Shown here in pieces: positions 1-64,000 of a DNA stretch of 64,000 nucleotides. Under the pieces are notes generated by a model. The model made no database searches and was not told the origin of the DNA. It saw nothing but the letters and a program-made list of their open reading frames with translations. Made by a program: the position numbers and the translations under genes. Each line of letters begins with the position of its first letter. Positions within the stretch are counted from its first letter, which is position 1. Origin of the DNA: an uncultured Clostridia bacterium (GTDB lineage: Bacteria > Bacillota > Clostridia > Oscillospirales > Acutalibacteraceae); NCBI GenBank assembly GCA_947623205.1, contig CANQGM010000002.1, positions 121,410 through 185,409 of the forward strand. The letters run 5' to 3'.

Positions 1-849
1 TGCAAGGTCGGAATACAGATAGCCGGGATATCCTTTACGTCCGGGGATTTCACCTTTTGACGAAGAAAATTCACGCAGGGCCTCGGCGTAAGATGTCATA
101 TCCGTCATAATTACAAGAATGTGCATATCAAGCTCAAATGCAAGATATTCTGCAATTGTAAGCGCGCAGCGAGGTGTAAGAGTTCTTTCAATAATAGGGT
201 CATTTGAAAGATTAAGAAGCATTACAACACGCGACAAAACGCCGCTTTCTTCAAAGCTGTTTCTAAAATATTCGGCAACATCTTTCTGAACGCCCATAGC
301 GGCAAAAACAACACCGAAATTTGTACTGTCGGCGCCGCTGATTTTTGCCTGACGAACGATTTGAACGGCAAGGTCGTTGTGCTTCATACCCGAGCCTGAA
401 AAAATAGGCAGCTTTTGACCTCTTATAAGCGTCATAAGAGTATCAATTGTAGAAATACCCGTATTAATATAGTTGTTTGGATAAATACGCGACACGGGGT
501 TAATGGGAGTTCCGTTTATATTTGAACGCTTAACAGGGAAAATATCGCCGAGTCCGTCAATCGGTTTGCCCGAACCGTTAAGCACACGGCCTATTATTTC
601 GGGTGAAAGCGGCATTTCCATTGGGTGTCCGGTAAGTCTTGTTTTAGTATTTTTAAGGCTTATTCTTCTTGTACCCTCAAAAACCTGAATGACAATTTTG
701 TCACCCTCGATTTGCACAACACGCCCCTGACGCATTGTGCCGTTGTCAAGATGAATATCAACAATTTCTTCGTTGGAAACGCCCTTAATGCCATCCATTA
801 CTATAAGAGAGCCGTTAATTTCTTTAACTCCTACATAATCTATAATCAT
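1..849 (-). CDS. ntpB: V-type ATP synthase subunit B (3' part cut by window edge)
   Basis: Open minus frame from ATG at 849 to window edge: [32 protein letters not shown]...[23 protein letters not shown]; adjacent to subunit A. Missing from the ORF track because it is edge-truncated. Confidence 0.93.
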
Positions 850-864
850 TATTGCGTTCCCTCC

Positions 865-2619
865 TTATAAAAATGCAGCAAGTTTTTCATCAATTTCTTT
901 AATGTAATCGTCAAACATTTCAGGTTTATTATTTGGAATGTCATATTTCATTTTAGTAAGTTTATCAAAAAGTCCAAGCTGCAATACTTTAGAAAGCGGA
1001 ATTTCTTTTGCAACAATTTCTTTTGATTTTGAATGTAAATGCAGAATGGTTTTCATCATCAATTTTTGTTTTTCAAGAGGTACAAAAGTATCTTCAGCGT
1101 GAAAAGCATTTTGCTGTAAAAAACCTACTCTTATTACCTTTGCCGTTTCAATTACAAGTTTTTGATCGTCCGGCAGGACATCCGAACCTATAAGCTTAAC
1201 AATCTCCATAAGAGAGTTTTCTTCCTGAAGCAGAGCGCTGATTTTGTTTCTGTATTCAATAAAGTCTTCTCCGCACTTCTCTCTGAACCAGGAGTCAAGG
1301 TCGTTAAAATAATCGCTGTAACTCTCGATCCAGTTAATTGCGGGATAATGCCTTGCATAAGCAAGCGACTTGTCAAGCGCCCAGAAACAGCGCGTAAATC
1401 TTTTTGTGTTTTGAGTTACGGGTTCAGAAAAGTCAGAACCTTGCGGAGAAACAGCGCCTATAAGCGTTACGGAGCCTTCACCGCCGCTTAACACCTCGGC
1501 ACGGCCGCTTCGCTCATAAAATTCGGCAAGACGAGAGGGAAGATATGCTGGAAAGCCTTCCTCTGCGGGCATTTCTTCAAGTCTGCCTGAAATTTCACGA
1601 AGAGCCTCCGCCCAGCGTGATGTTGAGTCTGCCATAAGTGCTACGTGGTAACCCATATCTCTATAATATTCACCTAAAGTTATGCCAGTGTAAATTGACG
1701 CTTCACGGGCAGCAACAGGCATATTTGACGTATTTGCAATCAAAACAGTTCGGTCGGTCATAGGGCGCTGCGACTTAGGGTCGATAAGCTCAGAAAATTC
1801 TTCAAGAACTTGGCTCATTTCGTTGCCTCGTTCGCCGCAGCCGACATAAATAATAATGTCTGCGTCGCACCACTTTGCCAACTGATGCTGCGTCATTGTT
1901 TTGCCGGTGCCAAAACCGCCGGGAATAGCAGCTGTGCCGCCTTTTGCAATGGGGAAAAGCGTGTCAATTATACGCTGACCTGTAATAAGCGGAACAGAAG
2001 AAGTCAGACGTTCTTTTACCGGACGGGACGTCCGGATAGGCCATTTTTGGCAAAGAGTAAGATTATGTTCAACGCCGTTGTCATCTTTTATAACAGCAAC
2101 GGTATCAAAAATTTTGTATTCGCCATCGGGCATAACCTTTGTTACAACTCCTGAAATATCAGGGTGTACCATAAGCTTGTGTTCAATAAGGGGAGTTTCG
2201 GGAAGCGTTGCATAAATTTGACCTCCCTCAAGTTTGTCTCCTACATTGACTTTCACGGTAACGCTCCAAAGCTTTTGGTCGTCAAGGGAAGAGACCGCGG
2301 AGCCTCTGTTAATAAATGAGCCCGACTGTTCCTCAATGGCTTTAAGAGGACGTTCAATACCGTCGAATATATTGTCAATAATTCCCGGTCCTAAAAGTAC
2401 GTTCATCGGAGCGCCGGTTCCGGTAACGGGATCTCCCGGTTTAAGGCCTGTTGTCTCTTCATAAACCTGAATTGTGGTCAAGTCGTCTGTAATTCCTATA
2501 ACCTCGCCGACAAGCCTCTGCTTTCCGACATGAACCATTTCCATCATTTCAAAGCAGTCGGCCTTTTTTACAGTTACAACAGGTCCGTTTATTCCGTATA
2601 TAACATTGTTGTTTTCCAT
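865..2619 (-). CDS. ntpA: V-type ATP synthase subunit A
   Basis: 584 aa; Walker [10 protein letters not shown]-ATPase A motifs. Confidence 0.96.
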
Positions 2620-2657
2620 TTATATTACCATCTCTTTCGGTTGAAATTAACAGTTAA

Positions 2658-3251
2658 TTAAAGTACGCTTAGACCGGAATTTTCAATGAACCATTCTCTT
2701 TGTGCATATAGCTTGCTGTCAAGCGTTTCATCTGCAACAATGCCCAAAGCCTCGCAATAGCCTTTTATTCCTCCGATTTTTATTGAATTAGCGGCAATAA
2801 CTTCGGCTTTGCCGCTAAAAGCTGCGCTGATTTTATCTGCATTTTCCAAATCCTTTTCATTCACATAAAGAACGCAATCGTTACTGCCAAAAAGCCCTGC
2901 GATATCTTTTGCACTTTTAATCAGTTTGTCAGTATATTGCGGTGTATTTGTATAGTCAATAAGTTTTTCCTCAGCCTTTTTAAACACATTTTCAGTCATT
3001 TTTGACCTTTCAAGGAAGAGCTCTTTCTGGCTGTCCTGCATCATTTTTGCAAGCCGGCTTGTTTCTTCGCTTCTTTTTTTCTCAAGCCTTTCATTAATGT
3101 ACTTTTCGCTGTCAAATCTTCCTTTTTTTTCAGCCGCATTTATCTTTTCCTCTTTTAACTGCTCAACCTCTTTATGCATGGCGTTTCTTTGCTCGTCTGC
3201 ATATTTGTGTATGGCCTGTAAAAAATTATCGGTTTTTGCGGATTTTTCCAT
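2658..3251 (-). CDS. V-type ATP synthase subunit E-like
   Basis: 197 aa coiled-coil rich protein in operon position of subunit E. Confidence 0.75.
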   Translation of the reverse strand: MEKSAKTDNFLQAIHKYADEQRNAMHKEVEQLKEEKINAAEKKGRFDSEKYINERLEKKRSEETSRLAKMMQDSQKELFLERSKMTENVFKKAEEKLIDYTNTPQYTDKLIKSAKDIAGLFGSNDCVLYVNEKDLENADKISAAFSGKAEVIAANSIKIGGIKGYCEALGIVADETLDSKLYAQREWFIENSGLSVL

Positions 3252-3294
3252 ATAAATAACCTCTCAGCTTTCGCGATTTAAAAGTAAGTAATAA

Positions 3295-3603
3295 TCAAAG
3301 CTTTACACCAATGGCTTCTTGAACATATTTAGTAATGCTGTCTTTTGTTCTTCCGTTGCCGTGACGGTCGGGAATTTCAACAATGAGCGGCTGCTTTCGG
3401 TTAAGCTTTAGTTCATAGATCAAATCGGGGCAAAGAGATACAAGGTGTTCCGTCATAAGAATTACAGCTATGTCTTCTCTGTTCATAGCTTTTTTAAGCT
3501 GGATGCGCACTTCGTCCTCTTTGTGAACGACAACACCCTCAATACCTGCAAAACGCATTCCCATTTTTGTATCTACGTTATCACTTATCAGAAAAAATTT
3601 CAT
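3295..3603 (-). CDS. V-type ATP synthase subunit F
   Basis: 102 aa, MKFFLISDNVDTKMGMRFAGIEGVVV...; operon position. Confidence 0.85.
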   Translation of the reverse strand: MKFFLISDNVDTKMGMRFAGIEGVVVHKEDEVRIQLKKAMNREDIAVILMTEHLVSLCPDLIYELKLNRKQPLIVEIPDRHGNGRTKDSITKYVQEAIGVKL

Positions 3604-3636
3604 TCTTAATCAAATCCTTTTAACTATCTGTAAGAA

Positions 3637-4065
3637 TTATCTTGCAAAGATAAGAAGGATAGAAACCAGCATACCGTAAATAGCAATACCTTCACCGAGA
3701 ACAACGAAGATAATAGCCTTACCGAATGCTTTCGGGTCTTCGCTTGTTGCTCCGATAGCCGCGGGAGCAGCGTTGCCAACGGCAATACCGCCGCCTATAC
3801 ATGAAAGGCCGGTTGCAAGGGCGGCGCCGATGTAAGCCATACCGTCGGCAGCAGTTGACGCTGCGGCGGCTGCGTCGCCTGTTGCAGCGCTTGCTGCAAT
3901 TGGACATATCATACAAAAAGCAAATACTGCCGCAAATGAACAAATCTGCATTAAAACAGTTTTCTTTCTGTCTTTTCCACGTTCAAATGCCTTAATTGCT
4001 ATAATGGCTGAAGCCATAAGGAATAAAACGGGGATAGCCAACATAATTAAATCGAATACTAACAT
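3637..4065 (-). CDS. V-type ATP synthase subunit K (proteolipid)
   Basis: 142 aa, hydrophobic Ala/Gly-rich helices, GEGIAIYG motif. Confidence 0.88.
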   Translation of the reverse strand: MLVFDLIMLAIPVLFLMASAIIAIKAFERGKDRKKTVLMQICSFAAVFAFCMICPIAASAATGDAAAAASTAADGMAYIGAALATGLSCIGGGIAVGNAAPAAIGATSEDPKAFGKAIIFVVLGEGIAIYGMLVSILLIFAR

Positions 4066-4083
4066 AAAAAAACCTCCATAAAT

Positions 4084-6018
4084 TTAATCAATTTTTAATC
4101 TAACCGGTTCATAAGGTCTGCCCTCACCGGAGTAGAATCTGTTAAACATTTCATAATACTCAAGACGAAGTACCTGAATTGATACAAGCAAGGCTTCAAG
4201 AACCATAACAAATACATTACCTAAAACAACAACAGGCCAGTAGGCGATTGAACCGGCCGTTTCGGCAAGTACAAACACTACCATCATCATGCCTGCATGA
4301 ACAAGTACAAATGCGCCTACTCTTAAGAAACTGACTGTATTTGTTATATATTCAAGCAGAAATTCTATTGACTCAATAAGATGCTCCATAATGTATCCGC
4401 CCCAGCTTTCAGGCTGCCAGTCAGGTTCACCGCTTATAAGTTTAGACAGCGGTTCAGAGAAGAAAATAAGCAGATACGGCAAAACAATCAGTCCAAGAAT
4501 ATAGGGGAGAGAGAATACACTTAAACCGAGCAAAAGCTGTCCTGCAACTCCGAAAATAATGGCAGAGTAAAAAACAATGCCCGCAACACCGCTTGAGCCA
4601 AACAGGGCTTTGCCGATGTTATTCTGCTTTAACGAACTGTAAACATTCAGTCCCATAGCAGACAAAACAAGTAAAATACCTATTACGACGGCGGAAAGCA
4701 AAATCATAATAATGGAATTTGATGTCATAATTTCTATCGGCTTTTCATCAAGTCCTAACAAAGCCTTGTATATCGGGTCAAGCAGATGTTCAAAACCGAA
4801 CACGCTTCCAAAAACAAGTCCGAAAACTGTTGATGAAATTCCGCAAGGAAACAGTATCTTACCGATTTTCATCTTTTTAAGCTTCCACATTAGAACTCCG
4901 ATAATTGAAAGGCAAATGCCCTGCCCGACATCGGCGAACATAATGCCGAAAAGAATAATGTAGGTGATCGCCACAAACAGCGACGGATCAATTTCATTAT
5001 ACTTTGGCATACCGTACATTTCAGTGTAAAATTCAAACGGCTTTGCAAGAAAACAGTTTTTTAATTTTACGGGCGGGGATTTTTTAATTTCTTTTTTCGC
5101 GTCCGTAAAATCCAAGTTTACACTGCTTATTTTTTTAAGACTGTGTTTAAGCGGTTTTGCAAATTCTGTAGGGACCCATCCTGTTATTATAAAACTTTGG
5201 TTATATTGCAGTGCCTTTGTCCGTATTGAAGCATACAGATAAAGTTCCTCAAGTTTTGACAAATATCTTATAATTCTGTCTGAATAGGTATTAAGATAGT
5301 TATCAATACGTTTATTGGTCTCATTAAGCTTTTGTTCAAGCGTGGGAATAAGTTGCTTTAGTTTCTCCAGGTGTTTTTGAGGTGTATCGTTAACGCCGAT
5401 AACATCACATTTTTCAAAATACAATCCGGAAAAAATTCTGTCTATTTCTTCGCTTTTTTCGATAGGAGCAAAATAAACTCCCCAGTAATGGGACCTGTCT
5501 TCGGTGAATATCGTAAAGTCGATGTACGGATTATTTTTGTAAGCAGAAAGTTTATTGTAGCTTTCTTTGGGAAGTCTGCCGAAACGTGAATTAATGTATT
5601 TTAAGTTAAGAACCTTTTGAATTTCAACATCAAGTCCTACAAAATGACTTGTATCGTTAAAATTCTGCTTTGCCTCAAACAACTGCTCGGCAATAAAATC
5701 TCTGTCTTCTACAAGAATTGCAATTTCCTCAGAAATTTTATTTGAAAAAATTTCCATTTCTTTAAAGCTTGGATTGAAATCGTTTACGTCAACAATAGGA
5801 AATTTACGTTTTGTCAGACCGATTGCAGCTTTAAGATTTGTAAGAGGTTCGGCATAGATATTTTTATTTTGCAAATGCGTGAAATTTTTTGTGTCACTGT
5901 AAAAATTTGAAACATCGTCGGGATGAAAAACCCCTGATTCGCCCAAGACTGAAATTACATTATCAATATCTTTCATAAGTCCGATAACGTTAACGGCCTG
6001 CATTGTTGATACAGCCAA
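4084..6018 (-). CDS. V-type ATP synthase subunit I
   Basis: 644 aa, soluble N-half and multi-TM C-half (FADVGQGICL, SFLRVGAFVLVHAGMM). Confidence 0.93.
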   Translation of the reverse strand: MAVSTMQAVNVIGLMKDIDNVISVLGESGVFHPDDVSNFYSDTKNFTHLQNKNIYAEPLTNLKAAIGLTKRKFPIVDVNDFNPSFKEMEIFSNKISEEIAILVEDRDFIAEQLFEAKQNFNDTSHFVGLDVEIQKVLNLKYINSRFGRLPKESYNKLSAYKNNPYIDFTIFTEDRSHYWGVYFAPIEKSEEIDRIFSGLYFEKCDVIGVNDTPQKHLEKLKQLIPTLEQKLNETNKRIDNYLNTYSDRIIRYLSKLEELYLYASIRTKALQYNQSFIITGWVPTEFAKPLKHSLKKISSVNLDFTDAKKEIKKSPPVKLKNCFLAKPFEFYTEMYGMPKYNEIDPSLFVAITYIILFGIMFADVGQGICLSIIGVLMWKLKKMKIGKILFPCGISSTVFGLVFGSVFGFEHLLDPIYKALLGLDEKPIEIMTSNSIIMILLSAVVIGILLVLSAMGLNVYSSLKQNNIGKALFGSSGVAGIVFYSAIIFGVAGQLLLGLSVFSLPYILGLIVLPYLLIFFSEPLSKLISGEPDWQPESWGGYIMEHLIESIEFLLEYITNTVSFLRVGAFVLVHAGMMMVVFVLAETAGSIAYWPVVVLGNVFVMVLEALLVSIQVLRLEYYEMFNRFYSGEGRPYEPVRLKID

Positions 6019-6051
6019 ATAAAATCACCTCTTTGTTAGAGTCACGCTCCG

Positions 6052-7086
6052 TCAGAAAATGAGCATAGACTGTATTTTTTTGCTTTCTAATTTATATCTT
6101 GTTCCCTCAATCAAACAGATAACATTCATAAGCTCCGTTTCGGCAATAAACATAAATGAAATCAACACAACAGAAGGGTTATTTGAAAAATACATATTTT
6201 TCTTTGCCAGTCTGTATTTTACCCTTGGGCTGATGTCGCTTGCATAAACATAACCAATTTTATCAATAAGCCCTCCGTTGTGAGTGGTCTGCATTATTGA
6301 AAAAACCTCGGCAGAGGACTCGGCGTTGCACATCATATCAATTGTTTTGGGACTGATATTACAAAAAGAAATAAACAAATTTTTTTTAATTACATCAGGC
6401 GGAAGGCTGAAATATTTTTTCAGACGCAATATTCGTGAAAAAATATTATAGTCATTAATTGTGTAAAATAAATCCAAAAGCTCCTGCTTTTCGCTGCCTC
6501 TGGTGTTTTTATTGATCAACTCCGACATATTTTTAAAAACATACTCATAAAGTCTGTTTTCAATTTCCGATATGGGCAAACGCCCTTTTTCGTCAGGAGA
6601 GTATTTGCTTAATATTTCATAATACGAAGAATTGGAAAGCACATCCAGCAACTCGGAATAGCTTTTTGCATTGGCAAGTCTGTTAATGTCGATCTTCGTA
6701 TGCTTTGAAAAATATGCAGGGAACTGATAAATAAATTTTTCGGTTGAGTTTGAGTTAAGAAGAATAAGAAATCTTACAATCTGTTCAACTTCAATTGTTT
6801 CAATTACATATTGAGAAAAACCGGAGCTTATGCTTGAATCGTATCTGCATAATGAATCAAATTCATAGAAAAGCTCCTGCCTAAGCAGAGATTCAAGCCT
6901 GCCTCTGTGTATGTCATGCTCGTTTATGTCACGAAGTGCAAATGAATAGTGGGTATAAGATTTTAAGTATGACATAACCTCTGCAACGCTCTGGCAGGCC
7001 AAAAGACTTGTGTAATCTTTTTCGGTAAGTATTTTGCCAAACTTTGCCCTCGCTTTTGTCAGAACCGCAAAAGAAGTAGTTGACAT
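6052..7086 (-). CDS. V-type ATP synthase subunit C-like
   Basis: 344 aa, operon position between I and the small G/H-like ORF; overall similarity to subunit C. Confidence 0.8.
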   Translation of the reverse strand: MSTTSFAVLTKARAKFGKILTEKDYTSLLACQSVAEVMSYLKSYTHYSFALRDINEHDIHRGRLESLLRQELFYEFDSLCRYDSSISSGFSQYVIETIEVEQIVRFLILLNSNSTEKFIYQFPAYFSKHTKIDINRLANAKSYSELLDVLSNSSYYEILSKYSPDEKGRLPISEIENRLYEYVFKNMSELINKNTRGSEKQELLDLFYTINDYNIFSRILRLKKYFSLPPDVIKKNLFISFCNISPKTIDMMCNAESSAEVFSIMQTTHNGGLIDKIGYVYASDISPRVKYRLAKKNMYFSNNPSVVLISFMFIAETELMNVICLIEGTRYKLESKKIQSMLIF

Positions 7087-7118
7087 TTTCGGACATCTCC
7101 TAAAAAGTAGTTAGATAA

Positions 7119-7427
7119 TTACGCCAAAGTACGTTTTACAATCTGTTCAGTCCATTTGTCGCAGTTAAGTTTGTAATCGGACTGTAATTTTATCAAAACC
7201 GACTTGTGTTTGTTTTGTATTTCTTCCCATTGCAGCTTTGCTTTTTTTTCTTCCTCAATATCGTTGTGCTCTGCGGTGATTTTGGCCTGCGTCATATATC
7301 GTTCGTATATTTCTTTTGATTCTTTTTCGATTTTTTTGCTTAATTCTTCTTTTTCAATCAGAGTTTCTTCTTCCATAGCCTTAGCTTCTTTGTCGGCATC
7401 AACAATTTTTTTAATCATATTTTCCAC
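7119..7427 (-). CDS. small coiled-coil protein, possible V-ATPase subunit G/H-like
   Basis: 102 aa Lys/Glu-rich coiled coil at the 5' end of the V-ATPase cluster. Confidence 0.55.
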   Translation of the reverse strand: MENMIKKIVDADKEAKAMEEETLIEKEELSKKIEKESKEIYERYMTQAKITAEHNDIEEEKKAKLQWEEIQNKHKSVLIKLQSDYKLNCDKWTEQIVKRTLA

Positions 7428-7450
7428 AAAAACACCTCCGCAAAAATAAA

Positions 7451-8812
7451 TTAATTTTTAAGTGCCTGAAGCGGCGCTGGGATCCTTCCTCCACGGCTGA
7501 TAAAAGCTTCGGGCGAGCCCTTTCTTACACGCATTACCGGGCCTCTTCCTAAAAGCCCGCCAAAGTTCAGCTCATCGCCGGCCTTTTTGCCGATGGCGGG
7601 AATTAAACGCACAGCGGTAGTTTTGGAGTTTACCATACCGATTGCCGCCTCGTCGGCAATAATTGCCGAAATGACGTCGGCTGTGATGTCCCCCGGTACA
7701 ACTATCATATCAAGACCTACCGAGCATACGGCGGTCATTGATTCAAGCTTTGTTATATCAAGATAACCGTTTTCAGCGGCGCTTATCATGCCTGCGTCCT
7801 CCGACACCGGAATAAATGCGCCGCTAAGTCCTCCAACATGAGAAGATGCCATTACACCGCCTTTTTTAACTGCGTCATTAAGCAGAGCAAGAGCCGCAGT
7901 TGTGCCGTGACATCCGCACGCTTCAAGTCCCATTTCCTCAAGAATATGCGCAACGCTGTCGCCGACAGCAGGTGTAGGCGCAAGTGAAAGGTCAACAATA
8001 CCAAAGGGAACACAGAGCCTTTTGCTTGCTTCTTTTGCAACAAGCTGACCCATTCGTGTGATTTTAAAGGCAGTTTTCTTAACCATATCGGCAATTTCAG
8101 TTATGTCTTTTCCTGCTCCGTCCTTTGCAAGAGCCGCTCTTACTACGCCGGGACCAGAAACACCGACATTAATGACGGTGTCAGCCTCACCGACACCGTG
8201 GAAAGCGCCTGCCATAAACGGATTATCCTCGGGAGCATTGCAGAACACAACAAGCTTTGCCGCTCCTATGCAGTTTTTGTCCGAGGTGGCTTCGGCGGTC
8301 TGTTTTATTATTTTGCCCATCATTTTAACCGCATCCATATTAAGTCCGGCCTTTGTTGAACCTATATTTACTGACGAGCATACAAAGTCGGTTTCCGCAA
8401 GAGCCTCGGGAATGCTTTCTATAAGCGCGTAGTCTCCGCTTGAAAAACCCTTTTGCACAAGCGCGGAATAACCTCCAACAAAGTTTACGCCGAGCTGTTT
8501 TGCCGCTTTGTCAAGTGCATAGGCAAATTTGACTACTTTTTTGCTCTGGCAGGGTGCTGCGACCATACCGATAGGAGTAACCGAAATTCTTTTGTTGATA
8601 ATGGGAATGCCGTACTCTTTTTCTATGTCTTCGCCTGTTTTAACAAGATCCTTTGCCGAGCGGCAGATTTTGTCGTAAACTTTGGCGCAGGCCCTGTCAA
8701 TATCCTCATCTATGCAGTCAAGAAGTGAAATACCCATTGTAATTGTTCTTACATCGAGGTTTTCATTATCTATCATATTTATTGTTTCAAGAATATCTTT
8801 TGTTTCCAACAT
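7451..8812 (-). CDS. PFL/UPF0210 family protein
   Basis: [33 protein letters not shown]...; start moved to the internal Met after the N-terminal extension of the ORF. Confidence 0.85.
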
Positions 8813-8859
8813 TTTTTTAATCCTTTCAGTGCGAATATTTTTAAAGTACAATATTCACA

Positions 8860-9129
8860 TCATATCTTATGCATACTGTTAAAAATATCTTCATGCATTA
8901 TATGAATCTTAGTTCCTGTCTTATCGCCGACTTCATTTAAGTTCTCTTTAAGCTTATCAAAGCCGACAATTGATTTTTCAATGTCAACAAGCATAATCAT
9001 TGCAAACATATCCTGAAGAACGCTTTGTGTAACCTCAATTATGTTTACATCATACTTAGCGCAGGTTTCGGAAACTTTTGCAAGAATTCCTATAGTGTCC
9101 TTGCCTATTACAGTAATTATAGCTTTCAT
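8860..9129 (-). CDS. ACT domain protein (UPF0237 type)
   Basis: 89 aa MKAIITVIGKDTIGILAKVSETCAKYDVNIIEV; SD GGAGG upstream; pairs with UPF0210 gene. Confidence 0.9.
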   Translation of the reverse strand: MKAIITVIGKDTIGILAKVSETCAKYDVNIIEVTQSVLQDMFAMIMLVDIEKSIVGFDKLKENLNEVGDKTGTKIHIMHEDIFNSMHKI

Positions 9130-9291
9130 AAGTTGCCTCCGATTTTGCAGGATTTAGTCTGCAATCTTGCAAAATATAAAAAAATTTAATTTATTTGTCA
9201 TATATTATATAATTAATTTTCGATAAAGTAAAGCTAAATCTTGCATAAATTTATTTGTTATGCTATTATTTTTTTGGGAGGTATAGCGTTT

Positions 9292-10110
9292 ATGAAAATA
9301 TGTGATATGCACACACATTCCAATAACTCTTTTGACGCATTAAATTCGGTTGATGAAATGTGCCAAAGCGCAATAAACAAGGGATTATATGCAATTTCAA
9401 TAACCGACCATTGTGAAGCGCCAATGATTAAAGAGGGGAAATTATGTAGGTTTGGATATTTTGACGAGTTGATTCCAAAGTCGAATATGGAAACAATGCG
9501 TGCAAAAGAAAAATATTCGTCTGAAATCAAGGTTTTATGCGGTATAGAACTCGGTGAGCCTATGCACGATGAAAAATGCACCCAAAAAGCGCTTTCTTAC
9601 GGAGAATATGATTTTATTCTTGCCTCGGTACACAATCTTAGGGGTATGGAGGATTTTTATTATATTGATTTTTCCGCGGTTGATATAAAAAAAATTTTGA
9701 ATTTATATTTTGATGAACTTGCGGAAACCGCAAATTTTAATAACTTTGACAGTCTTGCACATTTGACATATCCGCTGCGTTATATTAAGGAAAAAACAGG
9801 AGTGATTCCTGATTTGACGGAGTATCAGAATAAAATTGATTTAATATATAATACTCTAATAAAGAACAATAAGGCGCTTGAAATAAATGTATCGGGACTT
9901 TATAAAGGTCTTGGAACTACTTTACCTGATGAAACGCAGATAAAACGCTTTAGAGAGCTTGGCGGAAAATACATTACTCTTGGCAGTGATTCTCACAGCA
10001 GCGAGTATGTGGGAAAGGATATTGACCAGGGAATAGAGCTTGCAAAAAAATGCGGATTTACACATTATACTATCTATGAAAAACGCAGACCAATTCTGAT
10101 TGAAATATAA
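9292..10110 (+). CDS. PHP domain / histidinol-phosphatase (HisJ-like)
   Basis: MKICDMHTHSNNSFDA PHP motif, ITDHCE, LGSDSH; start at ATG 9292 with GGGAGG SD. Confidence 0.85.
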   Translation: MKICDMHTHSNNSFDALNSVDEMCQSAINKGLYAISITDHCEAPMIKEGKLCRFGYFDELIPKSNMETMRAKEKYSSEIKVLCGIELGEPMHDEKCTQKALSYGEYDFILASVHNLRGMEDFYYIDFSAVDIKKILNLYFDELAETANFNNFDSLAHLTYPLRYIKEKTGVIPDLTEYQNKIDLIYNTLIKNNKALEINVSGLYKGLGTTLPDETQIKRFRELGGKYITLGSDSHSSEYVGKDIDQGIELAKKCGFTHYTIYEKRRPILIEI

Positions 10111-10153
10111 AAAAGAGGTTTTCTCCAGTTTTTGAGAAAGCCTCCTTGCTTTT
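10111..10153. terminator. bidirectional terminator hairpin between convergent genes
   Basis: GAGGTTTTCTC / GAGAAAGCCTC with flanking A/T tracts. Confidence 0.75.
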
Positions 10154-11025
10154 TATAAAGTTTTTGCAATATTTTTAATGTATTCTTTGAGCTGCTTGCC
10201 TGTTTCGGGGTGAGTAAGACCAACCTCGATCTGCGCTTGCAAAATGCCGAATTTATTTCCCATATCATACCGTCTGCCCTCAAACTCAACAGCGGTCATA
10301 CCTTTTGAAACGGCAATTTCACGCATTGCGTCGGTTAATTGGATCTCACCGCCCGCACCGGGCTTTGTTCTTTCAAGAATTTCAAAAATTTCGGCAGGAA
10401 GAACGCAACGGTCAAGAATTGAATATAGTGAAAGCACTTCTTCGGGTGTTTGCGGCTTTTCTTTCATATCAGTGCAGGCAAACACATTGTCGTGTATATT
10501 TTTAACTTTAAGTGAACCGTATTTGTGAATATCCTTTTCGTCAACCTTTTTAACTCCTACTACACCTTCTCCAAATTCTCCGTAACAGTCAATAAGCTGC
10601 TTTATGGCCGGAGTTTTGCTGATTATTACACCGTCGCCGTATAAAACGGCGAAAGGCTCGTTCCCGACAAATGACTTTGCCTTGAGAACCGCGTGCCCCA
10701 AACCTTTCATTTCTTTTTGTCTTATAAAAGAAATGTTTGCAAGTTCAGAAAGATTTTTCACAATATTTAATAATTCTGTTTTTCCGTTTTTTTCAAGCAA
10801 TGCCTCAAGCTCCGGAGATTTATCAAAATGGTCCTCCAAAAGCCCCTTGCCCCTGTTTGTAATAATTAAAATATCAGTAATTCCGGCGTCAACGGCCTCT
10901 TCAACAATATACTGAATAGTAGGCTTGTCAACGATCGGAAACATTTCTTTGGGCATATTTTTAGTGGCCGGCAAAACCCTTGTGCCGAATCCTGCCGCCG
11001 GAATTACAGCTTTGGTAATCTTCAT
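10153..11025 (-). CDS. galU: UTP--glucose-1-phosphate uridylyltransferase
   Basis: KAVIPAAGFGTRVLPATKNMPKEMFPIVDKPTIQYIVEEA. Confidence 0.95.
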   Translation of the reverse strand: MKITKAVIPAAGFGTRVLPATKNMPKEMFPIVDKPTIQYIVEEAVDAGITDILIITNRGKGLLEDHFDKSPELEALLEKNGKTELLNIVKNLSELANISFIRQKEMKGLGHAVLKAKSFVGNEPFAVLYGDGVIISKTPAIKQLIDCYGEFGEGVVGVKKVDEKDIHKYGSLKVKNIHDNVFACTDMKEKPQTPEEVLSLYSILDRCVLPAEIFEILERTKPGAGGEIQLTDAMREIAVSKGMTAVEFEGRRYDMGNKFGILQAQIEVGLTHPETGKQLKEYIKNIAKTL

Positions 11026-11046
11026 TACTTTCCTCCATATAACTTT

Positions 11047-12072
11047 TTAAATGAACAGCGGAATATATATAATTGCTATATAAGCGGCCGCAATGCATAT
11101 TGCAAGCGGAAGATTTACCCCTCCTTTTTTTTCAAGTTGTTCATTTATATTTGAGCCTTCATAATTGTTTTTTATAAAATTTATCTTCTTTATACAGTGT
11201 TTATAATATGAACGGTTTGCAATAAATCCGCATATAATCATTGTAAATCCTTTTAATGCGGAAAAAACAATCGGAAGATAAAGCAGAACAATGTCCTGAA
11301 CCGAGAAACCGTTTAAAACAGAAGACATATTATATATATTGTAATTGCCTTGAATATTTAAAATTTCGTTTGCCAGGGACTGATACTGCGGCGTAAGACG
11401 AACCAATGTTTCACATACGGTAAATCCTATTACAAGAATTGAAAACAGAATACCCAGACCTATCATTTTTCGGTATAAAAAATATATTCCCGAAAAAAGA
11501 AAGGCAGAAAAATTATAACGTGATTTATTAAAATGTTTTATGTTTCCAAAAACTCTTAAATAATATTGCGTGTTTTTACCGACAAATTTAGACATTTCTC
11601 CTGCGGTGACATTTTCACCTATGGGTTCATCGTTTTTAAACCCTGCCATCGGGTCAAAAGATATATTAATTTGTTGTACGTTTGGCGGAAATGGCATTCC
11701 GTACGGAGGCATTTTGCCGTTATTATTCTGAGTTTGATTTTGCTGACCCGGGTCTGATACCGTGTTTTTATCCTGAATATTCAGAGGATATCCGCATTTA
11801 TTGCAATAAAATATTTCTTTAGGATTTTCAGCTTTACAGCTGGGGCAAATTATGGTTTCACAATCTTCAGAGGTGTCGTTATCAACTTTGTTCTGACTGC
11901 TTACATTGTCAAAAGAGAAGTTCTGTGAGTGTCTGTCTTCATAATAACAATGACCTTCGCTTTCATAACATTCTCTGTGATGCGGCGTACCGCATTCGGG
12001 ACAAACAACAATGTCATCGCCGGTTGTAAACTGATTGTCGCAAACAGGGCATTTATAGTTTGTAAATTCCAT
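11047..12072 (-). CDS. membrane protein with N-terminal RING/zinc-ribbon-like Cys clusters
   Basis: CPVC..CPECGTPHHREC..CPSCKAENPKEIFYCNKCG then several TM segments. Confidence 0.7.
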   Translation of the reverse strand: MEFTNYKCPVCDNQFTTGDDIVVCPECGTPHHRECYESEGHCYYEDRHSQNFSFDNVSSQNKVDNDTSEDCETIICPSCKAENPKEIFYCNKCGYPLNIQDKNTVSDPGQQNQTQNNNGKMPPYGMPFPPNVQQINISFDPMAGFKNDEPIGENVTAGEMSKFVGKNTQYYLRVFGNIKHFNKSRYNFSAFLFSGIYFLYRKMIGLGILFSILVIGFTVCETLVRLTPQYQSLANEILNIQGNYNIYNMSSVLNGFSVQDIVLLYLPIVFSALKGFTMIICGFIANRSYYKHCIKKINFIKNNYEGSNINEQLEKKGGVNLPLAICIAAAYIAIIYIPLFI

Positions 12073-12155
12073 TTTTCCCCTCCGCTTTTCTATTTCAAAA
12101 TATTATAACAAAATAATCCAATAATTGCAACAATAATATTTTGTTCAAAATTCAG

Positions 12156-12184
12156 TTTACAATAAAGTATAAATTTGTTATAAT
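12156..12184 (+). promoter_or_regulatory. sigmaA-type promoter upstream of prfB
   Basis: TTTACA-17 nt-TATAAT. Confidence 0.6.
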
Positions 12185-12224
12185 AATAAATCGTGAATAC
12201 TTTTATATGAAAGGTATATGTTTT

Positions 12225-13343
12225 ATGATACAGTTTGAAGAATTGCTGTTAAAACTTCAGTCAATCAAACCAGAAATCGACGATTTGGCAGATGCTCTCG
12301 GAATGAACGCAATGCTTTCTGAAATTCAGCAGCTTGAGTTAAAAGCAACGGAGCCCGGATTTTGGGACGATGTTGAAAAGTCTCAAAAGGTGCTGCAGCG
12401 TACCGGAACTCTTAAAGGCAAGGTTGAAGCCTATGAAAATCTTACGGCAAAATATGAAGATACCCTTGCTTTAATTGAACTTGCCGATGAGGAAGAGGAT
12501 ATTTCTCTGCTTGAAGAGGCTGAAAGCGAAGTTGCCGCTGTTATTGAAAACCTTGAAAAGCAGCGTTTGCAGACTTTGCTTACGGGCGAATACGACAAAA
12601 ATAACGCAATTCTTACATTTCATGCCGGTTCGGGCGGAACAGAGGCGCAGGATTGGGCGGAAATGCTGTACAGAATGTACACCCGTTGGGCTGAGGCTCA
12701 CCAATTTAAAGTAAAAGAGGTTGACTACCTTGACGGCGACGAGGCAGGGCTTAAAAGCGCCGTTCTTCTTGTTGAGGGTGAAAATGCCTACGGCTATTTA
12801 AAAAGTGAGGCCGGTGTTCACCGCCTTGTTCGCGTGTCGCCGTTTGACTCGGCAGGACGCCGCCATACAAGCTTTTCATCTTTAGAGGTTATGCCCGAAA
12901 TGGACGATAATATACAGGTAAACATAGCTCCCGAAGACATAAAAATGGATGTTTACCGTGCAAGCGGAGCAGGAGGTCAGAAAGTAAACAAAACGTCATC
13001 CGCCGTTCGTCTTACTCATATTCCTACCGGAATTGTTGTTGCAAGTCAGGTTGAGAGAAGTCAGTATCAGAACCGTGACGTTGCCATGAAAATGCTTATT
13101 TCAAAACTTGTTGAAATCAAAGAGAGAGAACATCTTGAAAAAATTGAAGATATTAAAGGCGTTCAAAAAGAAATTACATGGGGGTCGCAAATACGCAGCT
13201 ATGTATTTATGCCTTACACAATGGTAAAGGACCACAGAACAGGCTTTGAAACAGGTAATATTCAGGCCGTAATGGACGGAGAAATCGACGGTTTTATCAA
13301 TGCATATCTAAAGTGCGAAAGCCTTGGTACTCTTCAAAAATAA
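12225..13343 (+). CDS. prfB: peptide chain release factor 2
   Basis: MIQFEELLLKL...; GGQ motif in GAGGQKVNKTSSAVR; start at 12225. Confidence 0.95.
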   Translation: MIQFEELLLKLQSIKPEIDDLADALGMNAMLSEIQQLELKATEPGFWDDVEKSQKVLQRTGTLKGKVEAYENLTAKYEDTLALIELADEEEDISLLEEAESEVAAVIENLEKQRLQTLLTGEYDKNNAILTFHAGSGGTEAQDWAEMLYRMYTRWAEAHQFKVKEVDYLDGDEAGLKSAVLLVEGENAYGYLKSEAGVHRLVRVSPFDSAGRRHTSFSSLEVMPEMDDNIQVNIAPEDIKMDVYRASGAGGQKVNKTSSAVRLTHIPTGIVVASQVERSQYQNRDVAMKMLISKLVEIKEREHLEKIEDIKGVQKEITWGSQIRSYVFMPYTMVKDHRTGFETGNIQAVMDGEIDGFINAYLKCESLGTLQK

Positions 13344-13399
13344 CTTAAAAATACTGTAAAAATGAATTTTTTCCATTGATTAAATAAAGGGTGGTTAAA

Positions 13400-14611
13400 G
13401 TGAAATATTTTGTAATGCTTTGTGACGGAATGGCGGATGAGCCTGTTGAACAGCTTGGAAATGTTACTCCCATGCAAAAGGCTGAAAAACCTTGTATGGA
13501 TTATCTTGCATCAAAAGGCGAGGTTGGAATGGTCAAAACCGTTGCAGAGGGCTTAAAGCCGGGCAGCGACGTGGCTAATCTTTCCGTTTTGGGATATGAA
13601 CCCGCCGTATATTACAGCGGACGTTCTCCGCTTGAAGCCGCAAGTATCGGAATTTCTTTAAAAGATACCGATGTCACGCTCAGGTGTAACCTTGTTACTC
13701 TTTCGGATGAACCGAATTATGAAGATAAAAAAATGGTGGATTATTGCGCAGGCGACATCTCAACGGCAGAGGCTAAGATTTTAATTGATTATATTCAGGA
13801 AAAACTCGGGGACGAAACATTCAGATTTTATTCAGGAGTTTCATACCGCCATTGTCTTGTGTGGAACAGCGGAAACCCACATCCCGGTGTGCTTACGCCT
13901 CCTCACGATATTTCAAACCGTGTAATTACCGAGTATGTTCCAAAGGGAAAAGACACGGAAAAGCTTTATGAACTTATGAAAAAAAGCTATGATTTGCTAA
14001 AAGATCACCCCGTAAACAAAGACAGAATCGCACGCGGAAAACGCCCTGCAAACTCTATTTGGCTTTGGGGCGAGGGAACAAAACCGCAGCTTGACAGCTT
14101 TTACGGAAAATTCGGCAAAAAGGGCAGCATGATCTCGGCAGTCGACCTTTTAAAGGGCATAGCAATTTGTGCAGGAATGAACAGCGTTGACGTTGAGGGC
14201 GCAACAGGATACATTGACACTGATTTTGACGGCAAATGCAGAGCCGCCGTCAATGAATTTAAAAACGGCGCTGATTTTGTTTATGTTCACGTTGAAGCTC
14301 CTGACGAATGCGGTCACCGCGGCGAAACTGAAAATAAAGTTAAGTCAATAGAGCTTATTGATAAGCATATTCTAAAACCTGTTGTAGAGTTTCTTAAATC
14401 TTATGATGACTTTGCCGTACTTGTTTGTCCCGACCACCCGACTCCGCTTTCTATTCGTACGCACAGTGCAAAAGCTGTTCCGTATCTCATATATGACAGT
14501 AAAAATGAAACTGACAGCGGTGTAAAATGCTTTTGTGAAAAAGAGGCTGAAACAACAGGCAATTATATTGCTAAAGGATTTACAATGATGGATCATTTTC
14601 TTTCTAAATAA
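13400..14611 (+). CDS. cofactor-independent phosphoglycerate mutase (archaeal/ApgM type)
   Basis: VKYFVMLCDGMADEPVEQLGNVTPMQKAEKPCMDYLA; GTG start after AAAGGGTGG. Confidence 0.88.
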   Translation: MKYFVMLCDGMADEPVEQLGNVTPMQKAEKPCMDYLASKGEVGMVKTVAEGLKPGSDVANLSVLGYEPAVYYSGRSPLEAASIGISLKDTDVTLRCNLVTLSDEPNYEDKKMVDYCAGDISTAEAKILIDYIQEKLGDETFRFYSGVSYRHCLVWNSGNPHPGVLTPPHDISNRVITEYVPKGKDTEKLYELMKKSYDLLKDHPVNKDRIARGKRPANSIWLWGEGTKPQLDSFYGKFGKKGSMISAVDLLKGIAICAGMNSVDVEGATGYIDTDFDGKCRAAVNEFKNGADFVYVHVEAPDECGHRGETENKVKSIELIDKHILKPVVEFLKSYDDFAVLVCPDHPTPLSIRTHSAKAVPYLIYDSKNETDSGVKCFCEKEAETTGNYIAKGFTMMDHFLSK

Positions 14612-14641
14612 ATTCAGTCTACATATTTCCTTAAAAAAATT

Positions 14642-14686
14642 ACATCCTTACATTTATAATTAACTTATCATTAAATGTAAGGATGT
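14642..14686 (+). promoter_or_regulatory. 14-bp perfect stem-loop; 3' arm contains SD of next ORF
   Basis: ACATCCTTACATTT (14642-14655) / AAATGTAAGGATGT (14673-14686). Confidence 0.8.
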
Positions 14687-14692
14687 TTTATT

Positions 14693-14863
14693 ATGTCTGT
14701 GTGGTTGATTATTTTTTTGGCTGTATTTATTATAACATTAATAATCGTAATTATTTCAATGTTAATTAAATTGCTTTCAAGCGCATTGTTTTCAAAGTTA
14801 AAGACAATCAGACCAAAAATAATAGTTTATCGTCCCGCAAAAGAACACAAAAAAGAAAATTGA
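14693..14863 (+). CDS. small membrane protein (56 aa)
   Basis: MSVWLIIFLAVFIITLIIVIISMLIKLLSSALFSKLKTIRPKIIVYRPAKEHKKEN, preceded by AAGGA; below the ORF-track length cutoff. Confidence 0.55.
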   Translation: MSVWLIIFLAVFIITLIIVIISMLIKLLSSALFSKLKTIRPKIIVYRPAKEHKKEN

Positions 14864-14865
14864 TG

Positions 14866-15120
14866 TTATATTTTTTCAAGAGCCTCTTCAAGCGCATTTG
14901 CAAGCTGGTCGGGACACGAGGTTCCTCTGCCTCTGCAATCAATGCCTTTAAGACGTCTTATTGCTTCCTGGGCGTCCATTCCCTTTACAAGCATACAAAT
15001 ACCCGTAGTATTACCTGCGCATCCTCCGATAAATTCGCAGTTTAAAATCTTACCGTTCTCATCAAGCTCAACATTTATCTGCCTTGAACAAACTCCCAAA
15101 GGGAAAAATGTATGTGTCAT
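14866..15120 (-). CDS. TSCPD domain protein (TIGR03905-like)
   Basis: 84 aa, ...GRGTSCPDQLANALEEAL. Confidence 0.88.
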   Translation of the reverse strand: MTHTFFPLGVCSRQINVELDENGKILNCEFIGGCAGNTTGICMLVKGMDAQEAIRRLKGIDCRGRGTSCPDQLANALEEALEKI

Positions 15121-15255
15121 ATTTTCCGTTCCTTTCGATGTATTGAATATATGTTATCATATAATTTAAAAAAAATATACAAATTTCTTATTTTATATTT
15201 TAAAAATACAAAAGTGTGTTATAATCAAAATATTAAGAAATGGGATGTAGATCAA

Positions 15256-16287
15256 ATGGCGGTTAAAATAAATCTTGGAGCGTGGGATTCTGTTTTTGCG
15301 GTTCCTTCTCAGGTGGTTGATGAGGGCTTGAAATTTTCGGACGGAGTAAAGCTTAAAGTTCTTCTTTTTGTCCTCAGAAATGCAGGCAGTAATTTTACGG
15401 ACAAGGATATATCGGAGGCAACCGGTGTTAATATTACCGATATTCCCGAGGCGCTCGATTATTGGGTGAGTATGGGAATACTTCAAAAAAGCAGCGGTGA
15501 ATATTCACCTGCCCAAATTACAGATAATTCTGTTGAAGAAATAAAACCGATTAATAATATTAAAGAAAAAAACGCTGAAATTTCAGATTCGGCGAATAAA
15601 ACTGATAATAAAGACGAAAATTCTAAGCCTAAATTCACGGTAAGCCGCCCTCAAAAGCCCGACTATGTTTTTACATCGCAAAGACTTGCTGTTGACGAAG
15701 AACTGCAAATGCTTGTTAACGAGGCTCAGGTCGCACTCGGAAAAACATTGTCAAATTCCGATATTTCAACCCTGCTTATGCTTAAAGATACCTGCGGAGT
15801 ACCTCTTGATGTTATTTTAATGCTCATTCAGTATTGTATAAGCATTGACAAAGGAAATATGAGAACCGTTGAGAAAATAGGAATACAGTGGGCGGATGAG
15901 GGAATTAATTCTGTTGAAGATGCTGACAATAAAATAAGGCAGATAAAGCAGACGAGTAAATATTTTTCTGTTATTTCATCTGCATTCGGATTAAAAAATG
16001 CAGGTTCACCGACTAAAAAGCAGCTTGAATACGGCAATAAATGGGTTGGTGAGTGGAAGTTTTCTCCGGAGCTTCTGCGCGAGGCATACGAAAGATGCGT
16101 AGACACAAAAGGAGAAACAAATTTCAGATACATAGACGGAATCTTAAAACGCTGGAATGCAAACAACATTCGCAGCGAGGAGGATTTGCAAAAGTTTGAA
16201 AATTCTGCGGCAAAAAATAAGTTTAAGCAAAAATCGTCATACAATATTGACGAGCTTGAAAAAATAGATACACTTGATAATTTTTAA
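15256..16287 (+). CDS. DnaD-domain replication protein
   Basis: MAVKINLGAWDSVFAVPSQVVDEGLKFSDGVKLKVLLFVLRNAG; C-terminal DnaD-like repeats. Confidence 0.8.
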   Translation: MAVKINLGAWDSVFAVPSQVVDEGLKFSDGVKLKVLLFVLRNAGSNFTDKDISEATGVNITDIPEALDYWVSMGILQKSSGEYSPAQITDNSVEEIKPINNIKEKNAEISDSANKTDNKDENSKPKFTVSRPQKPDYVFTSQRLAVDEELQMLVNEAQVALGKTLSNSDISTLLMLKDTCGVPLDVILMLIQYCISIDKGNMRTVEKIGIQWADEGINSVEDADNKIRQIKQTSKYFSVISSAFGLKNAGSPTKKQLEYGNKWVGEWKFSPELLREAYERCVDTKGETNFRYIDGILKRWNANNIRSEEDLQKFENSAAKNKFKQKSSYNIDELEKIDTLDNF

Positions 16288-16302
16288 ATAAGGGAGTAAA
16301 AA

Positions 16303-17289
16303 ATGGGATACAGCAGCAGTGTATATAAAACGGCGGCAGATAGGCTTTTTGAACGCAGACTAAAGGCAGAACGCGACGCCGACAGACGCCGTAAGGCGAT
16401 TTATTCCGAAATACCTCGCGTAAAAGAACTTGAAAAGGAGATTTCCGCCTGCGGTATAAAGGCGGCGAGGGCGGTAATAAAGGGAAACAACGTACAACCC
16501 GAAATTGAAAAGCTGCGTGATAAAAATCTTGTTATGCAAAAAGAGCTGAAAGATTTGCTTGCATCAAACGGATATTCGGAAAATGTTTTTGAACCGCACT
16601 ATATATGCAAAAAGTGCGGCGATACAGGATATTACGATGAAAACGGCAAAACACTTGTATGTTCGTGCCTTAAAAATATGCTTGTTGCCTGTGCCTGCGA
16701 GGAGCTTAACCGCACCGCGCCTTTGGCTCTTTCAACCTTTGATTCCTTCAGTCTTGATTATTATGATAAGAGGGAAGACCCCGATTTAGGAACTTCTCCT
16801 TACATTCAGATGAGCAAAATCCTTGCTTACTGCCGTAATTATGCTGAAAAATTCAGAAAAAATTCCGAAAGTCTGTTAATGAAAGGCGCAACCGGTCTCG
16901 GAAAAACCCATTTGTCGCTTGCAATTGCAAACGAAGTAATAAAAAAAGGCTTTGGCGTCATATATGCGTCTGCACCATCGCTTATGACCCGGCTTGAAAA
17001 AAGTTACTTTTCAAAATCCGATGATGACTCTGCTCTTAATATGCTTATAGAATCTGATTTATTAATTATTGATGACCTTGGAACGGAATTTCACGGACAG
17101 TTTTCGGTTTCTCTGCTTTACAATATTTTTAATTCACGAATGTTATTAAACAAACCGATTATAATAAATACAAACCTTACAATGCGCGAACTTGAAAAAA
17201 TATATACCGAAAGATTTGTGTCCCGAATAAACGGAAATGCCCGAAAACTTGATTTTCTCGGCGATGATATACGAATAAGGCGAAAATAG
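16303..17289 (+). CDS. DnaC/DnaI-like helicase loader ATPase
   Basis: CxxC..C zinc motif, Walker A GATGLGKTHLSLAIANE, Walker B LLIIDDLG. Confidence 0.88.
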   Translation: MGYSSSVYKTAADRLFERRLKAERDADRRRKAIYSEIPRVKELEKEISACGIKAARAVIKGNNVQPEIEKLRDKNLVMQKELKDLLASNGYSENVFEPHYICKKCGDTGYYDENGKTLVCSCLKNMLVACACEELNRTAPLALSTFDSFSLDYYDKREDPDLGTSPYIQMSKILAYCRNYAEKFRKNSESLLMKGATGLGKTHLSLAIANEVIKKGFGVIYASAPSLMTRLEKSYFSKSDDDSALNMLIESDLLIIDDLGTEFHGQFSVSLLYNIFNSRMLLNKPIIINTNLTMRELEKIYTERFVSRINGNARKLDFLGDDIRIRRK

Positions 17290-17318
17290 AAAATAATTGA
17301 AAAAAATTTAAAAATCTA

Positions 17319-17347
17319 TTGACAAGTTAACTGTTATAATCTATAAT
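17319..17347 (+). promoter_or_regulatory. consensus promoter for the tRNA pair
   Basis: TTGACA (17319-17324) - 17 nt - TATAAT (17342-17347). Confidence 0.8.
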
Positions 17348-17381
17348 TATTTCTGTTGCACATTCGGTAGCAATTAGATTT

Positions 17382-17455
17382 TGTGGAATAGTGTAACGGT
17401 AGCACGACAGACTCTGACTCTGTTTGTTGGGGTTCGAATCCCTATTCCACAGCCA
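17382..17455 (+). tRNA. tRNA-Gln (anticodon CTG)
   Basis: Acceptor TGTGGAA/TTCCACA, anticodon stem ACAGA/TCTGT with loop CTCTGAC, GGTTCGAATCC T-arm, encoded GCCA. Confidence 0.95.
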
Positions 17456-17461
17456 CATAAT

Positions 17462-17486
17462 AGCCCCGAATTTTCGGGGCTGTTTT
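17462..17486 (+). terminator. terminator-like hairpin between tRNA-Gln and tRNA-Pro
   Basis: AGCCCCGAA TT TTCGGGGCT followed by GTTTT. Confidence 0.7.
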
Positions 17487-17491
17487 AAATT

Positions 17492-17568
17492 CGAGGTGTA
17501 GCGCAGTTTGGTAGCGCACATCGTTCGGGACGATGGGGTCGCAAGTTCGAATCTTGTCACCTCGACCA
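17492..17568 (+). tRNA. tRNA-Pro (anticodon CGG)
   Basis: Acceptor CGAGGTG/CACCTCG, anticodon stem CATCG/CGATG with loop TTCGGGA, AGTTCGAATCT T-arm, encoded ACCA. Confidence 0.95.
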
Positions 17569-17574
17569 CAATTT

Positions 17575-17614
17575 AAACGCCGGATTCCGTCAGGGGGACG
17601 GCGTTTTATTTTTT
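17575..17614 (+). terminator. intrinsic terminator after tRNA-Pro
   Basis: AAACGCCG / CGGCGTTT followed by TATTTTTT. Confidence 0.8.
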
Positions 17615-17634
17615 AATATGTACGGAGGTATTTT

Positions 17635-18093
17635 GTGAAAAAGGTAATTTCTTTTGCAACAATTATTTTTATGTGCATTTCAATGCTTACAGGCTGCGGC
17701 GCATCTGACGTTAAACTTGAGGAAGTAATGGAAAAAATCAATTCTGATTTCAGTCTTTCTCTTACACAGCTTGAAAGCGCCGATGAATTAAAAACTTATT
17801 ACAGCATTTCTCCTGATGACGTAAAGCAGTTTGCTGCTGAAATTGATTCAAACAACAATGCCCCTGTTGAAATTGTAATGATCGAAGCTGTTGATTCAAC
17901 AGCGGCAGATAACATAGAACAGGCTCTCACAACACGATATAATTCAATTTACAGCCAGTATTCTTCTTACAGTACTGACCGGCTTGATGTTGTAAGAAAC
18001 AGCAAGGTTACAAAAGACGGCAATTTTGTAAGTATGATCGTTGCGGAAAAATCATCGGAAATGCTTGAAGTTTATTATCAGTATGTAAAATAA
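17635..18093 (+). CDS. lipoprotein, DUF4358-like
   Basis: GTG start; signal peptide with lipobox LTGC; 152 aa. Confidence 0.7.
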   Translation: MKKVISFATIIFMCISMLTGCGASDVKLEEVMEKINSDFSLSLTQLESADELKTYYSISPDDVKQFAAEIDSNNNAPVEIVMIEAVDSTAADNIEQALTTRYNSIYSQYSSYSTDRLDVVRNSKVTKDGNFVSMIVAEKSSEMLEVYYQYVK

Positions 18094-18166
18094 TATTGGC
18101 TTCTTGACAGTTAAATTAACGCGCACACCGCACGTTTGTTTCATAATTTTTAAGGCAGGAAGTACA

Positions 18167-20419
18167 ATGACACAGTCCGAAATTCAAAAAGACTTTTTTC
18201 ATATGAACCCAATGCAGCAACAGGCTGTTTTTACGACCGAAGGGCCTTTGCTTATTCTTGCAGGCGCAGGCTCGGGTAAAACCACGGTTCTTGTAAACAG
18301 AATTGCATACATTTTAAAATGTGGACTTTGCAAACCTTGGAATATACTTGCAATTACCTTTACCAATAAGGCGGCAGGTGAACTTAAAGAGCGTATCTGT
18401 AATGCCGTCCCTGAGGGCGGCGCAGATATTTGGGCGGCAACATTTCATTCGACCTGTGCAAGAATACTTCGCAGGTACGGCGACAGAATCGGTTATACAT
18501 CGCATTTCACAGTTTATGGAACAGATGACCAGAAAAAACTAATTAAAGATATTTTAAAGCAGCTTCATATAGATGAAAAAATATTGCCCGCAAAGGTAAT
18601 ACTTTCTGAGATTTCAAAGGCCAAAGACAAAATGCAAAAGCCGTCCGAAATGCTTAAAGAAGCCGAATACGACAGCCGAAAAGCGTCGATTGCCAAGGCT
18701 TATGAAATTTATCAGACGCGTTTGAAAACAGCCGACGCAATGGATTTTGACGATATGCTTTGCAATACGGTTCTGCTCTTTGAAAAATATCCCGAAATTC
18801 TTGAGTATTATCAGAATCAGTTTAAATACATAATGGTTGACGAGTACCAGGATACAAATAAAATTCAGTATAAATTTGTAAGTATGCTTGCAGAAAAATA
18901 CGGTAATATATGTGTTGTGGGCGACGACGACCAGAGTATCTATAAATTCCGCGGAGCAACAATAGAAAACATTCTTTCTTTTGAAAACACCTTTAAGGGT
19001 GCAAAAATTATCAGACTTGAGCAAAATTACCGCAGCACTAAAAATATTCTTAATGCGGCAAACGGTGTTATTGCCAATAATAAAATGCGCAAGGGCAAAA
19101 CTTTGTGGACAGAAAATTCAAAGGGAGATAAAATAGAAGTTCATACCTCATCATCTGAACGCGAAGAGGCTGCATTTATTGCTCAAACTATCCTTAACGG
19201 AGTCGAAAAGGGAAGAAAATTCTCTGATTTTGCAGTGCTTTACAGAATGAATGCTCAGTCAAACGCTGTTGAGCAGGCAATGTCACGCAGCGGGATTCCT
19301 CACCGTGTTATAGGGGGACACCGTTTTTATGACCGTGAAGAGATCCGCGATATGGTAGCATATTTACAGGTAATAAATAATCCTCACGATGATGTTCGCC
19401 TGAGCCGCATTATAAATGTACCTAAGAGGTCAATAGGCGCTGCTACCGTTCAGTATGCCGCTGATATTGCTTCGGGTATCGGCGAAAGCATTTATACTGT
19501 GATTAAAAACGCAGAAAGTTATCCTCAGCTTTCGCGCGCCGCCTCAAAATTAAAATCATTTGTTCAGCTTATTGACGGACTTATTGACGCTGAACAGAGC
19601 GGAGATTATTCTTTATCAGAATTATATAACCTTGTTATAGAGCATACAAATTATAAGGATTATTTAACTAACGAAAAAGAAAACAGCGAAGTTAGAATTG
19701 AAAATATTGAGGAACTCTCTTCAAATATTATTAAATTTGAAGAGGATTACGGCGAAGAAGCAGATTTATCGTCGTTCCTTGAAGAAATTTCTCTGCAAAC
19801 TGATATTGACAATTACGACGCCGATGCCGACTCTTGTGTAATGATGACCTTGCACAGTGCAAAAGGTCTTGAATTTCCCGTAGTATTTATTGCCGGAATG
19901 GAGGACGGAATTTTTCCGTCAATGTCGTCTGTTTTAAATCCGGACGAGCTTTACGAAGAGCGCCGTCTTGCATATGTGGGAATTACAAGAGCTAAGGAAA
20001 AGCTTTATTTAACAAAGACCAACTCAAGAATGCTTTTCGGATACACAACACATAATAAAGCATCACGTTTTATTAATGAAATACCGGATGAGCTGATTGA
20101 TTTTACCGGAGGCGGCAGCCTTTATAACAATTTTACTTCTCAATCCGATTCTTCAGGTCTATTTTCATCTGACAGAATTTCGATAGGTGAAGCAAATAAA
20201 TCTCCATATTCAAAAAAATTATTCGGCGGTTTCACAAAACCTGCCGTTCAGAGCGGAACTGTATATAATGTCGGCGATGTTGTTCTGCATAAAGTTTTTG
20301 GAAAAGGTATGGTAATGAAAGCTGAGAAAATGGGCAGCGATACCATGCTTGAAATTGCTTTTGATAAGGCAGGAACAAAAACACTAATGGCTAATTTCAG
20401 TAAAATGCAGAAAATTTAA
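18167..20419 (+). CDS. pcrA: ATP-dependent DNA helicase, UvrD/PcrA family
   Basis: LAGAGSGKTTVLVNRIAYI, DEYQDTN, VVGDDDQSIYKFRGA; start at ATG 18167. Confidence 0.95.
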   Translation: MTQSEIQKDFFHMNPMQQQAVFTTEGPLLILAGAGSGKTTVLVNRIAYILKCGLCKPWNILAITFTNKAAGELKERICNAVPEGGADIWAATFHSTCARILRRYGDRIGYTSHFTVYGTDDQKKLIKDILKQLHIDEKILPAKVILSEISKAKDKMQKPSEMLKEAEYDSRKASIAKAYEIYQTRLKTADAMDFDDMLCNTVLLFEKYPEILEYYQNQFKYIMVDEYQDTNKIQYKFVSMLAEKYGNICVVGDDDQSIYKFRGATIENILSFENTFKGAKIIRLEQNYRSTKNILNAANGVIANNKMRKGKTLWTENSKGDKIEVHTSSSEREEAAFIAQTILNGVEKGRKFSDFAVLYRMNAQSNAVEQAMSRSGIPHRVIGGHRFYDREEIRDMVAYLQVINNPHDDVRLSRIINVPKRSIGAATVQYAADIASGIGESIYTVIKNAESYPQLSRAASKLKSFVQLIDGLIDAEQSGDYSLSELYNLVIEHTNYKDYLTNEKENSEVRIENIEELSSNIIKFEEDYGEEADLSSFLEEISLQTDIDNYDADADSCVMMTLHSAKGLEFPVVFIAGMEDGIFPSMSSVLNPDELYEERRLAYVGITRAKEKLYLTKTNSRMLFGYTTHNKASRFINEIPDELIDFTGGGSLYNNFTSQSDSSGLFSSDRISIGEANKSPYSKKLFGGFTKPAVQSGTVYNVGDVVLHKVFGKGMVMKAEKMGSDTMLEIAFDKAGTKTLMANFSKMQKI

Positions 20420-20430
20420 GGGTGATTTTT

Positions 20431-21642
20431 ATGGTTGATCGTTTTAAAACTATGGTTTGCCTTATTTTATCTTTTACTATGATCATCTCCCTTGCGGGAT
20501 GTGTTAAAGAATCAGATAATGATAATATACAAACAACCGCTGTACAGACCACTCAAGAGGAAACTGTACAGACTTCATTAGCTACAGCTGACACGGCGGC
20601 ACCGGAAACTAAAAAAATTACTTTAAATTACAATAGAATAAAGCAGAATTCAGATAAAATTAAAAAGGATTTTGACAACCTTATTACAAGAAAAAGATTT
20701 AAAGGCGTTGTATATACAAAAATCGGCAATGACTTTGAATATATAGGCTCAAACGGATTTTCAAATCAGGATTCTCATAAAAAAAATTCTTTAAATACAA
20801 ACTACTATGCAGGTCCGGTAACACAACAACTTACTGCGGCGGCAATTATGCTGCTTCAGGAGGACGAAAAGCTGACTACCTCGGACAAACTTGAAAAATA
20901 TTATCCCGACTATAAATACGGTGATAAAATAACTATAAAGAATCTTCTTACTATGACGGCAGGACTTCCGGATTGTTATTATAAAGGCACAAGTACAGAA
21001 AAGGGAAGCGTGTACCGATTAAGCGAGCTGCCTTATGATGTTTTTGAAGAAGCTGACGCGGACGATAACCGCAGGTCTGTATTAAATTGGATTTTGTCAC
21101 AGGATACTGTGTTTAAACCGGGCGAAAAGTTTGCTTATTCAAACAGTTCGTATTATGTTCTTGGCGATATAATAGAAAAAGTCAGCGGTATGTCATATGA
21201 AACTTATGTAACTGAAAACATTCTTGACCCCCTCGGAATGACCTCAAGCGGATTTAAAGCAACAGATTCTCTCGCAACGGGTTATCAGGATATATATGAA
21301 AATAACTGGATACTTTATCCCGGGGTCGCTTATTCTGCGTCAGGATTAATTACAAATGTTCCCGATATAATTAAATGGGTCGGAGCTGTTACCGGCGATG
21401 ATTTTCTGACTGAAAAATCACGCAATGAAATGTTTGCTTCATTAAATTCAAACTATTCATACGGAGTTTTTGCGGACGATAAAAATTATCAAGCAGGCGG
21501 TTCTTTCTACCGCTTTAGTTCATTTTTGTATTATAACGCAGATATGTCAAATGTATTTATAGCATTTTCAAACTATACTCAGTCAGACCCAAAAGAAATC
21601 TATAATGAATATTCAAATATTTTAAAACCATTTTACGGTTGA
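20431..21642 (+). CDS. beta-lactamase/PBP-fold (class C-like) lipoprotein, catalytic motifs partly lost
   Basis: Lipobox SLAGC; LTAAAIMLLQ, LLTMTAGLPD, KFAYSNSSYYVLGDIIEKVSGMSYETYVTENILDPLGMTSSGF. Confidence 0.8.
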   Translation: MVDRFKTMVCLILSFTMIISLAGCVKESDNDNIQTTAVQTTQEETVQTSLATADTAAPETKKITLNYNRIKQNSDKIKKDFDNLITRKRFKGVVYTKIGNDFEYIGSNGFSNQDSHKKNSLNTNYYAGPVTQQLTAAAIMLLQEDEKLTTSDKLEKYYPDYKYGDKITIKNLLTMTAGLPDCYYKGTSTEKGSVYRLSELPYDVFEEADADDNRRSVLNWILSQDTVFKPGEKFAYSNSSYYVLGDIIEKVSGMSYETYVTENILDPLGMTSSGFKATDSLATGYQDIYENNWILYPGVAYSASGLITNVPDIIKWVGAVTGDDFLTEKSRNEMFASLNSNYSYGVFADDKNYQAGGSFYRFSSFLYYNADMSNVFIAFSNYTQSDPKEIYNEYSNILKPFYG

Positions 21643-21659
21643 TTATCACAAAATATAAA

Positions 21660-21724
21660 AACCTCCATAAAATGTATTGTTACAGTGCCGCTAAATACAG
21701 CCTGTTAATACTTTTACGGAGGTT
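21660..21724 (+). promoter_or_regulatory. long imperfect stem-loop whose 3' arm contains the SD of the next gene
   Basis: AACCTCC.TAAAA.GTATT...ACAG / CTGT.AATAC TTTTA.GGAGGTT, 16-nt loop. Confidence 0.8.
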
Positions 21725-21730
21725 ATTTTT

Positions 21731-22585
21731 ATGCCAGATGTACCTTTCGATTCAGGTCAAAATCAAAGTCAGTCTGACACGCTGTCAAATGCCAATAGTG
21801 AAACAGTATGCATAGATGCAAATCGCATTTATGACAGCTGTGGGGCAAAAGACTGTCTGAGTGACTTGACGCTTTTGTTTACCGAAGAAAATCAAAATTT
21901 GGTAAACAGCGCTTGTTCAGTACGTATTTGTAATGCAACCGTAATTACTGCTACTGTTGATGTTGAACCTGTTGCATTCCACAGAGGATTTTATGCAATT
22001 GATATGGTATTTTACTTTGATGTAAGCTGTGAAATTTATACATCAACAGGTACCATTCCCACAACAGTAAACGGTCTTGCGGTATATGGAAAACGTGTTG
22101 TTCTTTACGGAAGCGAAGGCTGTACAAAAACTTTTACAAGTGACAGCGAAACAGTTTGTGAAGAATTAAATAATTCCTGTAATTCATGCACATACCAGAG
22201 TAATCTGCCCAGAGCAAGTGTACAAATTTCAAATCCAATGGCTCTTTCTGCAAAGCTGAATGAACACGGACGCTGCCGCCAAATACCGTGCGGTAACATT
22301 CCGCAGTGCGTTGCTGCACATTTCGGAGGAGAACTTGTACAGCCGGGTCCAAGGTGGATTTCCGCAACAATAGGTATTTTCACAATTACTCAGCTTGAAC
22401 GCAGCGTACAGCTTATGATACCGTCATATGACTTCTGCGTTCCGCGCAAAGAATGTGCTGCAAGAACAGACGACCCTTGCGAAGTTTTCAGTAAAATTGA
22501 ATTTCCTACTGATTCTTTTTTCCCCCCTACTGTTGGAGAGTGCGACAGAGAAAGCACGCCGTTTGAATGTTCTTGTCAGGAATGA
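21731..22585 (+). CDS. cysteine-rich conserved hypothetical protein
   Basis: 284 aa with 19 Cys; strong SD GGAGG; no recognised domain. Confidence 0.75.
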   Translation: MPDVPFDSGQNQSQSDTLSNANSETVCIDANRIYDSCGAKDCLSDLTLLFTEENQNLVNSACSVRICNATVITATVDVEPVAFHRGFYAIDMVFYFDVSCEIYTSTGTIPTTVNGLAVYGKRVVLYGSEGCTKTFTSDSETVCEELNNSCNSCTYQSNLPRASVQISNPMALSAKLNEHGRCRQIPCGNIPQCVAAHFGGELVQPGPRWISATIGIFTITQLERSVQLMIPSYDFCVPRKECAARTDDPCEVFSKIEFPTDSFFPPTVGECDRESTPFECSCQE

Positions 22586-22600
22586 GAAAAATAATATAAG

Positions 22601-22637
22601 AAAAGCGAGGCTGTATATTTAGTCTCGCTTTTTTTAT
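22601..22637 (+). terminator. intrinsic terminator
   Basis: AAAAGCGAG / CTCGCTTTT then T-tract. Confidence 0.85.
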
Positions 22638-22665
22638 TCTTAATTCGTAATAATGTCGTTTTATC

Positions 22666-23232
22666 TTACTTATTAAAATTCCATTCGTAAATTTTATTTT
22701 TATTAACAACATACGCTTCTTTTGCTAAATTTGCAAGAGGGGCGTCACTTATACTGTCAGAGTAAAATTTTTCTATTTGTACATTTCCTAAACATTCATT
22801 TAATCTTCTTACTTTTTCTTCTCCGTGACAGTTAATGCCGGAATATTTACCGGTTTTGCTGTTTACCTTTGAGGCAATAACATATTTAATGCCAAGTTCT
22901 TTGCAAATCGGTTTAATCAAAAATTCGGGTGAGGCCGAAATTATAATGTCGTCATCCCTATGTTGGTTTAAGTAAAAACCTTTGATTTTTGTTTTATTGA
23001 CACTCCAAAAATCGAAAACATCTTTTTCTGTATTGCAAAAATTAAGAAATCGGTACATTTTTTCTTTAAACTGTGTTTTAGTACCGATTTTAAATATGTA
23101 GAATTTTATAAATGAAAACAAAAGAGAGGGGAAAAGAGCAATAATTTTTTTGTGCCTTTTCAAACAAAAAAAATAAAAGTCGGCTGTTGAATCACCGTCA
23201 TATATTGTGTTGTCAAAGTCATATATGTTCAT
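22666..23232 (-). CDS. HAD-superfamily (IB/SerB-like) phosphatase
   Basis: MNIYDFDNTIYDGDSTADF...IISASPEFLIKP...FYSDSISDAPL. Confidence 0.85.
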   Translation of the reverse strand: MNIYDFDNTIYDGDSTADFYFFCLKRHKKIIALFPSLLFSFIKFYIFKIGTKTQFKEKMYRFLNFCNTEKDVFDFWSVNKTKIKGFYLNQHRDDDIIISASPEFLIKPICKELGIKYVIASKVNSKTGKYSGINCHGEEKVRRLNECLGNVQIEKFYSDSISDAPLANLAKEAYVVNKNKIYEWNFNK

Positions 23233-23406
23233 AAAAATTTCAAGTCTTTCTCACAAAACTGTTAGGTTTATTTTTTATTATAATATTAATTACAGTTTTT
23301 TTCAAGAAAAACAGAATTTTCAACTTATTTTAATTCTTTCATTGCGTTTTTTAATAAATTATTGTATAGTATAGAATAAGATTTTTTATAATAAGGGAGT
23401 AAACCG

Positions 23407-24267
23407 GTGTTTGGTTATTTGCAGGTTCAGAAAAGCGAGCTTTTGGTGCGTGAATTTGAAGCGTACAAAGCAGTGTACTGCGGCTTGTGCAAACAAATGG
23501 GAAAAGACTACTCGTTTTTAACCCGTTTCAGTTTAAGCTATGACTGCGCCTACTATGCAATGCTGTTAATGTCCTTTCACCGTTCTTGCAGCGGATTTAT
23601 AGACAGACGCTGTACTTTTAATCCTCTTAAAAAATGCAGGTTTGCTCTCACCGAATCTGACAGCTATGGCAAAGCGGCAGCGTTTTCTGTTATTTCGGCT
23701 TATTTTAAGCTGAAGGATGATATATCGGACAGCAGGCTTTTTAAGCGTATAATGTACAGAATGATTTTGCCGTTTTTTTCACACTGGCGCAAAAAGGCGG
23801 CAAAAAAATATGCCGATATTGATAACCTTATTTCACAAATGATGGACTTGCAGTATGAGGCGGAACATAATTTGGAGTGCTCGGTTGACAGGGCGGCACA
23901 TCCAACGGCCTTTTTGCTTGGAAACATATTTTCGCTTGAAGCAAAAGATGAAACAGACAGGCGTGTGCTTTATGAGTTTGGCTATCAACTCGGCAGGTGG
24001 ATATATCTTATAGATGCGGCAGATGATGTAGTTCAGGATAAAAAGAGCGGAAATTATAATCCTTTTATTGACAGCAACGGAAAAATTGCAAAAGTTGATT
24101 ATATTGCGGCAGTTTTAAATCAATCGTTGGCGCGCGCCTATGACGCATATAACCTTATAGACTTAACTGATTTTAAGGGTATTTTGGATAATATGATTTT
24201 AAAAGGTTTTCCGACTGTTCAAAATAAAATAACCGATAAACTTTACACGGAGGTAAAAAATGAATAA
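23407..24267 (+). CDS. DUF5685-like protein
   Basis: GTG start; [36 protein letters not shown]...[19 protein letters not shown]. Confidence 0.75.
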
Positions 24268-24868
24268 TCCTTATGAGGTACTGGGTGTATCTGAAACGGC
24301 GTCCGATGAAGAAATTAAAGATGCGTACCGCAGGCTTGCAAAAAAATATCATCCGGACAATTACACAGACAGTCCTCTTTCTGATATTGCAGAGCAGAAG
24401 ATGAAAGAAATAAATGAGGCATATGACCAAATAAACCAAATTCGCCAAAAGGGCAGGGGAACCGGTTCTGCTGGCAGCGGTAATTATTCCGGAAACGGCT
24501 CAAGCTCTCAGTTTTACAGCGTAAGAATTTATATTCAGCGAAATATGATAGACCAGGCCGAGCAAATTCTTGATTCTGCTCCGCAGGGAAACAGAACTGC
24601 CGAATGGTTTTACCTGAAGGGAATGTGCGCTTACCGCAGAGGATGGTCGGAACAAGCGTTCAGTTACTTTACTACGGCATGCAATATGAACCCCGGTAAC
24701 GGAGAGTATCGCGCGGCATTGAACAATATGCAGAATCAGCGGGCGTACAACTACGGAGGCTATAATCAGACAAATGTCGGAAATCAATCAGATTGTACTT
24801 GCTGCGACATATGCACCACTATTATGTGTGCGGATTGTTTGTGTGACTGTTGCAGAATGGGATGCTGA
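24260..24868 (+). CDS. J-domain protein with cysteine-cluster C-terminus
   Basis: [33 protein letters not shown]-terminal [25 protein letters not shown]. Confidence 0.9.
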
Positions 24869-24870
24869 AA

Positions 24871-25425
24871 ATGAAAAATAACGGTATAAATAATTCAACT
24901 TTAAGAGTAGCATTGTGCGGTATAATTGCGGCGCTCTGTCTTGTTCTTATGATTATGACAGGATTGATACCTATAGGAACTTATGCATTTCCGTGCTTTG
25001 CTGGTATTTTTATTTCTGCCATTGTAATTGAATACGGATGTAAATGGGCGTGGGGAGTTTATGTTGTAGCCTCAGTTCTGTCTTTGTTTCTTGCCGCAGA
25101 CAAAGAAGCTGTAATTTATTTTATTATGCTTTTCGGATATTATCCTATATTAAAGGGTGTTATTGAGAACAAGGTAAAAAAAAGACTTTTTCAGTATATG
25201 CTCAAATTTATAATTTTTAATGCGGCTGCCGTTGCGTCATTTTTTGCAGGTACATTTTTGCTGTCAATTCCGGCAGAGGAATATACCTTATTCGGCATAT
25301 ATGTTCCATGGATATTTTTAATAATTGGAAACCTGTTCTTTTTGCTGTATGATTTTGCCGTATCTGTTTTTATAGCTCAGTATATACAGCGCATTAGAGG
25401 AAAAATTTTCAAAAAAAATAAGTAG
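24871..25425 (+). CDS. multi-TM membrane protein
   Basis: MKNNGINNSTLRVALCGIIAALCLVLMIMTGLIPIG..., several hydrophobic segments. Confidence 0.65.
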   Translation: MKNNGINNSTLRVALCGIIAALCLVLMIMTGLIPIGTYAFPCFAGIFISAIVIEYGCKWAWGVYVVASVLSLFLAADKEAVIYFIMLFGYYPILKGVIENKVKKRLFQYMLKFIIFNAAAVASFFAGTFLLSIPAEEYTLFGIYVPWIFLIIGNLFFLLYDFAVSVFIAQYIQRIRGKIFKKNK

Positions 25426-25434
25426 TCCTTTTGC

Positions 25435-25463
25435 TTGCGATAACAGGTAAAATGTGTTACAAT
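25435..25463 (+). promoter_or_regulatory. putative promoter of the Ig-like/SH3/lysozyme gene
   Basis: TTGCGA-17 nt-TACAAT. Confidence 0.45.
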
Positions 25464-25531
25464 TAAATACATATTATTGTAATTGGTAAACTAATGGAAT
25501 TTTTTAATAAAAAATAAAAACAGGTGATTTT

Positions 25532-28222
25532 ATGAAACAAAAAGCCTTTACAAAAACTATATGTATTATTTTGGCAATAGCTTTTGTTGCGTCGGCAGTT
25601 TTTGTAGTTGCATCATCTTTTTCTTTTAATGCAGCTGTTATATCCGGCAATAAGACAAATTCAATATCCGCAAAACCTTCATCAGGTTCACATGGCTATG
25701 TAAATGGTGATTATGTTAATTTTCGCTCCGGTGCAGGCACAAATTATTCCGTCATAACAACTATGAGAAAAAACACTAAATTTATTTTTGTAGACGGAAA
25801 ACTGTATAATAACGACTGGTACAAAATTAAACTTGACTCTAATTTACAAACAGGTTACATAAATAAAGACTACGCTTCTGTATCAGATACGTCATCAAAT
25901 ACCAATACTACATATGTTAAACTCAACAAATCATCGTTAAATCTTGGTGTTGGCGAAAACTACACTCTTACAAAGTCTGTTTCTCCGTCAAATTCAAAAA
26001 CAGATTATAAATGGAGCAGCAGCAACACAAAGGCTGCAACCGTGAACAGCAATGGTTATATATCTGCAAAGAAAACCGGCACATCAAACATTACGGTTAA
26101 AATTTCCAACGGCAAGACGGCAACCTGTAAGGTAACGGTAAAATCCGCGCCTAAAAGCGTAAAGGTGAGTAGCTCAAGCCTGAAACTCGGCAAGGGAGAA
26201 ACATTTATAATTTCTGAAAGCACGAACAGCGGCTCTTATGCAAACAGCTTTAGCTGGAGCAGCAGCAATAAATCTGTTGCCACCGTTGAAAAAACCACGT
26301 CAAACAAGGCAAAAATCACCGCAAAAGCTGAGGGTACGGCTAAAATCACCATAAAAACTTACAACGGCAAAACAGCAGTCTGTAATGTAACGGTAAAATC
26401 CGCGCCTAAAAGCGTAAAGGTGAGCAATTCAAGCCTTACGCTTGACGTAAATAAAACCTTTGTAATTTCTGAAAGCACAAACAGCGGCTCTTATGCAAAC
26501 AGCTTTAGCTGGAGCAGCAGCAACACATCTGTTGCCACCGTTGAAAAAACCACGTCAAACAAGGCAAAAATTACGGCAATAGGTGAAGGCACTGCGACAA
26601 TTACCATAAAAACTTACAACGGCAAAACGGCAACCTGTAAAGTGACGGTAAAATCTCCGCCGTCAAGCATAAAACTCTCTGATACAAGTGAAACTCTTTA
26701 TAAGGGCAACTACTATACTGTTACCGCAACAGCGTCCGGCTCTGTAAAATGGAGCAGCTCAAACAATTCGGTAGCCACTGTTTCTAACGGTGTAATTTAC
26801 GCAAAATCCAACGGTACCGCTGAAATTAAGGCAACGTGCGGTTCTTCATCTGCAATCTGTGAAATTACCGTAAAGTCAGGCTCGGACGTTGATATTTCAA
26901 ACACAAAAGTATCCATAAGAAAAACCAAGTCAATTCTTCTTACCTCGTCAACAGGCGGAGTTAAATGGAATTCTTCAAATACTTCGATTGCAACTGTTAA
27001 TAACGGTATTGTCTACGCAAAAAATTCAGGTACCGCAGTAATAACCGCATACACTTCAAGCGGTGCGGCAACCTGTCTGCTGACTGTCGGAACCAGGGAC
27101 AACATTCGGTTTACTTACGCGTCGCCGAACTCTGCGCCGCTTAATTCTGCGGTTGATTTTAAGGCGATTACGGACACCGACAGAGTTGCAGTGCGTTTTG
27201 TAGTTACAAACGGTTCACAATCCTATACGGTTAATGCCGCCAAAAAAGAGAAAGACGGCAATACATATGTTTGGACAGGCACACAAAAGCTGTCAAAATC
27301 AGGCAAGTGGACTGTAAAAGCCTATGCAAAGTACAAAACTTCTAACGAATTTCTGACAACACCCGGAAACGGTGAGGGGGAAGTATTTGTTACTTCTTCA
27401 ACCGATAAAACAACTCCGGTATGCGCCGAACGCAGAGCAAGCGATGAGGTTATAAACCTTATCGCAAACTACGAGGGATTTTTATCTTCCGTTACGGCCG
27501 ACAGCATTACTTCTGACCCCACGTTGGGATACGGTAAGGTTGTAACATCAGGAGAACAATTTTATAATAATCTTACAAAAAATGAGGCGTATGCTTATCT
27601 TTGTCAAACTGTAAATAAAGGCGGCTACACTACAAGGACAAATAAATATCTTTTGGATAATGATATAAAGTTCAATCAGCGCCAGTTCGATTCGCTTGTT
27701 TGTTTTACCTACAATGTCGGAGCAGGTGTAATTTATAACGATTCAGAACTTCAGGCTGTTCTGCTTAATACAGGCAATAACTCAAGCATAAAAAAAGGTG
27801 CCGCAGGTTATGTTAATGCAAGTGATGTAAATCTTAGGAAAGGCTCCGGTACAAACTATGACGTTATAACTTGTATGCCTAAAAATACAAAATTTACATT
27901 TGTTGACGGTAAAGTATATAATTCCGATTGGTATAAAATAAAACTGTCAAACGGTACAACAGGATACATTTTCAAGTCTTACGCTTCTGTTTCAAGCGGT
28001 TCAAACGGTTCAAGAAATCTTAATAATGTTGATAAACAGCAGTATCTCAACGCATTTTTGCAGTATCATCATGCCGCGGGTTCATGTTATTGGGGACTTA
28101 TGTACAGAAGAATAGATGAGGCAGAAGTATTTTTCTACGGCGACTATGAACGAAACGGCGAATATAATAACCATAATTTTAAATTTACTTGTCAGTCGTA
28201 TAGTAATTTCAGTATAGCCTGA
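25532..28222 (+). CDS. secreted multidomain protein: SH3 + bacterial Ig-like (Big_2) repeats + GH24-like lysozyme interrupted by a second SH3
   Basis: Signal peptide; SH3 GYVNGDYVNFRSGAGTNYSVI; repeated WSSSN..VATV..; VINLIANYEGFLSSVTADSITSDPTLGYGK; second SH3 GYVNASDVNLRKGSGTNYDVI; GLMYRRIDEAEVF. Confidence 0.88.
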   Translation: MKQKAFTKTICIILAIAFVASAVFVVASSFSFNAAVISGNKTNSISAKPSSGSHGYVNGDYVNFRSGAGTNYSVITTMRKNTKFIFVDGKLYNNDWYKIKLDSNLQTGYINKDYASVSDTSSNTNTTYVKLNKSSLNLGVGENYTLTKSVSPSNSKTDYKWSSSNTKAATVNSNGYISAKKTGTSNITVKISNGKTATCKVTVKSAPKSVKVSSSSLKLGKGETFIISESTNSGSYANSFSWSSSNKSVATVEKTTSNKAKITAKAEGTAKITIKTYNGKTAVCNVTVKSAPKSVKVSNSSLTLDVNKTFVISESTNSGSYANSFSWSSSNTSVATVEKTTSNKAKITAIGEGTATITIKTYNGKTATCKVTVKSPPSSIKLSDTSETLYKGNYYTVTATASGSVKWSSSNNSVATVSNGVIYAKSNGTAEIKATCGSSSAICEITVKSGSDVDISNTKVSIRKTKSILLTSSTGGVKWNSSNTSIATVNNGIVYAKNSGTAVITAYTSSGAATCLLTVGTRDNIRFTYASPNSAPLNSAVDFKAITDTDRVAVRFVVTNGSQSYTVNAAKKEKDGNTYVWTGTQKLSKSGKWTVKAYAKYKTSNEFLTTPGNGEGEVFVTSSTDKTTPVCAERRASDEVINLIANYEGFLSSVTADSITSDPTLGYGKVVTSGEQFYNNLTKNEAYAYLCQTVNKGGYTTRTNKYLLDNDIKFNQRQFDSLVCFTYNVGAGVIYNDSELQAVLLNTGNNSSIKKGAAGYVNASDVNLRKGSGTNYDVITCMPKNTKFTFVDGKVYNSDWYKIKLSNGTTGYIFKSYASVSSGSNGSRNLNNVDKQQYLNAFLQYHHAAGSCYWGLMYRRIDEAEVFFYGDYERNGEYNNHNFKFTCQSYSNFSIA
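26139..26648 (+). repeat. two tandem 255-bp (85 aa) Ig-like repeat units
   Basis: KSAPKSVKVS...SESTNSGSYANSFSWSSSN.SVATVEKTTSNKAKITA repeated at 255-bp period with near-identical DNA. Confidence 0.85.
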
Positions 28223-28253
28223 TAAGGCTAAATTGCGCAAGAAAGGTTAAATT

Positions 28254-29054
28254 ATGAAGAAAATAGGTTTTATCGGCGCAGGCAATATGGCTACTGCAAT
28301 TATAAAAGGTTTATTATCACAAAATAACGGCAATCCTGAACTTGTCAATGTGTTTGATTTAAGCGTTGAAAAGTGTGATATTATTAAAAAAATGGGTGTT
28401 AATGTCTGCAAAACCGGCGTTGATGTTATGAAGAACAGCGACATAATAGTTCTTGCGGTAAAACCGCAGAACTATTCAGAGGTTTTGGAGGAACTAAAAA
28501 ATGACGTGACCCCCGACAAAACATTTGTTTCAATTGCCGCGGGTATCTCAATTGAATTTGTAAGAAACAGTCTTAACTGCAATTGTCCTGTCGTTCGTGT
28601 TATGCCAAACACACCGCTATTGTTAAAAAAAGGAGCTACTGCGCTCTGTCCCTCCGATAATATAAGCGATGAGGACAAACAGATAGTATATGATATGTTT
28701 GCAGGCAGCGGTATATGTGAATATATATCGGAAGAACATATGAACGAAGTCATAGCAGTTAACGGCAGCAGCCCTGCGTATATTTATCTGTTTGCAAAGG
28801 CAATGGCCGAATATGCCGAGAATCACGGCATTGAGTATAACAAGGCTATGAATTTAATTTGCGCCGCTCTTGAGGGTTCAGCCGCTATGCTGCGAGAAAG
28901 CGGCGACAGTGCCGACATACTTATTGAAAAGGTAAGTTCAAAAGGCGGCACTACAATAGCCGCTCTTGAAAAACTCAGAGAGCACGGATTTTATAAAGCT
29001 GTTCAGGATGCAATGGACGCCTGCACAAAAAGAGCAGAGGAACTTGGCAAATAG
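28254..29054 (+). CDS. proC: pyrroline-5-carboxylate reductase
   Basis: MKKIGFIGAGNMATAIIKGLL...VMPNTPLLLKKGATALCP. Confidence 0.95.
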   Translation: MKKIGFIGAGNMATAIIKGLLSQNNGNPELVNVFDLSVEKCDIIKKMGVNVCKTGVDVMKNSDIIVLAVKPQNYSEVLEELKNDVTPDKTFVSIAAGISIEFVRNSLNCNCPVVRVMPNTPLLLKKGATALCPSDNISDEDKQIVYDMFAGSGICEYISEEHMNEVIAVNGSSPAYIYLFAKAMAEYAENHGIEYNKAMNLICAALEGSAAMLRESGDSADILIEKVSSKGGTTIAALEKLREHGFYKAVQDAMDACTKRAEELGK

Positions 29055-29067
29055 AGTTTCATAAACT

Positions 29068-29123
29068 AAAAACATTCCGCATACGTTTTAAAGGGACAAC
29101 CTGAAAACGAAAGGAATGTTTTT
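29068..29123 (+). promoter_or_regulatory. long stem-loop whose 3' arm contains the SD of the next gene
   Basis: AAAAACATTCC (29068-29078) / GGAATGTTTTT (29113-29123), inner stem CGTTTT/AAAACG, inner AGG/CCT. Confidence 0.8.
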
Positions 29124-29124
29124 T

Positions 29125-29796
29125 ATGAAAGGTGTAGTATTTTCGTTAAAGAAATCTGATTTTGCCAGAAGAAATCGCAGAAAAATAACAGTTTCCGATC
29201 TGCGTTATTTTTTTAAGCGGTACGGAGTAATGGTTATGTGCGTTACGCTTCTTTTTGCCGGACTGATATTTGGTTCTGCCTATGCGCAAAATTCCACTTC
29301 ATCTCTGCTTGATTCGCTTGATTTTTTATTTACCACAAACCTTGATGTGCGTCTGTCACAAAATGCCGCAGAAACATTCTGCGCGTGCTTTGCTTCAGAT
29401 TTTATATTTCTTTTTGTTGTATTTTTGCTCGGTCTTGCTCCTTGGGGAATACCGATGCTTTTATTTGTATTGTTTTTTAAAGGCTTTGGTACGGGACTCA
29501 CGGCGGGGTATCTTTATATGGCTCACTCTTTAAAAGGAGTTGGATTTTACCTGATTGTTTTGCTTCCGGGAACGTTTTTGTTCTGTATGGCGCTTTCACT
29601 GTTTTCGACATCGGCTTTTTATATATCAAAGCGAATGTTTTTTTATACAATAGGCCGTAATGTTCCTGCGCAGCCCCTTCGTAAAGGAGTTATAAATTTT
29701 TGCTCGCGTTCAATGTCGTCGCTTATTATGACATTTTTTTCCGCCCTGCTTGATGTTGTTTTATGGACATTGTTTGCCGGAGTATTTAATTTTTAG
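29125..29796 (+). CDS. SpoIIM-like (stage II sporulation protein M family) membrane protein
   Basis: MKGVVFSLKKSDFARRNRRKITVSDLRYFF..., TM pattern; start at 29125 after SD AAAGGAA. Confidence 0.65.
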   Translation: MKGVVFSLKKSDFARRNRRKITVSDLRYFFKRYGVMVMCVTLLFAGLIFGSAYAQNSTSSLLDSLDFLFTTNLDVRLSQNAAETFCACFASDFIFLFVVFLLGLAPWGIPMLLFVLFFKGFGTGLTAGYLYMAHSLKGVGFYLIVLLPGTFLFCMALSLFSTSAFYISKRMFFYTIGRNVPAQPLRKGVINFCSRSMSSLIMTFFSALLDVVLWTLFAGVFNF

Positions 29797-29812
29797 TCAT
29801 CGGAGGTTTATA

Positions 29813-30775
29813 ATGGCATCTGAGAAAAATATATTTGCTCTGTCTGACTTTTTTTCATCTTTATTTCATAATTTTCCGAAACTACTGTTTACAAATGTAT
29901 TGTTTGCGGTTCCTTTCGCCGTATTTTTCGGAATTTTTTGGTTTATAAATACAGCCTCGTCAATAAACTCAAACTTTATTTTATTTCTTACGGCAATTCC
30001 GCTGTTTCCGTTTTATGCGGGAGTTACACAGGTAACTTCGCATATGGCAAGAGGAGAAAAAGATGTTAAAGTTTTTCAGACCTTTATTAACGGAGTCAAA
30101 GAGAATTTTCTCAGATTTTTATTATACGGGTTTATTTTTTATGCCGCAATTTTTTTCAGTTATTATTCAATTATAATGTACTCCGGATTTGGAAGATATA
30201 ACAATGCGTTTTATGTTTTACTTGTTTTGTGCGTTATAATTTCGGTTTTTTTTCTGTTTGTATTTTACTATGTACCGCCTATGTCAGTTACCTTTGACCT
30301 TTCTGTCAAAAACATATTAAAAAACAGCGCGTTAATGACCTTTGGCGAGATAAAAAGTAATTTTATTGCAACATTCGGCTTATTTGTTTTGTTTCTTGTT
30401 TGTGCCACGGTACTGTTTTGCTGTAAATACGCTGCTGCAATAATAATTGCTACCGTTGTTCTTGCGCTTTTCTTTGTTCCGTCGCTTATGTCATTTATAA
30501 TTAATTCGTCAATATATAAAGCGATGTATTCTATGATTACGGGCAAGGATGAGAAAAGCACTGAAATTGATAAAAAAATAAAGAACCGAAAAAAAGGTCA
30601 GTTTTATGATAATTTTGAAGATAAAAAAAACAGCGTTGCGGAAAGCTTTGCCGGCTTAAAGGTTGACGAATCAAAAGACGGCGATGAATACATTTTTTAT
30701 AACGGAAGAATGATAAAGCGCAGCGTATTGATAAAGCTTAAAAAAGAGTCAGAAGAAAAAAAGGAGAATGAATAA
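29813..30775 (+). CDS. multi-TM membrane protein
   Basis: MASEKNIFALSDFFSSLFHNFPKLLFTN...; SD GGAGG before ATG 29813. Confidence 0.7.
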   Translation: MASEKNIFALSDFFSSLFHNFPKLLFTNVLFAVPFAVFFGIFWFINTASSINSNFILFLTAIPLFPFYAGVTQVTSHMARGEKDVKVFQTFINGVKENFLRFLLYGFIFYAAIFFSYYSIIMYSGFGRYNNAFYVLLVLCVIISVFFLFVFYYVPPMSVTFDLSVKNILKNSALMTFGEIKSNFIATFGLFVLFLVCATVLFCCKYAAAIIIATVVLALFFVPSLMSFIINSSIYKAMYSMITGKDEKSTEIDKKIKNRKKGQFYDNFEDKKNSVAESFAGLKVDESKDGDEYIFYNGRMIKRSVLIKLKKESEEKKENE

Positions 30776-30776
30776 T

Positions 30777-31379
30777 ATGAACGGTAAATACAGTGATAAA
30801 AAATCAAAGACAGTTGTAATAATAATTTGTGCGGCCGTCATTGCCGCAATTGCTGTTTTATGTGTGTTTTTGTTTATTAATTTGAACAGTTCATCAAATA
30901 CACAGCCGACAGAACAAACTCTTCAAACCGCGCAGTCAACAGATTCACAGACACAGCCTGATATGGGGCAGACATCTGAAACAACTTTGCCGCCGGACGA
31001 CTCGTCTGCCGAGACTAAGGAAACGCAGAAGGTCGTTGTTCCTACAAATAATAACATTTCTGATAAAGTTTATTACTTTAGCAAAACATTTTCACCCTAT
31101 AAGGCAATTGATTCGGAAACGGGAGATCCCTGCCCTCTAAAAGAAGTTTTCGGCAGTTCATATGCCGGAGGCAGTATCAGTTTTAATAATGACGGTACTT
31201 TTTCCGACACACTGAGTATTTCATCCGTTAATTCCGGGGCATATGCCGTTCAGGGAGATACAATAAAGGCCACTTATACTAATGATAAAAATGTATCTGT
31301 GAACATAGTGCAATGGAATGGTGATGTTCCTGCGGAAATCAGCATTAATTATGGCGGATATGATGTTTATTTCAACTGA
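30777..31379 (+). CDS. single-TM exported protein with C-terminal beta-rich domain
   Basis: N-terminal TM, Ser/Thr/Gln linker, GSISFNNDGTFSDTLS...YDVYFN. Confidence 0.65.
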   Translation: MNGKYSDKKSKTVVIIICAAVIAAIAVLCVFLFINLNSSSNTQPTEQTLQTAQSTDSQTQPDMGQTSETTLPPDDSSAETKETQKVVVPTNNNISDKVYYFSKTFSPYKAIDSETGDPCPLKEVFGSSYAGGSISFNNDGTFSDTLSISSVNSGAYAVQGDTIKATYTNDKNVSVNIVQWNGDVPAEISINYGGYDVYFN

Positions 31380-31394
31380 TAAATTGAGGATTTT

Positions 31395-31889
31395 ATGAGC
31401 AAGTCAAAAAAGAGATCTATAAATACACAACAAAAACCTAAGAAAAAATCAATTAAGAAAAGAACTGCCATTACACTGACGGTTGCAGCAGTTTTTGCGA
31501 CTGCGGCTGTTGTATTGCTTATTTTTCGCTCTGTTACGCAGTCGGCAAAGCTGTCTCAATTTACCGACGCTTCGTGGGTGTGTACGTCGGCATATAATGC
31601 AAGCGGCGACGAGGTAGAGCTTAGCGAAATTTATAACACCAACTATTCGTCGTACAAGGGTTCTTTAAACTTTAGAGACGACGGCACGTTTTCACTCTGG
31701 CTCTCACCGGGTTCGCCGGATGACGGTACCCATGTAGGAAATTACAAAATTGAGAGCGACGCTGAAATTAAAGTTACTTTCAGCGGAGGATATGAGTGCT
31801 CTTTTGATGTGAACCGAAAAAACGGTGAAATCACCTCAATAGTTGTGCCGTATAACGATAATTATGAAGTGTATTTTACAAGAAAATAA
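31395..31889 (+). CDS. single-TM exported protein, paralogous C-terminal domain
   Basis: GSLNFRDDGTFSLWLS...YEVYFTRK. Confidence 0.65.
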   Translation: MSKSKKRSINTQQKPKKKSIKKRTAITLTVAAVFATAAVVLLIFRSVTQSAKLSQFTDASWVCTSAYNASGDEVELSEIYNTNYSSYKGSLNFRDDGTFSLWLSPGSPDDGTHVGNYKIESDAEIKVTFSGGYECSFDVNRKNGEITSIVVPYNDNYEVYFTRK

Positions 31890-31898
31890 AAGCAGTTT

Positions 31899-31929
31899 CC
31901 CTGACCTGTAAAAGGTCAGGGCTTTTCTT
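31899..31929. terminator. terminator between convergent genes
   Basis: CCCTGACCT gtaaa AGGTCAGGG then CTTTTCTTTT. Confidence 0.85.
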
Positions 31930-32155
31930 TTGCATCAACAAACCACCTGTTTTCCTCAAGAAACAAAAAGCGCTCTCTGCCCATAATTATACAGGTGTAG
32001 CGTATTCCTGCGCCGCCGGCTTTAAGCGACGCGGCATATCTTATATCGGTAATTCTGTCAATCTGGTATCTTTTGCCGTTATCCCAGCAAATGTATTCGG
32101 GCAGTAAATTTCCGTCACAGTCAAAAGTGGCGTTTACTTTTACATACTGTTTCAT
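31916..32155 (-). CDS. small conserved hypothetical protein paired with dinB
   Basis: 79 aa MKQYVKVNATFDCDGNLLPEYICWDNGKRYQIDRI..., directly downstream of dinB. Confidence 0.75.
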   Translation of the reverse strand: MKQYVKVNATFDCDGNLLPEYICWDNGKRYQIDRITDIRYAASLKAGGAGIRYTCIIMGRERFLFLEENRWFVDAKEKP

Positions 32156-32169
32156 TTTAATAACCTCTT

Positions 32170-33444
32170 TTATAAATATCCTATGGGATGAATTGTATGG
32201 TCGTCTTTAGGATTAAACGCAGATAAACCGCTGTCACCGAGCAGAACTGCGGGACGTATGATATAGTTTCCAAATCGTTTTTTAAGCCTGTCAATCGTTT
32301 TGTCAAGCTGAATGTTCCGCAACATTTTTTCTTCGTTGTTCAAAAGACTCATTTGACGCGGAACATCGTCGTGTACAAAATCCGTTACACTTACTCCAAT
32401 ACTTCTCAGGGGACGCTGCATTTTATAATTTTTTACAAAAAGATTTATTGCGGCGTTGGTTATCTCCTTTGTAACATTGGTAAAATCGTCAAGCGTACAT
32501 TGTCTTATAAATGAGCAAAGCTCATTGTCACGCACGCTGATCCCCACGGTATGAGCCATAAACCCCTGTTCTCGCATTCTGCGGCATACGCTGTCACACA
32601 AAACGTACATCACCATTTTTACGTCCTCATATGTTTTCATATCACGGGGAGTTGTTGTTGAATTTCCTATTGATTTAACTTCGCTGTTTTCATTCATATG
32701 AGAAACTGGAGATGAGTCATACCCGTTTGCAAAGCCGTAAATCAGTTCGCCCCACTTGCCGAGCTGCGCACGCAAAAGTTCAACAGAAGAGTTTGCAATA
32801 TCGCCTATGGTGTAAATGCCTATATTATGCAGTTTTTTCTTTGTTGCTTTGCCTACATACAGAAGATCCTCCGCTGGAGCGTTCCATATTATTTTTTTAT
32901 AATTATCCCTTGTAATATTTGTTATCGCATCGGGCTTTTTATAGTCGCTCCCGAACTTGGCAAATATTTTATTAAAGCTTACTCCTATGCTTACCGTAAT
33001 GCCAAGCTCTTCTTTAACGCGCCTGTTTATCTCAAATGCAATTTCTGTTCCGCTTTTATCTGTGTTCTGCGTAACGTCAAGCCATGCCTCGTCAAGCCCG
33101 AACGGTTCAATCATATCGGTATAGTCGCTGTAAATTCTCCTTGCCATTTTTGAGAACCTCTTGTAAAGCTCAAAGTGGGGAGGAACGGTAATAACTTCGG
33201 GACACTTCTGTTTTGCCTGCCATATGGCTTCTCCTGTTTTAATGCCGTATTTTTTTGCAATTTCATTTTTTGCAAGAATAATTCCATGCCTGTTTTCAGC
33301 ATTGCCGCTGACCGCAACGGGTTTGTTGCGTATTTTGGGGTTATACAGACACTCCACGCTTGCGTAAAAACCGTTACAGTCGCTGTGCAAAATCACCCTG
33401 TCTTTTTTATATTTGTTTTTATCAACAGCACTATTAATGTTCAT
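32170..33444 (-). CDS. dinB: DNA polymerase IV (Y family)
   Basis: ILHSDCNGFYASVECLYNP, GLDEAWLDVT. Confidence 0.93.
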   Translation of the reverse strand: MNINSAVDKNKYKKDRVILHSDCNGFYASVECLYNPKIRNKPVAVSGNAENRHGIILAKNEIAKKYGIKTGEAIWQAKQKCPEVITVPPHFELYKRFSKMARRIYSDYTDMIEPFGLDEAWLDVTQNTDKSGTEIAFEINRRVKEELGITVSIGVSFNKIFAKFGSDYKKPDAITNITRDNYKKIIWNAPAEDLLYVGKATKKKLHNIGIYTIGDIANSSVELLRAQLGKWGELIYGFANGYDSSPVSHMNENSEVKSIGNSTTTPRDMKTYEDVKMVMYVLCDSVCRRMREQGFMAHTVGISVRDNELCSFIRQCTLDDFTNVTKEITNAAINLFVKNYKMQRPLRSIGVSVTDFVHDDVPRQMSLLNNEEKMLRNIQLDKTIDRLKKRFGNYIIRPAVLLGDSGLSAFNPKDDHTIHPIGYL

Positions 33445-33454
33445 AAAATCATCT

Positions 33455-33502
33455 CGAACAAATGTTTTATTTAATTATAGAACAGATGTTCTAATTTGTC
33501 AA
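33455..33502 (-). promoter_or_regulatory. LexA-type (SOS) regulated consensus promoter of dinB
   Basis: Minus strand TTGACA (33502-33497) -17- TATAAT (33479-33474); GAACAGATGTTC (33480-33491) fills the spacer; second box CGAACAAATGTTT 33455-33467. Confidence 0.88.
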
Positions 33503-33591
33503 TACACAATATTTACTAAAATTTCGTTGTTAATTTTCGTTTGGGAAAGGCTCATTTTAACTGTATATTGATTACATCTGTGTAATTCCCA

Positions 33592-33620
33592 TTTACAAAA
33601 ACAATATGTTGTGTTAAAAT
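33592..33620 (+). promoter_or_regulatory. putative pyrE promoter
   Basis: TTTACA-17 nt-TAAAAT. Confidence 0.45.
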
Positions 33621-33662
33621 TTTAAATGTTTAATTATGTAAAAAAATATTGGGAGATCAATT

Positions 33663-34337
33663 ATGGAGACTTATAAAAAAGAATTTATTGAATTTATGGT
33701 TGACTGTCAGGTGCTCAAATTCGGTGATTTTATAACAAAAAGCGGAAGAAAAACTCCTTTTTTTATAAATACGGGATTTTACAGAACCGGAGCGCAGCTA
33801 AGGAGGCTGGGTCAGTATTATGCGTCTGCAATAGCAGAAAAATTCGGCCTCGATTTTGACGTTCTTTTCGGACCCGCTTACAAGGGGATCCCGCTGTCTG
33901 TCGCCGCATCAATAGCAATCAACGAAAAGTACGGAAAAGACATACGTTACTGCTCAAACCGCAAAGAGGTAAAGGATCATGGCGACAAGGGGATTCTTCT
34001 TGGAAGTCCTATAACAGACAAAGACCGCATTGTAATTATTGAGGATGTTACAACCGCAGGCACTTCAATTGAAGAAACATTGCCTATAATAAAAGCGCAG
34101 GGAGACGTATGTCCAATTGGTTTGGTCGTATCGGTTGACCGTATGGAGAGAGGCAAAGGCGAAAAGAGCGCGCTTTCGGAAATTGAAGAGAAGTACGGAC
34201 TGAAAACAACTGCGATAGTTACAATGGCAGAGGTAGTTGAACATCTTTACAACAAAGAGTACAACGGAAAAGTAATAATTGACGACAATATAAAATCGGC
34301 AATTGATTCTTATTATGAGCAATACGGAGTAAAATAG
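33663..34337 (+). CDS. pyrE: orotate phosphoribosyltransferase
   Basis: FFINTGFYRTGAQL, GPAYKGIPLS, VIIEDVTTAGTSIEE. Confidence 0.94.
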   Translation: METYKKEFIEFMVDCQVLKFGDFITKSGRKTPFFINTGFYRTGAQLRRLGQYYASAIAEKFGLDFDVLFGPAYKGIPLSVAASIAINEKYGKDIRYCSNRKEVKDHGDKGILLGSPITDKDRIVIIEDVTTAGTSIEETLPIIKAQGDVCPIGLVVSVDRMERGKGEKSALSEIEEKYGLKTTAIVTMAEVVEHLYNKEYNGKVIIDDNIKSAIDSYYEQYGVK

Positions 34338-34371
34338 CAGGAATTGATCTTTGTAAAAAGAGGGTTATTTA

Positions 34372-35079
34372 ATGGCTTCATCAACAGGAAATGAACATTC
34401 GGGACACCGGCAGCGTATGAGAAAAAAGTTCATAGAAAACGGCTTTGATGTTTTTGAACCACATGAAGCACTTGAAATGTGTCTTTTCTATGCGATCCCG
34501 AGAAAAGATACAAATCCTCTTGCGCACAAGCTGCTTGACAGATATATTACAATAGGCGGAGTTTGCGACGCTCCTATTGATGAGCTTATGAATGAATTCG
34601 GTTTGTCGGAGTCGGCAGCCGCATATATTAAAATGCTGCCGGAAATCGCAAGGCTGTATAAAGAATCAAAAATGTCGGATGATAACATTATCAATTATGA
34701 GAACTTGGGAGAGATGTTCCAAACAAAATTTATAGGAAGAACAAGCGAGGCAGTTGCGCTTTTGCTTGGAGACGCAAAGGGCAAAATGATTTATTTTAAT
34801 ATAATTTCAAAAGGCTCTATCAATTCTTCCGATATGCCGGTACGAAAAATAGTTGACCTTGCACTGCGCCACAATGCAAAAACCGCTTTTATTGCGCACA
34901 ATCATCCCAGCGGAACCGCTCTTCCGTCACACAGTGACCTTGTTACCACAAAAACAGTGCGTGAAACTCTTTTTGGCGTTGGAGTTGAGCTTGTAGACCA
35001 TTTTATAGTAACTGACGATGACTATGTGTCTTTAAGAGAAAGCGGAATGGCAGGCAACATTTTCTTTTATGATGAATAA
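34372..35079 (+). CDS. radC: RadC/JAB-domain protein
   Basis: AHNHPSGTALPSHSD JAMM-like motif. Confidence 0.9.
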   Translation: MASSTGNEHSGHRQRMRKKFIENGFDVFEPHEALEMCLFYAIPRKDTNPLAHKLLDRYITIGGVCDAPIDELMNEFGLSESAAAYIKMLPEIARLYKESKMSDDNIINYENLGEMFQTKFIGRTSEAVALLLGDAKGKMIYFNIISKGSINSSDMPVRKIVDLALRHNAKTAFIAHNHPSGTALPSHSDLVTTKTVRETLFGVGVELVDHFIVTDDDYVSLRESGMAGNIFFYDE

Positions 35080-35153
35080 ACAGCAGTATGTTCGGCGTTC
35101 TGTTTTTGTCTGAATCAAAGGTCGAAAAACAAATATAAATTTAGTGATGTGTT

Positions 35154-37112
35154 ATGGAATTTAAAATTCATTCAAAATACAAGCCCACAGGGGATCAGCC
35201 TCAGACTATTGAAAGGCTTACAGAAAGCATTAACTCAGGCAACAGGGAACAGACGTTATTGGGTGTTACAGGGTCTGGCAAAACCTTTACAATGGCTAAT
35301 GTAATTGAACGTGTACAGCGCCCTACTCTTGTGCTTGCGCACAACAAAACTCTTGCGGCGCAGCTTTGCAGCGAGTTTAAGGAGTTTTTTCCCGAAAACG
35401 CGGTGGAATATTTTGTAAGCTATTATGATTACTATCAGCCCGAGGCATATGTTGCACAGACTGACACATATATTGAGAAGGACAGCGCAATTAATGATGA
35501 AATAGACAAGCTTCGTCACAGCGCGACCCTTGCACTGTCGGAACGCCGCGATGTAATTATTGTGGCGTCCGTTTCCTGCATATACAGCTTAGGCGACCCT
35601 ATTGATTACCGCAATATGGTCATTTCTCTGCGACCGGGAATGGAGAAAACACGGGATGAACTTGTTAAAAAACTTGTTGAACTGCAATACGAACGCAATG
35701 ACGTCAATTTTATTCGCAATAAATTCAGAGTAAGGGGAGATGTAGTTGAGATTTTCCCTGCGGCTTCAAACGACTCAATTATACGGGTTGAATTTTTCGG
35801 AGATGAAATTGACAGGATCTCGGAGATAAATCCACTTACAGGCGAACTTAAAGCATTATTAAAGCACGCTGCGATTTATCCGGCCTCTCACTATATTGTG
35901 TCAAAAGAAAAAATGCAGGTCGCAATTGAGCAAATTGAAAAAGAGCTTCAGGAACGTCTTGAATTTTTCAGAGAAAACGGCAAATTGCTTGAAGCACAGC
36001 GAATTGAACAGCGAACTCACTACGATATTGAAATGCTTCAGGAGATCGGATTTTGTACCGGAATTGAAAACTATTCAAGAATTTTATCGGGCAGGGTGCC
36101 GGGTTCGTCACCGTTTACGCTGCTTGATTATTTTCCTAAGGATTTTCTTCTGTTTGTTGACGAATCACACGTTACGCTTCCTCAGGTCAGGGGAATGTAT
36201 GCGGGCGACCATGCAAGAAAGAAAAGCCTTGTTGATTACGGTTTCAGACTTCCCTCGGCATATGATAACCGCCCTCTGAATTTTGATGAATTTTACGACC
36301 GAATTAATCAGGTCGTATTTGTCAGCGCAACACCGGGCGACCTTGAACTTTCAAAAAGCAAGGTGGTTGCGGAGCAGATTATAAGACCTACGGGACTTCT
36401 TGACCCTGAAATTTCCGTTCGCCCCACCGAAGGTCAGCTTGACGACCTTGTGTCCGAAATTAATATAAGGGCGGCTAAAAAGCAGCGCACATTGGTCACG
36501 ACTCTTACAAAAAAGATGGCGGAGGATTTAACTGCCTATCTTGAAACAATGGGCATAAGAGTGCGTTATATGCATCACGATATAGATACAGTTGAGCGAA
36601 TGGAAATAGTGCGGGACTTACGTCTTGGTGAGTTTGACGTGCTTGTGGGAATTAACCTTCTCAGAGAAGGTCTTGACATACCCGAGGTTTCTCTGGTTGT
36701 AGTGCTTGACGCTGACAAAGAGGGATTTTTGCGAAGCACCCGCTCACTTATTCAAATTACCGGACGTGCGGCACGCAACAGCGAGGGTATGGTAATTATG
36801 TACGCCGACAGCGTAACCGAATCAATGCGCACGGCAATAACCGAAACTGAACGCCGCCGTGAAATTCAAAGAAAATACAACAAGGAACACGGCATAACGC
36901 CAAAGACCATAGTTAAAAAAGTCAGCGATGTGCTTGAAATTTCAACTCACACCGACAGTGAGTTTAAAAATACAAAAAAGCTTTCAAAAGCACAGAGACA
37001 GCAGTTGATAGAAAGCCTTACAAAAGAGATGAAAGCTGCCGCCAGACTGCTTGAATTTGAACACGCTGCCTATTTGCGAGATAAAATTAAAAAACTGCGC
37101 GGCGAAAAATAA
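35154..37112 (+). CDS. uvrB: excinuclease ABC subunit B
   Basis: [39 protein letters not shown]-terminal UVR motif. Confidence 0.97.
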
Positions 37113-37127
37113 TAAAGGAAGATGTAA

Positions 37128-39113
37128 ATGCCAAGAAAGAAAATTAACGAATATGACAATACCAGCATAACAACTCTTAAAGGCGCCGACCGGGTCCGCA
37201 AAAGACCCGCGGTAATATTCGGTTCTGACGGAATTGAAGGATGTCAGCATTCGGTATTTGAAATTCTTTCAAACTCCATTGACGAAGCGAGAGAGGGTTA
37301 CGGCAAAAAGATTTCGGTGACGCGTTTTTCTGACGGTTCAATTGAAGTTGAAGATTTTGGCAGAGGGATCCCGGTCGATTACAATGAAAATGAAAAAATG
37401 TTCAACTGGGAGCTTGTTTTCTGCGAGATGTACGCAGGCGGAAAATACAATAATAATGAGGGAGAAAGCTATGAATTTTCTCTTGGTATGAACGGACTCG
37501 GACTTTGCTCTACGCAGTACAGTTCAGAGTATATGGACGTTGACATACGCAGGGACGGCTTTCGTTACACTCTGCATTTTGAAAAAGGCAAAAATATAGG
37601 CGGACTTAAAAAAGAACCTTACAGTAAAAATGATACCGGAACAAAAATACATTGGAAACCCGACCTTGAGGTTTTTACCGACATAGATGTTCAGCCTGAA
37701 TATTTTCTTGATATTATGAAACGTCAGGCAATTGTAAACGCAGGCGTTGAGTTTAAATTCAAAAATCAAAACGGAAAATCATTTGATATCACAACATACA
37801 ATTATGCAAACGGAATCGTTGACCATGTTGCGGAGGTAATAGGTGAAAACGGGCTTACGGCGGTTCAGCACTGGACTGCTGAAAGCAGAACCCGAGACCG
37901 TGAAGACAAACCCGAGTACAAATGTAAAATGGACATTGCCGTTGCATTTTCAAATAAAGTCAGCTTAACAGAGTATTATCATAATTCAAGCTGGCTTGAA
38001 CACGGCGGCGCTCCCGACAAGGCGGTTCGCAACGCTTTTGTATATCAAATAGACAATTACTTAAAACAGAACAACAAATATAATAAAACCGAGAGTAAAA
38101 TAAAATATGAAGATGTTGAAGACAGTCTTGTGTGTGTTATTTCGTCGTTTTCAAGCGTTTCATCATATGAAAATCAAACTAAAAAGGCTGTTACAAATAA
38201 AGGTATTCAGGATTCAATGACTGCGTTTCTGCGCAAAAGTCTTGAAGTTTATTTTATTGAAAATCCGCTTGAGGCAGAAAAAATTGCAGAACAGGTGCTT
38301 ATTAATAAGCGCAGCCGTGAAAATGCCGAAAAGACACGCCTCAACATAAAAAAGAAGCTTTCGGGCAGTCTCGATATAACAAACAGGGTCGCAAAGTTTG
38401 TGGACTGCAGAAGTAAAGACGTTTTAAAACGCGAATTGTTCATAGTAGAGGGCGATTCTGCTCTCGGCGCGTGTAAACAGGCAAGAAACCCGGATTTTCA
38501 GGCTATTATGCCAATCAGGGGCAAAATACTTAACTGTTTGAAAGCCGATTACGATAAAATATTCAAAAGCGAAATAATAACAGACCTTCTCAAGGTTCTC
38601 GGCTGCGGAGTTGAGGTAAAGTCAAAGGCAAACAAAAATCTCTCGGTCTTTGATATGGATGCGCTGCGCTGGAACAAGGTTATTCTTTGTACAGACGCCG
38701 ATGTAGACGGATTTCAAATCAGAACTCTGCTGCTTACAATGCTTTACAGACTTACGCCTACATTGATTGAAGCGGGAAAAGTGTTCATTGCTGAATCTCC
38801 GCTATATGAAATTACATCAAAAAACGATGTTTACTTTGCATATGATGAGGCCGAAAAGGACAAATTTATAAGTCAAATAGGAAACGAAAAGTTTACTGTT
38901 CAGCGAAGCAAGGGTCTTGGCGAAAACGAACCCGATATGATGAATCTCACAACAATGAATCCCGACACCCGACGTCTTATTAAAGTAATGCCGGACGACG
39001 CGGCACAAACGGCTAATATATTTGATATTCTGCTGGGAGATAATTTGCAGGGAAGAAAAGATTATATTGTTGAACACGGTAACGAGTACATTGATAACCT
39101 TGATGTAAGCTGA
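37128..39113 (+). CDS. divergent type IIA topoisomerase ATPase subunit (GyrB/ParE-like)
   Basis: SNSIDEAREGYG, EDFGRGIPV, NQTKKAV, VEGDSALG, PIRGKILNC, CTDADVDGFQIRTLLLT. Confidence 0.9.
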   Translation: MPRKKINEYDNTSITTLKGADRVRKRPAVIFGSDGIEGCQHSVFEILSNSIDEAREGYGKKISVTRFSDGSIEVEDFGRGIPVDYNENEKMFNWELVFCEMYAGGKYNNNEGESYEFSLGMNGLGLCSTQYSSEYMDVDIRRDGFRYTLHFEKGKNIGGLKKEPYSKNDTGTKIHWKPDLEVFTDIDVQPEYFLDIMKRQAIVNAGVEFKFKNQNGKSFDITTYNYANGIVDHVAEVIGENGLTAVQHWTAESRTRDREDKPEYKCKMDIAVAFSNKVSLTEYYHNSSWLEHGGAPDKAVRNAFVYQIDNYLKQNNKYNKTESKIKYEDVEDSLVCVISSFSSVSSYENQTKKAVTNKGIQDSMTAFLRKSLEVYFIENPLEAEKIAEQVLINKRSRENAEKTRLNIKKKLSGSLDITNRVAKFVDCRSKDVLKRELFIVEGDSALGACKQARNPDFQAIMPIRGKILNCLKADYDKIFKSEIITDLLKVLGCGVEVKSKANKNLSVFDMDALRWNKVILCTDADVDGFQIRTLLLTMLYRLTPTLIEAGKVFIAESPLYEITSKNDVYFAYDEAEKDKFISQIGNEKFTVQRSKGLGENEPDMMNLTTMNPDTRRLIKVMPDDAAQTANIFDILLGDNLQGRKDYIVEHGNEYIDNLDVS

Positions 39114-39129
39114 TTGGAGAGGAAGAGTA

Positions 39130-41370
39130 ATGGCTTCAAAAAAGAAAAGCACAAATAAAACCGCCGTACCTAAAACTCACGGTGTGATAAACGGTGCCGG
39201 CGAAGTGGTTGAACAGCCGATAGTTTCCACCATTCGTGAAAACTATATGCCGTATGCTATGAGCGTAATTATGTCAAGAGCAATTCCTGAGATCGACGGT
39301 TTTAAACCGTCGCACAGGAAGCTTCTTTATACAATGTACAAAATGGGGCTTTTGACAGGCGGCAGAACAAAATCGGCAAATATCGTGGGAGCAACAATGA
39401 AGTTAAATCCTCACGGTGACTCGGCTATTTATGACACTATGGTGCGTTTGTCAAGGGGATATGAGGCGCTTTTGCACCCATATGTTGACTCAAAGGGCAA
39501 CTTCGGTAAGTTTTACAGCCGCGATATGGCGTGGGCGGCATCAAGATATACAGAGGCAAAGCTTGACCCGATTTGTAACGAGATTTTCCGTGACATTGAC
39601 AAGGATACGGTTGATTTTGTTGATAACTATGATAATACAATGAAGGAACCTTCGCTTCTTCCAACGGCGTTTCCTTCGGTTTTAGTAAATGCAAACACGG
39701 GTATTGCCGTTGGAATGGCGTCAAATATATGCTCATTTAATTTAAAAGAAATTTGTGAAACTACCGCAGCTTTAATACGCGACCCTGACCATGACATACT
39801 TTCAACTTTGCCTGCTCCGGATTTTATCGGCGGCTGTCAGATTATTTATGACGAAAAGGCAATTAAGCAGGTTTACGGTACCGGCAGAGGAAGTATAAAA
39901 CTTCGGGCTAAGTATGAGTACGACAAGTCGGAAAACTGCATTGACATTCTGTCAATTCCAAGCACTACAACGTGCGAGATAATTATTGAAAAGGTAATTG
40001 ACCTTGTAAAACAGGGAAAAATCAAAGAAATTTCTGATATACGCGATGAAACGGGTATAGACGGACTGAAAATTACAATAGATTTAAAACGCGGCGCGGA
40101 CCCCGAAAAACTTATGGCCAAGCTGTACCGTTTTACAACACTTGAGGATTCATACGCTTGTAATTTTAATGTACTTATTGCAGGAATACCGAAAGTTTTG
40201 GGCGTAAAAGAACTGCTTGAAGAATGGATAGCTTTCAGAATTGAGTGCGTAAGACGCAGAACATATTATGATAAAAATAAAAAGTCCGACAGGCTTCACC
40301 TTTTAAAAGGACTTGAAAAAATTCTTCTTGATATAGATAAGGCAGTTAAAATAGTCCGTGAAACAGATGAAGAGGTCGAAGTAGTTCCAAACCTTATGAT
40401 CGGCTTTGGAATCGACAAAATACAGGCCGAGTATGTTGCCGAAATAAAACTACGCCACCTGAACAGAGAGTATATTCTTAAAAGGACTAAAGACATAGAA
40501 GACCTTGAAAAAGAAATTGCAGAGCTTGACGAAATATTAAAAAGCAAGTCAAGAATCAAGACGATTATAGTAAAAGAATTAAAAGAAATATCTGAAAAAT
40601 ACGGTAAACCCCGCAAAAGTATAATAATTTACGGCTACATTGCTAAATATGAAGATGATACAGAGGAAATTCCCGATTACCCGGTTACGCTTTTCTTTAC
40701 AAAGGAAGGATATTTCAAAAAAATTACTCCTCAGTCGCTAAGAATGAGCGGAGCACACAAGCTGAAGGACGGCGACGAAATAATTCAGGAGGTTGAGTTT
40801 TCAAACAATTGCGACTTGCTTTTCTTTACTGACAAATGCAGGGTTTATAAAGCAAAGGCCTCTGATTTTGCAGATACAAAAACAAGTGTTCTCGGCGATT
40901 ATGTTCCCGCAAAGCTGTCAATGGATGAGGGTGAAAACGCCATTAAAATGATAGCTACAAAAGATTACAAGGGTATTATTTTGTTTGCTTTTGAAAACGG
41001 AAAGGTTGCAAAAATACCACTTGATTTATATATGACAAAAACCAACCGAAAAAAACTTACCGGAGCATATTCCGATAAATCACCTGTTGCAGGAATTTTA
41101 TTCCTACATGAAGATAAAGAATTTTTACTTAAATCATCTTCCGGCAGAATGCTTCTTACTCACTCCGGCGCGCTCACACTTAAATCAACGCGTTCCACGC
41201 AGGGAGTTGCGGTAATGAAACTTAAAAAAGGTCACAGATTATTTGAAATAAGCGAGTACACCGAAGGTACGTTTGCAAAACCGCAGCGTTACAGAACCCG
41301 TACTTTGCCTGCATTAGGCGCATTGCCGTCAAATGAAGATGCCGCGGATAAGCAGCTTTCGTTAATTTAA
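39130..41370 (+). CDS. divergent type IIA topoisomerase subunit A (GyrA/ParC-like)
   Basis: YAMSVIMSRAIPEIDGFKPSHRKLLYTM, AASRYTEAKLDP, C-terminal beta-propeller-like repeats. Confidence 0.9.
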   Translation: MASKKKSTNKTAVPKTHGVINGAGEVVEQPIVSTIRENYMPYAMSVIMSRAIPEIDGFKPSHRKLLYTMYKMGLLTGGRTKSANIVGATMKLNPHGDSAIYDTMVRLSRGYEALLHPYVDSKGNFGKFYSRDMAWAASRYTEAKLDPICNEIFRDIDKDTVDFVDNYDNTMKEPSLLPTAFPSVLVNANTGIAVGMASNICSFNLKEICETTAALIRDPDHDILSTLPAPDFIGGCQIIYDEKAIKQVYGTGRGSIKLRAKYEYDKSENCIDILSIPSTTTCEIIIEKVIDLVKQGKIKEISDIRDETGIDGLKITIDLKRGADPEKLMAKLYRFTTLEDSYACNFNVLIAGIPKVLGVKELLEEWIAFRIECVRRRTYYDKNKKSDRLHLLKGLEKILLDIDKAVKIVRETDEEVEVVPNLMIGFGIDKIQAEYVAEIKLRHLNREYILKRTKDIEDLEKEIAELDEILKSKSRIKTIIVKELKEISEKYGKPRKSIIIYGYIAKYEDDTEEIPDYPVTLFFTKEGYFKKITPQSLRMSGAHKLKDGDEIIQEVEFSNNCDLLFFTDKCRVYKAKASDFADTKTSVLGDYVPAKLSMDEGENAIKMIATKDYKGIILFAFENGKVAKIPLDLYMTKTNRKKLTGAYSDKSPVAGILFLHEDKEFLLKSSSGRMLLTHSGALTLKSTRSTQGVAVMKLKKGHRLFEISEYTEGTFAKPQRYRTRTLPALGALPSNEDAADKQLSLI

Positions 41371-41402
41371 AATTAAAAATTTAAAAATATTTGCAAAATT
41401 AC

Positions 41403-41431
41403 TTGAAAAATATAGATTCGTATGTTAATAT
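41403..41431 (+). promoter_or_regulatory. putative secG promoter
   Basis: TTGAAA-17 nt-TAATAT. Confidence 0.5.
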
Positions 41432-41487
41432 AAATTAGTTATCAGAATATTTGATTAAATTATCTGTTTTATGAAAGGATGATATAA

Positions 41488-41739
41488 ATGAGTGTTTGGG
41501 GAATTATTCTCGGAATAATACTTTGCGTTATATCAATTGCAATTATAGTTGTTATTATTCTTCAGCAGGGCAATCAGCAGGGTCTCGGTGTGGTAACCGG
41601 TGCGGCTGATTCATATTTCTCAAAAAATAAAGCGCGTTCCATCGACGCTTTTCTTTCTCGCTGGACAAAGGCTTTTGCGGCAATTTTTGTAATTTTTGTA
41701 CTTGCTCTTAACGTGCTTGCGCATTTTGACATTCTGTAA
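41488..41739 (+). CDS. secG: preprotein translocase subunit SecG
   Basis: 83 aa; VIILQQGNQQGLGVVTGAADSYFSKNKARSIDAFL. Confidence 0.92.
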   Translation: MSVWGIILGIILCVISIAIIVVIILQQGNQQGLGVVTGAADSYFSKNKARSIDAFLSRWTKAFAAIFVIFVLALNVLAHFDIL

Positions 41740-41770
41740 AGAATATTTGTACAAATATAAGCATAATTAT

Positions 41771-41802
41771 AGACCGTCAGATGTTTCTGACGGTCTATTT
41801 TA
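41771..41802 (+). terminator. intrinsic terminator
   Basis: AGACCGTCAGA tgtt TCTGACGGTCT then ATTTT. Confidence 0.88.
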
Positions 41803-41819
41803 ATTTGGAGTTGTTGAAA

Positions 41820-42080
41820 ATGCCTTGGTGGGGAATATGTCTTATAATTTTTTCTGTAATTATTATTTTTGCAATTATTCATTATATCGGCAAAAATAAA
41901 CATCCGTTCAGACGTGCGTGCATATCAATTGCGTGCGGAGGACTGACTTTATTAGCCGTAAATTTAAGCGGGGCATTCACGGGGGTTTATCTGCCGGTTA
42001 GCTTGTTGTCGATTTTAGTTTCTCTTATCGGCGGCATACCGGGCGTTACACTTATGCTCGGACTCAATTTGTTTTTTTAA
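41820..42080 (+). CDS. BofA-like (pro-sigmaK processing inhibitor family) membrane protein
   Basis: MPWWGICLII...AVNLSGAFTGVYLPVSLLSILVSLIGGIPGVTLMLGLNLFF. Confidence 0.75.
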   Translation: MPWWGICLIIFSVIIIFAIIHYIGKNKHPFRRACISIACGGLTLLAVNLSGAFTGVYLPVSLLSILVSLIGGIPGVTLMLGLNLFF

Positions 42081-42112
42081 AAATATTATACTGTCCGATT
42101 TTCGGATAAGCC

Positions 42113-42715
42113 TCAAAGAATACTGTACAGCTCTTCAAGCGCTTCGCCTACATTGTCTTTGTCTTTGGTAAGCAATGCAAGCATAACTTTATAAATAATT
42201 GACGGACTTTCATAAAAGTTATTTTTTATCATAATTGCCTGTTCCACACTCGGGGCATAGAGCGTAAAGCTGAAAAGCTCATAATTACCGCCCGATATTT
42301 TGCATATAACATTATATCCGTTTTCAATTTTTTCGATTTCTGCGGAATTTTCACGTTCAATCTTTTTTTGACTGAGAAGTTTGGTCGCACAGGCGTACGC
42401 TTTTTCTTTTACGGTATATGCAAGGGTTGTATTAAGCTGACGAGCTATCATTTTTCCGTTTTCAGTAAGGATATATGTTTTTTCTTTTTCGTTACTGCCT
42501 GATTCCTGTAAGTTATTATTATTTATAAGATCATCAAAAGCCGCACTCGTTTCAAAATAATTTGCAAGTCCCTGTTTTTGAACAGCCTGAATAACTAAAT
42601 TCTTGCTTAAACCCTCATTAACCGAATTAAAAAGATAGCAAATCAATATTTTAATTTCGTTTTTACTTCGTATTCCGCCGGGAACAATACCCTCATCAAA
42701 TGTGTCAAAAGCCAT
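42113..42715 (-). CDS. DUF4364-like protein
   Basis: MAFDTFDEGIVPGGIRSKNEIKILICYLFN. Confidence 0.8.
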   Translation of the reverse strand: MAFDTFDEGIVPGGIRSKNEIKILICYLFNSVNEGLSKNLVIQAVQKQGLANYFETSAAFDDLINNNNLQESGSNEKEKTYILTENGKMIARQLNTTLAYTVKEKAYACATKLLSQKKIERENSAEIEKIENGYNVICKISGGNYELFSFTLYAPSVEQAIMIKNNFYESPSIIYKVMLALLTKDKDNVGEALEELYSIL

Positions 42716-42793
42716 TTAATCACCCGTTTATCAATATTCTTATAAATTATAGCACATAATAAATTAAATGTGTATATCATTTTATAAAATAAA

Positions 42794-42830
42794 TTGACTA
42801 TTAAATTCGGTTATGATAAAATTATCATAA
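42794..42830 (+). promoter_or_regulatory. nfeD/SPFH operon promoter with overlapping perfect palindrome
   Basis: TTGACT (42794-42799) -17- TAAAAT (42817-42822); TTATGATAAAATTATCATAA 42811-42830. Confidence 0.7.
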
Positions 42831-42845
42831 AGGAGGGGTTTAATA

Positions 42846-43286
42846 ATGGAACAATATATGCCTTTTATTTGGATAGGTTTTGCAGTGTTAATGGCCGTAT
42901 GCGAAGCATTTACAACTCAGCTTGTCTCAATATGGTTTGTGCTTGGAGCTGTATTTGCGGCTGTAACAACCATTTTTACACCGTCAATTCCCATTCAGTC
43001 GGCTGTATTTCTGTTTGTCTCGCTGATAACACTCATTGTAACAAGACCTCTTGTAAAAAAATTCAAGAAAAAGCACGGTAACGTAAGCACTAATGCGGAC
43101 AGGCTGATAGGCAAAACCGGAATTTTACTCTCAGACCTTAATGATAATGAAGCAATAGGTCAAGTAAAAGTGGGAAGTGAAATTTGGAGCGCAAAATCTG
43201 AAAATACACCTTTAAGCAAAAGCACAAAAGTAATGATACTCTCAATTGAGGGCGTAAAACTTATTGTAAAGCCAATTGATCAATAA
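42846..43286 (+). CDS. NfeD-family membrane protein
   Basis: 146 aa; N-terminal TM and C-terminal OB-like domain; SD GGAGG. Confidence 0.85.
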   Translation: MEQYMPFIWIGFAVLMAVCEAFTTQLVSIWFVLGAVFAAVTTIFTPSIPIQSAVFLFVSLITLIVTRPLVKKFKKKHGNVSTNADRLIGKTGILLSDLNDNEAIGQVKVGSEIWSAKSENTPLSKSTKVMILSIEGVKLIVKPIDQ

Positions 43287-43304
43287 TTTTGGAGGGAATT
43301 AAAA

Positions 43305-44228
43305 ATGAATGCATTAAGCGGTATTATAGGATTTGCAATAATTGCTGTTATAATTTTAATAGTAATTCTTGTAATAATAAGCAATGTAAAAATAGTTCCG
43401 CAGGCTCACGCATATGTAATTGAACGTCTCGGAGCTTACTTTGCAACATGGGACACGGGACTTCATTTAAAAATACCTTTTATTGATAAAGTCTCAAAAA
43501 AGGTTTCACTCAAAGAACAGGTTGTCGATTTTCCGCCTCAGCCTGTAATTACACGAGACAATGTTACAATGCAGATTGATACCGTAGTATATTTTGAAAT
43601 TACCGACCCTAAGCTTTACTGCTACGGCGTTGAACGTCCGTTAAGTGCAATTGAAAATCTTACGGCTACAACGCTTCGTAATATAATCGGCGACCTTGAG
43701 CTTGATAATACGCTGACTTCGCGCGATACGATAAACGACAAAATCAGAATAATTCTTGACGAAGCAACGGATGCGTGGGGAATCAAGGTTATTCGTGTTG
43801 AACTTAAAAATATTCTTCCGCCGCGTGAAATTCAGGACGCAATGGAAAAGCAGATGAAAGCTGAACGCGAACGCCGTGCCAGAATTCTTGACGCCGAAGG
43901 TGAAAAACGTAGTCAGATCCTTGTTGCGGAAGGTATGAAAGAATCTGCAATTCTTAAAGCTGACGCCGTAAAAGAACAAAAAATCAGAGAAGCGCAGGGT
44001 GAGGCCGAGGCTATTCTGACAGTTCAAAAGGCTAATGCCGACGCTCTAAAAATGCTTAATGAAGCGGCTCCTACTGATAAAATTATTCAGCTTAAATCTC
44101 TTGAAGCATTTGGAAAAGCAGCCGACGGCAAAGCAACAAAAATTATAATTCCTTCAGAAATACAAGGTCTTGCAGGAAACATTGCCGCAATAAAAGAGAT
44201 ATGGCAGGACACTGACCAAAAAGAATAA
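43305..44228 (+). CDS. SPFH/band 7 (stomatin-like) protein
   Basis: VPQAHAYVIERLGAYFATWDTGLHLKIPFIDKV, ...MEKQMKAERERRARILDAEGEKRSQILVAEG. Confidence 0.93.
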   Translation: MNALSGIIGFAIIAVIILIVILVIISNVKIVPQAHAYVIERLGAYFATWDTGLHLKIPFIDKVSKKVSLKEQVVDFPPQPVITRDNVTMQIDTVVYFEITDPKLYCYGVERPLSAIENLTATTLRNIIGDLELDNTLTSRDTINDKIRIILDEATDAWGIKVIRVELKNILPPREIQDAMEKQMKAERERRARILDAEGEKRSQILVAEGMKESAILKADAVKEQKIREAQGEAEAILTVQKANADALKMLNEAAPTDKIIQLKSLEAFGKAADGKATKIIIPSEIQGLAGNIAAIKEIWQDTDQKE

Positions 44229-44250
44229 AAATTATAATTTTATCAATAAA

Positions 44251-44278
44251 GGCGCGGTAAACTTTGCCGCGTCTTTTT
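44251..44278 (+). terminator. intrinsic terminator
   Basis: GGCGCGGT / GCCGCGTC then TTTTT. Confidence 0.8.
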
Positions 44279-44313
44279 GCAGTAATTAATTTTTGAAAGT
44301 AAGGAAATGGAAA

Positions 44314-45720
44314 ATGCTTTTAAATATTCTTTGGTATTTTGTCATATTTTCTTTTTGCGGTTGGTTTGCCAATGGATTACGCACAATGTTTGTTGATAAA
44401 AGGTTTTATAATAAAGGTTTTTTGACATCGCCTTTTTGTCCGTCGTACGGTTTTTGCTCAGTAATATGTTACATTGTTATGAATCCGTTTTCCGGCAATA
44501 AAATTATTTTATTTTTAGGTTCAGCTATTTTGCTGTCGGCACTTGTTGTATTGATCGGTTTTACAACTAAAAAGGTTTTAGGCTTTAATCCATGGGATTT
44601 TACCGATTCTTTTTTAAACATCGGAATCTACATAACCCTGCCGTATGCGCTTTTTCTGGGAGTGCTCGGTACAATACTCGTTGGCTTAATAATTCCCATT
44701 TTAAATACTGTGCTTGAAATTGTTCCGTTTAAAGTAAGCCTTATAATCGTACTGTCTGTTTTTGCTCTTATTCTTATTGACTATGTTTTTTCTATTGTTA
44801 CTGTCATTAAGCTTAAACATAAAATCAAACAATTTAACGGTATATCCGATTTAATAGGCAACGACATTCCAAAAGAAAAGGTAAATGAACTTGAACAAAA
44901 CTACAACAAGCTGTTTAAAGAAAATATTTTGCGCAGACGGCTTACATCTGCATTTCCCGATTTAACAAGCACGTTTTATGTTAAACAGATTGCCGCAAAA
45001 ATATCGGAAATAAAAGCCGATAATATGAAAGAATACACTCAGGTGTATGAAAGCAAAGATGAAAAACCGTTTGCGTTCGGACTTTGTTTTACAAAATTAT
45101 TTTATTTATTTTTCATAGGTTCGTTGCTCGGCACAATTTTTGAAACTGTATGGACAATCATAACCGAAGGTCATTTTGAAATCAGAGTAGGCATGGTTTA
45201 CGGACCATTTATTCCTGTTTACGGCGGCGGCGCGTGTTTTCTTTCGCTGGTTTTGTACAAGCTATATAAGCTCAGCGATACTTTTATATTTGTTATCAGC
45301 GCATTTGTCGGCGCAGGTTTTGAGTATTTCTGTTCTTGGATTCAGGAAACCCTGCTTGGAACCGTTTCGTGGGATTACAGCGACACGCCGTTTAATTTTA
45401 ACGGCAGAACAAACCTGATGTTTGCGCTTATTTGGGGATTTTTAGGTCTTGTTTGGGTACGTTATCTTTACCCATGGATTGCAAAACTTATTGAGAAAAT
45501 TCCTAAAAAGACAGGGGCAATTATAACTACGTTCCTTATTGTATTTATGATGTTTAACGCAATTATGTCCTGTTCTTCAATATACCGATGGCAGCAGCGT
45601 GATTTGGGAGTTTCAGCTTCAAACAGCTTTGAAAAATATCTTGACGTGCATTTTAATGATGAACATATGAATTTTCTGTTTCCGCATATGCAAAACGCAG
45701 ATGAAACAGGCGTTTCATAA
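44314..45720 (+). CDS. putative ABC transporter permease / CmpB-like membrane protein with internal duplication
   Basis: Two related halves (FSFCGWFANGLRTMF..GFLTSPFCPSYG / FFIGSLLGTIFETVW..RVGMVYGPFIPVYG); SD AAGGA. Confidence 0.75.
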   Translation: MLLNILWYFVIFSFCGWFANGLRTMFVDKRFYNKGFLTSPFCPSYGFCSVICYIVMNPFSGNKIILFLGSAILLSALVVLIGFTTKKVLGFNPWDFTDSFLNIGIYITLPYALFLGVLGTILVGLIIPILNTVLEIVPFKVSLIIVLSVFALILIDYVFSIVTVIKLKHKIKQFNGISDLIGNDIPKEKVNELEQNYNKLFKENILRRRLTSAFPDLTSTFYVKQIAAKISEIKADNMKEYTQVYESKDEKPFAFGLCFTKLFYLFFIGSLLGTIFETVWTIITEGHFEIRVGMVYGPFIPVYGGGACFLSLVLYKLYKLSDTFIFVISAFVGAGFEYFCSWIQETLLGTVSWDYSDTPFNFNGRTNLMFALIWGFLGLVWVRYLYPWIAKLIEKIPKKTGAIITTFLIVFMMFNAIMSCSSIYRWQQRDLGVSASNSFEKYLDVHFNDEHMNFLFPHMQNADETGVS

Positions 45721-45734
45721 TATGTTGTAATTCT

Positions 45735-45767
45735 GACCGAACAGCATTGTATGTTCGGTCTTTTTAT
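45735..45767 (+). terminator. intrinsic terminator
   Basis: GACCGAACA / TGTTCGGTC then TTTTTATT. Confidence 0.88.
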
Positions 45768-45802
45768 TAAATGCGATTTTTAAAATTAATTGTCGGTTGC
45801 TA

Positions 45803-45831
45803 TTGAAATTTATATGGATTTTTAATATAAT
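45803..45831 (+). promoter_or_regulatory. promoter of the purine operon
   Basis: TTGAAA-17 nt-TATAAT. Confidence 0.65.
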
Positions 45832-45869
45832 AATAAAGAAGTTGAATATATAATTAAAAGGAGCAGGTT

Positions 45870-46367
45870 ATGAAGAAGGTAGCTATCATAATGGGTTCTG
45901 ACAGTGATTTTCCCGTAGTGTCGAAGGCTGTCAAAAAGCTTAAAGAATTTGACGTACCGTTTGAGGTTCATATTATGAGCGCTCACAGAACACCCGACGA
46001 GGCAATAAGGTTCTCTTCAAATGCAAAGAAAAACGGTTTTGGAGTAATTATTGCCGCGGCAGGAATGGCAGCTCATCTTGCGGGAGTTTTGGCGGCAAAA
46101 ACAACATTGCCTGTTATAGGGATCCCCTGTAAGTCCGCACAGCTTGACGGTATGGACGCACTGCTTGCAACGGTTATGATGCCAACAGGCATTCCGGTGG
46201 CTACAGTTGCGGTTGACGGCGCGGCTAACGCTGCTATTCTTGCGGTTGAAATACTTGCTCTTTCAGATGATACACTTGCTCAAAGGCTTGAAGATATGAA
46301 AACAGATATGGAAAAGGGAGTTGCAGAAAAAGACAAGGCAATTCAGCTTAAGGTGGAAGAACTTTGA
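45870..46367 (+). CDS. purE: N5-carboxyaminoimidazole ribonucleotide mutase
   Basis: [17 protein letters not shown]...[10 protein letters not shown]...[11 protein letters not shown]. Confidence 0.96.
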
Positions 46368-47818
46368 TTAATAGTTTTATAGATATTGACTCAAAACTTG
46401 ATAAGATAAATGATGAATGCGGCGTATTTGGACTGTATAAAAAAGATGAGGAACTTAACAGCGTATCAATAACTCACGCTGCGCTTTTCGGTCTTCAGCA
46501 CAGGGGACAGGTGAGTGCCGGAATTACGGTTAATGTAAACGGTGAATTAACTACCGTAAAAGAGCTTGGTATGGTGACCGAGGTGTTTACTCCTAAGATT
46601 TTATCTAATATTCCAAACGGAAACATCACTATCGGTCATGTAAGATATACATCAAGCGAAAGTCTTGACCGCGCGTCAAATCAGCCGCTTGTAATGCGTT
46701 ATATTCAAGGTTCTATCGCAATTGCTGCAAACGGTTCAATTACAAACTTTGCAGATATTAGAAAGGAACTTGAGCACGGAGGAGCTATTTTTCAGTCAAA
46801 TTCGAATGCTGAAATAATGTCTTATGTAATTGCAAGCGAAAGATGCACAACTCAAAATCTTGAAGATGCGGTTTTATCCGCAATGGATAAGCTTGACGGT
46901 GCATATTCAGCGGTGATATGCGCTCCGACGCGCTTAATAGGGTTTCGTGACAAGTACGGTTTTCGTCCGCTTTGCATAGGCAAAATCAAAAACAGCTATG
47001 TAATTACGTCTGAAAGCTGCGTAATAGACAGCATAGGCGGAGAGTTTATTCGGGATGTTGAACCCGGAGAAATGGTTGTAATCAATGAGGACGGTTTCCG
47101 CAGTTATAAAGCAAAAGTAACCGCGGATAAAACCTCACTTTGTTTGTTTGAATATGTTTATGTAGCTCGTCCCGACAGTATTATTGACGGTGTAAGTGTT
47201 CATAATGCCAGATTTAAAGCCGGAGAGCTTCTTTATGAAGAGTTTCCTATCGACGCCGATATAGTTTGCGGCGTTCCCGATTCCGGATTGATTGCCGCGG
47301 AGGGTTATTCAAAAGCCTCGGGCATTCCGTTTGGAATGGGCTTTGTAAAGAATAAATACATAGGCAGAACAGTCGGGACCGGAAAAGATAAAAAGAAGAG
47401 ATTGCTTAAGACCCGTATAACCGCACTGAAAGCTAATGTAAAGGGAAAACGTGTTATAATAATAGACGACTCAATTGTAAGAGGTGAGACGTCACAGCAT
47501 ATTGTAAATTTAATGCGCCTTGCAGGCGCAAAAGAAGTGCATATGCTTATAAGCTCGCCGCCTTTTATATGTCCTTGTTACTTCGGAATTGATATACACG
47601 ATAAGGAAAATCTTATTGCTAACAAAATGACAATTGAAGAGATACGCCAATTTATCGGAGCGGATTCGCTTGGTTATCTCAGTATTGACAACATCCACAA
47701 AATAGCGGCTAATGCAAAAATCAATTTTTGCGACAGTTGTTTCAGCGGTCATTATAATGCGAAAATTCCTAAAACGTTGTTTGTAGATAAATATGCCAAA
47801 AAAATAAAAAGACAGTAA
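46364..47818 (+). CDS. purF: amidophosphoribosyltransferase
   Basis: DECGVFGLYKKDE, FGLQHRGQVSAGI, VIIIDDSIVRGETS; TTG start overlapping purE stop. Confidence 0.96.
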   Translation: MINSFIDIDSKLDKINDECGVFGLYKKDEELNSVSITHAALFGLQHRGQVSAGITVNVNGELTTVKELGMVTEVFTPKILSNIPNGNITIGHVRYTSSESLDRASNQPLVMRYIQGSIAIAANGSITNFADIRKELEHGGAIFQSNSNAEIMSYVIASERCTTQNLEDAVLSAMDKLDGAYSAVICAPTRLIGFRDKYGFRPLCIGKIKNSYVITSESCVIDSIGGEFIRDVEPGEMVVINEDGFRSYKAKVTADKTSLCLFEYVYVARPDSIIDGVSVHNARFKAGELLYEEFPIDADIVCGVPDSGLIAAEGYSKASGIPFGMGFVKNKYIGRTVGTGKDKKKRLLKTRITALKANVKGKRVIIIDDSIVRGETSQHIVNLMRLAGAKEVHMLISSPPFICPCYFGIDIHDKENLIANKMTIEEIRQFIGADSLGYLSIDNIHKIAANAKINFCDSCFSGHYNAKIPKTLFVDKYAKKIKRQ

Positions 47819-47830
47819 CGGAGTGATCAA

Positions 47831-48865
47831 ATGAACAGTTTTTCAGAAAGCTACAAGGCTGCGGGCGTTGACGTAACCGCAGGTTACAAAGCGGTTGAAC
47901 TTATGAAAGAGCACGTTGCCCGCACAAAAATTGACGGCGTTGTTTCGGGTATCGGCGGATTTGGCGGACTTTTTGCACCAAATTTCAAAGGCATGGAGGA
48001 ACCTGTTCTTGTCAGCGGCACGGACGGCGTGGGCACAAAGCTTAAACTCGCATTTCTTCTTGATAAGCACGACACCATAGGAATAGACGCTGTTGCAATG
48101 TGTGTAAACGACGTTGTTTGCTGCGGAGCCGAGCCGTTGTTTTTTCTCGATTATATTGCTGTCGGAAAGAACTTTCCGGAAAAAGTTGCGCAGATTGTTT
48201 CGGGCATTGCAGAGGGTTGCGTTCAGTCAGGCTGTGCTCTTGTTGGCGGTGAAACCGCCGAAATGCCCGGATTTTATCCTATGAACGAATATGACGTTGC
48301 CGGATTTTGCGTAGGTATGGCAGATAAGCCGAAAATGATCGACGGTTCAAAGCTTAAATCGGGAGATGTGTTGATAGGACTTCGTTCGTCAGGCGTTCAT
48401 TCAAACGGTTTTTCACTTGTAAGAAAAGTTTTTGGCATAGATGAAAATACAATTAATAACACTTATCCCGAACTTGACAAACCGCTTGGAGAAACGCTCC
48501 TTACTCCTACAAAAATTTATGTAAAACCGATTCTTGCTCTTATTAATGAAGTTGAGGTCAAGGCAGTTTCTCACATTACGGGCGGCGGCTTTTACGAGAA
48601 TATTCCGCGTATGCTCAAAAGCGGTCTGAGTGCAAAAATAAGCAGATACACCGTTCCCGTTCTTCCTATTTTTAAACTTATTCAGAGAATAGGCGGCATA
48701 TCCGAGCATGATATGTTCAACACTTTTAATATGGGCGTAGGTATGGTTGCTGCCGTTGCAAAAGAGAACGCTCAAAAAGCTGTTGATGTACTCAAAGCGA
48801 ATGGTGAAGATGCGGTAATTCTCGGCGAGGTTATTGAGGGTAATGACGGAGTTGTAATTGAATAA
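47831..48865 (+). CDS. purM: phosphoribosylformylglycinamidine cyclo-ligase
   Basis: [33 protein letters not shown]. Confidence 0.96.
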
Positions 48866-49491
48866 TGAAAAACATAGCAGTTCTTGTATCGGGCGGAGGA
48901 ACAAATTTGCAGGCTCTTATTGATGCCGAAAAAAGAGGAGAAATCAAAAACGGAAAAATCAATTGCGTTATTTCTTCAAATCCCGACGCCTATGCTTTAA
49001 AACGCGCACAGAATAACAGTATTCATACAGAGGTTATCAGACGTAAGGACTACGCTCGGTTTGATGATTACGACAAGGCTCTTACCGAGCTTTTGCAAAG
49101 CAGAAATGCCGACCTTGTAGTTTTGGCAGGATTTATGACTATACTTGGCTCAAGGGTCATAAGCACGTTTAAAAACAAAATTATTAATATACATCCTTCA
49201 CTTATACCGTCATTTTGCGGAGAGGGATTTTACGGACTTCGTGTTCACGAAGCGGCGCTTGCTAAGGGCGTTAAGGTTACGGGCGCAACTGCTCACTTTG
49301 TAAATGAGGTTTGCGACGGAGGTCCAATAATTATTCAGAAAGCAGTTGAAATCAAAAACGGCGACACTCCCCAAGTGCTTCAAAAGCGTGTAATGGAGCA
49401 GGCTGAGTGGAATATACTACCCAAAGCCGTTTCACTGTTTTGTGATGATAAAATAATTATAAAAAACAATATAACCGAAATTATTGATTAA
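48865..49491 (+). CDS. purN: phosphoribosylglycinamide formyltransferase
   Basis: VLVSGGGTNLQALIDAEK, NIHPSLIPSFCGEGFYG. Confidence 0.95.
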   Translation: MKNIAVLVSGGGTNLQALIDAEKRGEIKNGKINCVISSNPDAYALKRAQNNSIHTEVIRRKDYARFDDYDKALTELLQSRNADLVVLAGFMTILGSRVISTFKNKIINIHPSLIPSFCGEGFYGLRVHEAALAKGVKVTGATAHFVNEVCDGGPIIIQKAVEIKNGDTPQVLQKRVMEQAEWNILPKAVSLFCDDKIIIKNNITEIID

Positions 49492-49504
49492 TCGGAGGTA
49501 AAAA

Positions 49505-50221
49505 ATGAAACCGGTTTCGCTTGAAAAAGAAATTGCATCAACCTCATATCCCGGCAGAGGTATTGTATTAGGCAAAAGTACAGACGGTACAAAAGCCGTG
49601 ATTGCATACTTTATTATGGGAAGAAGTGAAAACAGCAGAAACAGAATTTTTGTTGAAACAGACGACGGTATTAAAACTCAGGCATTTGACCCTTCAAAGC
49701 TTGTTGACCCTTCTCTCATCATTTATTCACCTGTCCGTCAGCTTGGCAACAAAACAATTGTAACAAACGGCGACCAGACCGATACTGTTTATGAGCTTAT
49801 GAATCAGCAGCAGACTTTTGAGCAGTCGCTTCGTACGCGTGAATTTGAGCCGGATGCCCCTAACTACACTCCGAGAATATCAGGCATTGTTAAATGCAGC
49901 GACGGCAAAATGAATTATGCAATGTCAATAATCAAAAGTGCCGACGGCAACCCCGAGTGCTGTGAAAGATATACCTTTTCTTACTCGTCGCCTATTGCGG
50001 GACTCGGCAGATTTATTCATACATATATGGGCGACGGAAATCCTTTGCCGAGCTTTGAGGGCGAACCGACCCTTGTTGAAATAGGCAATGATGATATTGA
50101 TACTTTTGCAGAAAAAATTTGGAATGCTCTTGACGATGACAATAAGGTTTCATTATTTGTTCGTTACATCGACATTGCGGAAAACAAGGCTACTTCAAGA
50201 ATAATTAATAAAAACAAATAA
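49505..50221 (+). CDS. purO: IMP cyclohydrolase, PurO-like
   Basis: SYPGRGIVLGKSTDGTKAVIAYFIMGRSENSRNR. Confidence 0.8.
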   Translation: MKPVSLEKEIASTSYPGRGIVLGKSTDGTKAVIAYFIMGRSENSRNRIFVETDDGIKTQAFDPSKLVDPSLIIYSPVRQLGNKTIVTNGDQTDTVYELMNQQQTFEQSLRTREFEPDAPNYTPRISGIVKCSDGKMNYAMSIIKSADGNPECCERYTFSYSSPIAGLGRFIHTYMGDGNPLPSFEGEPTLVEIGNDDIDTFAEKIWNALDDDNKVSLFVRYIDIAENKATSRIINKNK

Positions 50222-50294
50222 TTTTTGTTGATACCGTATTAATGACGGCGTGCATTATTTGTACGGTATTTACTTGATGAAAGGATGTCAATAA

Positions 50295-51473
50295 ATGAAT
50301 GAACTGTCTTTAAAATATGGCTGCAACCCTAATCAGAAGCCATCAAGAATTTTTATGCAGGGCGGAAAAGACCTGCCGGTCGAAGTGTTGAACGGAAAGC
50401 CGGGTTACATAAACTTTCTTGACGCTTTTAACTCATGGCAGCTTGTAAAAGAACTTAAAGAAGCTGTCGGACTTCCTGCTGCAGCTTCTTTTAAACATGT
50501 AAGTCCGGCAGGTGCGGCAGTTGCAACAGAGCTTTCGAATACGCTTAAGAAAATCTATTTTGTCGATGATTTAGAGCTTTCTCCGATTGCATCGGCCTAC
50601 GCAATGGCAAGAGGTGCAGACAGAATGTCATCTTACGGTGACTGGGTGGCGATTTCCGACACCTGCGATGTTCAGACAGCGCTTCTTTTGAAAAGAGAAG
50701 TTTCAGACGGCATTATAGCGCCCGATTATACCCCTGAGGCGCTTGAAGTTTTGAAATCAAAGAGAAAAGGAACATACAATATTGTAAAGATTGACCCAAA
50801 TTATGTTCCTGCTCCCGTTGAAAATAAAGATGTGTTCGGAATTACTTTTGAACAGGGCAGAAATGAGCTTAAAATTGATGATGCAATGCTTATGCAGAAC
50901 ATAGTTACAAAAAATAAAAATCTTACCGATGACGCAAAGCGCGACCTGCTTATTGCACTTATCACTCTGAAATACACTCAGTCAAATTCTGTATGTTATG
51001 CAAAGGGCGGTCAGGCAATAGGCGTGGGAGCCGGTCAGCAGTCAAGAATACACTGCACCCGTCTTGCAGGCAATAAAGCCGACATCTGGTATTTAAGGCA
51101 GCATCCCAAGGTTATGAATCTTGATTTTGTTGATAATATTAGACGTCCCGACAGAGACAATACAATTGATGTTTACATTTCTGACGACTGTGAAGATGTA
51201 CTTGCCGAAGGCATTTGGCAGCAGTTCTTCAAAACAAAGCCCGAACCTCTTACAAAACAAGAGAAAAAAGAATGGCTTTCTACTTTAAGCGGCGTATCTC
51301 TCGGCTCAGATGCATTCTTCCCGTTTGGCGATAATATAGAACGCGCAAGACGTTCAGGCGTGCAGTATGTTGCTCAGCCCGGGGGTTCGATTCGTGACGA
51401 TAATGTAATTGATACCTGTAACAAGTACAATATGACTATGTCGTTTACCGGCATCAGATTGTTCCACCACTGA
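50295..51473 (+). CDS. purH: AICAR formyltransferase (PurH formyltransferase domain only)
   Basis: LKYGCNPNQKPSRIFMQ, SFKHVSPAGAAVA; no MGS/cyclohydrolase domain at N-terminus. Confidence 0.9.
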   Translation: MNELSLKYGCNPNQKPSRIFMQGGKDLPVEVLNGKPGYINFLDAFNSWQLVKELKEAVGLPAAASFKHVSPAGAAVATELSNTLKKIYFVDDLELSPIASAYAMARGADRMSSYGDWVAISDTCDVQTALLLKREVSDGIIAPDYTPEALEVLKSKRKGTYNIVKIDPNYVPAPVENKDVFGITFEQGRNELKIDDAMLMQNIVTKNKNLTDDAKRDLLIALITLKYTQSNSVCYAKGGQAIGVGAGQQSRIHCTRLAGNKADIWYLRQHPKVMNLDFVDNIRRPDRDNTIDVYISDDCEDVLAEGIWQQFFKTKPEPLTKQEKKEWLSTLSGVSLGSDAFFPFGDNIERARRSGVQYVAQPGGSIRDDNVIDTCNKYNMTMSFTGIRLFHH

Positions 51474-51487
51474 TAAGAGGTGTTGAT

Positions 51488-52753
51488 ATGAAAATTTTAA
51501 TGATAGGTTCGGGCGGACGTGAACATGCCCTTATCAAAAAGCTTCTTGAAAGTCCAAAATGCACAAAGCTTTATTGCGCGCCGGGCAACGGCGGAATTTC
51601 AAGAGACGCCGAGGTTGTAAACATAGGCGTTATGGACAAAGAAAATATGGTTAAATTTGCAAAAGACAATGAAATTGACCTTGCTTTTGTTGCTCCGGAC
51701 GACCCGCTTGCAGACGGTATGGTTGACGCTTTTCAAAATGCAGGTATCCGTGCTTTCGGTCCTAATGCGAACGCCGCAATCATTGAGGCGTCTAAAGTGT
51801 TTTCTAAAAACCTTATGAAAAAATATAACATTCCCACTGCAAAGTATGAAGTATTTGACAATGCAAAAAAAGCAATTGAATATGTCAAAATCCACAACAC
51901 AACTCCTGTTGTTGTAAAGGCCGACGGTCTTGCATTGGGAAAAGGCGTAATAATTGCACAAACCGTTGATGAGGCTGTGAATGCCATTAAATCAATTATG
52001 GAAGACAAAAAGTTCGGCGCCTCAGGCAATAACATTGTTATAGAGGAGTTCCTAACCGGACCCGAGGTTTCTGTTCTTACATTTACGGACGGAAAGTGTG
52101 TTAAACCTATGGTCAGTTCAAAAGACCATAAGCGTGCTTTCGACAATGACGAGGGTCTTAATACCGGCGGAATGGGTACTGTCAGTCCTAATCCGTATTA
52201 TACCGATGAAATTGCAGATGTTTGTATGGAAACCATCTTTAAACCTACTATAAATGCAATGAACAGAGAGGGAAGACCCTTTAAAGGCTGTTTGTATTTT
52301 GGTCTTATGCTCACGCCAAACGGACCTAAGGTAATTGAGTACAATGCACGCTTTGGCGACCCCGAGGCACAGGTGGTGCTTCCAAGACTTAAAACCGACC
52401 TTGTTGATATATGCGAGGCTGTAATTGACGAAAGACTCAGCGACATTGATATTGAATGGTATGACGGTGCGGCGGCTTGTGTGGTAATGGCAAGCGGCGG
52501 TTATCCCGTATCTTATAAAAAGGGCATTGAAATCTTCGGCCTTGATGATAACGGACAGGTCGAAAATTCAATTGTTTACCATGCAGGAACAAAGTATGAA
52601 GACGGAAAGTTTTACACAAGCGGCGGTCGCGTGCTTGGCGTAACGGCAAAGGCGCCTACACTTGATGAGGCGCTCTCAGCAGCGTATTCTGCCGTTGATA
52701 AAATCAGGTTTGACGGTGCGCATTTCAGGCATGATATCGGCAAAACAAAATAG
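51488..52753 (+). CDS. purD: phosphoribosylamine--glycine ligase
   Basis: MKILMIGSGGREHALIKKLLES, NTGGMGTVSPNPYY. Confidence 0.96.
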   Translation: MKILMIGSGGREHALIKKLLESPKCTKLYCAPGNGGISRDAEVVNIGVMDKENMVKFAKDNEIDLAFVAPDDPLADGMVDAFQNAGIRAFGPNANAAIIEASKVFSKNLMKKYNIPTAKYEVFDNAKKAIEYVKIHNTTPVVVKADGLALGKGVIIAQTVDEAVNAIKSIMEDKKFGASGNNIVIEEFLTGPEVSVLTFTDGKCVKPMVSSKDHKRAFDNDEGLNTGGMGTVSPNPYYTDEIADVCMETIFKPTINAMNREGRPFKGCLYFGLMLTPNGPKVIEYNARFGDPEAQVVLPRLKTDLVDICEAVIDERLSDIDIEWYDGAAACVVMASGGYPVSYKKGIEIFGLDDNGQVENSIVYHAGTKYEDGKFYTSGGRVLGVTAKAPTLDEALSAAYSAVDKIRFDGAHFRHDIGKTK

Positions 52754-52761
52754 ATGAATAT

Positions 52762-52810
52762 AAAGATACAGAGCAGGGTTTACATAAACCCTGCTCTGTG
52801 TCTTTACAAA
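52762..52810. terminator. terminator after purD
   Basis: AAAGATACAGAGCAGGGTTT / AAACCCTGCTCTGTGTCTTT. Confidence 0.9.
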
Positions 52811-52863
52811 ATAATATAATTTAAATTTTAAATTATATTATTATCATAACAGAAATAAAGTGG

Positions 52864-55359
52864 TCATTCCGTAATCTGAGTAACGGTATATCCTGCCTCG
52901 GCAACGGCATTGATTATTTCTTCATTTGATACATTGCCTTTTATTTCTGCAATTCCAGTTTCAAGGTTTACCTCTGCGTTAACACCTTCAATAGAATTTA
53001 ATGCCTTTGAAACGTGTGCTTTGCAATGTTCGCACATCATACCGTCTATCAATACTTTTTTCAATTTAATAACTTCCTTTCTGTTTTCAGGCACAATTGT
53101 TTCAAAAATTTTTGCGCCTGTATTTTTATTAGAATATTTAGATGGTTTATTTTTAAAGCCTTTAAGTCTTAAGGCATTTAAAACAACGCAAATTGAACTT
53201 AGGCTCATTGCAATTGTGCCATACATGGGGTCAAGCTTTAAACCAAATGAAGGATAAAATACACCCGCCGCAAACGGAATAAATATAACATTGTATATAA
53301 AAGCCCAGAACAGGTTTTCTTTAATATTTTTAATTGTAGCCCTGCTGAGTTTAACTGTTGTTACAACGTCATTTAAGTCGTCTCTCATTAACACTGCGTC
53401 AGCCGCTTCAATAGCAATGTCTGTTCCTGTTCCTATTGCAATGCCGATGTCTGCGCTCGCAAGGGCAGGGGAGTCGTTGATTCCGTCGCCTACCATGGCA
53501 ACCTTGCCGTCGCTCTTATATTTTGACACTATTTCCTCTTTGTCCTGCGGCAATACTTTTGCATAGGCGGTTCTGATACCCGATTTTTCCTGAACCGCGC
53601 GTGCCGAAAATTCATTATCGCCAGTTAGCATAACAGTATTTATGCCCATATTTTCAAGCTCGTTTATAGCTGCATTTGCATTAGTTTTAATTTCATCTGC
53701 AACGGCAATAATACCCAAAACATTATTTTCATCAGCAAAAATAAGCGGAGTTTTACCGGCTTTAGCAAAATTTTCAGACAATTTATCTGATTTGCCGATA
53801 TTATTTGTAACACTTTTTATATAATCAATATTTCCCGAGAAATATTGACGGTTTTCAATAACTGCGCTTACACCGCTGCCGATTTTATTTTCAAAATTTT
53901 CAGCATTAAGAGTCTTTATATTGGGGAAATTATCGCAAACTGCTTTTGCCAGAGGGTGTTCGCTCATCTTTTCAAGTGAAACAGCTATCTTTATAAATTC
54001 GTTTTCGTTAATATCACAAGTTATTTTAACATCAGTTACTTTTGGACGTCCATAGGTAATTGTACCTGTTTTATCAAAAACAATAGTTTTAAGTTTTCCG
54101 GCAGTTTCAAGAGTTTCAGCCGATTTAATCAGTATTCCGTTCTGAGCGGCCTTTCCGGTTCCGACCATAATAGCCGTAGGTGTAGCAAGACCAAGCGCAC
54201 AGGGACACGAAATTACAAGAACTGCAATAGAAAAAGATATTGCAGAGCCGGCTTCAAAACCTGCCAGACACCAGACAACAAGTGTTATAAGAGCTATTGT
54301 TACAACACCGGGAACAAAGTATTTTGCAACCTTATCTGCAAGGCGGGCAATAGGCGCTTTTGTTGCGGAGGCGTCTTCAACAAGCGTAATAATTTTTGAA
54401 AGTACGGTATCGCTGCCTACCTGCTTTGCACAAAATTTAATATATCCAGATTTAATTATTGTTCCGCCGGTAACTTCATCACCTGTTGTTTTGTCGGCAG
54501 GAATACTTTCGCCTGTAATTGCCGATTCATCAACAGAGCAGAATCCTTCGGTTATTATTCCGTCACATGGAATACTCATACCGTTTTTTACAATAATAAT
54601 GTCGCCAACGCTAACTTTTTCAACGGATACTTCAGTTTCTTTGCCGTCTTTTTCAATTAAAGCCGTTTTAGGCGCAAGCTCAACTAACTTTGTTATAGCG
54701 TCGGAGGTTCTGCTTTTGCTTTTGCTTTCAAGATATTTTCCTATCGTAATAAAAGTGAGTATCATTCCGGCGGCTTCAAAATAAAAGTGCGGGGAGGAGT
54801 GCATTAAAGAGTGATTTACTGTTTGATAGGTGAGAGCATAAAGTTCGTACAGGCTGTAACCGATTGAAACGCTTGCGCCCATTGCTATTAGTGTATCCAT
54901 ATTTGGGCTAAGACCGATTACGGCTTTAAAACCGTTTATAAAATAGCTTTTATTAATTATTACAATGGGAATAAGGAGCAATAATTCTGAAAGACCTTGT
55001 GCAATAGGGTTTGAGCCGAATATATCTGTAACCATACTGCCCATAGAAATAATCATAAGCAAAACAAGAAAAACAATTGAAGCTATTAAACGCCTTTTTA
55101 TGTTGACTTCATCGCTTTTTAATTTTTTATCTTCAGTTTTCTGTTCACCTTTTACTTTGGCAGAATATCCCGCATTTTCAACAGAGCTTATAATTTCATT
55201 AACAGTAGTAATACTATCATCAAAGGTCACTTTCATTGAATTGGTAAGCAAATTAACATTTACGCTTTTAACACCGTTTGTGCTGCTTACTGCCTTTTCA
55301 ACGTGACTGCTGCAATTTGAACAGGTCATTCCAAAAACATCAAAAATTTCATTTTTCAA
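52864..55359 (-). CDS. copA: copper-translocating P1B-type ATPase with N- and C-terminal HMA domains
   Basis: N-terminal GMTCSNC, SCPCALGLATPTAIMVGTGKAA, FDKTGTIT, C-terminal GMMCEHC; TTG start near 55359 proposed because the ORF-track start lies in the promoter. Confidence 0.9.
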   Translation of the reverse strand: MKNEIFDVFGMTCSNCSSHVEKAVSSTNGVKSVNVNLLTNSMKVTFDDSITTVNEIISSVENAGYSAKVKGEQKTEDKKLKSDEVNIKRRLIASIVFLVLLMIISMGSMVTDIFGSNPIAQGLSELLLLIPIVIINKSYFINGFKAVIGLSPNMDTLIAMGASVSIGYSLYELYALTYQTVNHSLMHSSPHFYFEAAGMILTFITIGKYLESKSKSRTSDAITKLVELAPKTALIEKDGKETEVSVEKVSVGDIIIVKNGMSIPCDGIITEGFCSVDESAITGESIPADKTTGDEVTGGTIIKSGYIKFCAKQVGSDTVLSKIITLVEDASATKAPIARLADKVAKYFVPGVVTIALITLVVWCLAGFEAGSAISFSIAVLVISCPCALGLATPTAIMVGTGKAAQNGILIKSAETLETAGKLKTIVFDKTGTITYGRPKVTDVKITCDINENEFIKIAVSLEKMSEHPLAKAVCDNFPNIKTLNAENFENKIGSGVSAVIENRQYFSGNIDYIKSVTNNIGKSDKLSENFAKAGKTPLIFADENNVLGIIAVADEIKTNANAAINELENMGINTVMLTGDNEFSARAVQEKSGIRTAYAKVLPQDKEEIVSKYKSDGKVAMVGDGINDSPALASADIGIAIGTGTDIAIEAADAVLMRDDLNDVVTTVKLSRATIKNIKENLFWAFIYNVIFIPFAAGVFYPSFGLKLDPMYGTIAMSLSSICVVLNALRLKGFKNKPSKYSNKNTGAKIFETIVPENRKEVIKLKKVLIDGMMCEHCKAHVSKALNSIEGVNAEVNLETGIAEIKGNVSNEEIINAVAEAGYTVTQITE

Positions 55360-55397
55360 ATAATTCACCACACTTTTAATTGTTTCCCTAATTAACA

Positions 55398-55455
55398 ATA
55401 ATACATATGAATAATTGTTCATATGTATTATATCATCACGAATATATAATGTCAA
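55398..55455 (-). promoter_or_regulatory. copA promoter and palindromic operator
   Basis: Minus strand TTGACA (55455-55450) -17- TATAAT (55432-55427); inverted repeat ATAATACATATGAA (55398-55411) / TTCATATGTATTAT (55418-55431). Confidence 0.82.
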
Positions 55456-55469
55456 TATATATTATAATT

Positions 55470-55507
55470 AAAAATAAAATAAGAGCTGTCCCATAAGGAA
55501 CAGCTCT
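55470..55507 (-). terminator. terminator of spo0A transcript
   Basis: Minus strand AGAGCTGTTCC ttat GGGACAGCTCT then TTATTTTATTTTT. Confidence 0.85.
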
Positions 55508-55520
55508 CGCAATTGCTAAA

Positions 55521-56291
55521 TCAGCTGGCACTTTTAATTTGTAATCTAAGCTTGTCTGAAATCATTGCTATAAACTCACTGTTTGTCGGCTTGCCTCTGT
55601 CGTTGTGAATTGTATATCCAAAGTAAGAATTAAGCACATCAATATCTCCTCTGTCCCAGGCAACCTCAATTGCATGACGAATTGCACGTTCAACACGAGA
55701 AGAAGTGGTCTCATACTTTTTGGCAACAGACGGATAAAGTTGTTTTGTAACAGCGTTTATGATTTCCGGTCTTTCAACAGCCATAATAATAGAATCCCTG
55801 AGATAATGATAACCCTTGATGTGAGCCGGTACTCCAATTTCATGCAAAATATCGGTTACTTTAAGCTCAATGCCAAACGTGTCGAACATAATAGGATTAT
55901 TAAGAACATTATCTCTTCCTTTTCTCACCATATTAATAATATTCTCGCACATTTCAGTCATATTATAAGGCTTTAAAACAAAATATGACGCACCCGATGA
56001 CATTATTTCTCGCTCAAGTACGGGACTGTGAAAAGATGAAAAAACTATAAACAACGGTGATTTAATATTTTGTCTTTTAATGCTGCGCATTACACCTATT
56101 GCATCAAGTCTTGTCATAAAAGAGTCCATTAAAACGACATCCGGCTGTTCGTGTTTGATTCGGTCGCATAGTTCGTTTCCGTCTTTTGAGCAAAATGCAG
56201 CAGAAATATTAAAGTTTTGTAATATTTTAATATTTTCCTGAGAAAACTCAACTGCATCTTCTGTGATAATAAGTTTAATTCTGTTCTCCAT
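55521..56291 (-). CDS. spo0A: sporulation transcription factor Spo0A
   Basis: Receiver domain ([17 protein letters not shown]) and C-terminal domain [18 protein letters not shown]...[19 protein letters not shown]. Confidence 0.95.
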
Positions 56292-56440
56292 TGAAAGTTT
56301 CCCCCAGTAATTTTATTTGGATGTGATAATATTACCACAAATTGGTAAAGTTGGCAATAGTTTCCAAAAATTTTTTTTTAAAAAAGAGGAAAATTTTTTA
56401 ACAAAAAAACTTAAAAATCAATTTTCAACAATATATAGTA

Positions 56441-57457
56441 TTAAATCTGATAATTCAACGCCATATTTTGAGCAAATATTCCATATCCTTCATTTGGAGA
56501 ATTTACAAAAACATGAGTTACAGCACCGACAAGTTTTCCATTCTGAATAATAGGACTGCCGCTCATTCCTTGTACGATACCTCCGCATTTCCGCAACAAA
56601 TCATCATCTGTAATTGTTATTACAAAATTTTCATTAGATTTAAGAGAATTGTTGCAAATTTTGCTGATTTTAATATCATAACAGTCTACTTTATCGTTGT
56701 TTAATGTCGTGTATATTTGAGCTTTTCCGGTTCTGACTTCATTGCTTGCAGCAATTTTCACTTTTTTCTTATATTGCCATAAATTATCTTTTATTGTTCC
56801 GTAGATACCAATATCAGTATTTTTTGTCAAAGAACCTATAACCTTATCTGTAAAATAGCCGTTAAGACTTCCCACGTTTCCTGATGTGCTTTTTGTAATG
56901 CCGCTGATGTTTGCTTTTACGGTTTCGCCTGATGCAAGCGGAAGCAGTAAAGATGTGTCGCTGTCGCAAATTCCGTGTCCCAATGCAGCAAAATATGATT
57001 TTTCGCTGTCGTAATAGGTTACTGTGCCAATACCTGCACAGCTGTCACGTACCCATGCTCCTATAAGGTAAACACCTGTGGTGTTTTTTACCGGAGTAAT
57101 TTTCTTTTCGCATTTATTTCCGTTTCGTTCAATTGTCAGTTTAACGGTATTGCCGTTACAATTTTGAGTTATTTTCTGCAAATCCTCATTGCAGGTAATT
57201 TTTTCCCCGTTTGCTTCTTTAATAATATCGTTTACTTTTAATCCGCCGTCTTTGGCAGGACATTTATACATTTGTCCGTCATAATAGCTTTCAAGTTGAA
57301 TTACAATAACTCCGTTTGTATAAAACTTAACACCGAAGGATTCGCCTCCGACATAAACACTTCTGTCAGTTTCCTGCGCATTTGCCGCAAATGGACTTGC
57401 GCTGAATATAATTACTGCTGAAATGGCAACTGATAATAATTTTTTAAATTTTTTCAA
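56441..57457 (-). CDS. spoIVB: SpoIVB peptidase
   Basis: PDZ segment, ALGHGICD, GMSGSPIIQNGKLVGAVTHVFVNSP; directly upstream of spo0A. Confidence 0.92.
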   Translation of the reverse strand: MKKFKKLLSVAISAVIIFSASPFAANAQETDRSVYVGGESFGVKFYTNGVIVIQLESYYDGQMYKCPAKDGGLKVNDIIKEANGEKITCNEDLQKITQNCNGNTVKLTIERNGNKCEKKITPVKNTTGVYLIGAWVRDSCAGIGTVTYYDSEKSYFAALGHGICDSDTSLLLPLASGETVKANISGITKSTSGNVGSLNGYFTDKVIGSLTKNTDIGIYGTIKDNLWQYKKKVKIAASNEVRTGKAQIYTTLNNDKVDCYDIKISKICNNSLKSNENFVITITDDDLLRKCGGIVQGMSGSPIIQNGKLVGAVTHVFVNSPNEGYGIFAQNMALNYQI

Positions 57458-57631
57458 AAAATCACCTTCTTTCCGTTGCCTTTAATATCTTTTGCATTTA
57501 TAATGTAAGTAAAATCGTGTTTTAAATTATTAAAAATAAACTTGGCATTAGAAAAAAGAATCTTTTGATAAAATCGTTTTCTTTTCAAATAATTTTCTTA
57601 GAATTAATTTTTTACTTTTTTTGAGGTTAAT

Positions 57632-59977
57632 ATGGCTGAAAACAACACAAAACTTTCCGGGTTGTCTGAAAGCGAAGTTGCGCAAAGGATAAACGAAGGA
57701 AAGGTAAATATATCTGCAAATTTAAAAACAAAATCAATAAAACAAATTTTTTATGAAAATATATGCACTTTGTTTAATGCAATTAATGTGGTTTTATTTA
57801 TTGCGCTTTTGATTGTCGGCTCATACAAAAATATGCTTTTTATGGGCGTAGTGCTTGCGAATATCGTTATTGGAATTACACAGGAGATCCGCTCAAAAAT
57901 CAGCGTAGATAAACTGACAATTTTATCCGAAAAAAAAGTTGAGATACTTCGAAGCGGAAAAATAATTGAAATAAGCAAAGAAGATATTGTGCTCGACGAT
58001 ATTATTGTTTTATCGCGCGGAAGTCAAATACCTGCCGATTGCGTAGTTTGCGAAGGCGAGTGCAAGGTCAACGAAAGTCTGCTTACAGGCGAGTCTGATT
58101 TAATTTTGAAAAAAACAAATGACGAAATGCTGTCGGGCAGTTTTGTTGCTTCGGGTAAATGTTTTGCAAAGGTAACAAAAGTGGGAGCGGAGTGTTATGC
58201 GGCTAAAATTAATAATGAAGCCAAATACATTAAAAAGGTTAATTCGCATATTTTAAAATCATTCAATTTTATTATAAAGCTTTGCACCTTAATAATTTTT
58301 CCGGTAGGAATATGCTTTTTTGTTCGCCAGTTCGGAATACAGGGCGGTGACATACATAGTACGGTTGTAAGTACGGTTGCGGCTCTTATAGGTATGATTC
58401 CCAAAGGAATGATTTTGCTCACAAGTTCTGTTCTTGCAGTTTCTGTTATCAGACTTTCCAAAAGAAAAGTGCTTGTGCAGGATATGTACTGCATTGAAAC
58501 TCTTGCAAGGGTGGACGTACTGTGTCTTGATAAAACCGGCACGCTGACCACAGATAAAATGAGCGTAACAGACGTAATAACATTTAACTGCGATATTAAT
58601 GAGGTTAATACGGCGCTTTCGTCAATTGCAAACGCTTCGGATGAAATTAATGCGACTTTGTTTGCAATAAAAGATTATGCTGATAATATAGAACCTGTTC
58701 AATGCAAAAGGTTTGTTCCGTTTTCGTCCGAAACAAAATGGTCGGGCGGAATGTTTGCAAACGGAAAAACGTATGTGATGGGTGCTGCCGAATTTATTTT
58801 TCAAAATAAAGAAAAATATAAACAAGTTTTTGAAAAAATTGAAAACATCAGCCAAACAGTCCGCGTTATTGCATTGGCGTGTACTCAAAACTCGTTTAGC
58901 GGCTGTAATTTGCCTAAAGATCTTACCCCTATGGCATTAGTACTTATAAAAGATAATTTGCGCGATAATGTAAATGAAACCATTAACTATTTTAAAAGTC
59001 AGGGTGTAACTCTTAAGGTAATATCGGGAGACAGCGTTAATACTGTTAAAAATATCGCCGCCGATGCAGGTATTGAAGGGGCTGAAAAAGCCGTTGATAT
59101 GACAACAGTAACCACCGACGAGCAGCTTAAAGAGGTTTGTGAAAGCTGCAATGTGTTTGGAAGAGTTACGCCTGAACAAAAGAAAAAGCTTGTGCTTGCC
59201 TTAAAAGAACACGGACACTCCGTTGCAATGACGGGCGACGGGGTAAATGATGTTCTTGCGCTGAGAGAAGCGGACTGCTCTGTCGCAATGGCTTCCGGCA
59301 GCGACGCCGCGCGAAATGTATCGCAGCTTGTGCTTGTAAACAATGACTTTGCTTCAATGCCCGACGTTGTGGCAGAGGGCAGACGCACAATAAATAATCT
59401 TGAAAGAAGCTCGGCACTTTATATTGTAAAAACAATTTACTCAATAATTCTTTCAATATTTTTTATATTCTTTCATATGGAATATCCTTTTGAACCGATT
59501 CAGCTTACCCTAATAGGGTCGTTCACAGTTGCTCTGCCGTCTTTTGTTCTTGCGCTTCAGCCCAACAAAAACAGAATTACAGGTAATTTTACCGTAAACA
59601 TAATTGCCAGAGCCTTGCCGTCGGGACTATGCACAGTAATTAACATAATAGCAATTGCATTAATAAGCAGATTCTTTTCATTGTTAAACGGTGAGTTTTC
59701 AACAATATCGGTATATCTTACCGCCTTATCTTGTTTGCTTCTTGTATTGCGCCTGTCATCGCCTATAAATGCAATGCGCGGAACAATGCTTGTGTTTTGC
59801 AGTGTGTGTTTAGTAATAAACTGCATATTCTTCAGCGGCTTTTTCTCGCTTACTTTTTTATCATTTAAAGGTTGGATCGTATTCCTTACATTTTCTGCGG
59901 TAACGGTTATATTATTTAATTTGTTTTATAATATAGCACAGCATTTTATAGATAAATTTATAACAAGTACAAAATAA
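57632..59977 (+). CDS. cation-transporting P-type ATPase (CtpE/YoaB-like)
   Basis: CLDKTGTLTTDKMSV, LLTGESD, MTGDGVNDVLALREADCSVAMASGSDAAR. Confidence 0.88.
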   Translation: MAENNTKLSGLSESEVAQRINEGKVNISANLKTKSIKQIFYENICTLFNAINVVLFIALLIVGSYKNMLFMGVVLANIVIGITQEIRSKISVDKLTILSEKKVEILRSGKIIEISKEDIVLDDIIVLSRGSQIPADCVVCEGECKVNESLLTGESDLILKKTNDEMLSGSFVASGKCFAKVTKVGAECYAAKINNEAKYIKKVNSHILKSFNFIIKLCTLIIFPVGICFFVRQFGIQGGDIHSTVVSTVAALIGMIPKGMILLTSSVLAVSVIRLSKRKVLVQDMYCIETLARVDVLCLDKTGTLTTDKMSVTDVITFNCDINEVNTALSSIANASDEINATLFAIKDYADNIEPVQCKRFVPFSSETKWSGGMFANGKTYVMGAAEFIFQNKEKYKQVFEKIENISQTVRVIALACTQNSFSGCNLPKDLTPMALVLIKDNLRDNVNETINYFKSQGVTLKVISGDSVNTVKNIAADAGIEGAEKAVDMTTVTTDEQLKEVCESCNVFGRVTPEQKKKLVLALKEHGHSVAMTGDGVNDVLALREADCSVAMASGSDAARNVSQLVLVNNDFASMPDVVAEGRRTINNLERSSALYIVKTIYSIILSIFFIFFHMEYPFEPIQLTLIGSFTVALPSFVLALQPNKNRITGNFTVNIIARALPSGLCTVINIIAIALISRFFSLLNGEFSTISVYLTALSCLLLVLRLSSPINAMRGTMLVFCSVCLVINCIFFSGFFSLTFLSFKGWIVFLTFSAVTVILFNLFYNIAQHFIDKFITSTK

Positions 59978-61335
59978 TGGTGAATAAATTGAAAATTAAA
60001 TTGCCTGAAAAAGTAAAAAATATAATTGAACATTTAAATAATAACGGATTTGAGGCGTTTGCCGTAGGCGGCTGCGTGCGAGATACCCTGCTTGGGCTTC
60101 ATCCACACGACTGGGACATATGCACAAACGCAAAGCCGGTGCAGATTAAAAACTGCTTTGCTGACTGCAAAACCTTTGACGCGGGAATACAGCATGGCAC
60201 GGTGTCGGTTGTTGTTGACGGAGAAGTATTTGAAATTACCACATACAGAATCGACGGAGAGTACAACGACAACAGACATCCTGATAATGTAACATTTACC
60301 GACGATATTGAAAAAGACCTTGCCCGACGCGATTTTACAATAAACGCAATGGCATATAACGATAAAATCGGACTTATTGACCCGTTTAACGGTCAGCATG
60401 ATATAAAAAACAGGACAGTAAGATGTGTAGGTGATCCCGACAGGCGTTTTAAAGAGGATTCGCTCCGCATATTGCGCGCGCTTCGCTTTGCCTCAACATA
60501 TAATTTATCAATTGATAAAAATACGGAAAATTCTCTTCTTTACAATTCAAATCTGCTTTCCAACATAACTGCGGAACGAATTTCATCGGAGCTTAACCGT
60601 ATTGTCTGCGGTAAAAATGCGGAAAAAATACTCAATAAATTCGGTGAGGTGTTTGCAGTATTTATTCCCGAAATCAAACCGATGTTTAATTACGAGCAGC
60701 ATAACAAGCACCACGACAAAGAATTGTGGCGGCATACAACTTCTGCAATTGACGCAATTGAGGCAGCGCCGCTTTTGAGAATTACAATGCTGTTTCACGA
60801 CCTTGGCAAGCCTGCGACATGCAGGCGTGATTCTGACGGCACCTGCCATTTTAAAGGACATCAGAATATAAGCGCGGAAATGACTGATAAAATACTGCAC
60901 AGATTAAAATACCCAAACGATTTTATTAATGACTGCATTACGTTAATAAAATATCACGATGTAAGGTTTTCAGGCAATAAACGCAGATTAAAGCACGTTA
61001 TGAGCGCAATCGGCGAAGAAAATGTACTTCAGCTTTTAAAGGTTCAGCGCGCCGATATTATGGCGCAGTCAATGTATATGCGTAAAGAAAAAATCCACAA
61101 CCTTGACCTTACCTGCAAAGTACTTGATGAAGTAATTGCCGAAAAGGAATGTTTTACATTAAAACAGCTTGCAGTAAACGGAAACGACCTTATTAATATT
61201 GGAATTGGCGAGGGGCGGGAGATAGGCAGAATTTTAAAATTGCTTCTCAACCTTGTAATAGACGAAAAAATCGACAACGAAAAAACAGTGTTGCTTAATA
61301 AGGCGGCAGAATTGCACAGTAATAATTATTATTAA
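59977..61335 (+). CDS. cca: CCA tRNA nucleotidyltransferase
   Basis: FAVGGCVRDTLLGLHPHDWDICT, RDFTINAMAY, HD-like C-terminal region; TAATG overlap with previous gene. Confidence 0.93.
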   Translation: MVNKLKIKLPEKVKNIIEHLNNNGFEAFAVGGCVRDTLLGLHPHDWDICTNAKPVQIKNCFADCKTFDAGIQHGTVSVVVDGEVFEITTYRIDGEYNDNRHPDNVTFTDDIEKDLARRDFTINAMAYNDKIGLIDPFNGQHDIKNRTVRCVGDPDRRFKEDSLRILRALRFASTYNLSIDKNTENSLLYNSNLLSNITAERISSELNRIVCGKNAEKILNKFGEVFAVFIPEIKPMFNYEQHNKHHDKELWRHTTSAIDAIEAAPLLRITMLFHDLGKPATCRRDSDGTCHFKGHQNISAEMTDKILHRLKYPNDFINDCITLIKYHDVRFSGNKRRLKHVMSAIGEENVLQLLKVQRADIMAQSMYMRKEKIHNLDLTCKVLDEVIAEKECFTLKQLAVNGNDLINIGIGEGREIGRILKLLLNLVIDEKIDNEKTVLLNKAAELHSNNYY

Positions 61336-61337
61336 AC

Positions 61338-62507
61338 TTAAATTCTTGCAGCGCCAGTTTTTGCGGCGGCGGCTTTAACCGCTTTTGCCACGGCTTTGCC
61401 TATTCTTTTATCAAAGGCTTCAGGCAGAATATAATCCGCCGAGAGTCTGCAATCTTCAACAAGCGAAGAAATTGCATAAGCTGCGGCAAGCTTCATTTCT
61501 TCGTTAATTTCTTTTGCGCGGCAGTCGAGCGCGCCTCTGAAAATTCCCGGGAAAGCAAGAACATTATTAATTTGGTTCGGAAAATCACTTCTGCCTGTTC
61601 CAACAACAGCCGCGCCCGCTTTTTTGGCAAGCTCGGGCATAATTTCGGGAGTGGGATTAGCCATTGGGAACACTACCGCTCCGTCAGCCATAGACTTAAT
61701 CATTTCTTCGCTGACGATTCCGGGTGCAGAGACGCCTATAAATACATCCGCGCCTTTCATAGCGTCAGCAAGAGTACCGCTCCTGTTTTCAAGATTTGTA
61801 TATTTGCACATTTCTTTTTGAGCATCGTTTGCGGCAGTTTCATAGCTGACAATACCCGCGCGGTCGCAGTATGTAAGGTTTTTTACACCGTATCTCAGCA
61901 AAAGTTTTCCTATTGCAATGCCTGCAGAGCCTGCGCCGTTTATTACAAATTTGCAGTTATCTGCACATTTGTCAACTACCTTTAAGGCGTTTATGACCGC
62001 GGCAAGAACAACAACCGCCGTTCCGTGCTGGTCGTCGTGAAATACGGGAATGTCACAGAGCTTTTTGAGCTTTTCTTCAATTTCAAAACAGCGCGGGGCG
62101 GCAATATCCTCAAGGTTTATTCCGCCGAAAGAACCGCTTATAAGATAAACCGTCCGCACAAATTCGTTTGTGTCCTTGCTTTTAATGCACAAAGGGAATG
62201 CGTCAACGTCGGCAAATTCTTTAAACAGTGCGCATTTGCCCTCCATAACGGGCATACCGGCTTCGGGTCCTATGTCGCCGAGACCTAAAACTGCCGTACC
62301 GTCTGTTACTACTGCAACAAGGTTGTTTCGCCTTGTAAGCTCAAACGATTTGTTATAATCCTTGTTTATTTCAAGACAAGGCTCGGCAACACCGGGGGTG
62401 TAGGCGAGAGACAGATCGTTTGACGAGTTGATTTTAACGCGCGATACAACTTCGATTTTTCCGTTCCATTCATAATGCTTTTGCAGAGAATTTTCCTTTA
62501 TGCCCAT
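61338..62507 (-). CDS. NAD(P)-dependent malic enzyme
   Basis: [54 protein letters not shown]. Confidence 0.94.
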
Positions 62508-62582
62508 AAAATACTCCTTTTTCTACCTTTTTTTATTATATAACAAAAAAATTTGTAAATCAAGACATTTTTTTTATTTTAT

Positions 62583-62611
62583 TTGACTTTTTTAATTTTT
62601 TGATTTAATAT
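62583..62611 (+). promoter_or_regulatory. rnpB promoter
   Basis: TTGACT-17 nt-TAATAT. Confidence 0.65.
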
Positions 62612-62618
62612 ACTACTT

Positions 62619-62967
62619 GCGAGTGTATTGAACAGCCGCGGGCAAGATCCGAAAGGATTTGTACGAGGAAAGTCCGGGCTTCACAGAGCAATAATAACGG
62701 CTAACGGCCGCCGGAGGCGACTCCAGGGATAGTGCAACAGAAAATGACCGCCAAATAATTTTTTGGCAAGGATGGAAAGGTGAGGTAAGAGCTCACCGGA
62801 GGTTGGGGAACCAATCTGCCGTGCAAACCCTATTTGAAGCAACACCGTGGTAGGACATTATGCGCTTGCTCGGCGCGTCCTTAGGAGGTGGCATTGAGCA
62901 GTTCCGGCAACGGACTGCCAAGATAAATGGCTGTTCACGACAGAACCCGGCTTACAGATACAGTCGT
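62619..62967 (+). ncRNA. rnpB: RNase P RNA (ends approximate)
   Basis: GAGGAAAGTCCGGGCT and ACAGAACCCGGCTTACAG core motifs; P1-like pairing CGAgTGTAT / ATACAgTCG. Confidence 0.95.
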
Positions 62968-63007
62968 AAAAACCCCCGTAACTTTTAGTTACGAGGGTTT
63001 ATTTTTT
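62968..63007 (+). terminator. rnpB terminator
   Basis: AAACCC.CGTAAC / GTTACG.GGGTTT then TATTTTTT. Confidence 0.85.
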
Positions 63008-63181
63008 GCTAATTTTTTCTGATATTAATTTACGAATAAAACTATTAACTTTAAATTGATTTTTCTTACAATAATCTTTTAATTGTTCCGCTTCGTCAAT
63101 GGGCAAATCAAGCGGAATCCTTTTATAATGTATTTTATTATATTCAACTTTCTTTTGCTTTTTATTGTTTGTATTTTGCAT
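62999..63181 (-). CDS. small ribbon-helix-helix-like protein
   Basis: KRIPLDLPIDEAEQLKDYCKKNQFKVNSFIRKLISEKI; Met at 63181 with GGAG upstream. Confidence 0.65.
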   Translation of the reverse strand: MQNTNNKKQKKVEYNKIHYKRIPLDLPIDEAEQLKDYCKKNQFKVNSFIRKLISEKISKK

Positions 63182-63203
63182 AAGATTTGCTCCAAATATT
63201 AAA

Positions 63204-63440
63204 TCAGTCACTATGTTTTTTTACAAACTCTTTAATTAATTTTTTTATCATTGTTGCAATAGGGGTGTTTTTCTTTTTGCAAATTTTTTCAAACTCTGCA
63301 TAATCAGCATTTTGCATACTGACAGTGACCTTTTTTGTATGAGTATCGGCATATTTTTTATTAGCTCTATATCGTGATTCTTTACGCTTTTGCTCTTTTT
63401 CCTCTTTAATTTTTTCTAATATTTCTTTTTCGCTTTCCAT
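63204..63440 (-). CDS. small ribbon-helix-helix-like protein
   Basis: MESEKEILEKIKEEKEQKRKESRYRANKKYADTHTKKVTVSMQNADYAEFEKICKKKNTPIATMIKKLIKEFV; SD GGGGAG. Confidence 0.65.
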   Translation of the reverse strand: MESEKEILEKIKEEKEQKRKESRYRANKKYADTHTKKVTVSMQNADYAEFEKICKKKNTPIATMIKKLIKEFVKKHSD

Positions 63441-63683
63441 ATTATTATACTCCCCAAACAGTCTTATATTATTAATAATGATAAAAATAATGAAATACAG
63501 TATTACATATTTGTGCATATTTTAAAGCGTATAATTCTTTAAAATAATTATAATTACAATACTGTATGGTATAATCATATATATAAAAGATAAAAGAATA
63601 AATTTTATTTATCTTTATCTTATTATTATAACTTTTCTGTTGTAAACTGTCAAACAAAATAATTTTAAAAGAAGATGATCCAT

Positions 63684-64000
63684 ATGCGAACACAACTAAA
63701 CATTTTCAAAAGAAAAGACAGTCGTTCAAATAAACGTATTACAGTTGATTTTCGTACAGTTTGTTATGAATGGCTTAAAAACATAAAAAACTCGGTCAGG
63801 CAGTCCACTTATGCAACATACCTGTATATAATTGAAAATTATTTAAATTTGTATTTTGGTAGTTTTTATCTTTATGAATTAGATAAAAACTGTTTTGATA
63901 TTATTATAAAAAATAATCCGCAGCTTTCTCAAAAATCTTTAAAAGATTTTTTTACTGTTTTTAAATCTATAATTAGATTTGCAAATGAAAATTATAATGC
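63684..64000 (+). CDS. tyrosine recombinase/integrase, N-terminal part (cut by window edge)
   Basis: MRTQLNIFKRKDSRSNKRITVDFRTVCYEWLKNIKNSVRQSTYATYLYIIENYLNLYFG..., SAM-like core-binding domain pattern. Confidence 0.75.
   Translation, partial: MRTQLNIFKRKDSRSNKRITVDFRTVCYEWLKNIKNSVRQSTYATYLYIIENYLNLYFGSFYLYELDKNCFDIIIKNNPQLSQKSLKDFFTVFKSIIRFANENYN

Follow-up and report, generated by a model that had tools for sequence, protein, structure and literature searches.

The window, that is the whole stretch of 64,000 nucleotides analysed here from an uncultured bacterium of the Clostridia, carries on its minus strand a copA gene with an HMA domain at either end of its product (Table 1). The protein shows the motifs CPC (in the membrane), DKTGT, GDGIND, YN and MSLSS and reaches 581 bits against TIGR01511 (cut-off 397), which places it among the CopA-type P1B ATPases. 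Its own start is uncertain: the candidates GTG 55371, GTG 55368 and TTG 55359 are each preceded by a weak Shine-Dalgarno (SD) sequence, the best of them with a ΔG of only −5.3, which is weaker than that of the internal SD described below. The palindrome behind the promoter presumably resembles operators of the ArsR/SmtB family rather than CsoR or CopY sites. The genes further upstream (55521–57457, minus strand), when read by eye from the sequence, look like those for Spo0A and SpoIVB peptidase, and a terminator (55508–55481) lies between them and copA.

Table 1. Features of the copA locus in window coordinates
Feature	Position	Strand	Remarks
copA	52864..55371	-	Cu(I)-type P1B ATPase, HMA domains N-terminal and C-terminal
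N-terminal HMA domain (GMTCSNC)	55165..55344	-	Residues 9–68 of the frame started at 55368; 74.9 bits
Linker from last membrane helix to C-terminal HMA domain	53065..53160	-	Contains the internal SD
copA sigma-A promoter, extended −10	55427..55455	-	12/12 consensus match (consensus scan)
Palindrome ATATGAACAATTATTCATAT	55405..55424	-	Just downstream of the copA promoter; operator-like
Intrinsic terminator, 14-bp stem	52768..52799	-	3′ of copA
Internal SD AGAAAGGA	53075..53082	-	8 nt complementary to CCUCCUUUCU; ΔG −10.4 kcal/mol
Internal in-frame TTG start codon (candidate)	53062..53064	-	Most relatives have ATG here
Nested 66-aa CopZ-like chaperone frame	52864..53064	-	Equals the C-terminal domain of CopA; complete HMA domain, MMCEHC

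A sequence-only reading of this DNA had proposed that CopA continues in frame into a C-terminal CopZ-like domain, and this is the case: the junction reads ...VPENRKEVIKLKKVLIDGMMCEHC... and the frame is open as far as the stop codon at 52866–52864. The same reading had placed an SD, AAAGGAAG, at 53080–53073, 8 nt before an in-frame TTG at 53064–53062. These coordinates proved exact and AAAGGAAG is correct, the full match to the anti-SD being AGAAAGGA (53082–53075), which pairs over 8 contiguous positions with the 16S 3′ end CCUCCUUUCU. The ΔG was computed against ACCUCCUUUCU, taken from the 16S genes of two congeners and of three less closely related genomes because no 16S gene was found in the window's own genome assembly. 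With the SD and the TTG 8 nt apart, the site has the form of a nested gene in frame, start codon and SD being properly spaced. From the TTG to the stop there are 66 codons, as had been counted, which encode a complete HMA domain (57.4 bits against PF00403, positions 2–62 of 62) with the motif MxCxxC (GMMCEHC); by the Pfam match the HMA fold of this domain is certain. Against NF047957 (NCBIfam CopZ_AFE_1862) the 66-aa domain scores 72.9 bits, which is under the equivalog cut-off of 85, so that this model does not class it as a CopZ equivalog. A promoter-like match within the nested start (53064–53036) was rejected as an internal promoter, such matches being at chance level (10 found versus 10.7 expected).

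The start and its SD are kept across the Clostridia. In a first set of 94 non-redundant fused genes, collected from relatives and genome contigs, 84 have an in-frame start 8–16 residues before the CxxC (80 of them ATG). At these 84 starts the mean ΔG of the SD is −9.8, versus −2.8 at the 1595 remaining ATGs that lie in frame within the cores of these genes; a ΔG of −7 or lower is reached by 93% of the internal starts versus 4.7% of the other ATGs. Only 0.4% of the 1595 reach −10 or lower, and because so few do, the SD match in the window is more than chance. The mRNA around the internal start is open and nearly unstructured (−1.4 versus −8.5 kcal/mol).

The final set, sampled both class-wide and genus-wide, comprises 177 non-identical CopA genes with a C-terminal HMA domain from the Clostridia and their neighbours. 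An in-frame start is present at the domain boundary in 159 of them (154 ATG, 3 TTG, 2 GTG), and an SD with a ΔG ≤ −7 precedes 151 of these 159 starts, as compared with none in the 18 fused genes that have no start (p = 8e-19). The internal SDs come near to those of real unfused copZ genes in strength (mean −9.8 versus −11.5). The spacing between SD and start has a sharp maximum at 8 nt (95 of 153); AAGGAG-N8-ATG is found, e.g., in Ruminococcus bromii. A strong SD word is found at 127 of the 159 internal starts versus 41 of 3089 ATGs that lie in frame elsewhere in these genes. The class sample was picked by the ATPase part alone and is hence unbiased towards the C-terminal domain. Here 53 of the 55 fused genes have both start and SD and two have the start only; among the others, 27 have an adjacent separate copZ, one is undecided, and in 22 neither a C-terminal HMA domain nor an adjacent copZ was found. 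Two C-terminal HMA domains in tandem are present in the CopA genes L027, L076, L086 and L214, and in the last three of these genes a Met start lies on the last of the two domains.

An SD-like sequence at this place could also act without any initiation, by pausing ribosomes after the last membrane helix for the sake of insertion or folding. The site is indeed located about 10–120 codons past that helix (median 28), where a pause could aid insertion. However, the distance from helix to site varies widely and that from site to start does not; the SD comes with an in-frame start some 8 nt away, and it is missing in all 18 genes in which the start is absent. That SD and start are kept or lost together argues against a pausing role, which we consider very improbable, and also against a purely structural Met.

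The conservation is found at the level of the nucleotides. At the site, Lys-Glu is written AAGGAG in 81 of 97 cases versus 96 of 637 elsewhere in the same genes (84% versus 15% of KE pairs, p = 2e-41), which elsewhere prefer AAA and GAA. The bias withstands thinning of the set to less than 65% identity (23 of 29 at the site versus 21 of 209) and to less than 60% core identity (12 of 17 versus 11 of 122, p = 8e-8). Moreover, the SD is encoded in all three frames, as KE, as GE/GD/GG and as ER/RE (e.g., in Lys-Gly-Glu, Thr-Gly-Gly and Arg-containing peptides), and therefore it is the DNA and not the peptide that is conserved, at the family level beyond what the protein demands. The mean ΔG of −9.8 compares with −6.4 under synonymous recoding (combined p = 6e-15). 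It should be kept in mind that for single genes this synonymous null is only moderately strong (25% of the genes at p ≤ 0.05), since a linker rich in K and E may happen to encode an SD; the weight is carried by the pooled and codon-pair tests.

These numbers have to be held against a plain fusion, in which the C-terminal HMA domain works only within CopA, with SD and start left over from a former copZ and not under selection. Unfused copA/copZ tandems do exist, some congeners keep the fused domain without the site, and in the window taken alone the TTG and AAGGAAG could mark early decay. But at the divergence of these genes one expects saturation of the synonymous sites, and a relic would therefore have been randomised and erased, yet AAGGAG prevails at the site even among genes less than 60% identical, and a fused clade of 106 genes (see below) retains the site. 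We thus regard a plain fusion as unlikely. A free chaperone domain might instead be cut from the linker, which is long and charged, by proteolysis and without internal initiation; this would require neither a start codon nor nucleotide-level choice of an SD, and we hold it to be extremely improbable. The sequence-only reading had offered either a fusion by stop loss or dual-use DNA, and the comparison supports the two in combination, given the unfused tandems and the selection on SD and start; that the free protein is made and acts as a copper chaperone is what we infer.

Comparison with relatives carrying unfused genes revealed that in other Clostridia the same elements occur as two genes in the order copA, stop, 11–206 nt, SD, ATG, copZ (L156, L159, L171–L173 and others). 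The intergenic gap (median 49 nt) and the linker of the fused genes (median 28 codons) overlap in length. Because of these two-gene forms, the best reading is that the fusion arose, as had been surmised from the window, when copA lost the stop codon that had set it apart from a copZ downstream. The spacer would thereby have become the linker, and selection would have held the initiation site of copZ in place amid drift of the rest of the linker. In a FastTree tree of 233 CopA cores, a clade of 106 with full support is almost wholly fused and has kept the site (92 with start and SD, 7 with the start only, 4 that lack the start and 2 that lack the domain); for the tree as a whole the fusion history needs several changes. 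The apparent split genes of the congeners G007, G015 and G033 were rejected as unfused pairs, CopA being there without any C-terminal HMA domain.

In the tree of the neighbourhood, the window stands among genes that have kept ATG and AAGGAG (ten genes of one clade, L239, L005 and L238). Start and SD have both been lost in a sister lineage that comprises about ten congeners, and three congeners have lost the whole C-terminal domain; among relatives the natural change of the start is from ATG to ACG. In the congeners L224, L225 and L226, CopA ends right after the last membrane helix, the C-terminal chaperone domain being lost, and no HMA match was found beyond the N-terminal one of CopA. The window site reads AAAGGAAGTTATTAAATTG and that of L005 AAAGGAGGTGTTAGAAATG, with equal register and spacing; the window SD AGAAAGGA is in register with AAAGGAGG of L005, one base being changed within the SD and one in the start codon. 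The window copy is thus a weaker version of the site (TTG, AAGGAAG).

Such a copy might be degenerate and out of use, in a lineage that is losing a site which the family uses. The TTG start, the weakening of the SD from AAGGAGG to AAGGAAG and the ten related congeners without the site would fit this. The SD nevertheless pairs over 8 nt with −10.4 and is stronger than that at CopA's own start, register and spacing are those of L005, and TTG starts with an SD are found elsewhere in the window (4 of 41 in a rough scan). Since genes without the start, the congeners that lost it included, never keep an SD this strong, we lean towards the view that the TTG site of the window is still used, but weakly; a copy out of use is possible, if doubtful.

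As for a separate copZ, which the sequence-only reading had raised, an HMA search of the window genome (98.98% complete) revealed no free-standing HMA protein. The sole further HMA match (the third overall, G000:C3:116379-116498) lies within an open frame of 701 aa, which probably encodes a second heavy-metal ATPase. Many species with the site are without another strong CopZ candidate by the searches made. A free CopZ, taken here as an HMA match that scores 45 bits or more in a frame no longer than 150 aa, is present in 15 of the 63 genomes that have the site and in 4 of the 21 that do not; there is no association, and compensation of site loss by a separate copZ was accordingly rejected. In the congeners that have lost start and SD no strong free CopZ was found either, and free CopZ therefore seems dispensable there. 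As a separate copZ does not compensate, the free chaperone may be useful rather than essential.

Taken together, it is quite likely that fused copA-copZ is one gene for two proteins, a pump and a free chaperone made by internal initiation. Ribosomes starting at the copA start would synthesize the pump with the chaperone domain tethered at its C-terminus. Other ribosomes would bind to the internal SD in the unstructured, A-rich mRNA of the linker and initiate at the internal codon in frame, which is ATG in most species but TTG in the window, and the resulting free 66-aa CopZ would ferry Cu(I) to the pump.

Nested in-frame genes expressed by internal initiation are known, e.g., lambda C/Nu3, the short form of CheA and InfB, and they resemble what is proposed for the fused copA in that the C-terminal domain is also made on its own, from an internal SD and an in-frame start. 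No description of a copper pump with a CopZ nested in this way was found in the open-access literature searched. In E. coli the chaperone CopA(Z) is the N-terminal domain of CopA. There the free chaperone is formed from copA by ribosomal frameshifting (Meydan et al., 2017; Drees et al., 2017; as cited in PMC9548414, PMC7558416, and PMC10187127), a precedent to which the sequence-only reading had rightly pointed; otherwise the chaperone is typically encoded by a separate gene (PMC10187127). Both systems have in common that one copA gives a pump plus a free chaperone equal to the pump's own metal-binding domain. They differ in that in E. coli the domain is N-terminal and a frameshift is used, whereas in the Clostridia it is C-terminal and in frame, with internal initiation as the proposed mechanism; the window gene is not a frameshift gene of the E. 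coli type, its candidate chaperone being C-terminal and in frame 0. With the copA-copZ tandems of Gram-positive bacteria the fused genes would share the two products, their order and the SD-ATG before the chaperone (L156, L159, L171–L173), but what is there a stop codon and a spacer of 11–206 nt is here read as linker. We know of no reported internal start in the CopA of Archaeoglobus fulgidus, which is also a Cu(I)-ATPase with HMA domains at both ends. The latter has a C-terminal metal-binding domain (Agarwal et al., 2010; as cited in PMC7558416), but its CopZ, unlike the one proposed here, is encoded separately and carries a fused iron-sulfur domain (PMC7558416).

It is therefore the principle of one gene for pump plus chaperone that is known, and what would be new is another mechanism at the opposite end of the protein. 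Judging from the genes compared, it is probable that in much of the Clostridia pump and chaperone come from one frame by an ancient, selected internal start in copA, independently of the E. coli frameshift. If this is true, the problem of making both pump and chaperone from one copA would have been solved a second time and by a different mechanism, and gene finders would have annotated the long product alone in many anaerobic gut bacteria that are seemingly without CopZ. The natural series of two genes, fused genes with internal start and fused genes with the start lost would then provide a gauge of what a free chaperone is worth.
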